Origin: an uncultured Woeseiaceae bacterium
GTDB lineage: Bacteria > Pseudomonadota > Gammaproteobacteria > Steroidobacterales > Woeseiaceae
Direction: 5' to 3'
Assembly: GCA_905182415.1 (NCBI GenBank)
Contig: CAJJBK010000003.1
Span: 1 to 36,639 of the forward strand
Length of the DNA: 36,639 nucleotides
The notes under the pieces were generated by a model. The model did no database searches and was not told where the DNA came from. It saw only the letters and a list, made by a program, of their open reading frames with translations. Every line of letters begins with the position of its first letter. Position 1 is the stretch's first letter. Positions 1 through 36,639 of this stretch are shown in pieces. Made by a program: the position numbers and the translations under genes.

Positions 1-1184
1 TTAATGATCGTATTATGTTTATTGGCGCCATCATAATTACAAGTAATCGTACCTGCACCAATATTAACCGAGGAGCCTATTTTTGCATCACCGATATAAC
101 TCAAATGATTTATTTTACTATTCTTGCCCACTGTGCTTTTCTTTACTTCAACAAAGTTCCCAATTTTTACATTTTCAGACAAATCAGTGCCCGGTCTCAA
201 TCTAGCATACGGTCCAATTGTTGATTTTTGGCCAATTAGTGCGTTATCTATGTGACAATTTGCATGAATAACAGTGTTGTCGTGAATTTCTGAATTTCTG
301 ATAATATTATTGGGTCCAATACTGACATTATTCCCAATCACAACCTCGCCCTCAAAAATAACATTTATATCTATAACAACATCTTTTCCACAGGTTAGTG
401 AGCCTCTTATATCCAAGCGAGATGGATCTAACAACGAGACTCCTTGAACCATTAAATCATTTGCCAAATTTTCTTGGTGCAGGCGCTCTGCTTTTGCTAA
501 TTCTTTTTTGTCATTGATGCCCATCACTTCTTCCCATTTTTTTGCCTCAATGCCATTTACTTTAATGCCATCTTTAACTGCCAGATCAATAATATCGGTT
601 AAGTAATATTCACCTCTGATATTATTGTTATTCAGTTTACTCAACCAACCATTTAACTGCCCTGCATCGCAATACATTATACCGGTATTAATTTCGTTGA
701 TGTTTTTCTCTATCTCACTAGCATCTGAATCTTCAATAATAGCTTGAACATTTCCTTCTTGACGAATAATTCTTCCATATCCATCCGCATTCGGTAGGAT
801 TGCCGTCAGTAATGAAATTTCATTATTTTGATGATTTTCAATCAATATTTTTAACGTTTCCAACCTTACAAGGGGAACATCTCCATACAATATAAGTACT
901 TTATTTTCAGGTGATATATTCTTCGCGGCCTGCATCACAGCATGCCCAGTACCAAGTTGTTCTTTTTGTTGTGCCCATATAAGTTTAGAATTTGATTCAA
1001 AATGTTGTTTTATCATTTCACCGGCAAAACCATGGACTATATGTATCTCATCGGGCTCAAGAGATTTTGCAGAGGATATCACGTGCTCAAGTAAAGGCTT
1101 ATCAGCCAAAGGCTGCAATACCTTTGGCAAAGCCGAATTCATTCTCGTGCCCTTCCCGGCTGCTAAAATAATAATACTTAACAT
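1..1184 (-). CDS. glmU: GlmU, bifunctional UDP-GlcNAc pyrophosphorylase/GlcN-1-P acetyltransferase, 3'-truncated by window edge
   Basis: This cytosolic enzyme acetylates glucosamine-1-phosphate and then uridylylates it to UDP-GlcNAc, the precursor of peptidoglycan and LPS. Translation from the ATG at 1184 gives MLSIIILAAGKGTRMNSALP, with the nucleotidyltransferase signature LAAGKGTRM at residues 8-16. A QLGTGHA segment and a YGDVPL segment follow, as in the uridylyltransferase domain. The left part reads as the hexapeptide-repeat acetyltransferase domain. About 394 codons are present against roughly 455 in the family, so about 60 C-terminal residues lie outside the window. In many gammaproteobacteria glmU follows atpC; here about 15 kb of other genes separates them. 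A perfect inverted repeat lies about 55 bases upstream and could be an operator. Identity is secure. Confidence 0.97.
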   Translation of the reverse strand, partial: MLSIIILAAGKGTRMNSALPKVLQPLADKPLLEHVISSAKSLEPDEIHIVHGFAGEMIKQHFESNSKLIWAQQKEQLGTGHAVMQAAKNISPENKVLILYGDVPLVRLETLKILIENHQNNEISLLTAILPNADGYGRIIRQEGNVQAIIEDSDASEIEKNINEINTGIMYCDAGQLNGWLSKLNNNNIRGEYYLTDIIDLAVKDGIKVNGIEAKKWEEVMGINDKKELAKAERLHQENLANDLMVQGVSLLDPSRLDIRGSLTCGKDVVIDINVIFEGEVVIGNNVSIGPNNIIRNSEIHDNTVIHANCHIDNALIGQKSTIGPYARLRPGTDLSENVKIGNFVEVKKSTVGKNSKINHLSYIGDAKIGSSVNIGAGTITCNYDGANKHNTII

Positions 1185-1237
1185 GAGATTACCTTTTGAC
1201 TTTTGCCTGTGATAATAAAACCCCAACAAAGTATAGC

Positions 1238-1263
1238 TATTTGATTGTAATATCAATCAAATA
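1238..1263. promoter_or_regulatory. Perfect 10-bp inverted repeat with 6-base spacer in the glmU/peptidase divergent region (operator candidate)
   Basis: TATTTGATTG and CAATCAAATA flank a 6-base spacer, a perfect match over 10 bp on each side. It lies in the 193-base region between divergent glmU (start 1184) and the M14 peptidase (start 1378). A TATACT hexamer for the glmU direction (minus strand, 1230-1235) abuts it, so the repeat would cover the -35/spacer area of such a promoter. No T-run follows on either strand and the stem is AT-rich, so a dimeric regulator site fits better than a terminator. The regulator is unknown. Confidence 0.4.
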
Positions 1264-1377
1264 AATCAGATACTTAACTAATAATGCACGATAATTTTAA
1301 TAAAACAAATAATGTCATTTAGTTCTAATTTAGGATATTTTATTCTTAGCTTAAATATAAAAATAAAAAGGAATACA

Positions 1378-3969
1378 GTGAAAAAAATAATCAACCAAAT
1401 AATCTGGGTTATTGGCGCCATACTTATCCATCACCTTACCTTTGCAAATAGCCTCCAAGCTATCGATCAAGAGATGTATCCAACCAATATTAATTATGAT
1501 GCTACTATTCCTTCACCCCAAACGTTTCTTGGTAGACCATTAGGTTCAGCTCCCATCAGACATCATGAATTAGTCGATTACCTAAAATTAGTGGCAAGTT
1601 TATCCAATCGTTTAACCATAGAAACTATAGGTTTTTCACATGAAAGAAGGCCTATTTTATTCGTCGTAGCTACTTCTGAATCTAATCAAGACAATATTGA
1701 TGCCATTAAAAAACAACATATTGCTCTTACTGAGCCCAAGCTCAATCAAAATGTTAAAAAAAATATGCCGGTAGTCACTTGGCTTAATTATGGTGTCCAT
1801 GGAGCTGAATCAAGCGGTATGGATGCGGCACTGCCTACTGTCTATCATCTCGCTGCGGCTAAAGGTAAAGAAATTGATGCCCTACTAAACAACAGTGTTA
1901 TCTTAATTACTGCTGTTTTTAATCCCGATGGACACGCAAATCGTGTCGCCTGGCTAGATACATTCAGCAGTCAAATTCCCAACTCAAACCCAGAACATAT
2001 AGAACATAACTACGATGGTCGACTTGCTAGAACCAATCATTATGGTTTTGATTTAAATCGACAATGGATCTCAGTTACGCAACCAGAACCTCGAGCTTGG
2101 GTAAAAAAATGGCATGAATGGCGCCCCAATGTTTCAGTGGATTACCATGAGATGGGAAGTGAACAAACGTATTATTTCTCCCCTGGAGTACCCACCAGGA
2201 ATCACCCTCTAATTCCAAAACAAGGCATGGAGCTGGTTGGAAAAGTAGTTAAGCCTTCAGAAGCATTTTTAGATTCACAAAAAAGATTGTATTTCCATGG
2301 CGATCGTTATGATCACTTCTTCCTCGGAAAAGGTTCCTCTTTTCCACTTGTTAATGGGGGCATAGGGATTTTACATGAAGCAAGCTCAGCCAGAGGAATC
2401 GAAATTGACACCAGCAATGGCATCAGAACCTATCGCGAAAATATCATTAAACACTTCAGAACCAGCATTACGAACGCTCAGGGAGCGATTAATAATAAAA
2501 TGGAATTGTTGTCCTATCAAAAAGATTTTTATCGTAATGCCAATGATAGAGCAGCACAGCACCCCATAAAAGCCTATGTCTTAAGCGCAGGAAAAGATAA
2601 AGCGCGTTTATATCACTTTATTGATTTGCTCAATTTTCATCGAATCAATGTATACCATCTTAATGGCGATGTGACTCTTAATAAGACTCACTACAAACGT
2701 GACGACGCCATAATTGTGCCTCTTAATCAATCACAGCATACCTTGATAAGAGGCATGTTTGATCTTGCAAATGAATTTGAAGACAATAAATTTTACGATG
2801 TTTCAACATGGACACTTCCATTAGCTTATGGACTTGAATACAACGAAATAAAGGATATCAATCTTAGTAACAAGCTCGTAGGCAAGTTAGTTAAGAACAC
2901 TAAATCTTCATCACCAATAATTGATCAACCAGATTATGCCTATGCTTTCGAATGGTCGAACTATTATGCACCAAAAGCTCTTTATCAAATTTTAAATGCG
3001 GGTCTTTTAGCGAAGGTTGCTTTAAATCCTTTTAATGCTTCGACCTCTAAAGGTCCTTATCAATTTGATCGTGGCAGCATTATTGTTTCATTCGATAGAC
3101 AATTAGTAACACCGGAATCAATCCATAATACTTTAACAAATCTCGCAGATGACACAGGGATTGAAATACATTCGTTGACCTCAGGAAGAAGTGTTCTTGG
3201 GTCCAAAACACCAGATATAGGCAGTCAATTCAATAAAGCTGTAAAAAAACCAAATATCTTATTGATCGCTGGACGAGATATGGATTGGTATAACGTTGGA
3301 GAAATCTGGCATCTTCTTGACCAGAGAATGCAAATCCCCGTCACCATAAGCGATCGAAATTTAATGCAAAATACTAATTTTGATCGTTATACACATATAA
3401 TTTTTGCAGGTGGTAAATACAAAAACTACTATCCTAATTTTACTGAAAAACTAGATCAGTGGATTATTAAAGGTGGCACGATTGTTGGCATCAGACAAGG
3501 TGCTGATTGGATCCAGAAAAGTCTTCTTGAGATTAATATAAAAGAAAATTTGCTCGAACAAGATAGCAATACCAGATATGCGTATGCCGAAAAGGAGAGC
3601 CGTGATCCGTTAGAATTTATCGGTGGTACTATTTTTGCGGGTGACTTAGATATCACACACCCGCTTGGCTTTGGTTATACCAATAAAAATATTGCCTTAC
3701 ATAAAAACACCACATCAATTTTAAGCAAACCTACTAATCCTTATGGAACTGTCATCGCTTATAAAGATGAGCCAGTATTATCGGGCTATGCCTCTGAAAA
3801 TAATCAGCATGCTATTGCCAATACGGCTGCACTTATAGCTGAACGACATGGAAAAGGAAGCGTTATTCTATTTGCAGATGATCCAAATTTTCGGGCTACT
3901 TGGCTTGGTACAAACAAGTTATTTCTAAACAGTTTATTCTTTTCTTTAGCTTTTGATGCTCCTAGATGA
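1378..3969 (+). CDS. Secreted M14-family zinc metallopeptidase with C-terminal GATase1-like domain
   Basis: Predicted exported zinc carboxypeptidase-type enzyme, probably acting on peptides in the periplasm or outside the cell. I chose the GTG at 1378 because AAAAAGGAA (1365-1373) sits 5 bases before it and translation then opens with a signal peptide (KK, a hydrophobic stretch, cleavage near TFA-NS at residues 21-25). The ATG at 1312 lacks both. From the GTG the protein has 863 residues. The M14 zinc ligands fit HGAE (H141, E144) and DYHEMG (H257); the catalytic Glu candidate is E334 in LHEAS. FNPDGH and GFDLNRQW are also family-like. Residues about 622-740 resemble a class I glutamine-amidotransferase-like fold. 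The 3' end is one base from the stop of the convergent CocE-type hydrolase gene. Substrate is unknown. Confidence 0.85.
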   Translation: MKKIINQIIWVIGAILIHHLTFANSLQAIDQEMYPTNINYDATIPSPQTFLGRPLGSAPIRHHELVDYLKLVASLSNRLTIETIGFSHERRPILFVVATSESNQDNIDAIKKQHIALTEPKLNQNVKKNMPVVTWLNYGVHGAESSGMDAALPTVYHLAAAKGKEIDALLNNSVILITAVFNPDGHANRVAWLDTFSSQIPNSNPEHIEHNYDGRLARTNHYGFDLNRQWISVTQPEPRAWVKKWHEWRPNVSVDYHEMGSEQTYYFSPGVPTRNHPLIPKQGMELVGKVVKPSEAFLDSQKRLYFHGDRYDHFFLGKGSSFPLVNGGIGILHEASSARGIEIDTSNGIRTYRENIIKHFRTSITNAQGAINNKMELLSYQKDFYRNANDRAAQHPIKAYVLSAGKDKARLYHFIDLLNFHRINVYHLNGDVTLNKTHYKRDDAIIVPLNQSQHTLIRGMFDLANEFEDNKFYDVSTWTLPLAYGLEYNEIKDINLSNKLVGKLVKNTKSSSPIIDQPDYAYAFEWSNYYAPKALYQILNAGLLAKVALNPFNASTSKGPYQFDRGSIIVSFDRQLVTPESIHNTLTNLADDTGIEIHSLTSGRSVLGSKTPDIGSQFNKAVKKPNILLIAGRDMDWYNVGEIWHLLDQRMQIPVTISDRNLMQNTNFDRYTHIIFAGGKYKNYYPNFTEKLDQWIIKGGTIVGIRQGADWIQKSLLEINIKENLLEQDSNTRYAYAEKESRDPLEFIGGTIFAGDLDITHPLGFGYTNKNIALHKNTTSILSKPTNPYGTVIAYKDEPVLSGYASENNQHAIANTAALIAERHGKGSVILFADDPNFRATWLGTNKLFLNSLFFSLAFDAPR

Positions 3970-3970
3970 G

Positions 3971-5839
3971 CTAATCCTGAATCACTGAAAAAATAATTTT
4001 TGATGGGTATTGAAAAGAGTGATGAATCGTATTTTCAGCCACTATCCCAACAGTCTCATCATAATTATTACCGCCCGTATTTAAATTCCTCATATATTGA
4101 GGAAATTTACTGGATGAAATTTCAATTCTAATTTTATGTCCCTGTTTAAATACGTAACTGGTTGACATAGGTGTGGGTTTAATTTCGTATACTTTTTGTT
4201 TTTCCATAAATACCTGTTTATCATATCCATCACGATAACGAACTCGAAAAATAGTATCATCTATATTAAAAGCTCTTCCATCAGGATAAACATCAACCAG
4301 TTTTACCGTTAGATCTGTATCCTTAGCGCTTGAGGAAATATAGATAACTGGCCTGACATTGCCGGTCACTTCAAGATCTTGCTCCATTACATTCGAGCTA
4401 TAAACCAAGACATCTTGCCTAGCCTCTATACCCCGCTGATCATAACTTCCGCCTAAAGCTGCATCTTTATTGCAACATACTCCACCACCAAGTGCAGGAA
4501 CTGGATTCATGGGGTCATAAGTAAATTGATCATTTGCAGAGGGTGAACGGGCATGGTCAATCAATTCACCATCACCAAATAAACTATTAGCGCCGGCATT
4601 ACTTGCTAGAAATAATGTCATTGGCTTAGCTGTTTTTGGTGGCCAAGCATCCGCCGATTGCCATATATTCTTGCCCATTGTGTAATACTGAACTTTTGGC
4701 AATTTTTTAAAAATTTTACTTTTATCATCTTTCAGATAAAAATCAAAAAAACCAAACATTTGATCGTATAAAGGAAATGTAGCATCGCCTACGTTAAGCT
4801 CACCAACAATCAAATCTTTATCTTTTGGGATTCGATAAAACCCGCAATGTAATGTGGGTGCCATCAACATGTATTGTCCGTTTCTGACTACCTTGTCCTT
4901 ACCGTTTTCTCTGGCATGATTAAAAACCGCAAGATTAGGGCCTTGACTCACATCGAACCAACTATTAAACCAAAAAGCCGGGACATTAAATTCTTCATTA
5001 TCATGATAGAGACCCCCGTCATACCAGTCAGGATGATCTGGCGTTCTTTTCATGAGTGTTTCCATAGGTCCAGTATTTGCACCGGCATCTTTTAACCAAT
5101 CAATTGATGGCAATTTACGTAATTGTTTAATCCAATCCACCTCAGGCATGTCAGGAGCAAGATCGTATAATTTTCTTAGGCGCTGAAGATCCTCTTGAGA
5201 CATACCTGCTGGAAAACGCGGATAAATTTGTTGTTGAACACTGTATAACCACACAGAAAATAAAGTTTGGTGAACGCCGCCTTTGAACCAGTTACCTTGT
5301 TCATAGAATTCACCCACACGACCAATACCCGCACCAGATGCCATTGGTACCATGGCTTTATGTGCCGGATGATCCTGTGATGCAAGTGCCATCTGCCACT
5401 CAGCAGAAGAGGAGCAGCCTAAAGTGCCAACATTTCCATTTGACCAAGATTGATCAGTAAACCAACTTAACGCATCAAATCCATCAGTACGGGGATTACC
5501 TAAAATCTCCCACTCGCCTTCTGAATAATAACGTCCTCTTTCATTTTGAATTGCTACAGCATAACCACGCTTAACCGCTTCATGGGTCCACTGTAATGTT
5601 GCCCCTCGAATCTCATTAAAATTATATGGGGTTTTAATAAAGATAAGCGGTAAATCTTCATTAATATCTTTGGGGCGGTAAATATCTGTAGCCAGGCGGA
5701 TACCATCACGCATTGGTACCATGACCATAGTGTCAGCCTCAGAAATAGATTCTAAATCACTTAATTTAATCTCATCTGCATTTAAAAAAGAAAAGCAGCA
5801 TAAAAACAACATACTTTGAACTAATTTAATCAATCTCAC
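3971..5839 (-). CDS. Secreted CocE/NonD-family (S15-like) hydrolase
   Basis: Alpha/beta hydrolase of the CocE/X-Pro dipeptidyl-peptidase group, which cleaves esters, amides or N-terminal acyl-peptide bonds. The start is GTG at 5839 with GAGG 8 bases upstream. Residues 1-21 form a signal peptide (MRLIKLV then a hydrophobic run ending FLNA-D), so the product is exported. The nucleophile elbow is GCSSS with S143 as likely nucleophile; the family usually has G-x-S-Y-x-G, so the loss of the second glycine is mildly atypical. APTLHCG may carry the catalytic His. The C-terminal third, starting near the YDPMNPVPALGGG motif, is the family's jelly-roll domain. At 622 residues it is full length. It lies 104 bases downstream of the amidohydrolase gene and converges with the M14 peptidase gene. 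Substrate cannot be read from sequence. Confidence 0.85.
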   Translation of the reverse strand: MRLIKLVQSMLFLCCFSFLNADEIKLSDLESISEADTMVMVPMRDGIRLATDIYRPKDINEDLPLIFIKTPYNFNEIRGATLQWTHEAVKRGYAVAIQNERGRYYSEGEWEILGNPRTDGFDALSWFTDQSWSNGNVGTLGCSSSAEWQMALASQDHPAHKAMVPMASGAGIGRVGEFYEQGNWFKGGVHQTLFSVWLYSVQQQIYPRFPAGMSQEDLQRLRKLYDLAPDMPEVDWIKQLRKLPSIDWLKDAGANTGPMETLMKRTPDHPDWYDGGLYHDNEEFNVPAFWFNSWFDVSQGPNLAVFNHARENGKDKVVRNGQYMLMAPTLHCGFYRIPKDKDLIVGELNVGDATFPLYDQMFGFFDFYLKDDKSKIFKKLPKVQYYTMGKNIWQSADAWPPKTAKPMTLFLASNAGANSLFGDGELIDHARSPSANDQFTYDPMNPVPALGGGVCCNKDAALGGSYDQRGIEARQDVLVYSSNVMEQDLEVTGNVRPVIYISSSAKDTDLTVKLVDVYPDGRAFNIDDTIFRVRYRDGYDKQVFMEKQKVYEIKPTPMSTSYVFKQGHKIRIEISSSKFPQYMRNLNTGGNNYDETVGIVAENTIHHSFQYPSKIIFSVIQD

Positions 5840-5889
5840 GCTTTGAACCTCATTGTAATAAATATCTTATTAATATTAGTAGAAGCGAG

Positions 5890-5917
5890 ATTATACCTAT
5901 TCTTAGTGACTGTTGAA
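5890..5917 (-). promoter_or_regulatory. Possible sigma70 promoter for the CocE-type hydrolase
   Basis: On the minus strand a perfect TATAAT (5890-5895) lies 16 bases downstream of TTCAAC (5912-5917), a poor -35. It lies in the 104-base gap between the amidohydrolase and hydrolase genes, about 50 bases before the GTG start. In AT-rich sequence a lone TATAAT is weak evidence. Confidence 0.35.
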
Positions 5918-5943
5918 GTGAAATTATTTAATGCACAATTAGT

Positions 5944-7359
5944 CTATAAAAGTTCTTCGGGGTTGATTACAACCCCTTTTGATATAACTAAATTAATTCT
6001 ACGTGTGTTGCTTATATCTATCAGTGGATTAGCGTCCAGTAACACCATATCGGCCACTTTATTACTATCAATTGTCCCCATAGTTTCTTCCAGAGAGAAA
6101 AATTCAGTGGGCCTTATTGTGGCTGAATACAACGCGTCAATGGGCTTCAATCCAGCTTCAACAAGTAACTCGAGTTCTGTATGTAAACTATAACCAGGCA
6201 AGGCCATACCAATGGGTGTATCCGTCCCAGCACCTATGGGAACCCCCCGTTTATGCATATCTCCAACTAATTTAATACTCCATCTAGCAAAATCTGAGCC
6301 ATACCAATCTTGATCTTTTTGTTTTTCAAACCAATCCTCTGTAGCAGCAATCCATTTCGCTTGAGCGCCCATAGGCACCTGCATAAGCACTTCATTCCAG
6401 TCCTCTCTTTCATAACTTGGCCACATTGAAAATGAATTTAATCTTAATGTGGGTACTTGTATGGTGGCTTTTAAATTATCCAATGTTTGATTGCATCGCT
6501 GCTCATCATAATTTTTTATTGCAGGTAATCTTTGCAGCTGATGAAGGCTTGAGCGTAAAGTTAAACCTGCACCCTCTATATGAGAATTTAATCGAGATAA
6601 ACGCTCTTCATGTAACGTTGCGGAATTAATTGCACAATCTAATTCAACATTACGTAAATGCTCCATTGAATCTACTTTGGGCCCAGCCATGCTTGCTGTC
6701 ATTGAAAGTGGAATATGAGCAGCAACAGGTAATTTAAATTTTGTGGCTGCATCTGTAAGGGCGGAAAAAACCTCAGGAGTAACCATTTCGTAAATCTTTA
6801 TAAAATCTACGCCCTCATTTTTAAGTATTTCAATTTTTTCATTAGCCATCTCAACCGTAGCGTTTTGTGTACCAATCTCAGGCACTAAACCACCATCATA
6901 AACGACAAATTTTCCATCCAGTAAAGGACCACTGAAAAAGACACGAGGTGCAAGGGCATCGGGTGTGCGCATCTTTTCGATAACCGGCCTTAACTTATTA
7001 ATTAGACCGCCGGTATCCCTAACACTCGTGATGCCGTAAGACAAAAATAAAGACGGCATATCTTCTGTAAAAGCATCATCATAAGTTAAATGAACATGCA
7101 TATCCCATAACCCTGGAATTAGAAATTTTCCCGTTCCATCAATAATTTTATTAACATCCAGAGAATTATTGGTTGTTGCAGCAACACTGATAATACGATC
7201 CTTCTCAAAGACAACAGTTTGTCGCTCACGCAAACCATTTTTAGCGTCGATGACAGTAACATTGGTAATTGCTATCTCTTCCGAAGCCTCTTGGTTGAGG
7301 CACGCATTTAGCGAAAAAAGCATCATGGCAGTTAGTACAATATAACGAGTCGTCTTCAT
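5944..7359 (-). CDS. Lipoprotein metal-dependent amidohydrolase (imidazolonepropionase-like)
   Basis: Member of the amidohydrolase superfamily, which hydrolyses amide, lactam or peptide bonds with a metal centre; this subgroup includes exported Xaa-Pro/Xaa-Arg dipeptidases. The start at 7359 is chosen because AAAGGA lies 10 bases upstream and translation then begins MKTTRYIVL, a lipoprotein signal with a lipobox-like LNAC (C20). An upstream in-frame start at 7422 would bury this signal. From 7359 the protein has 471 residues. Metal ligands are H88 and H90 in DMHVH; later AAHIP and SMEH supply His residues and GAGTD the aspartate. The C-terminus has the usual VADMVLLDANPL closing strand of the composite domain. 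It is probably anchored in the outer membrane or periplasm. With the neighbouring hydrolase and peptidase it suggests peptide scavenging. Confidence 0.85.
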   Translation of the reverse strand: MKTTRYIVLTAMMLFSLNACLNQEASEEIAITNVTVIDAKNGLRERQTVVFEKDRIISVAATTNNSLDVNKIIDGTGKFLIPGLWDMHVHLTYDDAFTEDMPSLFLSYGITSVRDTGGLINKLRPVIEKMRTPDALAPRVFFSGPLLDGKFVVYDGGLVPEIGTQNATVEMANEKIEILKNEGVDFIKIYEMVTPEVFSALTDAATKFKLPVAAHIPLSMTASMAGPKVDSMEHLRNVELDCAINSATLHEERLSRLNSHIEGAGLTLRSSLHQLQRLPAIKNYDEQRCNQTLDNLKATIQVPTLRLNSFSMWPSYEREDWNEVLMQVPMGAQAKWIAATEDWFEKQKDQDWYGSDFARWSIKLVGDMHKRGVPIGAGTDTPIGMALPGYSLHTELELLVEAGLKPIDALYSATIRPTEFFSLEETMGTIDSNKVADMVLLDANPLIDISNTRRINLVISKGVVINPEELL

Positions 7360-7437
7360 ATAAGCTGTTTCCTTTAAGAGAAAATACACCGTATCAACAA
7401 TATCATTATAAAAATATATCATATCTGTTAATAATTA

Positions 7438-7450
7438 TATTGACTCAATA
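7438..7450. promoter_or_regulatory. 13-bp perfect palindrome in the divergent amidohydrolase/DmdA-like region
   Basis: TATTGACTCAATA is a 6+1+6 perfect palindrome in the 150-base region between two divergent genes (starts 7359 and 7510). It contains a TTGACT hexamer that could be a -35 for the plus strand, but the hexamer 17 bases on (CATGCT) is a poor -10. It could be an operator; palindromes this short also arise by chance in AT-rich DNA. Confidence 0.25.
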
Positions 7451-7509
7451 ATCAACAATCGGCATGCTTCGTTTTTGTTTCAAAATTAACTATTAGTAAG
7501 AGAACGATA

Positions 7510-8670
7510 ATGGCTTCAGATAATTTCAAACCACTCATTAGCATAGGTTCAAGAGTTCGTAAATCTCCTTATTTTGACTCCACCAAACGTTGTGGTGCAA
7601 AAGCGTTCTCCATCTACAATCACATGTATATGCCAACACTCTATACCAGTGTTATCGAAGAATATTGGAGCATGGTTAATGATGTGGTGATGATTGATGT
7701 TGCCGTTGAGAGACAAATCGAAATCAGTGGTCCTGACGCACATAAATTAGTTCAATTTATTACTCCTAGAGACATATCAAATTGTGATATGGGCAAATGT
7801 TATTATGTTCTTTTAACTGGCGAGGATGGAGGCATCATTAATGATGCTGTTTTGTTAAGACTAGGAGAAGAACAATTTTGGATCTCGCCGGGCGATGGAG
7901 ATGTTCTGCTATGGATTGAAGGGGTTGCCATTAATTCTGGAATGAATGTAAAAGTTTTCGAACCAGATGTCTCACCCTTGCAAATGGGTGGCCCAAAATC
8001 ACCGCATGTTATGCATGCACTGTTTGGGGATCTAGCTATAGATCTTGGTTATTATCGGGCTGTTCAAACTGAAGTTAATGGAATTCCCTTAATACTTGGC
8101 AGAACAGGCTGGAGCGGTGAATTGAGCTATGAACTCTATCTCCAAGATGGGTCTCGTGGCAACGAATTATGGGATCTGGTTGAAAAAGCAGGAGAAAAAT
8201 ACAATATTAAACCAGCGGCCCCACAGTTAATTAGAAGCATTGAAGGTGAGATGCTTTCATATGCATCTGACATCGGTCGTTATGACAATCCTTATACAAT
8301 TGGTATGGGCAGATTGGTTAATCTAGACCGTCAAGATGACTTTATTGGTAAAGAAGCATTAAAGAAAATCAACGCTGAAGGGCCAAAAAGAAAACTCGTT
8401 GGTATTGAGATTGATGGGGACCCTATTACGTCTGCCCCAGAACATCTTTGGCCGGTCAAAGATTCTGATGATGTTATTGGGCACATAACCAGATGTATAC
8501 ATTCGCCAAGATTAAATAAGAATATTGGTTATGCTAATGTTCCAGTTGATTATGCCGATATTGGTACAAAAATATCAATAGATTCGCCTCAAGGAACACT
8601 TGGTGCGATAGTTTGTGATAAGCCCTGGTTTCCAGCAGAGATCAAAATCGATAAAGACGGCATCGTCTAA
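7510..8670 (+). CDS. DmdA-like / GcvT-family tetrahydrofolate-dependent methyltransferase
   Basis: GcvT-superfamily protein of 386 residues; members move a one-carbon group from an amine or sulfonium substrate to tetrahydrofolate. It carries a start like that of DMSP demethylase DmdA (SRVRKSPY, then IYNHMYMPT at about 35-43), AVERQIEISGPDA (65-77), VQFITPRD, FWISPGDGDVLLW and EPDVSPLQMGGP. These resemble DmdA more than the glycine-cleavage T protein as I recall those families. However, at 198-210 it reads RTGWSGELSYELY, where true DmdA has a W-S-x-Q-G-G-F/Y-E type sequence, so it may be a sister clade with another substrate. It has no lipoyl-protein partner (gcvH/gcvP) nearby. It stands alone on the plus strand, 3 bases from the stop of the convergent acyl-CoA dehydrogenase gene. 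The family is secure; the substrate is not. Confidence 0.75.
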   Translation: MASDNFKPLISIGSRVRKSPYFDSTKRCGAKAFSIYNHMYMPTLYTSVIEEYWSMVNDVVMIDVAVERQIEISGPDAHKLVQFITPRDISNCDMGKCYYVLLTGEDGGIINDAVLLRLGEEQFWISPGDGDVLLWIEGVAINSGMNVKVFEPDVSPLQMGGPKSPHVMHALFGDLAIDLGYYRAVQTEVNGIPLILGRTGWSGELSYELYLQDGSRGNELWDLVEKAGEKYNIKPAAPQLIRSIEGEMLSYASDIGRYDNPYTIGMGRLVNLDRQDDFIGKEALKKINAEGPKRKLVGIEIDGDPITSAPEHLWPVKDSDDVIGHITRCIHSPRLNKNIGYANVPVDYADIGTKISIDSPQGTLGAIVCDKPWFPAEIKIDKDGIV

Positions 8671-8673
8671 CGA

Positions 8674-10443
8674 TTAAAAATCTGTACTTTCAAACTCAGA
8701 TAGAATTGAACCACCATCAACTATCTGCTTTTCTAGGCTAAGAGTTTCAGGCAAAACATGCAATACAAAGAATTTTGCTAGTTTTCTTTTGCTGCTATAA
8801 AAATTTCCTTTTTTATGAAGGATCGTTACCAAAATATCTGTCCACAAAAGAGCGATTATATTCAATGAAAAATAACGAGTATAGGCTGATGCTGCCCCCA
8901 TTGCAGATAACGGGTTAGTATTAACTTGTTCCATAATCCAGGCCGTGACCTTTTTAAAACGGCCAAAAGACTCTTTAGTCTTATCAAGAACGAAATCAAG
9001 CTCTGCATCACCCGCTGAATTCCCTGCAAATAATGAAGTCTCCCACTCCTCAATAAAGCCTTCGATTAACTGGTGATTCTTCAGCATGAGCTTTCGAAAC
9101 ACCAAGTCAGCCGCTTGAACCTCGTTGGTTCCCTCATAAATTGTTGTAATTCTGCAATCTCTTACTAGTTGCTCCATTCCATAGTCATGAACATACCCAT
9201 GACCTCCAAATACTTGCTGTGCATTTAAACTGCTTTCCATCCCAAGATCAGATAGATAACATTTCACCACCGGAGTTAATAATGAAACTATATTATCAGC
9301 CCTTTGCTTTGAAGATTGATCTTTAGATTTCTGCATCACATCAACGTGATAACCAACATAAGTAGCAAGGGCTCGGCCACCTTCAATTTGGCTGCGCATT
9401 CTTAGCAGCATCCTTTTTATTTCTGGCTGTTCAATAATGAGATCGGCTTTTTTATTGGTTTGCTTTACTCCTGGCACCCTACTTTGACGCCTTTCTTGAG
9501 CATAATCTTTTGCATTTTGATAGGCGATATCTGCAAATCCTAAGCCTTGAATTCCTACCGTAATTCTTTCGGCATTCATCATTGTGAACATAGCGGCTAA
9601 GCCCTTATTTTCTTCACCAATGAGGTAACCTTCCGCATTATCAAAGTTTAAAATGCAAGTTCCAGAGCCTTTTATACCCATTTTTTTCTCAATTGAACCT
9701 ACTGACACACCATTTAATAATTCTGTTGCCTTTTCAGCTTTAAGTTGATTACGAGGAACCATAAATACGCTAATTCCTTTGCTTCCCTCTGGAGCTCCAT
9801 CGAGCCTTGCTAGTACCATATGTAAAATATTTTCGGTTAAATCTTGATCGCCCGAAGTGATAAATATTTTTGTGCCATTAATTAGATATCTGCCATCCTT
9901 ATAACTGGCTTGAGTTTTTATTAGGCTCAAATCAGTTCCACAATGTGGCTCAGTTAAGCACATAGTACCTGACCATTCTCCTGAGGCTAATTTTGGTAAA
10001 TAGGCATCTTTAATGAATTTTGAAGCGCTATTTAATAATAATTGATAGGCGCCATGACTGAGTTCCGAATACAATTTGAATGATAAATTACAGGCACTTA
10101 ACATCTCATCAAAATAAAACTGAACTAATTTAGGCAATCCACTCCCGCCATGTTCAATATTTGCATCAATTCCAGTCCAGCCAGCTTCTATATATAGTTT
10201 ATAAGCTTCTTTAAACCCTGGCGGGGTTATTACTTTGCCGTCTATTAATTGGGCGCCAATTTTATCGCCAACACTATTTATTGGAAGTAATTCTGAGGCA
10301 CAGAACTTTCCAGCTTCACCAAGAATAAAACTAATATCTTCAATCTCTATGTCTTCATGGCCATCTAATTGATTGATATTTTTTATACCAATCCAGTCTT
10401 TAAGCAAAAATGTAATATCTTCAATGGGGGGCCTGTAAATCAT
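8674..10443 (-). CDS. Acyl-CoA dehydrogenase of the DmdC / long-FadE clade
   Basis: FAD enzyme that makes a 2,3-enoyl-CoA from an acyl-CoA. At 589 residues it belongs to the roughly 600-residue clade with an extra C-terminal domain, which includes 3-methylmercaptopropionyl-CoA dehydrogenase DmdC and pseudomonad fatty-acyl-CoA dehydrogenases. Visible features: N-terminal RPPIED, PPGFKEAYKLY, EHGGSGLP (97-104), flavin-binding MCLTEPHCGTDL (161-172), KIFITSGDQDL, FGGHGYVHDYG, and the catalytic base in IYEGTNEVQ (E437). It is the last gene of the operon metA-metY-hydrolase-FadN-like-ACAD, 10 bases after the preceding stop. Automatic annotation often calls this clade DmdC; sequence alone does not separate methylthio from ordinary acyl chains. 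Confidence 0.9.
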   Translation of the reverse strand: MIYRPPIEDITFLLKDWIGIKNINQLDGHEDIEIEDISFILGEAGKFCASELLPINSVGDKIGAQLIDGKVITPPGFKEAYKLYIEAGWTGIDANIEHGGSGLPKLVQFYFDEMLSACNLSFKLYSELSHGAYQLLLNSASKFIKDAYLPKLASGEWSGTMCLTEPHCGTDLSLIKTQASYKDGRYLINGTKIFITSGDQDLTENILHMVLARLDGAPEGSKGISVFMVPRNQLKAEKATELLNGVSVGSIEKKMGIKGSGTCILNFDNAEGYLIGEENKGLAAMFTMMNAERITVGIQGLGFADIAYQNAKDYAQERRQSRVPGVKQTNKKADLIIEQPEIKRMLLRMRSQIEGGRALATYVGYHVDVMQKSKDQSSKQRADNIVSLLTPVVKCYLSDLGMESSLNAQQVFGGHGYVHDYGMEQLVRDCRITTIYEGTNEVQAADLVFRKLMLKNHQLIEGFIEEWETSLFAGNSAGDAELDFVLDKTKESFGRFKKVTAWIMEQVNTNPLSAMGAASAYTRYFSLNIIALLWTDILVTILHKKGNFYSSKRKLAKFFVLHVLPETLSLEKQIVDGGSILSEFESTDF

Positions 10444-10453
10444 GTAATTTTTC

Positions 10454-12778
10454 TCAATTTCTTAGTGGTTTGCCGTAACTAAGCATATGTTGAATGCGGC
10501 TTTTGGTTTGTTCAGTTTTAGCCAAGGTCAAAAAAGCTTTTCTCTCCAGAGCAAATAAGTCATCTTCATTCATCACGGTACCGGCATCTACATCCCCACC
10601 AGTAACAATTCGAGCAATTTGTGTGCCCGTAGTCACATCATGCGGAGTTAAGTAACCTTTTGTGTGAGCTTTCTGTAACCAATTTTGCATTTCTTGCCAA
10701 ACTTCTCTGCCTGGCATAATGAAATTATCGCGGTAGGTTGGCTTATAATCTTTCGCTAATTCTTGTATTGCATTTACAGCTGTATCTAACAATCTATCGC
10801 GATTCATCACAAAACTATCTATTCCCTCTCTAAACATCGCTAATTCTTTTGCCTCTAATGGAGATTGTGCTGTTTTACCATAACCCACATTCATGAATGT
10901 TGACCACGCAGCTTCTGTTTCATTTCCTTTAATATCTCGCCATCGATATAACAATTCTTTAACACCACCACCACCAGGAACAACTCCTACTAATGATTCA
11001 ACCAAGCCCGTCACTGAGTTTGCATGATAAACTGTCATGTCAGTACTCAAAACCACTTCAAAGCCGCCACCAATAGATAGACCTGATGGTGCTGATATCA
11101 CTGGTATATTAGAGTATTTCATTTTTTTGACTGTTTTTTGAAAATGGCCAAGAAAACCATCTAGTCCAATCCAATCTTGAGAGTCAATAAAATTTCCAAT
11201 AGCCTCAAGATTTACTCCGCATGAAAAATGCGAAGCATCATTATGGATGATAAGGCCGCTGTAATTTTCTTCTGCGTGTTTTACTGCAGCACCTAAGAGC
11301 TCCATTGAGTCTGTATCTAGTGCGTTGGCTTTACTGTGAAATTCAACCATGCCAATATCATTATTAATTTCGTAATAACTAGCGGCGTTGTTTGTTAAAA
11401 CTGGATCAAGAGTTTTTCGCTCTTCTGTAAATCTCCTGAGCCCATCATCACGCTGGATTCTTGTATAGGATCCTTCTGCTGTTAAATATTCGAGATGCCT
11501 TTTATTAACTCTATAAAAAGTTTTCCCTGAGGCCATTTTTATGATCCAAGGAATATCTCTTCCTTCTTGTTCTAGCCTGGAAATAAAATTATCCACACCC
11601 AACTTATCCATCATCTCAAATGGACCCTGCGCCCAGTTATAGCCAAGCTTCATTGCATCATCTATGGCGACGAGTGATTTATTAACATCTGGAACCAAGC
11701 TGGCCGCATAACAAAATGTGTTTGATAAAATCTCCCAAGCATATTGGGCATATTTACTATTCCCATCTAGTAAAAGAGTAAAATCATTTTTTTGTTCAGC
11801 CTCAATAGCGATCGCTGGTTTTTCAAAACTAAAATCTCGATACATAAAATCATCAAAATTAAGGGTTTGTTTACTTGCACTATCTTCAGGATCCATAAAA
11901 CGATAGAAACCACCTTTCAACCCTTTGTTACCTTTCAATCCCTCATCCATCATTCTTTTCATAATTGGTATTTCATCTGATACCTCGTGAAATACATCAT
12001 CTTTTGGCAATATATTGATCAAGCTTTTAGCAACATCGCTCATTAGATCGATGCCAATAAGATCATACAAACCAAACACACCAGTTTTTGGAATACCCAT
12101 TGGTCGCCCAAAGATAGAGTCAGCCTCTTCAGGCCTTAGGTCGAGCTTAAATGCAGTATGAAGTGCCGTTTGAATTGCAAAAACACCGACTCGATTTCCT
12201 AAGAAGCCTGGCGTGTCATTGCATAGCACAATACCTTTACCCATATTTTCTTCATTGAATTGCGCAAGGCACTGGATCACCTCTGGGCTGGTTAACTCGC
12301 CTTTGACAATCTCTAAAAGTTGCATGTATCGAACTGGATTAAAATAATGAGTAATAGCAAATTCTTTTTTAAATTGATCTGACATACCATCGACCAGCAA
12401 TGAAATAGGAATTGTAGATGTATTGGACGAAACAATAGATCCTGGGCGCCTTATATCATCAATAGTCTTATACAATGCTTTCTTAAGCTCTAATCGCTCC
12501 ACTATAGCCTCAGCAATCCAGTCTGATTCAGCTATTTTATGCATATCGTCTTCAATATTGCCTATGGTAATTCTATCCTGAATATTTTTATGCAATAGCC
12601 CTGGCTGTTGTTCATCTAATAATCTCTCTAGTGCTCTTTCGCAAACCGAATTTCGGTTCCCTTCTTCGCTAGGTAGGTCCAACAAAAGAACCTCTATACC
12701 AGCATTTGCCAGTTGACCGGCAATACCAAGCCCCATTGTCCCGGCACCAATAACTGATGCTTTTTGAATTTTATACAT
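10454..12778 (-). CDS. FadN-like fused 3-hydroxyacyl-CoA dehydrogenase / enoyl-CoA hydratase
   Basis: Bifunctional beta-oxidation enzyme of 774 residues that hydrates an enoyl-CoA and oxidises the 3-hydroxyacyl-CoA with NAD. Domain order is dehydrogenase first, crotonase last, as in Bacillus FadN/YusL and opposite to E. coli FadB. The NAD site is GAGTMGLGIAG (11-21); the catalytic dyad is H144 and E156 in THYFNPVRYMQLLE; the helical dehydrogenase domains run to about residue 440. The crotonase domain (about 470-690) has GGGFE (E574) and GLVESLVGVVPGGGG (E594), so both hydratase glutamates are present. The gene is 5 bases after the alpha/beta hydrolase and 10 before the acyl-CoA dehydrogenase. 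The usual thiolase partner is absent from the window. Confidence 0.92.
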   Translation of the reverse strand: MYKIQKASVIGAGTMGLGIAGQLANAGIEVLLLDLPSEEGNRNSVCERALERLLDEQQPGLLHKNIQDRITIGNIEDDMHKIAESDWIAEAIVERLELKKALYKTIDDIRRPGSIVSSNTSTIPISLLVDGMSDQFKKEFAITHYFNPVRYMQLLEIVKGELTSPEVIQCLAQFNEENMGKGIVLCNDTPGFLGNRVGVFAIQTALHTAFKLDLRPEEADSIFGRPMGIPKTGVFGLYDLIGIDLMSDVAKSLINILPKDDVFHEVSDEIPIMKRMMDEGLKGNKGLKGGFYRFMDPEDSASKQTLNFDDFMYRDFSFEKPAIAIEAEQKNDFTLLLDGNSKYAQYAWEILSNTFCYAASLVPDVNKSLVAIDDAMKLGYNWAQGPFEMMDKLGVDNFISRLEQEGRDIPWIIKMASGKTFYRVNKRHLEYLTAEGSYTRIQRDDGLRRFTEERKTLDPVLTNNAASYYEINNDIGMVEFHSKANALDTDSMELLGAAVKHAEENYSGLIIHNDASHFSCGVNLEAIGNFIDSQDWIGLDGFLGHFQKTVKKMKYSNIPVISAPSGLSIGGGFEVVLSTDMTVYHANSVTGLVESLVGVVPGGGGVKELLYRWRDIKGNETEAAWSTFMNVGYGKTAQSPLEAKELAMFREGIDSFVMNRDRLLDTAVNAIQELAKDYKPTYRDNFIMPGREVWQEMQNWLQKAHTKGYLTPHDVTTGTQIARIVTGGDVDAGTVMNEDDLFALERKAFLTLAKTEQTKSRIQHMLSYGKPLRN

Positions 12779-12783
12779 GTGTT

Positions 12784-13596
12784 TTAGCTCGTTGGGTTGT
12801 TAGTAAAGATAAATGTCTTTAATAAGTCTCGACATTGATTGGGAGTTTCTAATGGAACCATATGTCCGCTTTCCTGGATAATCTCAATATTTGTCGATGA
12901 TGGTAGAGTTTCTGCTAAAGCCATAGTCGACTTACGTGGTGCCATTTTATCTTTTCCACCTATTATTAACTGACAAGGAGCTTTGATATTACTGGCAGCT
13001 TTTTTGCCATCCTTGTAATTATTGCATGCATTTAAATCAGCAAAAAGTTCATTTGGCACATTACCTTGCATAATTTTATATCCACCGGCAATCATAGAGT
13101 TTCCGGGGATTGTCCCTTGATGCATATGCCCAGCCTTATCAAAACACCAAGACATCATTTTATCGATAGCGTTCCTTGGTTTATTTTCTGCGGCGTCCAG
13201 CAAAAAAGAATTTACTGGGGTCTCATATCCACTGGCAATAAAAGATACGCTTTTTACTAACTCGGGAAATTTTGATACATATTCCATTGATACTAAGCAC
13301 CCTTGAGAGTGGCCCACTACAGATACCGCGGAGGCTTGAATTTCAATAATGACATCATTTACCCAAGTGGCCATTTCCTCGATACTTTCAAGCGGTGGCC
13401 CATCAGAATGTGTGTGCCCTGGAAAATCTAAGCAGAGAACAGAATACTTTCTAAATGCAAAGAAACGAGAATGTAGGCCCCAAAATGTATGATCTAAGCC
13501 GCTGCCATGCAGAAAAAGTACGACAGGTTGATTTTTCTCAAAAGGTTTACCACCAGTGGATGCAAATACTTTTTTCTCATTGACGGTAAGATACAT
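12784..13596 (-). CDS. Alpha/beta-fold hydrolase
   Basis: Cytosolic alpha/beta hydrolase of 270 residues with an intact triad: S97 in GHSQG (95-99), D216 in GGKDKMAP and H245 in ESGHMVPLE. The oxyanion region is FLHGSGLDHTFW (28-39). The ATG overlaps the metY stop by one base (TAATG), so translation is probably coupled, and the FadN-like gene starts 5 bases after its stop. Position between methionine synthesis and acyl-CoA oxidation genes suggests an ester, lactone or thioester substrate, but the family is too diverse to say which. Confidence 0.88.
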   Translation of the reverse strand: MYLTVNEKKVFASTGGKPFEKNQPVVLFLHGSGLDHTFWGLHSRFFAFRKYSVLCLDFPGHTHSDGPPLESIEEMATWVNDVIIEIQASAVSVVGHSQGCLVSMEYVSKFPELVKSVSFIASGYETPVNSFLLDAAENKPRNAIDKMMSWCFDKAGHMHQGTIPGNSMIAGGYKIMQGNVPNELFADLNACNNYKDGKKAASNIKAPCQLIIGGKDKMAPRKSTMALAETLPSSTNIEIIQESGHMVPLETPNQCRDLLKTFIFTNNPTS

Positions 13597-14888
13597 TAGA
13601 TAAATTTCTTGGCAGCACGAAAGCCATTATTGAAATCTTGTGTTATATCAGTAACATTTTCTATGCCTACAGATATTCGTATCATATCTTCTGTAATACC
13701 AGCTGCGACGAGCGCCTTAGCATCAATCCTAGAATGGGTCGTGGTGGCTGGATGAATAATTAATGTCTTTGCATCCCCCACATTTGCCAAATGAGAGGCT
13801 AACTTCACGTTTTCAATAAACGCCTGCCCTGCATCTCGCCCACCTTTAACACCAAAAGTGATAATTGATCCTGCGCCCTTTGGCATATACTTCTTAGCAA
13901 TGTTATGACTGTTATGATCAGGCATATCTGGATGATTAACCCAAGAAACCTGCTCATGACTATCAAGATATTGAAGTATTTCTTTTGTATTAGATAAGTG
14001 GCGATCCATTCTTAGGGATAAGGTTTCTATTCCTTGCAGTAACAAAAATGCATTCATCGGGCTCATCGAAGGCCCAATATCCCTCATTGCTTCAGCACGA
14101 ATTCTTGTAGCAAAAGCGCTTGGTCCAAATTCTTCCCAAAAATTAATGCCCGAGAATGGCGCATACGCTTCGGTCAAAGTTGTATATTTATTAGTTGCTC
14201 CCCAATCAAAATTACCGCCATCTACGACAACCCCTCCTATTGAGGTTCCATGGCCTCCCATCCACTTAGTGAGTGAGTGGACTATGATATTGGCCCCATA
14301 ATCAAAACAACGACATAAGTAGGGAGTGTTAAAAGTTCCATCAATCATCAATGGTACATGATGTTTTTTAGAGATTTGTGCGACTGACTCTATGTCCATT
14401 ACAGACAGCCCAGGATTACCAATTAATTCACCAAAAATAATTTTTGTATTGTCTTGAATAGCCGCTTCAATCGCATTTAAATCCGTTGGGTCAACAAAAG
14501 TAGTTGTAATTCCAAATCTCGGCAATGTGTTCTTTAGCAGACTAATATTACCGCCATACATATTTGCTGAGGCAACAATATGATCGCCTTGACTCACTAA
14601 TGCTGTGATTGCACAAAATACCGCGCTCATGCCTGAAGCCACACAAACTGCCGCTGAACCGCCTTCAAGAGCTGCAACTCTTTGCTCTAAGACGCCCACA
14701 GTTGGGTTAGAAATACGATTATAAACATGGCCACCACGCTCCATATTAAATAAAGAAGACGCCGTATCCGTATCTGAAAAAACATAAGAAGTAGTTTGAT
14801 GAATGGGCTGAGCCCGTGAACCAAATTCTGGATCGAGCGTCTGTCCAGCATGAAGACTTAAAGTATCAAATGAAAAAAAATCAGACAT
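13596..14888 (-). CDS. metY: O-acetylhomoserine sulfhydrylase (MetY-type), PLP-dependent
   Basis: Cys/Met-metabolism PLP enzyme of 430 residues. The MetY group joins O-acyl-homoserine with sulfide to give homocysteine, or with methanethiol to give methionine directly. The N-terminus LSLHAGQTLDPEFGSRAQPI and the following QTTSYVF, RISNPTVGVLE and ALEGGSAAVCVASGMSA are typical. PLP binds K208 in HSLTKWMGGHG. Length (about 430 rather than about 385) and the long insert with FSGINFWEEFGP near 245 favour MetY over MetB/MetC/MetZ. It is 70 bases downstream of metA and overlaps the hydrolase start, so it is in that operon. A TTGACT hexamer is in the metA-metY gap but has no convincing -10 partner. 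No methionine synthase is present in the window. Confidence 0.92.
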   Translation of the reverse strand: MSDFFSFDTLSLHAGQTLDPEFGSRAQPIHQTTSYVFSDTDTASSLFNMERGGHVYNRISNPTVGVLEQRVAALEGGSAAVCVASGMSAVFCAITALVSQGDHIVASANMYGGNISLLKNTLPRFGITTTFVDPTDLNAIEAAIQDNTKIIFGELIGNPGLSVMDIESVAQISKKHHVPLMIDGTFNTPYLCRCFDYGANIIVHSLTKWMGGHGTSIGGVVVDGGNFDWGATNKYTTLTEAYAPFSGINFWEEFGPSAFATRIRAEAMRDIGPSMSPMNAFLLLQGIETLSLRMDRHLSNTKEILQYLDSHEQVSWVNHPDMPDHNSHNIAKKYMPKGAGSIITFGVKGGRDAGQAFIENVKLASHLANVGDAKTLIIHPATTTHSRIDAKALVAAGITEDMIRISVGIENVTDITQDFNNGFRAAKKFI

Positions 14889-14958
14889 TGTTTTAATTTT
14901 TGCTTTTATTAGTTATTTACTTGTTACATATAATAAGACAGTCAATCTTCGATCGCCA

Positions 14959-16029
14959 CTATATCTTGATGTCTAATGGATTTTTAGGATCAACTCCATC
15001 CATATATTGCTTCAATCGGTCATGACTAGTGAGCCCATAAACTAAGCCTAGCCAATTATTGAATATCGCCTTTCCTGTATCTCCCCATGTATTATCGATA
15101 CATGAATCTAAAGCACTTTCTGGAAACGAAGGAAGGGTCTTTTTTTTATCCCTGCATTCATTAAAATTATTAACAAAAGCATCAATTATATCTTGAGCAT
15201 CATTATTGAAATAATGCTCAGGTAATGGAGGAAGCTCATTAATATCGTTCTCCATATAACGAGTTATTTCTCTTTTGTATTCTTTTAATAAACTATTTAT
15301 ATCGTATTCAGGGTGCCCTTGAAGATAAACAACACGAAACTTATCTCGACTAACTGCAATATGCGCTCCTGCCTCTTCACTTGCCGCTAAAACAGAAAGA
15401 CCCGCTTTCAGAAACTGCTGTGAACTAATCTCATTATATCTAGAGTGAGGTGCATCAAAACGAGTATTAATATTACGCATCAATGGGTGATTTTTTTCTA
15501 TAGTTTGATGGCTATATACTCCCCATTTCTTGTTCTCAAGAGGAGCTCGATCTATGTCATATAATTGCTTTACAATGGCGTGAGTTGCCAGACAAGAACA
15601 TAAAGTTGATGCCACATTTTCCAATGACCACTCCATCACTTTTGTAAGTGGCTTCCAAAAAGGTTCGTCAGTCAGTTGAGGTTGTTGAACATTCGCGCCT
15701 GAAATAATTAAGGCGTCAAGACCCTGTTTTTGCAGTTCTTCAAAAGTAAAATAGTGCTGTTTGATATGCTCGGCAGCCTTATCGCTCCTAGGCAGCCCTG
15801 GCAATGAAAACGGATATACATAAAACTGTGCTATTTGATTGCAGTTGCCAACTAGCCGAATAAATTGATTTTCTGTTGCTGCTAAAGCAGCATCAGGCAT
15901 CATATTCAATAAACCAATGTGTAATTCACGAATATCCTGTCTCACTGCTCTTTCTTGAGTGAGCACCGTATGACCTTCGCTTGCTAAGCGAGTAAATGTA
16001 GGTAACGTATTGTGAGCTACTAATGGCAT
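14959..16029 (-). CDS. metA: Homoserine O-acyltransferase, MetA family
   Basis: First step of methionine synthesis: acylation of homoserine with acetyl-CoA or succinyl-CoA. The 356-residue protein has the MetA hallmark ELHIGLLNMMPDAALAATE (35-53), catalytic C146 in CSCLATHA, FDAPHSRY (191-198) and GHPEYD with H239 and E241. It is longer than E. coli MetA (about 309) at both ends. In an ungapped alignment to E. coli MetA from memory, the residue known to steer donor choice (Gly111 for succinyl, Glu for acetyl) is Q115, so the donor cannot be assigned by that rule. The adjacent MetY suggests acetyl. It is the first gene of the five-gene operon, separated by 154 bases from atpC. Confidence 0.93.
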   Translation of the reverse strand: MPLVAHNTLPTFTRLASEGHTVLTQERAVRQDIRELHIGLLNMMPDAALAATENQFIRLVGNCNQIAQFYVYPFSLPGLPRSDKAAEHIKQHYFTFEELQKQGLDALIISGANVQQPQLTDEPFWKPLTKVMEWSLENVASTLCSCLATHAIVKQLYDIDRAPLENKKWGVYSHQTIEKNHPLMRNINTRFDAPHSRYNEISSQQFLKAGLSVLAASEEAGAHIAVSRDKFRVVYLQGHPEYDINSLLKEYKREITRYMENDINELPPLPEHYFNNDAQDIIDAFVNNFNECRDKKKTLPSFPESALDSCIDNTWGDTGKAIFNNWLGLVYGLTSHDRLKQYMDGVDPKNPLDIKI

Positions 16030-16066
16030 ATCAAATAATTATCTTCGGCTTAATTAATTTATTGCC

Positions 16067-16092
16067 TTGTAAAAATACAATTAACATACAAT
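16067..16092. promoter_or_regulatory. Cluster of TTGTA/TACAA half-sites upstream of metA
   Basis: TTGTA (16067-16071) and TACAA (16076-16080) form an inverted repeat around AAAA, and a second ATACAAT copy (16086-16092) follows the first (16075-16081) at an 11-base, one-helical-turn spacing. The cluster lies 38 bases upstream of the metA ATG. It does not resemble the MetJ box AGACGTCT. It may be an unknown operator, or chance in AT-rich sequence. Confidence 0.22.
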
Positions 16093-16183
16093 GCTACTCC
16101 CGTAACATTATAAAATACTAGAATATTTATATTATTGAAACTCTATCATTGATTAATGATATGTCTTTTACAAAAACAAATTA

Positions 16184-16600
16184 TTATTTGATGCCTTTCA
16201 ATTTTTGTGCTGCCCTATATCTTGCATTAGCTTCAGCTAATTCTGCTTGCGCGCGTTTGATGTCGGTTTCTGCAGAAGCGCCTTTTAAGGCCTCTTCAGC
16301 CTGTCTTTGTGATTCTTGGGCAGCGGCTTCATCAAGTTCATCACCACGTAATGCCGTGTCTGCCAATACTGTAACTAGATGCGGCTGAACCTCTAGCATA
16401 CCACCTGTAATATAGAAAAAATGTTCTTTTCCATCTACATCTTGAACCCTTACATCACCTGGCTTAAGGGCTGTTAGGAGAGGTGCATGCCTTGGGGCGA
16501 TACCAACTTCTCCCATTTTTGCGGGAGCATAAACCATAGTTGCTTCACCACTGTAAATTTCACCCTCAGCTGAAACAATATCAATTTTAATGCTAATCAT
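16184..16600 (-). CDS. atpC: F1 ATP synthase subunit epsilon
   Basis: Central-stalk subunit that couples the gamma rotor to the c-ring and can inhibit ATP hydrolysis. It has 138 residues against 139 in E. coli. The N-terminal beta-sandwich reads IKIDIVSAEGEIYSGEA and has GEVGIAPRHAPLLTALKPG; the C-terminal helical hairpin is Ala/Glu-rich (EAAAQESQRQAEEAL). It is the last gene of the atp operon, 24 bases after atpD. Downstream, at 16145-16160, ATCATT-GATT-AATGAT could fold, but there is no GC core or T-run, so I see no clear terminator before metA and read-through is possible. Confidence 0.97.
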   Translation of the reverse strand: MISIKIDIVSAEGEIYSGEATMVYAPAKMGEVGIAPRHAPLLTALKPGDVRVQDVDGKEHFFYITGGMLEVQPHLVTVLADTALRGDELDEAAAQESQRQAEEALKGASAETDIKRAQAELAEANARYRAAQKLKGIK

Positions 16601-16624
16601 AATTAGTATCTCGTTTCAATGAAA

Positions 16625-18010
<1,386 letters not shown>

Positions 18011-18056
18011 TCATTTCCTTTGCGACGTAATTACCGTCGTCATTTTAATTAAATTT

Positions 18057-18929
18057 CTATCCCGAAACAGCGGCTGCACCACCGACTATTTCTGAAATTT
18101 CCTGCGTAATAGCGGCTTGTCTCGCTTTATTATAGACAAGCTGTAATTTATCAATAATGTCACCTGCATTATCTGTTGCCGATTTCATTGCCACCATTTT
18201 TGCTGCCATTTCACAGGCAATATTTTCAGTCGCTCCACGATAGACTTGAGATTCTATGTAACGCATTAATACACCATCGAGCAAATCAATCGCATCAGGC
18301 TCATAAATATAGTCCCAATGCGTTTGAAGAGAATCTGAATCCTCATTAATTGTACTAACTGGTAATAAAGTATTTATTTTAGGGTTTTGATTCATTGTGC
18401 TAACAAATTCATTATGAGCTAAAAAAAGTTTATCTATTTTTCCTTCATTATATGAGTCCAGCATAATTTTAATTGCGCCGATAAGGTCACTAGCTTGAGG
18501 GCGATCCCCTAAATTTGTTGCTGTTCCAACTACTTTTCCACCTAACCTTTTGAAAAATTGAACAGATTTCGAGCCAACCAATACCAAATCAACCTCTATT
18601 TTCTTTTCTTGATAAGCAGACATTTCAGCAATTACACGTTTAAATAAATTTACGTTGAGTCCGCCACAAAGACCTTTATCGGTTGAAATTATGATAATTC
18701 CTACTCTTTTTGTTTCTCGTTCTTCTAGAAAAGGATGTTTATAGTCAGGGTTGGCTGCGCCAAGATGGCCAATAACTTTTCTAATACGCTCCGCATAGGG
18801 CCGAGAAGCATTCATCTGTGCTTGTGCTTTGCGAATTTTACTGGCAGCAACCATTTCCATTGCACTGGTAATTTTTTGCATGTTTTTAACACTACGAATT
18901 TTATTTAAAATTTCTTTATCGCCAGCCAC
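18057..18929 (-). CDS. atpG: F1 ATP synthase subunit gamma
   Basis: Rotor shaft of F1, 290 residues (E. coli 287). The N-terminal helix has [21 protein letters not shown] with the conserved KI.KAQ segment, [11 protein letters not shown] lies at about 82-92, and the C-terminal helix contains [13 protein letters not shown] and [19 protein letters not shown]. The start is GTG at 18929, with TAGGA 7 bases upstream; the N-terminus aligns with the family from this codon. It sits between atpA and atpD in the standard order. Confidence 0.98.
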
Positions 18930-18966
18930 AATATTTTCCTAGGTCAGAACTAATAATATTCAAAAG

Positions 18967-20508
18967 TTAATAAGCGCCTTTACTGGCAAAATCATCACAT
19001 AATTTTTTCATGGCTGTTTCAATTTCATCACTGAAATCACCAGATGTATTAATTGTGTCCAGGAGTTCACTGGCATTTGATTTTGCATAATCATGCAAAG
19101 CGGCTTCATAGTCTCCAACTTTAACAACATCAACATCATCCAAATAACCTTCATTAACCGCATATAAAGAAAATGCCATCTCAGCTACAGAAAGAGGCGA
19201 ATATTGTTTTTGTTTCATCAATTCGGTAGCACGTTGTCCTCGCTCAAGCTGCTTTCTTGTTGCTTCATCTAAGTCTGAAGCAAATTGAGAGAATGCAGCA
19301 AGTTCACGATATTGAGCAAGCGCTAGTCGCACACCGCCCCCTAATTTTTTAATTATTTTTGTTTGTGCGGCGCCACCAACTCGAGATACTGATAAACCAG
19401 CATTAATTGCCGGCCTAATTCCAGCATTAAAAAGATCTGTCTCTAAGAAAATCTGTCCATCTGTAATCGAAATTACATTAGTTGGCACAAAAGCAGATAC
19501 ATCGCCAGCTTGTGTTTCAATAATAGGTAAAGCAGTTAAAGAGCCCGTTTTGCCTTTTACTTTGCCACCGGTAACAGATTCCACATGTTCTGCATTTACT
19601 CTTGAAGCACGCTCTAGTAGGCGCGAGTGTAGATAAAACACATCCCCAGGATACGCCTCTCTTCCTGGTGGGCGTCTGAGCAATAACGATACTTGACGAT
19701 AAGCCCAAGCTTGTTTAGTCAAATCATCAAAAATAATTAATGCATCTTCGCCTTTATCTAAAAAATACTCTCCCATAGTGGTGCCTGAATATGGAGCAAT
19801 ATACTGCATAGCTGCTGAATCGGCGGCGGCGGCGGCAACAACGATGGTATGATCCATCGCCCCTTCTTCTTCGAGTTTTCTCACAACTCCCGCAATAGAT
19901 GATGATTTTTGACCTATTGCAACATAGATACATTTTATACCAGTATTTTTTTGATTAATTATGGCGTCAATTGCAACCGCTGTTTTTCCAGTTTGTCTAT
20001 CACCAATTATCAATTCGCGTTGACCTCGACCAATCGGTACCATTGCATCGATTGCTTTTAATCCTGTCTGAACTGGCTGGTCTACCGATTTTCTTTCAAT
20101 AACACCAGGTGCTACTTTTTCAATTGGTGCTGTTTCATCAGTATTTATTGCGCCTTTTCCATCAATTGGATTTCCTAAAGCATCAACAACTCTACCTAAT
20201 AGAGCTTCTCCAATTGGTACTTCTAGGATTTTACCGGTCGTTTTAACCGTGTGGCCTTCAGAGATATGCTTGTAATCACCTAAAATCACTGCACCTACTG
20301 AATCTTGTTCTAAGTTCAGAGCCATCCCAAAAGTATTCTCTGGAAATTCAAGCATTTCTCCATAACGCGCATCTGTCAATCCATGGATACGAACAATACC
20401 ATCAGTCACTCCAATGACGGTTCCAATATCGCGTGCTACAGCAGAGGTTTCGAAATTCTCGATACGCTCTTTAATCAATTGGCTGATTTCAGAAGCTTTT
20501 AAAGACAT
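18967..20508 (-). CDS. atpA: F1 ATP synthase subunit alpha
   Basis: Non-catalytic nucleotide-binding subunit of F1, 513 residues, the same as E. coli. It begins with [14 protein letters not shown], which contacts the delta subunit. The P-loop is GDRQTGKT (169-176), and the alpha signature [14 protein letters not shown] is present. The ATG follows a good AAGGAAAG ribosome site. It is 17 bases after atpH. A run of alanine codons near 19819-19840 encodes AAAAADSAA, normal for this subunit. Confidence 0.98.
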
Positions 20509-20525
20509 TTTTTACTTTCCTTTTT

Positions 20526-21089
20526 TTAAGTAGTCAATTCGTTAGCCAAGCCAGAAAGCCCAGAACGAAGAGACCCATCAATAACAACATCACCGGCACG
20601 AATAATCGCACCACCGATGAGAGTTTCATCTATTTCAGTTTGCATATGTATTTCTCTGGAGAAGCGTTTTTTAAGCGCTTCACTAATTGCTATTTTTTGA
20701 TCCTCATCTAGAGGAACAGCAGAAGTTACCGTCACATCGACCGAGTTTTCTACATTAGATTTAAGCACATTAAAATGTTCTGCAATATCAGGTAAAATAG
20801 AAACTCTGTCATTTTCAATTAAGAGTTTTAAAAAATTTATCGCCGATTTATCATCACCCAAAAACAAAGAAGAATGTTGTTCGAATGCAGAAAATAGATC
20901 GCAAATAAAATCTAATTTTTGTTTATTTGATAGTTCTGGTTTAGATAAAAATTCAATCACAGCGCCATCAGCTAGAATTGACTTAGCAATATCAAGGCCA
21001 CCAGCCCATAAATCTAGAGCATTATTCTCCTGAGCTAAGTCAAATATCGCCTGAGCATACGGCCTTGCTATTGTATTATTATCTGCCAT
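20526..21089 (-). CDS. atpH: F1 ATP synthase subunit delta
   Basis: Peripheral-stalk subunit that ties the top of F1 to subunit b; 187 residues (E. coli 177). The N-terminal helical domain begins NNTIARPYAQAIFDLAQE, typical of OSCP/delta. The C-terminal domain ends with IDETLIGGAIIRAGDVVID and DGSLRSGLSGL, the family signature. Order atpF-atpH-atpA and spacings of 25 and 17 bases place it in the operon. Confidence 0.97.
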   Translation of the reverse strand: MADNNTIARPYAQAIFDLAQENNALDLWAGGLDIAKSILADGAVIEFLSKPELSNKQKLDFICDLFSAFEQHSSLFLGDDKSAINFLKLLIENDRVSILPDIAEHFNVLKSNVENSVDVTVTSAVPLDEDQKIAISEALKKRFSREIHMQTEIDETLIGGAIIRAGDVVIDGSLRSGLSGLANELTT

Positions 21090-21114
21090 ATATCAAATAT
21101 TCCTAGGTGCTAAA

Positions 21115-21585
21115 TCAAAGTTCTTTTGCTAAATTATTCAGTATGTCTTTATGTGCCTTAGCATCGATCTCTCGTTTTAGAATTTTCTCAGCTGTTGCAA
21201 TTGCAATTTGGGCAACTTGGCCTCTCAATTCATCTCTAGCACGATTAGACTCTTGTTCGATGTCATTTTTTGCTAATGATAATTGACGCTCTCTTTCTTG
21301 TTGTCCATCTTGTTTTCCATCTGAAACAATCTCATTCGCTCTGGCGTTAGCTTGTCCCAAAATACCTGTGGCTTGTTTCCGGGCCTCATCGAGTATTTCT
21401 TGAGAATCAACAGTCGCTTTGTCGAGTTTTTGTTGCCCCTGTTCACCGGCAGCTAATCCATCAGCAATTTGAGTTTGACGCTCTTCTATTGCTTGCATTA
21501 ATGGCGGCCATATAAATTTCATACAGAACCATACAAACAATATCATTGAGATAGATTGACCGATAAGAGTCAAGTTAATATCCAA
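21115..21585 (-). CDS. atpF: F0 ATP synthase subunit b, with TTG start
   Basis: Peripheral-stalk subunit with one N-terminal membrane helix and a long cytosolic coiled coil; 156 residues, as in E. coli. The membrane segment is [18 protein letters not shown] (about 7-24), then [18 protein letters not shown] as in E. coli. The stalk is rich in Gln, Glu and Ala. The start is TTG at 21585: GGAG lies 6 bases upstream, the N-terminus aligns residue for residue with E. coli AtpF, and no ATG is available there. A weak start may set the low b-subunit stoichiometry (2 per complex) relative to the c-ring from the preceding gene. Confidence 0.96.
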
Positions 21586-21638
21586 GAGGCACTCCTATAA
21601 TAATTTTATGAAAATAATTCATATAACGATTAGCTTTC

Positions 21639-21932
<294 letters not shown>

Positions 21933-21942
21933 TCAAATAAAA

Positions 21943-22827
<885 letters not shown>

Positions 22828-22843
22828 TTATGTCAATAATTTT

Positions 22844-23230
22844 CTATTTTCCGCGAAGCAATTCGATGCTTATTACAAACTGAACAATTATAAAGCTTAT
22901 AAAAAGGGCCTTAGCATCCAGCGGTTTAACAATAATAAACACCAATCCAAACAACAAAAAAGTTAATATTACTTTTCCTGCCTCACCAATATATGCAGCT
23001 CTTAAAACTGCTTTCGCGCTTCTAAGTGATGCAATTAATCTTGCTGCCAAAAAAATATTTGGAACTATACTTAACATTCCGCCCAAAAATGAAGAATATG
23101 CAGCTATTTTATTATCAAACAACCAAAAGGTTGCCATCAAAAAAAATGTTGTCGCTATCTGCATTAATAAGATTCTAATAATTCCTAGATCACTATTATT
23201 TTTCTGCAAATTTTCTTTATTTTCTTGCAC
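22844..23230 (-). CDS. atpI: ATP synthase accessory protein AtpI
   Basis: Small integral membrane protein (128 residues, four predicted helices) thought to help c-ring assembly or magnesium supply. The N-terminus is polar (QENKENLQKNNSDLG), followed by hydrophobic segments near 18-36, 43-62, 80-100 and 106-122. SFLGGMLSIVPNIFLAARL matches the AtpI signature region. The start is GTG at 23230 with AGGG 5 bases upstream. It is the first gene of the atp operon, with a well-formed promoter about 90 bases upstream. Confidence 0.9.
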   Translation of the reverse strand: MQENKENLQKNNSDLGIIRILLMQIATTFFLMATFWLFDNKIAAYSSFLGGMLSIVPNIFLAARLIASLRSAKAVLRAAYIGEAGKVILTFLLFGLVFIIVKPLDAKALFISFIIVQFVISIELLRGK

Positions 23231-23318
23231 AATCCCTACCTGTACTAGAAAATAAATTTCATTAAAATTTTGAGTCTAAATCCAAAATTTCTCATTAGAA
23301 TTTTTAACCAGCAACAGC

Positions 23319-23347
23319 ATTATAGTTATGTAGAATCAACATGGCAA
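23319..23347 (-). promoter_or_regulatory. Sigma70-type promoter of the atp operon
   Basis: On the minus strand TTGCCA (23342-23347) and a perfect TATAAT (23319-23324) are separated by exactly 17 bases. The element lies in the 178-base gap between parB and atpI, 88 bases upstream of the atpI GTG, so transcripts would have a leader of about 80 bases. It is the best promoter match I found in the window. Confidence 0.7.
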
Positions 23348-23408
23348 CGCTGATCACTTGATATTGTCTTTTTTTTTATTACTAACTAAAATTTCTCTAA
23401 ATAAAAAA

Positions 23409-24290
23409 CTAGTTTATGTGCTCTAATATTCCTTCAAGCTCATCCAGATCGTTATAATTTATAACTATTTTACCGCTTCCTTTTGCTTTATGTTCAATAC
23501 TAAGCTTAGCGCCTAATTTTTCTGAAACCTCTATTTCTAGCCTTTTTATGTCTGGGTTAACGTCATTTCTTGAATCAATATTCACTTGTTTAATATCATT
23601 AAAATTGCGAATATAACTTTCTGTCGCTCTCACTGAAAGTGATTTTTTAACTATTAACAAAGCAACAGTTATTTGTTGTGATGTATCTTTCAAAGCCAGA
23701 AGGGCGCGCGCATGGCCCATGTCAATTTTTCGAGCAATTAGTAAATTAGCAACCGTTTCTGGTAAATCCATCAATCTCAGCAAATTACTTACAGCAGCTC
23801 TAGACCTCCCAACCGCATCTGCAGCCTCTTGATGCGTAAGCTCAAACTCTTTGATTAATCTATCTAATGCCCGTGCTTCCTCCAGAGGATTTAAATTTTC
23901 ACGTTGAATGTTCTCAATCAAAGCCATAGCAATGGCGTCAGCATCTGGAATATCTCTAATAACAGCAGGTACTTCGCTCAGGCCTGCAATTTGTCCTGCA
24001 CGCCATCGTCGTTCACCAGCAATAATTTCATACTTAGTAGTAGTTTGATTATGCAATGGACGAATAATAATGGGCTGCACAATACCTTGAGATTTTATTG
24101 AGCTGGCTAATTCTTCTAACGACTCTTTCCGCATATCAATCCTAGGTTGATATTGCCCTCTTTGTAATTGATCGATAGGAATTTTCTTAAGAGAGTCCCC
24201 AGTCTCTTGTTTATAATCTAGAGTAGCGTTTGTATTGGGAGCCCCAAGAAGGGCATCTAAACCTCTACCAAGTCTTTTTTTTGTTGTCAT
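23409..24290 (-). CDS. parB: Chromosome partitioning protein ParB (Spo0J family)
   Basis: CTP-dependent DNA clamp that loads at parS sites near the origin; 293 residues. It has the N-terminal KRLGRGLDALLG, the CTPase/nuclease-like domain with QYQPR (about 46-50) and the GERRWRAGQIAGL box (about 91-103), ENIQRENLNPLEEA, and a helix-turn-helix with HQEAADAVGRSRAAVSNLLR. The C-terminal dimerisation domain ends ELEGILEHIN. It lies 62 bases after parA. No parS-like sequence (TGTTTCACGTGAAACA type) was seen in the window. Confidence 0.97.
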   Translation of the reverse strand: MTTKKRLGRGLDALLGAPNTNATLDYKQETGDSLKKIPIDQLQRGQYQPRIDMRKESLEELASSIKSQGIVQPIIIRPLHNQTTTKYEIIAGERRWRAGQIAGLSEVPAVIRDIPDADAIAMALIENIQRENLNPLEEARALDRLIKEFELTHQEAADAVGRSRAAVSNLLRLMDLPETVANLLIARKIDMGHARALLALKDTSQQITVALLIVKKSLSVRATESYIRNFNDIKQVNIDSRNDVNPDIKRLEIEVSEKLGAKLSIEHKAKGSGKIVINYNDLDELEGILEHIN

Positions 24291-24352
24291 GTGATCATTA
24301 TATTTTAACCATTGATTTCGATATTGAGATATTCATTTTTTGCATAAACTAT

Positions 24353-25138
24353 TTAAACCTCTGAAGGAGCTGCCTCGTCTCCTCTTCTTAGCATTTCACC
24401 GGCTAACGCTAAATACGCCAAAGCACCTCTGGATTTAGGATCATGGAACAATACAGGCCGGCCAAAGCTTGGCGCTTCTGCCAATGTAACATTTCTTGGA
24501 ACAACTGTTCTAAATACCTTATCACCGAAATAATCGATCAATTGATCTGAAACCTCATTAGATAAGTTAATGCGATGATCTACCATCGTTCTTAATAACC
24601 CGTATATCTCTAGCTCTGGATTAACCGTCTTATTCACCTGATCTATTGTTTTAATTAAAGAAGTGAGCCCTTCGAGTGCATAATATTCACACTGCATTGG
24701 TATTAGAACACCATCAGCCGCGGTGAGTGCATTAACAGTGAGCATATTTATTGATGGCGGACAATCAATTAAAATAAAGTCATATTTATCTCTAATAAGT
24801 GCAATTGCTTGTCGTAATCGCATTTCTCGGCCAATTTCTTGTAATAACTTTACTTCAGCTAAAGTTAATTCTTCATTTCCAGGTAATAAATCAAAGCCGC
24901 CCTCAGGGACCGGAAGAATGGCATCTTTAGCATTAGAATCACCCAACAAAACATCGCATGCGGTTAACTCTAAATCACTTTTTTCTACACCACACCCCAT
25001 TGTCGCATTGCCTTGCGGATCCAGATCTATAAGCAACACCCGACGTTTTGTTGCAGCCAATGATGCCGCCAGATTGACGCATGTTGTTGTTTTGCCAACG
25101 CCGCCTTTTTGGTTCGCTATTGCAAGTATTTTAATCAT
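24353..25138 (-). CDS. parA: Chromosome partitioning ATPase ParA (Soj family)
   Basis: Deviant-Walker ATPase that positions the ParB-parS complex; 261 residues. The Walker A motif KGGVGKTTTCVNLA lies at 11-24, including the signature first lysine; DLDPQGNATMG follows at about 39-49, and IDCPPSINMLTVNAL is the Walker B region. It lacks the N-terminal HTH of plasmid ParA proteins, as expected for a chromosomal Soj. Its start overlaps the end of rsmG by 8 bases, so the two are co-transcribed. Confidence 0.97.
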   Translation of the reverse strand: MIKILAIANQKGGVGKTTTCVNLAASLAATKRRVLLIDLDPQGNATMGCGVEKSDLELTACDVLLGDSNAKDAILPVPEGGFDLLPGNEELTLAEVKLLQEIGREMRLRQAIALIRDKYDFILIDCPPSINMLTVNALTAADGVLIPMQCEYYALEGLTSLIKTIDQVNKTVNPELEIYGLLRTMVDHRINLSNEVSDQLIDYFGDKVFRTVVPRNVTLAEAPSFGRPVLFHDPKSRGALAYLALAGEMLRRGDEAAPSEV

Positions 25139-25733
25139 TTAATTGCATCTTTGGGTTTCGTAATGAAATAATATGTCTTTCATGTTCTTCTAATCCTGGC
25201 ACCATAATTTTGGTTATAGAATATTTCCAATTATCTGGAATTTTATTTAATTCTTTAGTTGGGTTTTTCCCTTTTAGCGAAATTATCACACCTCGCTTTT
25301 TCAGCATATGCTCAGTTAAAGCGATCAAGCTTGGAATGTCTGTTAATGCCCTAGCAATTACAGTATCAAAACCACTGGCAGGAAAATAGTCTTCAGCACG
25401 AATTTTTATTGCTTCAACATTCTTTAAATTCAATAAACTGATGGCGTGCGTAATAAACGCTATTTTCTTCCCATTGCTATCCAGCAACCTATAATTCAGA
25501 CTAGGGTCAACAATTGCTAGAGGCAGCCCCGGAAACCCTGCACCAGAACCAACATCAATAATTGATTTGCCTTGAAGAAAAGGTCTTACAGCAAGACTGT
25601 CTAATAAATGACCGCTCACCATATCTTGAGTTGAGCGTATTGCCGTCAGATTTATTTTTTTATTCCACCGCTCTAGCTCTTCGATTAAAGCTATTAGTTT
25701 TTCTAATTTTTCCTGAGATTGAATCTCACCCAT
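25131..25733 (-). CDS. rsmG: 16S rRNA (guanine-527-N7)-methyltransferase RsmG
   Basis: SAM-dependent methyltransferase modifying G527 of 16S rRNA (formerly GidB); 200 residues. It shows WNKKINLTAIR, MVSGHLLDSLAV, the SAM site IIDVGSGAGFPGLPLAI (about 58-74) and VIARALTDIPSLI. Its usual upstream neighbour mnmG is displaced by five metabolic genes, and a candidate promoter lies just upstream, consistent with rsmG-parA-parB being its own unit. Confidence 0.96.
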   Translation of the reverse strand: MGEIQSQEKLEKLIALIEELERWNKKINLTAIRSTQDMVSGHLLDSLAVRPFLQGKSIIDVGSGAGFPGLPLAIVDPSLNYRLLDSNGKKIAFITHAISLLNLKNVEAIKIRAEDYFPASGFDTVIARALTDIPSLIALTEHMLKKRGVIISLKGKNPTKELNKIPDNWKYSITKIMVPGLEEHERHIISLRNPKMQLND

Positions 25734-25775
25734 CTTGACAAGACCAATATTAAGCTGCTCTATTATATTTTTTGA

Positions 25776-25804
25776 AATTTAGTTCCCCAGAATATTAGTT
25801 GCAA
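25776..25804 (-). promoter_or_regulatory. Candidate promoter for rsmG-parA-parB
   Basis: On the minus strand TTGCAA (25799-25804) and TAAATT (25776-25781) are 17 bases apart, in the 150-base gap between prpD and rsmG and about 40 bases before the rsmG ATG. A TATAAT lies further downstream but lacks a matching -35. The -35 is fair and the -10 partial. Confidence 0.4.
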
Positions 25805-25883
25805 TAAAGTGACAGACTTTTTAAGTGATCAATTATTATTATAATTCTACTCTGCATCGCATCAAAGCATCGAAAATATGACA

Positions 25884-27332
25884 CTAAACTACTAGTAATG
25901 ACATAAATGCATCTACTGTCATTTTATCAAAACGTGTTTTATCAGTAAAAATTTCATTCAATATGTTCCATTGTTTATCGCATAGCTTTGGTTGAATACT
26001 AGATTGAAATTTTTTCTTAAGCACGGGTATGCCTTCGTGGCGCCTTTCACGATGACCAATAGGAAAGTCAATACTGACATTTTCTGTACTAGAGCCATCT
26101 TTAAAAAATATTTGAATCGCGTTGCCAATATATCTTTTAGTGGGATCAAAATAATCTTCAGTAAACGACTTATTTTCTCTAACCTCCATTTTTTGACGTA
26201 ACACATCAACGAGAGGGTTAGTTGCTATATCATCTTCATAATCAGCTGCCGTTAACCGGCCAAATATTAATGGTATGGCTACCATATATTGAATACAGTG
26301 ATCACGATCAGCTGGATTATCTAATGGTCCTGTTTTGTCTATGATTCTCATGCTAGCTTCTTGAGTATCAATAACTATAGATTGAATTTCATCAAGCCTA
26401 TCTTTTACTTTAAGGTGAAGCTCCATGGCAGCTTCCACGGCCGTTTGTGCATGAAACTCTGCTGGAAATGAGATTTTAAATAAAATATTTTCCATTACAT
26501 AAGAACTAAATTCTCTTTCAATTTTAAATTCTTCTCCATTAAAAAGGACATCATAAAATCCCCAGGTCTTAGCTGATAAAGCGGATGGATAACCCATTTC
26601 ATTTGACATAGCAATATAAGCAAGTCGAGTTGCGCGACTGGTCGCATCTCCGGCAGCCCAGCTTTTTCTCGAACCAGTATTTGGAGCATGGCGATATGTT
26701 CTTAATGCTCCACCATCAATCCAAGCATTTGATACCGCATTAATTATTTGATTTTTGTTGCCGCCAAGTAGTCTTGTAATTACTGCTGTTGAAGCAACTC
26801 TTACCAGCAAGACATGATCTAGGCCAACTCTATTAAAGCTATTTTCTAGTGCCAAAATCCCTTGGATTTCATGAGCTTTTATTATGGCATCTAATACGTC
26901 TTTCATATTTAATGATGTCTTACCCTGGGCGCGCGATTGACGGCTTAAATAATCTGATACCGCAAGAATACCGCCAAGATTGTCAGAGGGGTGACCCCAC
27001 TCAGCAGCCAACCAAGTATCATTAAAGTCGAGCCACCTAATCATCGTTCCAATATTAAACGCAGCCATAACCGGCTCGAGCTCAAAAGACGTACCCGGAA
27101 CTCTAGCACCTCCATTTAACGTGGCTCCTGGTACGATCGGTCCCATCATTTTTGTACATGCTGAATAGTCTAAAGCTTGAAAACCACAGGCCAGTGTATC
27201 CATTAAGCAATATTGTGCTGTTTCGTAAGCAAGCTCTGAATGTTCTATATCAGAACAAACATATTCAGCAATTTTAACTAAAACTTCATCTGGCTCAGCT
27301 CGGCTTGCCGAACGAATATCTAACTGTGACAT
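25884..27332 (-). CDS. prpD: 2-methylcitrate dehydratase PrpD (MmgE/PrpD family)
   Basis: Dehydrates 2-methylcitrate to 2-methylaconitate in the methylcitrate cycle for propionyl-CoA. The ATG at 27332 is chosen because GGAG lies 6 bases upstream; an in-frame start 30 bases earlier lacks one. From there the protein has 482 residues, as expected for PrpD (about 483). [18 protein letters not shown] (about 92-109) and [18 protein letters not shown] (about 217-234) are PrpD hallmarks that distinguish it from the wider MmgE group. It is the third gene of prpBCD, 48 bases after prpC. No acnD or prpF is present in the window, consistent with the PrpD rather than AcnD version of the cycle. Confidence 0.93.
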
Positions 27333-27380
27333 AGAATCTCCAAATATTTTTACTGGCAACAAATAAACATTTAATCGTAT

Positions 27381-28508
27381 TTATAATCGATTATTTATCG
27401 CTTTCCATTCTTGTAAATTGGGTCCGGTATACTCAGCTGCAGGCCGAATTAATTTATTATTCGCTCTTTGCTCCATAATGTGAGCGGCCCATCCAGTTAT
27501 TCGTGAGCAAACAAATATCGGTGTAAATAAATAAGTAGGAATTCCCATAAAGTGATAAACACTAGCAGCAAAAAAATCAGCATTAGCAAATAATTTTTTT
27601 TCATTCCACATCACAGACTCAATTGCCTCTGACACATCATAAAGCGTTTTATCGCCCGTCTCCTCTGAGAGAATTTTTGACATTTTCTTATTAACGCTAT
27701 TGCGCGGATCAGATGTTGTATAAACACGATGACCAAACCCCATTATCTTTTGCTTGTGCTTCAAAAGGGATAACACTCCTTCAACGGCTTCATCGGCATT
27801 ATTATATTGTTCTATCAATGCCATCGCAGCTTCATTAGCACCGCCGTGAAGAGCGCCTCTCAATGCTCCAATTGCCCCAGTAACTGCTGAGTGCATATCA
27901 GAAAGTGTTGCAGTAATTACACGGCCCGTGAAAGTAGAAGCATTAAATTCATGTTCTGCATATAAAATTAACGTTGTATCTAGAGTCTTTCGATGCAGTT
28001 CAGAGGGAGGGCTGTCATGTAACATATGTAAAAAATGTCCTGAAATACTATCGTCATCAGTTACAACATTAATTTTTTTTCCATCTTGGTGATAACGATG
28101 CCAATATAATAACATTGACGGCAAGCAAGCTAAAAGTCGATCTGCAACCAATTCTTGGTCACTAAATTCTTTTGCCTCAGGCTCAATATTACCAAGAAAA
28201 GAAACGCCCGTTCTTAATACATCCATTGGATGCGAGTCTTTGGGCGTCATCTCTAATACTGATTTCAATTGTTCAGGTAAATCTCGCAAAACCTTTAGAT
28301 GTTCAATATAACTATCGAGTTCTTTTTTATTAGGTAGTTTCCCTCTTAATAATAAGTAAGCTACTTCTTCAAAGCTCCCTTTTTCCGCCAAATCATAGAT
28401 ATCATAACCTCGATATGTAAGCCCTGCCCCTTCTTTTCCAACTGTACATAAGGCAGTCTCTCCTGCTGATATTCCAGCCAAGCCACCTGTTTTTTTCTTA
28501 TCATTCAT
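27381..28508 (-). CDS. prpC: 2-methylcitrate synthase PrpC
   Basis: Condenses propionyl-CoA with oxaloacetate. The protein has 375 residues, the short form typical of methylcitrate synthases rather than the longer hexameric citrate synthase. It opens with [19 protein letters not shown] and [10 protein letters not shown]. Catalytic-site residues fit H186 (AEHEFNAS), H221 ([12 protein letters not shown]), H260 (MGFGHRVY) and an Asp in [11 protein letters not shown]. The ATG overlaps the prpB stop as ATGA (28505-28508), and AAGGA lies 8 bases upstream inside prpB. Some members also act as citrate synthases; the prp context favours methylcitrate. Confidence 0.94.
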
Positions 28509-29422
28509 ATTTTTTCCTTGGCTTTATTAATTTCTTTTTTGCTATTCTTTTTGGCGCTGTTTTCTTCGATAAATAATGCATCTAATTTTTTTTCATACTC
28601 ATGATAATTAAGGGCTTCATATAATTCTGCTCTGGTCTGCATATTATTAACCACTTGTTTTTGCGTTCCTTGTGATTTAATTTCCTTATAGATAATCTCT
28701 GCTGCTTTTGACATGGCGCGACTTGCTGACAACGGATATAACGCAACACGAATTCCGGCGTCAGCCAGTTCAGTTACAGTAAATAAAGGCGTCATACCAA
28801 ATTCAGTTAAGTTAGCAAGCACAGGTACATCTATCGCTGAAGTAAATTCTCTATATTCATCAAGCGTGGTTAATGCTTCAGCAAATATAATATCTGCACC
28901 AGCGTCGACATAAGCCCGAGCTCTCTCTATTGCTGCGGCCTGTCCTTCTGATGCATATGCATCAGTTCGCGCCATAATAACAAAGGATTGATCTATTCTT
29001 GCATCTACCGCGGCTTTAACTCTATCAGTCATTTCATCAGTGGAAATCAGCTGCTTACCGGGCCGATGGCCACATCTTTTTGATGACACTTGATCTTCAA
29101 TATGACAGCCAGATGCGCCTGCTCGTAACATTTCACGGACTGTTCTTCCAATCATAAATGCATCACCCCAACCTGTATCGGCATCAACTAATAAGGGCAA
29201 GTCACAAGAATAAGTAATTCGTCTAATATCTTCACAAACATCATTTAAAGTCGTCATCGCCAGATCAGGCAACCCAAAGGAATGGTTTGCTACGCCGGCA
29301 CCAGACAAATAAATTGCTCTGAAACCAGCTTTTTTTGCTAGTAAAGCGGCATAGGCATTTACAGTTCCGACTACTTGCAACGGCTGTTCTTTTTCAAGCG
29401 CCTCCCAAAATAATGTGGGCAT
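28505..29422 (-). CDS. prpB: 2-methylisocitrate lyase PrpB
   Basis: Splits 2-methylisocitrate into pyruvate and succinate, the last step of the methylcitrate cycle. At 305 residues it has the active-site loop [11 protein letters not shown] with K115 and C117, the metal-site [11 protein letters not shown] (79-89) and [12 protein letters not shown], which separate it from isocitrate lyase. AGGAG lies 8 bases before the ATG. A lysine-rich tail of about 18 residues follows the normal end at about LDALF. It heads prpBCD, 132 bases after acuI; I saw no convincing promoter in that gap, so transcription may continue from upstream. No prpR regulator or prpE ligase is in the window. Confidence 0.94.
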
Positions 29423-29554
29423 AGATCACTCCTATTTTCTTTTTTTCACGCGAAGAAAGAAATTAAAGTCTAAACTAGGTGACAGCTATTTCCCAAATCA
29501 TAATATTATTATTTTGGCGTTGATTTTTATATTAGTGTGCCAATCTAGATCAAA

Positions 29555-30544
29555 TTATTGAATTTTTACGACCATACGCCCTGTAACATTACCCTCAATA
29601 AACGCATCAAATGCTTGTGGTAATTCGTCAAAACTAATCATATTGGGCGCAATTATATCTAATTGTTTAGGAAATAAATCCCTTCCGATTCTTTCCCAAA
29701 CTTGCAATCTTAGCTCTCGTGGCGTGTCTACTGAATTGATGCCCAATAAATTCACTGCACGCAGTATCAATGGCATCACCGTGCTTTCTAGTTTGTGGCT
29801 CGCCGCCAAGCCAATACAAGCAATATTTCCACTGTATTTTATAGTTCGCATTAGCCAGGTAAGCGCTTCTCCACCTAGATTATCAATTGCTCCACCCCAG
29901 ACAGCTTTTTCAAGTGGTCTTTTGCCATAATCCAGATCATCTCGCATCAAAACTTGATGGGCTCCTATGTTTTTTAAATAATCAAGCTTATCTGTTTTAC
30001 CGGTCAAAGCAACGACCTCATATCCTTTTGATGACAGCATATTTATCGCAATACTGCCAACCCCGCCCGTCGCTCCAGTGACTAATATTGGTCCTTTATT
30101 AGGTGTTTGACCATTTTGCTCCATACGATGTATTGCAAGTGCCGCCGTATAGCCAGCAGTGCCTATTTGCATCACTTGATATGCATTCATATTATCCGGG
30201 ATTAATACAATCGAATTTTTGTTTACTCTTGCATATTCCGCGTAACCGCCATCCCTAGTTTCACTTAAGCCACAACCATTCACTAATACAGCATCGCCTT
30301 TTTTGAAATCCGCAGTTGAACTTTTTTCAACTACACCAGCTAAATCAATCCCGCCTATTAATGGGTAGCGTCTCAAAATTTTTCCTTTACCAGTGGCCGC
30401 TAAAGCATCTTTATAATTAATCGTTGAATGCGTGACCTTTATAATTACATCGCCTTCATTGAGATCGCTGATAGTTATATCCTTTAGTGCCCCAATAATT
30501 TGATGCTCATGTTCATTGATTTGAAAAGCGCGAAATTTTTCCAT
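29555..30544 (-). CDS. acuI: Acrylyl-CoA reductase AcuI/YhdH (NADPH)
   Basis: Medium-chain reductase that converts toxic acrylyl-CoA to propionyl-CoA; also annotated as YhdH quinone oxidoreductase. At 329 residues it matches the subfamily throughout: FRAFQINE start, STINYKDALAATGKGKI (40-56), YPLIGGIDLAGVV, GLSETRDGGYAEYARV, the dinucleotide loop VTGATGGVGSIAINML (155-170), and the C-terminal GRMVVKIQ. It lacks zinc ligands, as expected. GAGGA lies 5 bases before the ATG. It is 16 bases after the MBL-fold gene and upstream of prpBCD, whose enzymes would consume its product. In DMSP-degrading bacteria acuI detoxifies acrylate, but the gene is also common in others. Confidence 0.93.
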   Translation of the reverse strand: MEKFRAFQINEHEHQIIGALKDITISDLNEGDVIIKVTHSTINYKDALAATGKGKILRRYPLIGGIDLAGVVEKSSTADFKKGDAVLVNGCGLSETRDGGYAEYARVNKNSIVLIPDNMNAYQVMQIGTAGYTAALAIHRMEQNGQTPNKGPILVTGATGGVGSIAINMLSSKGYEVVALTGKTDKLDYLKNIGAHQVLMRDDLDYGKRPLEKAVWGGAIDNLGGEALTWLMRTIKYSGNIACIGLAASHKLESTVMPLILRAVNLLGINSVDTPRELRLQVWERIGRDLFPKQLDIIAPNMISFDELPQAFDAFIEGNVTGRMVVKIQ

Positions 30545-30560
30545 TATATCCTCTACTGAC

Positions 30561-31487
30561 TTATTTATTTGAGTCCAACCAATGCTCTAGACCCATTGTA
30601 TTAACTTTTATATCAACCGCTAAAATTTTACTGATTTCCTTTTCCGTAAAATTGCAATTATGTAATGACAGTGACTCAACTAAATATTGTTCCATTGCTG
30701 TTCGCATTAAAGTGGTTCTTTGTGTTGAATTTCTATTTTCCATAGCAATTTTGACAAAAACATCAATCGAACGATGCAGATCCTTAGCTAGCCGATCAAT
30801 TGATTCAATATGACTATAGTGTGTTAGGTAAATAGTATTTGGATTATAAGATAATATCCTATCAATGGCTTTGTGTGCTTCCTTAGGATCAAACTGCGTA
30901 GGTGAAGTGGAGGGAAATACAAATTCGCCTTGACTTGTATCTAGTTCCCTATAAGAAACCCCAAAACTATCCCCCGCAAAAACAGATTTAGACATCTCAT
31001 CAAAAATACAGTAATGATGACGAGCGTGGCCCTCTGTATAAAAACAAGAAAATAATCGATTTCCCATCTTTATAATTTCCTGGTCTTCCACAAGAATCAT
31101 TTTATTTAATGGAATGGGCTTAATATCTCCAAAAAGGTCAGAAAAAATATTTTTTCCATAAACTCCAATAGCGCTTGCAATCAACTTCGTTGGGTCTTGA
31201 AGATGTTTTGCTCCTCGGGGATGAATAACTAGCTTTGCATTTGGTAGATATTGCAATAACTTTCCAGCGCCACCTGCATGATCTAAATGAACATGTGTGA
31301 CAAATACATATTTAACATCTGCAACATCTAAATTATTATTTTTTAATGCTTCTAATAAATAAGGAACGCTATAATTTGTTCCAGCATCTACGAACGCCGC
31401 GTCGCTATTTTCTATTATCAGATGGCTTGCATCTAAACCGGGTCGCACAAAATTAGTATCTACAGCGACAATATTGTTATTTATCAT
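30561..31487 (-). CDS. MBL-fold metallo-hydrolase
   Basis: Metallo-beta-lactamase-fold protein of 308 residues, probably cytosolic. The dinuclear metal motif is THVHLDH (H65, H67, D69, H70), with further ligands at H154 (TEGHARHH) and D173 (FAGDSFG) and a late THYSH. The C-terminal 90 residues are helical and carry no motif I recognise. The layout resembles glyoxalase II-like and SoxH-like hydrolases, so a thioester or ester substrate is plausible, and position 16 bases before acuI makes an acyl-thioester substrate worth considering. It is 29 bases after mnmG. No ribosome site stands out. Specific role unknown. Confidence 0.88.
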   Translation of the reverse strand: MINNNIVAVDTNFVRPGLDASHLIIENSDAAFVDAGTNYSVPYLLEALKNNNLDVADVKYVFVTHVHLDHAGGAGKLLQYLPNAKLVIHPRGAKHLQDPTKLIASAIGVYGKNIFSDLFGDIKPIPLNKMILVEDQEIIKMGNRLFSCFYTEGHARHHYCIFDEMSKSVFAGDSFGVSYRELDTSQGEFVFPSTSPTQFDPKEAHKAIDRILSYNPNTIYLTHYSHIESIDRLAKDLHRSIDVFVKIAMENRNSTQRTTLMRTAMEQYLVESLSLHNCNFTEKEISKILAVDIKVNTMGLEHWLDSNK

Positions 31488-31516
31488 TTTTAATTTTAAA
31501 GAAACCCTTAAGTTTT

Positions 31517-33427
31517 TTATGCTGTTTTATCTAAATATCTTTTTTTCAAATGAATAAGTAATAGAGAAATAGCCGCCGGAGTAATGCCCTCCATTCTTGA
31601 TGCTTGCCCTAATGTCTCAGGACGGGTTGCTTCGAGACGTTGACGAGCCTCATTCGAGAGTCCATTAATTGAGACATAATTTATATCTAAGGGTAAAACC
31701 AACATTTCTTGTTTAGAGTGCTTAATTATTTCTCGCTCTTGCCGATCAATATAACCTGCATATTTTGCCTTAGTTTCAAGTTGCACTTGTATTTGCTCAA
31801 TGAGTTCCTGGTGTAGGTTATTCTTTACCCAAGGGGTCGCTCCCACAGCAGATAATGAGGTTACCATTTCATGAGAAAATAATGGTCTCCTTAAGAGATC
31901 GGCAGCAGTCGCCTCTTTTTTATAATCTGAACCTAATATTTTAATATCAGATTTTGTTAAATCTTTTTTGCGAATAAAAATAGATTGGAGTCTTAACTGT
32001 TCTTTCTCGGCCACATCAATCTTTTGATTAAAAGCCTTCCAACGAACATCATCAACTAAATTTAGTTTCCGACCAATTGAAGTCAATCTCTTGTCCGCAT
32101 TGTCTTCGCGCAATAACAACCTATGTTCTGCGCGACTTGTAAACATTCTATAGGGCTCGGTGACCCCACGAGTAGTTAAGTCATCTATCATTACGCCCAT
32201 ATATGAATTTTGTCTCAAAGGATGCCAAGGATCTTGTTCATGGGCTTTCCTTTGAGCATTGAGTCCCGCAATCAACCCTTGGGCTGCTGCTTCTTCGTAG
32301 CCCGTAGTGCCGTTGATTTGACCTGCAAAAAATAAGCCCTTTATTTGCTTGGTTTCGAGTGTAAGCTTTAAGTCGCGAGGATCTAAAAAATCATACTCTA
32401 TTGCATAACCTGGTTGAGTAATAATAGCATTTTCAAAGCCAATGATTGAGCGTACAAAATCCATTTGTACCGATTCTGGCAGACTTGTTGATATTCCATT
32501 AGGGTAAATTTCATCAGAATGATGGCCTTCGGGCTCCACAAATATTTGATGAGAAGTTTTGTCAGCAAAACGAACCACTTTATCTTCTATTGACGGGCAA
32601 TATCTTGGGCCAACTCCTTTTATTAAGCCGCTGAACATTGGTGATTGATGTATTTCTTTTCGTATAATTTCATGAGTTTTTTCGGTGGTTTTTGTAATGT
32701 GACACATTAACTGTTTGGGGTGGTCATCTCTTCGGCCAAGGTATGAAAAAACTGGGCGAGGTATATCTCCAGGTTGACTCGCCATTAACTCATAATTAAG
32801 GCTCATTTTATGTAAGCGCGGAGGGGTTCCAGTTTTTAATCGATTAACGGTAAACGGAAGACTCCGAATATGTGCTGCTAATTTATTTGCAGGTGCATCG
32901 CCAACTCTCCCGCCTTGCTCAGAATATTGACCGCGCAATATTTTACCACCCAAAAAAGTTCCCGTAGTTAGCACAACACATCTTGCATAAAAACTATCAT
33001 TATTTTTTGTCTGAATGCCTGTAATTTTATTGCCAACAATCAAAAGGTCTTCTACGCTATCTTCATGCAAAGATAAGTTCTTTTGTATACTCAGTATTTT
33101 TTGAATTGCAGCTCTATAGAGTTCTCTGTCAGCTTGTGCACGGGTAGCTCGAACTGCTGGCCCTTTGCTGGCATTTAATGTTCTAAATTGAATTCCGGCT
33201 GCATCTATAGCTCGAGCCATAGCACCGCCAAGTGCATCAACTTCCTTTGTTAAATGACCTTTTCCAATTCCACCTATAGCCGGATTACAACTCATTTGTC
33301 CTAATGTAGAAAATTTATGAGTAACCAATAATGTATTCGCGCCCGCTCTTGCAGAAGCAAGCGCGGCTTCTGTGCCCGCATGCCCTCCACCTATGACGAT
33401 TACATCAAATGTTTTATCTCTTTGCAT
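31517..33427 (-). CDS. mnmG: tRNA uridine 5-carboxymethylaminomethyl modification enzyme MnmG
   Basis: FAD-dependent partner of MnmE that makes cmnm5U34 in wobble positions of tRNAs; 636 residues from the ATG at 33427 (E. coli 629). A TTG start 66 bases earlier would add an unrelated N-terminus and is rejected. The FAD loop is [12 protein letters not shown] (11-22). [23 protein letters not shown] (in part: [13 protein letters not shown]) and [13 protein letters not shown] are diagnostic, and the C-terminal MnmE-binding helices are present. Its usual downstream partner rsmG is about 5.8 kb away. Confidence 0.97.
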
Positions 33428-33508
33428 AGTGTGTATTCTATTTAAAAGAGGACGAATTGTATATTGATGTGAGTGGGGTATCCAGAAACTCAAAATCGAG
33501 ATTGAAAA

Positions 33509-34858
33509 TTATTTTCCAATACAGAATTCTGAAAAAATCTTTCCGAGCAATTCATCACTCGTAATTTTTCCTGTAATTTCACCTAACGCCTCTTGAGATA
33601 ATCTCATTTCCTCAGCAAAAATTTCTCCTGCACGATCCTTGATTAACTTATCTTTTCCACTAATAAAATGATTAAGCGCTTTGCCAATTGCTTCTGCATG
33701 TCTCGCTCTCGCGGTAAATGCACCTTCTCCTGCATTTTGATATCCAACACTTTTTTTAATGGCTGCATAAAGTTTTTTTAGTCCTTTCCCGGTGTTGGCT
33801 GACAGATATATATACTGATTTTTACTATCGACATACTCTTGATTTGATTTAATCAAATCCATCTTATTATAGATGACGATTGATGAAACATCAGAAGGCA
33901 GATTATCTGCACAAAAAGGTTGTGCAGTTGATGCGTCATGTACCCATAGCGCCAAATTGACAGATTTTATAGCTTTCTTTGTTCTTTTGATTCCTTCGGC
34001 TTCGATAAGATCTGGACTATCTCGTAATCCTGCAGTATCAAAAAATTCTACCCCAAGACCATCTATGTCTACTTGTGCTTTTATGATGTCGCGTGTCGTT
34101 CCAGCTATGTCCGTTACAATTGCTGTTTCTTGACCACTAATTAAATTTAATAGGCTGGACTTTCCTGCGTTTGGGAGCCCAATGATAGCTATTTTTAAGC
34201 CATCATTTAAAATTTGTCCTTGTTTGATATTATTTTTTATTTTATAAAATAATCGCTCACACCCCTCTAAATGATTGTGTAATTTTGCGTCTGATAAAAA
34301 ATCAAGCTCTTCTTCAGGAAAGTCAATGGCCGCCTCAACATAAAGCCTCAAATACATTAATTGCTCATTAAGATTTTTCAAAATATCGGAAAAAGTCCCC
34401 GATAATGAATTCATGGCAGCTTGTGCAGATTTTTTAGTGCCGCTTGCAATTAAATCAGCTATTGCTTCAGCCTGCACAAGATCAATCTTTCCGTTGAGAT
34501 AGGCGCGTTTTGAAAATTCACCGGCATCAGCATATCTAGCCCCCAAGGAGATTATTGTTCTTATAATATTAGCGCCTATATAGCTGCCGCCATGAGCATG
34601 TAACTCGAGGACAGATTCTCCAGTAAAAGAGTCTGGAGCAGGAAAATAAATTGCTACACCTATGTCAAGAAGATCTTTTTGTTCATTCAAAAATTTCTTA
34701 TATGTTGCCATTCTAGCTCTGGGAATTTCTCCCAAAACTATTTTTGCAACCATCTCAACATCAGGCCCCGACACTCTAATGACATTGATTCCACCAATAC
34801 CTGACGCAGATGCAGAGGCGATAATTGTATCTTGAATATATAAATTTTGAATTGGCAC
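33509..34858 (-). CDS. mnmE: tRNA modification GTPase MnmE
   Basis: Folate- and potassium-dependent GTPase that acts with MnmG on U34 of tRNA. The protein has 449 residues with an N-terminal folate-binding domain (DTIIASASASGIGGINVIRV at 10-29), an inserted G domain with GLPNAGKSS (227-235), DTAGLRD and NKMD, and the C-terminal CIGK (446-449) needed for modification. The start is GTG at 34858; an in-frame stop upstream and no internal ATG near the N-terminus leave it as the only fit, though no clear ribosome site precedes it. Confidence 0.97.
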   Translation of the reverse strand: MPIQNLYIQDTIIASASASGIGGINVIRVSGPDVEMVAKIVLGEIPRARMATYKKFLNEQKDLLDIGVAIYFPAPDSFTGESVLELHAHGGSYIGANIIRTIISLGARYADAGEFSKRAYLNGKIDLVQAEAIADLIASGTKKSAQAAMNSLSGTFSDILKNLNEQLMYLRLYVEAAIDFPEEELDFLSDAKLHNHLEGCERLFYKIKNNIKQGQILNDGLKIAIIGLPNAGKSSLLNLISGQETAIVTDIAGTTRDIIKAQVDIDGLGVEFFDTAGLRDSPDLIEAEGIKRTKKAIKSVNLALWVHDASTAQPFCADNLPSDVSSIVIYNKMDLIKSNQEYVDSKNQYIYLSANTGKGLKKLYAAIKKSVGYQNAGEGAFTARARHAEAIGKALNHFISGKDKLIKDRAGEIFAEEMRLSQEALGEITGKITSDELLGKIFSEFCIGK

Positions 34859-34915
34859 AGGAGCTACTTAATTATATAACAAACCGTATATTACAATTTT
34901 TAGAGAAAACTTGTG

Positions 34916-36562
34916 CTATGCGCTATATTTTTTATTGATGGACCATTGTTGAAGTATTGAGAGAAGAGTGTTTGTTACCCAATATAAAACAAGCCCTGAT
35001 GGGAAAAAGGCAAACATGGCAGAAAACATAACTGGCATTATTTGCATGACTTTAGCTTGCATAGGATCTGCAGGAGGTGGGTTTAACTTTTGTTGAAATA
35101 GCATCGCCCCCCCCATAATTAAAGGCAGAATAAAATAAGGATCGCGCGAAGAAAGATCAGTCAACCAAAACATAAATGGAGCTTGTCTCATTTCAACACT
35201 CTCTAGAAGCACCCAATAAAATGCCAGGAAAAAAGGCATTTGTATCAACATAGGAACACAACCAGCTATTGGATTAACTTTTTCCCTTTTATAGAGCTCC
35301 ATTGTCGCTCTTCCTTGTTCTGTTTTATTGTCCTTGTAACGTTCTTGTATGGCTTTTAATCTGGGAGCAATGGCTCGCATTTTAGCCATCGAGTGCCCAC
35401 TTTTTTCGGTTAACTTATAAAAAAGCAATTTAATTATTGCGGTTACAGAAATAATCGCTAAGCCCCAATTTTGAACAAAAGAATGAACAAAATTTAAAAG
35501 CCAAAATAATGGCTGAGACAACATAGTTAATATTCCGTAATCAACTGAAAGTCTCAATTTGGGATCAATTGCGTTAAGTTGTGATTGTAATTTAGGCCCT
35601 ATATATGCTGTAGTTGAGAATGTTTTAGTTTGATTGGAATACACTATTTCTGTAGGACCTATCATATTAGAAACCACCCGAACTTTATTTGCACTAACCT
35701 GATATCTCTGTTCGTTTTCTTTTTCTGGAACAACAGCACTTAAAAAATGATGTTGGATCGAACCAATCCAACCATTAGAGGAAACAAATTGGTTGGGTCC
35801 ATCTTCATTAAGATCAGATGAATCTAGTTTTTCAATTTTCTCACCGTTAAATATAATAGGTCCATCAAAAGAGAAGCTTTCGACATCAAACATAGATCTT
35901 TCTTTATCAGTGACTCGTCTGGTGATTTGTGAATAACTAGCACCGCTCCAGTCCTGAGCTGTGTCATTAGTTAATCGATGCTCGATATCAACCCTATAAC
36001 TTCCTTGAGAAACACGAAATGATTTTTCAACTTTGATTCCATTTCCGTCGGTCCAATACAAGGGTATGATTAATTCGCCCTGATGAGTTAACTCGTAATT
36101 ATTCGAATCTGAAGAATAACTAGCTAAGTGGTTTGGCTCAGGAGCACCCGCTAGAGATCTCAGGCCCGTTTGTATTAGACCCAAATCTTTTGAATTAGTA
36201 TTTAATAGCTCTATTACATCATCGGGCTGATCTTTGGATTTTGGATACTTTAATAGTTTGGCGCCTTCTATTGTTCCACCTTTACTATTAATCTTTAGTT
36301 CTAATACATCTGTTTTTACAGTAATAATTTCAGAGAAATCATTATCTGAAATTATTACTGGTGTTACATTATTTCTATCTGGTTGGCTTAATTTAGGTAA
36401 ATTGTTGTTTAACTGTGGGGATGCTTCAAAACTAAGCTCATTTTCTTCGTATGCTTGTTCAACAACAATTTCATTTTGCGTTGAATCAATGGTCCATGCC
36501 TGATAAGTCAAAATACACATGAAACCAAAAAATGACCATATAATTAACCTTTGATTGTCCAT
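34916..36562 (-). CDS. yidC: Membrane protein insertase YidC
   Basis: Inner-membrane insertase for small membrane proteins including F0 subunit c. From the ATG at 36562 (GAAAGG upstream) it has 548 residues, the same as E. coli. The N-terminal helix is LIIWSFFGFMCILTYQAW (6-23), followed by a periplasmic domain of about 310 residues and the conserved five-helix core with NWGLAIISVTAIIKLLFY, KYKDNKTEQG-type cytosolic loop, NPIAGCVPMLIQMPFFLAFY and a final LVLYWVTNTLLSILQQW. The reading frame overlaps the upstream rnpA end by 19 bases. A GTG 30 bases upstream is rejected. Confidence 0.97.
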   Translation of the reverse strand: MDNQRLIIWSFFGFMCILTYQAWTIDSTQNEIVVEQAYEENELSFEASPQLNNNLPKLSQPDRNNVTPVIISDNDFSEIITVKTDVLELKINSKGGTIEGAKLLKYPKSKDQPDDVIELLNTNSKDLGLIQTGLRSLAGAPEPNHLASYSSDSNNYELTHQGELIIPLYWTDGNGIKVEKSFRVSQGSYRVDIEHRLTNDTAQDWSGASYSQITRRVTDKERSMFDVESFSFDGPIIFNGEKIEKLDSSDLNEDGPNQFVSSNGWIGSIQHHFLSAVVPEKENEQRYQVSANKVRVVSNMIGPTEIVYSNQTKTFSTTAYIGPKLQSQLNAIDPKLRLSVDYGILTMLSQPLFWLLNFVHSFVQNWGLAIISVTAIIKLLFYKLTEKSGHSMAKMRAIAPRLKAIQERYKDNKTEQGRATMELYKREKVNPIAGCVPMLIQMPFFLAFYWVLLESVEMRQAPFMFWLTDLSSRDPYFILPLIMGGAMLFQQKLNPPPADPMQAKVMQIMPVMFSAMFAFFPSGLVLYWVTNTLLSILQQWSINKKYSA

Positions 36563-36639
36563 GCTTTTTGGTTCCTTTCTATTTCGTCCCACTGTCTTGA
36601 TAAGTCAGTATGCAAGCTTTGTTGGTCGGTGGTATGAGT
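36544..36639 (-). CDS. rnpA: Ribonuclease P protein component RnpA, C-terminal 31 residues only
   Basis: The window edge leaves an open frame ending in TAA at 36544. Its product has DQQSLHTDLSRQWDEIERNQ, which matches the RnpA C-terminus pattern (E. coli DNRALSEALEKLWRRH) in spacing and in the Leu, Leu and Trp positions. RnpA binds the RNase P RNA and helps tRNA 5' processing. It ends inside yidC, overlapping by 19 bases in another frame, so no yidD gene separates them as in many relatives. The assignment rests on short similarity and on gene order. Confidence 0.65.
   Translation of the reverse strand, partial: THTTDQQSLHTDLSRQWDEIERNQKAWTIKG

Follow-up and report, generated by a model that had tools for sequence, protein, structure and literature searches.

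A putative gene module for DMSP-type demethylation and methanethiol-to-methionine recapture in a Woeseiaceae bacterium

Results

Six neighbouring genes in an uncultured Woeseiaceae bacterium probably form a module for DMSP-type demethylation and for sulfur recapture, by conversion of methanethiol to methionine. The gene content is conserved, part of it is linked elsewhere to clear DmdAs, and catalytic residues are kept. The initial annotation had proposed an organosulfur module; the linkage to clear DmdAs and the sulfur profile of the host speak for it, the clade of the DmdA-like protein and the identity of the supposed DmdC against it. An open reading frame check of the window (the whole stretch of DNA analysed, 36,639 nt) places the six genes where they had been annotated:

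7510..8670, plus strand: DmdA-like folate-dependent demethylase ('w-type'); best PDB sequence and fold match is P. ubique DmdA (3tfh)
8674..10443, minus strand: acyl-CoA dehydrogenase of the FadE1/FadE2/DmdC group (8png 525 bits, 6ijc 449 bits)
10454..12778, minus strand: FadN-like bifunctional 3-hydroxyacyl-CoA dehydrogenase / crotonase (Staph_FadB match, catalytic residues)
12784..13596, minus strand: alpha/beta hydrolase, with a generic esterase/enol-lactonase-like fold
13596..14888, minus strand: MetY, O-acylhomoserine (thiol)-lyase (NF006004, TIGR01326)
14959..16029, minus strand: MetA, homoserine O-acyltransferase, which makes the O-acylhomoserine acceptor (NF003776)

The five minus-strand genes are tightly packed, and gaps recomputed from the coordinates have the same values (70, -1, 5 and 10 bases) as reported before. 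The DmdA-like and dehydrogenase genes lie tail to tail, their ends 3 bases apart; being convergent, the DmdA-like gene stays outside the operon transcript. In scans for promoters and terminators, the matches did not clearly outnumber those in shuffled sequence. SAM or other methionine riboswitches were found neither between positions 5000 and 19000 of the window, where two sub-threshold matches are attributable to chance, nor in 8 related loci. In SAR11, in contrast, a SAM riboswitch controls metY, which here sits in an operon with metA and fadN.

The DmdA-like protein is 35% identical to P. ubique DmdA, and scores 358.1 bits with the DMSP demethylase equivalog NF009133, below the cut-off of 410. 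This is by far its best family, TMAO demethylase and GcvT models reaching 201 and 158 bits. W-type pockets are marked by the motifs FWxSPGDGD and WSGEL (FWISPGDGD and RTGWSGELSYELY in the window protein), canonical DmdAs by WWLSIADSD and WSKQGG. The lack of a W-S-x-QGG motif, signalled earlier, is confirmed: the window protein has WSGELS, its relatives WSGE. Residues W201, S126, E208 and Y210 align with W197, S122, E204 and Y206 of the P. ubique enzyme. These presumably correspond, as judged by spacing, to the DMSP-specific Trp and the folate-related Ser, Glu and Tyr, numbered W171, S99, E178 and Y180 in PMC7487153.

In a tree of 83 rows, built by a quick method without bootstrap, the w-clade (25 rows, SH-aLRT 99) stands apart from the DmdA clade (23 rows, 97), which holds the verified P. 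ubique enzyme. Two near duplicates (G002c, G041c) were omitted; G047, at first labelled w-type, fell in the c clade and is outside the 14 w-type genomes counted below. The window protein retains the DMSP Trp, but belongs to a sister clade and scores under the curated cut-off; this goes halfway towards one outcome named beforehand as refuting the proposal, a grouping with non-DMSP enzymes together with a dehydrogenase acting only on fatty acyl-CoAs. The w-type clade is found also in SAR86, Halieaceae and SAR92-labelled loci. As metY was not seen there in the 9 kb flanks, the enzyme also has a life outside the operon. Genes of an MTHFR-domain family lie within a gene or two of DmdA-like genes in 13/79 loci, mostly Halieaceae-labelled (one of the 80 loci, L079, was lost in the clustering of neighbourhoods), which fits 5-methyl-THF as product.

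MetA passes the cut-off of its model (NF003776, 470 vs 358 bits), and MetY those of both its models (NF006004, 648 vs 636; TIGR01326, 590 vs 495). The window MetY clusters with MetYs of canonical-DmdA operons (SH-aLRT 87), in a tree including only two unlinked MetYs. It is proposed to be a methionine synthase capturing methanethiol, but could use sulfide as substrate.

The FadN-like protein, a fusion of crotonase and 3-hydroxyacyl-CoA dehydrogenase of 774 aa, matches Staph_FadB over residues 3-774, below the cut-off (494 vs 999). DmdD and AcuH, by comparison, stand alone. It resembles the FadN of Bacillus and Staphylococcus, paired with a FadE1-type acyl-CoA dehydrogenase, in domain order, length, catalytic residues and the pairing itself. 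It differs in its clade, which is a separate one (SH-aLRT 100) with ties to DmdA and MetY. As fixed changes of this subfamily, GGGFE replaces GGGCE, and Asn replaces Glu in the HANS segment (18 vs 12 sequences). Both crotonase glutamates (GGGFE, GLVES/GLVET), as well as the His/Glu region of the dehydrogenase, are kept in the 8 members inspected of 18. The boundary between close and distant FadNs (46%/42%) was chosen after inspection of the list, and the tree agrees with it. The protein is proposed to be a methylthioacryloyl-CoA hydratase acting in the role of DmdD. The hydrolase, which follows metY in linked loci where seen, has a Ser97-Asp216-His245 triad invariant in 15 sequences. It could not be assigned as close kin of a named enzyme, matching only generic esterase and enol-lactonase; its substrate is perhaps a CoA thioester.

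The acyl-CoA dehydrogenase had been called DmdC-like. The label is too specific, since the protein is closer to the fatty-acid enzyme FadE1 of P. aeruginosa (8png, 525 bits) and to FadE2 (8pns, 469) than to the DmdC 6ijc (449), named 3-methylmercaptopropionate-CoA dehydrogenase (PMC11890623). Verified DmdCs are broad-range enzymes (PMC5395565), and closeness to FadE1 thus leaves room for a role on MMPA-CoA. The protein is a proposed MMPA-CoA dehydrogenase. It is an optional operon member, missing from at least 10 copies (G001, G003, G005, G019, G027, G029, G033, G035, G051, G052). The absence of DmdB noted in the initial annotation is true of the window, not of the host genome (G000), where contig C55 encodes a DmdB-like ligase (40004-41134). 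The ligase scores 814.3 bits with the 3-(methylthio)propionyl-CoA ligase model NF005426 (cut-off 822), and its best PDB matches are 6ihk and 6ijb (604 and 602 bits), which we take to be DmdB.

The w-type gene is found within ~5 kb of a metY of the same block in 12 of the 14 w-type genomes sampled, the host included. In G011 it precedes metA and shares its strand. Among 80 named loci, metY is nearby in 13, at least 6 of which are contigs already in the 14-genome set; in two (L073, L076) the order is different, DmdA-like gene, metY and hydrolase following each other on one strand. In a sample of 37 family genomes, either w-type or canonical DmdA accompanies the FadN subfamily in 15/18 cases, and is present in 3/19 genomes without it (G010, G015, G018); in this count c-clade genes, the only type present in G002, are not regarded as DmdA, and the FadN search covered genomes other than G037-G060. 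FadN occurs without either DmdA in G004 (73% complete), G012 (82%) and G009 (94%), and does not adjoin DmdA in G016, G310, G190 and G354. W-type and canonical DmdA never coexist in one of the 37 genomes, as if one type replaced the other.

Where the metY-hydrolase-fadN block occurs in other families of Gammaproteobacteria, a verified-clade DmdA stands at its head, and an acyl-CoA ligase usually follows. The order DmdA, metY, hydrolase, FadN-like, ligase is found intact in three operons (G456, G240, G157), and interrupted by contig ends in G361. DmdA-metY and hydrolase-FadN pairs lie on two matching contig ends, with no ligase there, in G291; DmdA is followed by the FadN-like gene in G449. The DmdAs of G456, G240 and G157 score 471, 454 and 432 bits with NF009133, that of G027 460, all over the cut-off. 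FadN subfamily and DmdA-family genes co-occur in five other families, and are linked in four (f169, f158, f75, f160). In a class sample of 369 genomes, a DmdA-family match was found in 8/9 genomes carrying the FadN subfamily, vs 16/359 others (p 8e-10) and 0/14 genomes with distant FadNs (p 2e-5); these p-values are overstated because genomes share ancestry, and absences are not firm, as at most 5 and at most 2 candidates were scored per genome (the G449 DmdA was missed). A MetB-like gene lies ~3 kb from the distant FadN at locus L233. Gene order had been a point of doubt, as it might be unique to one genome; it recurs across the family, and with a different DmdA elsewhere. Chance adjacency was discarded on the same ground, the linkage recurring in rearranged orders. 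The data support a genetic tie between the metY-hydrolase-fadN block and genes of the DMSP-demethylase family.

No strong CysH or CysD was found in the host genus, most genomes of which are incomplete. The one PF01507 match of the host is under the cut-off (20.7 bits), and those of five genus members are weak (22-29 bits), over the cut-off. The MetE model matched in 0/9 genus genomes. PF02574 proteins measure at most 378 aa in 9/9 of them, and no full-size MetH was found in the genus; a PF02574 protein of at least 660 aa is present in 16/16 other family members sampled. A similar profile is reported for SAR11, and the host seems to rely on reduced organic sulfur. A general association of the operon with lost sulfate assimilation is not supported: in the sample scanned, CysH and CysD are absent also from many family genomes lacking the operon, and G015 and G016 have both, so that the loss is a lineage trait.

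Discussion

The following route may be drawn. The DmdA-like enzyme would transfer an S-methyl group of DMSP, or of a close dimethylsulfonium compound, to tetrahydrofolate, yielding 5-methyl-THF and methylmercaptopropionate. The CoA thioester would be made by the DmdB-like ligase encoded on C55, and oxidized to methylthioacryloyl-CoA by the operon dehydrogenase, or by another in the genome. In the least certain step, the crotonase half of FadN would hydrate methylthioacryloyl-CoA and free methanethiol, replacing DmdD/AcuH, and its dehydrogenase half, with the alpha/beta hydrolase, would finish the C3 remnant. MetA would eventually provide O-acylhomoserine, which MetY would join to methanethiol to give methionine, as published for other bacteria.

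The scheme shares with the DmdA-DmdB-DmdC-DmdD/AcuH pathway of Ruegeria, SAR11 and SAR92 (cluster dmdA-acuH-dmdB-dmdC) a demethylase of the DmdA superfamily, a dehydrogenase of the DmdC group, a crotonase domain and a CoA ligase, here found elsewhere in the genome. It differs because the DmdA-like protein belongs to a sister clade, the crotonase is fused to a 3-hydroxyacyl-CoA dehydrogenase, MetA, MetY and a hydrolase are part of the operon, and the ligase is outside it. SAR92 genes have been examined by complementing a Ruegeria pomeroyi dmdA mutant, with methanethiol as the readout (PMC10746254). A parallel is seen in Ca. Pelagibacter ubique, a streamlined cell that lacks sulfate assimilation and DmdD, and in which MetY (or MetC) is held to join DMSP-derived methanethiol to O-acetylhomoserine (PMC5069961). 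Its dmdA region includes an alpha/beta hydrolase (mhpC), fadD and mmgC (PMC3160333). Direct capture yields only 33% and 50% of methionine in two Ruegeria species (PMC7157515).

The locus might alternatively be an assembly of ordinary neighbours, a sulfide-using metA-metY and an ordinary fadN-fadE pair to which the DmdA-like gene is convergent by chance. The pairing of FadN with an acyl-CoA dehydrogenase is indeed common, being found at 11/14 distant FadN loci, the window dehydrogenase resembles FadE1, and both FadN active sites look intact. Yet DmdA, operon-type MetY or hydrolase were seen at 0/14 of those loci, the FadN subfamily is linked to DmdA-family genes in four other families, and the dehydrogenase is precisely the part that drops out. 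The host has further beta-oxidation genes (a FadJ-like on C42, an E. coli-type FadE on C2), and the notion of the window pair as its sole beta-oxidation enzymes was discarded. Already weakened by the DmdA-led operons of other families, this explanation is unlikely.

A little less improbable is that the w-type enzyme supplies the THF pool with methyl groups from another methylated sulfur compound, such as MMPA, S-methylmethionine or dimethylsulfonioacetate, and that the thiol captured by MetY is still methanethiol, or a different one. The separate clade and its own pocket motifs fit this view, as does a second DmdA-like paralog of the host, of another clade (C2:213298), which could be the DMSP enzyme. 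MTHFR-like genes, adjoining DmdA-family genes at some loci only, bring to mind SAR11_1265, a relative of DmdA next to metF, which its authors guessed to remove the second methyl of DMSP (PMC3160333). However, w-type and canonical DmdAs share the same block and never a genome, which favours a common substrate, and the DMSP-tied Trp is kept. We give very little credit to N-methyl chemistry, in which the protein, as an aminomethyltransferase of glycine betaine/dimethylglycine type, would only supply C1 units to methionine metabolism. The fold is common to GcvT and DMGDH at near-equal Z (41.7 vs 40.2 and 40.9), the host has 9 GcvT-family matches, and in G015 and G018 the w-type genes have BCCT-like carriers, recognized by eye from sequence, in their vicinity. 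The NF009133 score, the free-standing protein devoid of an oxidase domain, and the Trp at the DMSP position argue against it; Phe is found there in the DMGDH-like clade (PMC7487153), and Phe or Tyr in six further GcvT-type proteins that the host encodes.

DMSP-type demethylation coupled to sulfur recapture is the reading we prefer. More tentatively, with the odds somewhat against so specific a claim, the locus may be a previously undescribed gammaproteobacterial DMSP operon, in which a FadN fusion replaces DmdD and passes methanethiol to a co-encoded MetY, the DmdA slot in Woeseiaceae-related oceanic bacteria is taken over by a separate, hitherto unassigned DmdA-sister family, and the whole makes the main de novo methionine route after loss of sulfate assimilation and methionine synthases. 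No report of such an operon was found among the open-licence papers searched.

DMSP is a major marine source of carbon and sulfur, and whether its sulfur is lost as volatile methanethiol or kept as methionine affects the amount reaching the atmosphere. SAR11 demethylates DMSP without DmdD, and the methanethiol-releasing enzyme is there only hypothesised; the operon names a candidate family, FadN-like, and next to it an enzyme for capture. A role would also be suggested for the DmdA-like family of SAR86, Halieaceae and Woeseiaceae-related genomes. Removal of the methyl group and transfer of sulfur to methionine would matter to this small-genome marine host, because it seems devoid of sulfate reduction and of the usual methionine synthases.

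Gene content of the locus

The six genes described in the initial annotation, and the spacing claimed for them, are borne out by the ORF coordinates:

7510..8670, plus strand: DmdA-like gene, facing the block
8674-16029, minus strand: block made by metA, metY, alpha/beta hydrolase, FadN-like and acyl-CoA dehydrogenase genes

The genome measures 1.82 Mb (completeness 99%), with the locus on its contig 3. MetA and MetY both exceed the cut-offs of curated models. The best family for the DmdA-like protein is the DMSP demethylase equivalog (NF009133), with a score of 358, short of the 410 cut-off. The FadN-like gene encodes a full-length bifunctional 3-hydroxyacyl-CoA dehydrogenase/crotonase, and the fifth operon gene an acyl-CoA dehydrogenase of the FadE1/DmdC kind, with an extra C-terminal domain. 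The Ser-Asp-His set of the hydrolase is invariant across the aligned sequences.

DmdA-like clades

DmdA-family genes were found in 28 of 99 genomes searched at E <= 1e-60, the window's own included. Types assigned by motif match the grouping in an 83-row tree. The phylogeny proposed in the initial annotation as a check on DmdA identity set the window protein apart from verified DmdA: it falls in the w clade (25 rows, support 99), and the crystallised P. ubique enzyme in another (canonical; 23 rows, support 97). The window's genome also contributes a second DmdA-like gene to the c clade (18 rows, support 100); this gene (contig 2, C2:213298-214398; L002, L051) is 44% identical to the window's, carries the motif WSSELGYE and scores 364 against 410 on NF009133. 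Elsewhere, one or more of the genes for OsmC, an AcuH-like crotonase and an acyl-CoA ligase adjoin c-clade genes (L112, L129, L211).

Among solved structures the window protein is closest to P. ubique DmdA both in sequence (258 bits) and in fold, predicted at a mean pLDDT of 83 (Foldseek E 1.7e-40; Z of 41.7, as against 40.9 for DMGDH and 40.2 for GcvT). Residues assigned roles in an excerpt of PMC7487153, whose numbering was matched here to P. ubique DmdA, are kept in the alignment, namely the DMSP-specific Trp and the folate-binding Ser, Glu and Tyr; the motif next to the conserved Trp is unlike that of DmdA. Lying outside clades A-E need not on its own rule out function, since SAR92 DmdAs at the periphery of the known clades gave a Ruegeria mutant back its methanethiol production, whereas a GcvT-like one failed to do so (PMC10746254, in part).

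Another DMSP-like cluster is found in two 1.4 Mb order-level relatives (G072, G085; L053, L055). The conserved Trp of their DmdA-type gene is changed to Tyr (motif GYSRERCYE; 410.9 bits against 410 in G072); an acyl-CoA dehydrogenase gene follows directly, and a FadD-like ligase and a crotonase are close by.

A family of MTHFR-domain proteins adjoins the DmdA-like gene, or nearly so, in 13 of 79 loci, 8 of which are labelled Halieaceae or its genera; of two members checked, one reached the MTHFR Pfam model (L091, 41.9 bits), and the relative in L129 had no Pfam match. The arrangement recalls SAR11_1265/metF. FolD and a formyl transferase also lie near the DmdA-like gene in L129.

Loci with the MTHFR-domain family beside w- or c-type DmdA-like genes
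L091, L097, L099, L100, L107, L117, L118
L120, L127, L129, L074, L075, L077

Conservation of the block in relatives

The metY-hydrolase-fadN block and its DmdA-like gene are conserved across relatives. In 12 of 14 w-type genomes, no more than about 5 kb separates the w-type gene from the block metY; the 14 count the window's own and exclude G047, placed in the c clade by the tree. The exceptions are G036, where the gene sits close to the end of a contig and the block on a separate one, and G018, where the block is absent. In G011 the DmdA-like gene shares a strand with metA and precedes it; G015 has a block devoid of fadN. The acyl-CoA dehydrogenase is an optional member, and in many of the larger genomes metA and metY are separated by a MetB-like gene. 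Among 80 named loci, metY is near the DmdA-like gene in 13, at least six of them contigs also counted among the w-type genomes; L073 and L076 show an independent order, DmdA-like > metY > hydrolase, and the flanks of SAR86- and Halieaceae-labelled loci showed no metY.

Of 60 genomes, 18 have FadN and 18 have orthologous metY (at least 76% identical); 17 have both, and in 16 of these the two are neighbours by coordinates (G016 excepted). Within the family sample (G000-G036), FadN and w-type or canonical DmdA agree in presence in 31 of 37 genomes (15 both, 16 neither); three have FadN alone (G004, G009, G012), three DmdA alone (G010, G015, G018), and none of the 37 has both DmdA types. Such a distribution suggests a single slot that is filled by either w-type or canonical DmdA. 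In family members with canonical DmdA the gene is not adjacent to the block; judged by eye from first residues, some neighbours (L143-L147; G027, G029, G033, G019, G016) resemble MttB-type (trimethylamine/betaine) methyltransferases and BCCT-like carriers, and in L147 a corrinoid activator-like protein.

Close and distant FadN relatives

The window DmdA-like and FadN-like proteins served as queries against 369 genomes sampled across the class, with at most 5 and 2 candidates per genome, respectively, being scored. An identity gap between 46% and 42% sets close and distant FadN groups, separated with support 100 in a 30-row tree. The order DmdA > metY > hydrolase > FadN-like > acyl-CoA ligase is found on one strand in G456, G240 and G157, whose DmdAs carry W-S-K-Q-G-G and exceed the NF009133 cut-off (471, 454, 432), and, interrupted at contig ends, in G361, whose FadN-like sequence is a contig-end fragment (54%). 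G291 has DmdA > metY and hydrolase > FadN-like at ends of different contigs and lacks a ligase behind FadN; in G449 the order is DmdA > FadN-like; G310, G190 and G354 show no FadN-DmdA linkage.

With these candidates, DmdA-family matches at threshold occur in 8 of 9 non-window close-FadN genomes, as against 16 of 359 others (the search missed the G449 DmdA, adjacent to FadN-like), and in none of 14 distant-FadN genomes. Of the 14 distant loci, 11 have an acyl-CoA dehydrogenase gene as a neighbour, and none showed a DmdA, a hydrolase or a MetY of the operon type; one, L233, carries a MetB-like gene at a distance of about 3 kb, and the sequence of L241 covers no more than 3.6 kb. Since close FadN goes with DmdA and distant FadN with acyl-CoA dehydrogenase, the close branch seems to derive from an ordinary fadN-fadE pair and to have been taken up into DmdA-MetY operons.

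Proposed pathway

Demethylation of DMSP by the DmdA-like enzyme would yield 5-methyl-THF and MMPA, which a ligase would convert to MMPA-CoA. A ligase candidate on contig 55 of the window genome scores 814 against 822 on the 3-(methylthio)propionyl-CoA ligase model (NF005426); its closest PDB entries are 6ihk/6ijb, which we take to be DmdB. A ligase follows FadN in four of five canonical operons, of PRK08162 type in the one scanned. The operon acyl-CoA dehydrogenase could yield methylthioacryloyl-CoA. It is closest to FadE1, which favours longer chains, down to about C8 (PMC11890623, in part); verified DmdCs are described as broad-range enzymes in part of PMC5395565. The FadN crotonase site, complete in the alignment, is the best candidate for the next step, in which the crotonase half may release methanethiol, to be used by MetY to form methionine. 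MetY or MetC is held to perform this conversion in P. ubique (PMC5069961, in part), and in two Ruegeria species 33% and 50% of the methionine arises by direct capture (PMC7157515, in part). An alpha/beta hydrolase is common to the window operon and the SAR11 dmdA region, as listed in part of PMC3160333.

Sulfur and methionine metabolism of the host genus

Among 40 genomes searched, no strong match to PF01507 (CysH/CysD) was found in the 9 of the host genus (G000-G008), mostly incomplete, the window genome excepted. The latter has one 20.7-bit match, below cut-off; five others have matches of 22–29 bits, mostly in 445–470 aa frames that are probably tRNA-lysidine synthetase, while strong matches elsewhere measure 132–200 bits. 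The MetE model PF01717 is matched in none of the 9, and PF02574 frames do not exceed 378 aa, as against at least 660 aa in all 16 other sampled family members (>1100 aa in 15). Hence the genus seems devoid of sulfate reduction and of both folate-dependent methionine synthases, with short homocysteine methyltransferases only. The survey of block against sulfate-assimilation loss suggested in the initial annotation did not tie the two together: CysH/CysD is also missing in family members devoid of the block, so its loss is background, not proof.

The window genome has 9 GcvT-family matches in 1.8 Mb, a hint of a methylated-amine user; five GcvT-domain proteins (807–1004 aa), by length of sarcosine oxidase or dimethylglycine dehydrogenase type, cluster on one contig (C5:11374-56912).

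In its apparent lack of CysH/CysD, MetE and full-length MetH, the streamlined host genus parallels SAR11. No report of a DmdA-metY-hydrolase-FadN operon was found in the open-licence literature searched; an excerpt of PMC8371827 gives, with caution, dmdA and the annotations downstream of it for SAR86, SAR92, Halieaceae and HTCC2089. Relative to that literature, the locus combines the logic of a known pathway with a gene arrangement not reported there, and brings in a candidate substitute enzyme and a putative sister family of DmdA.
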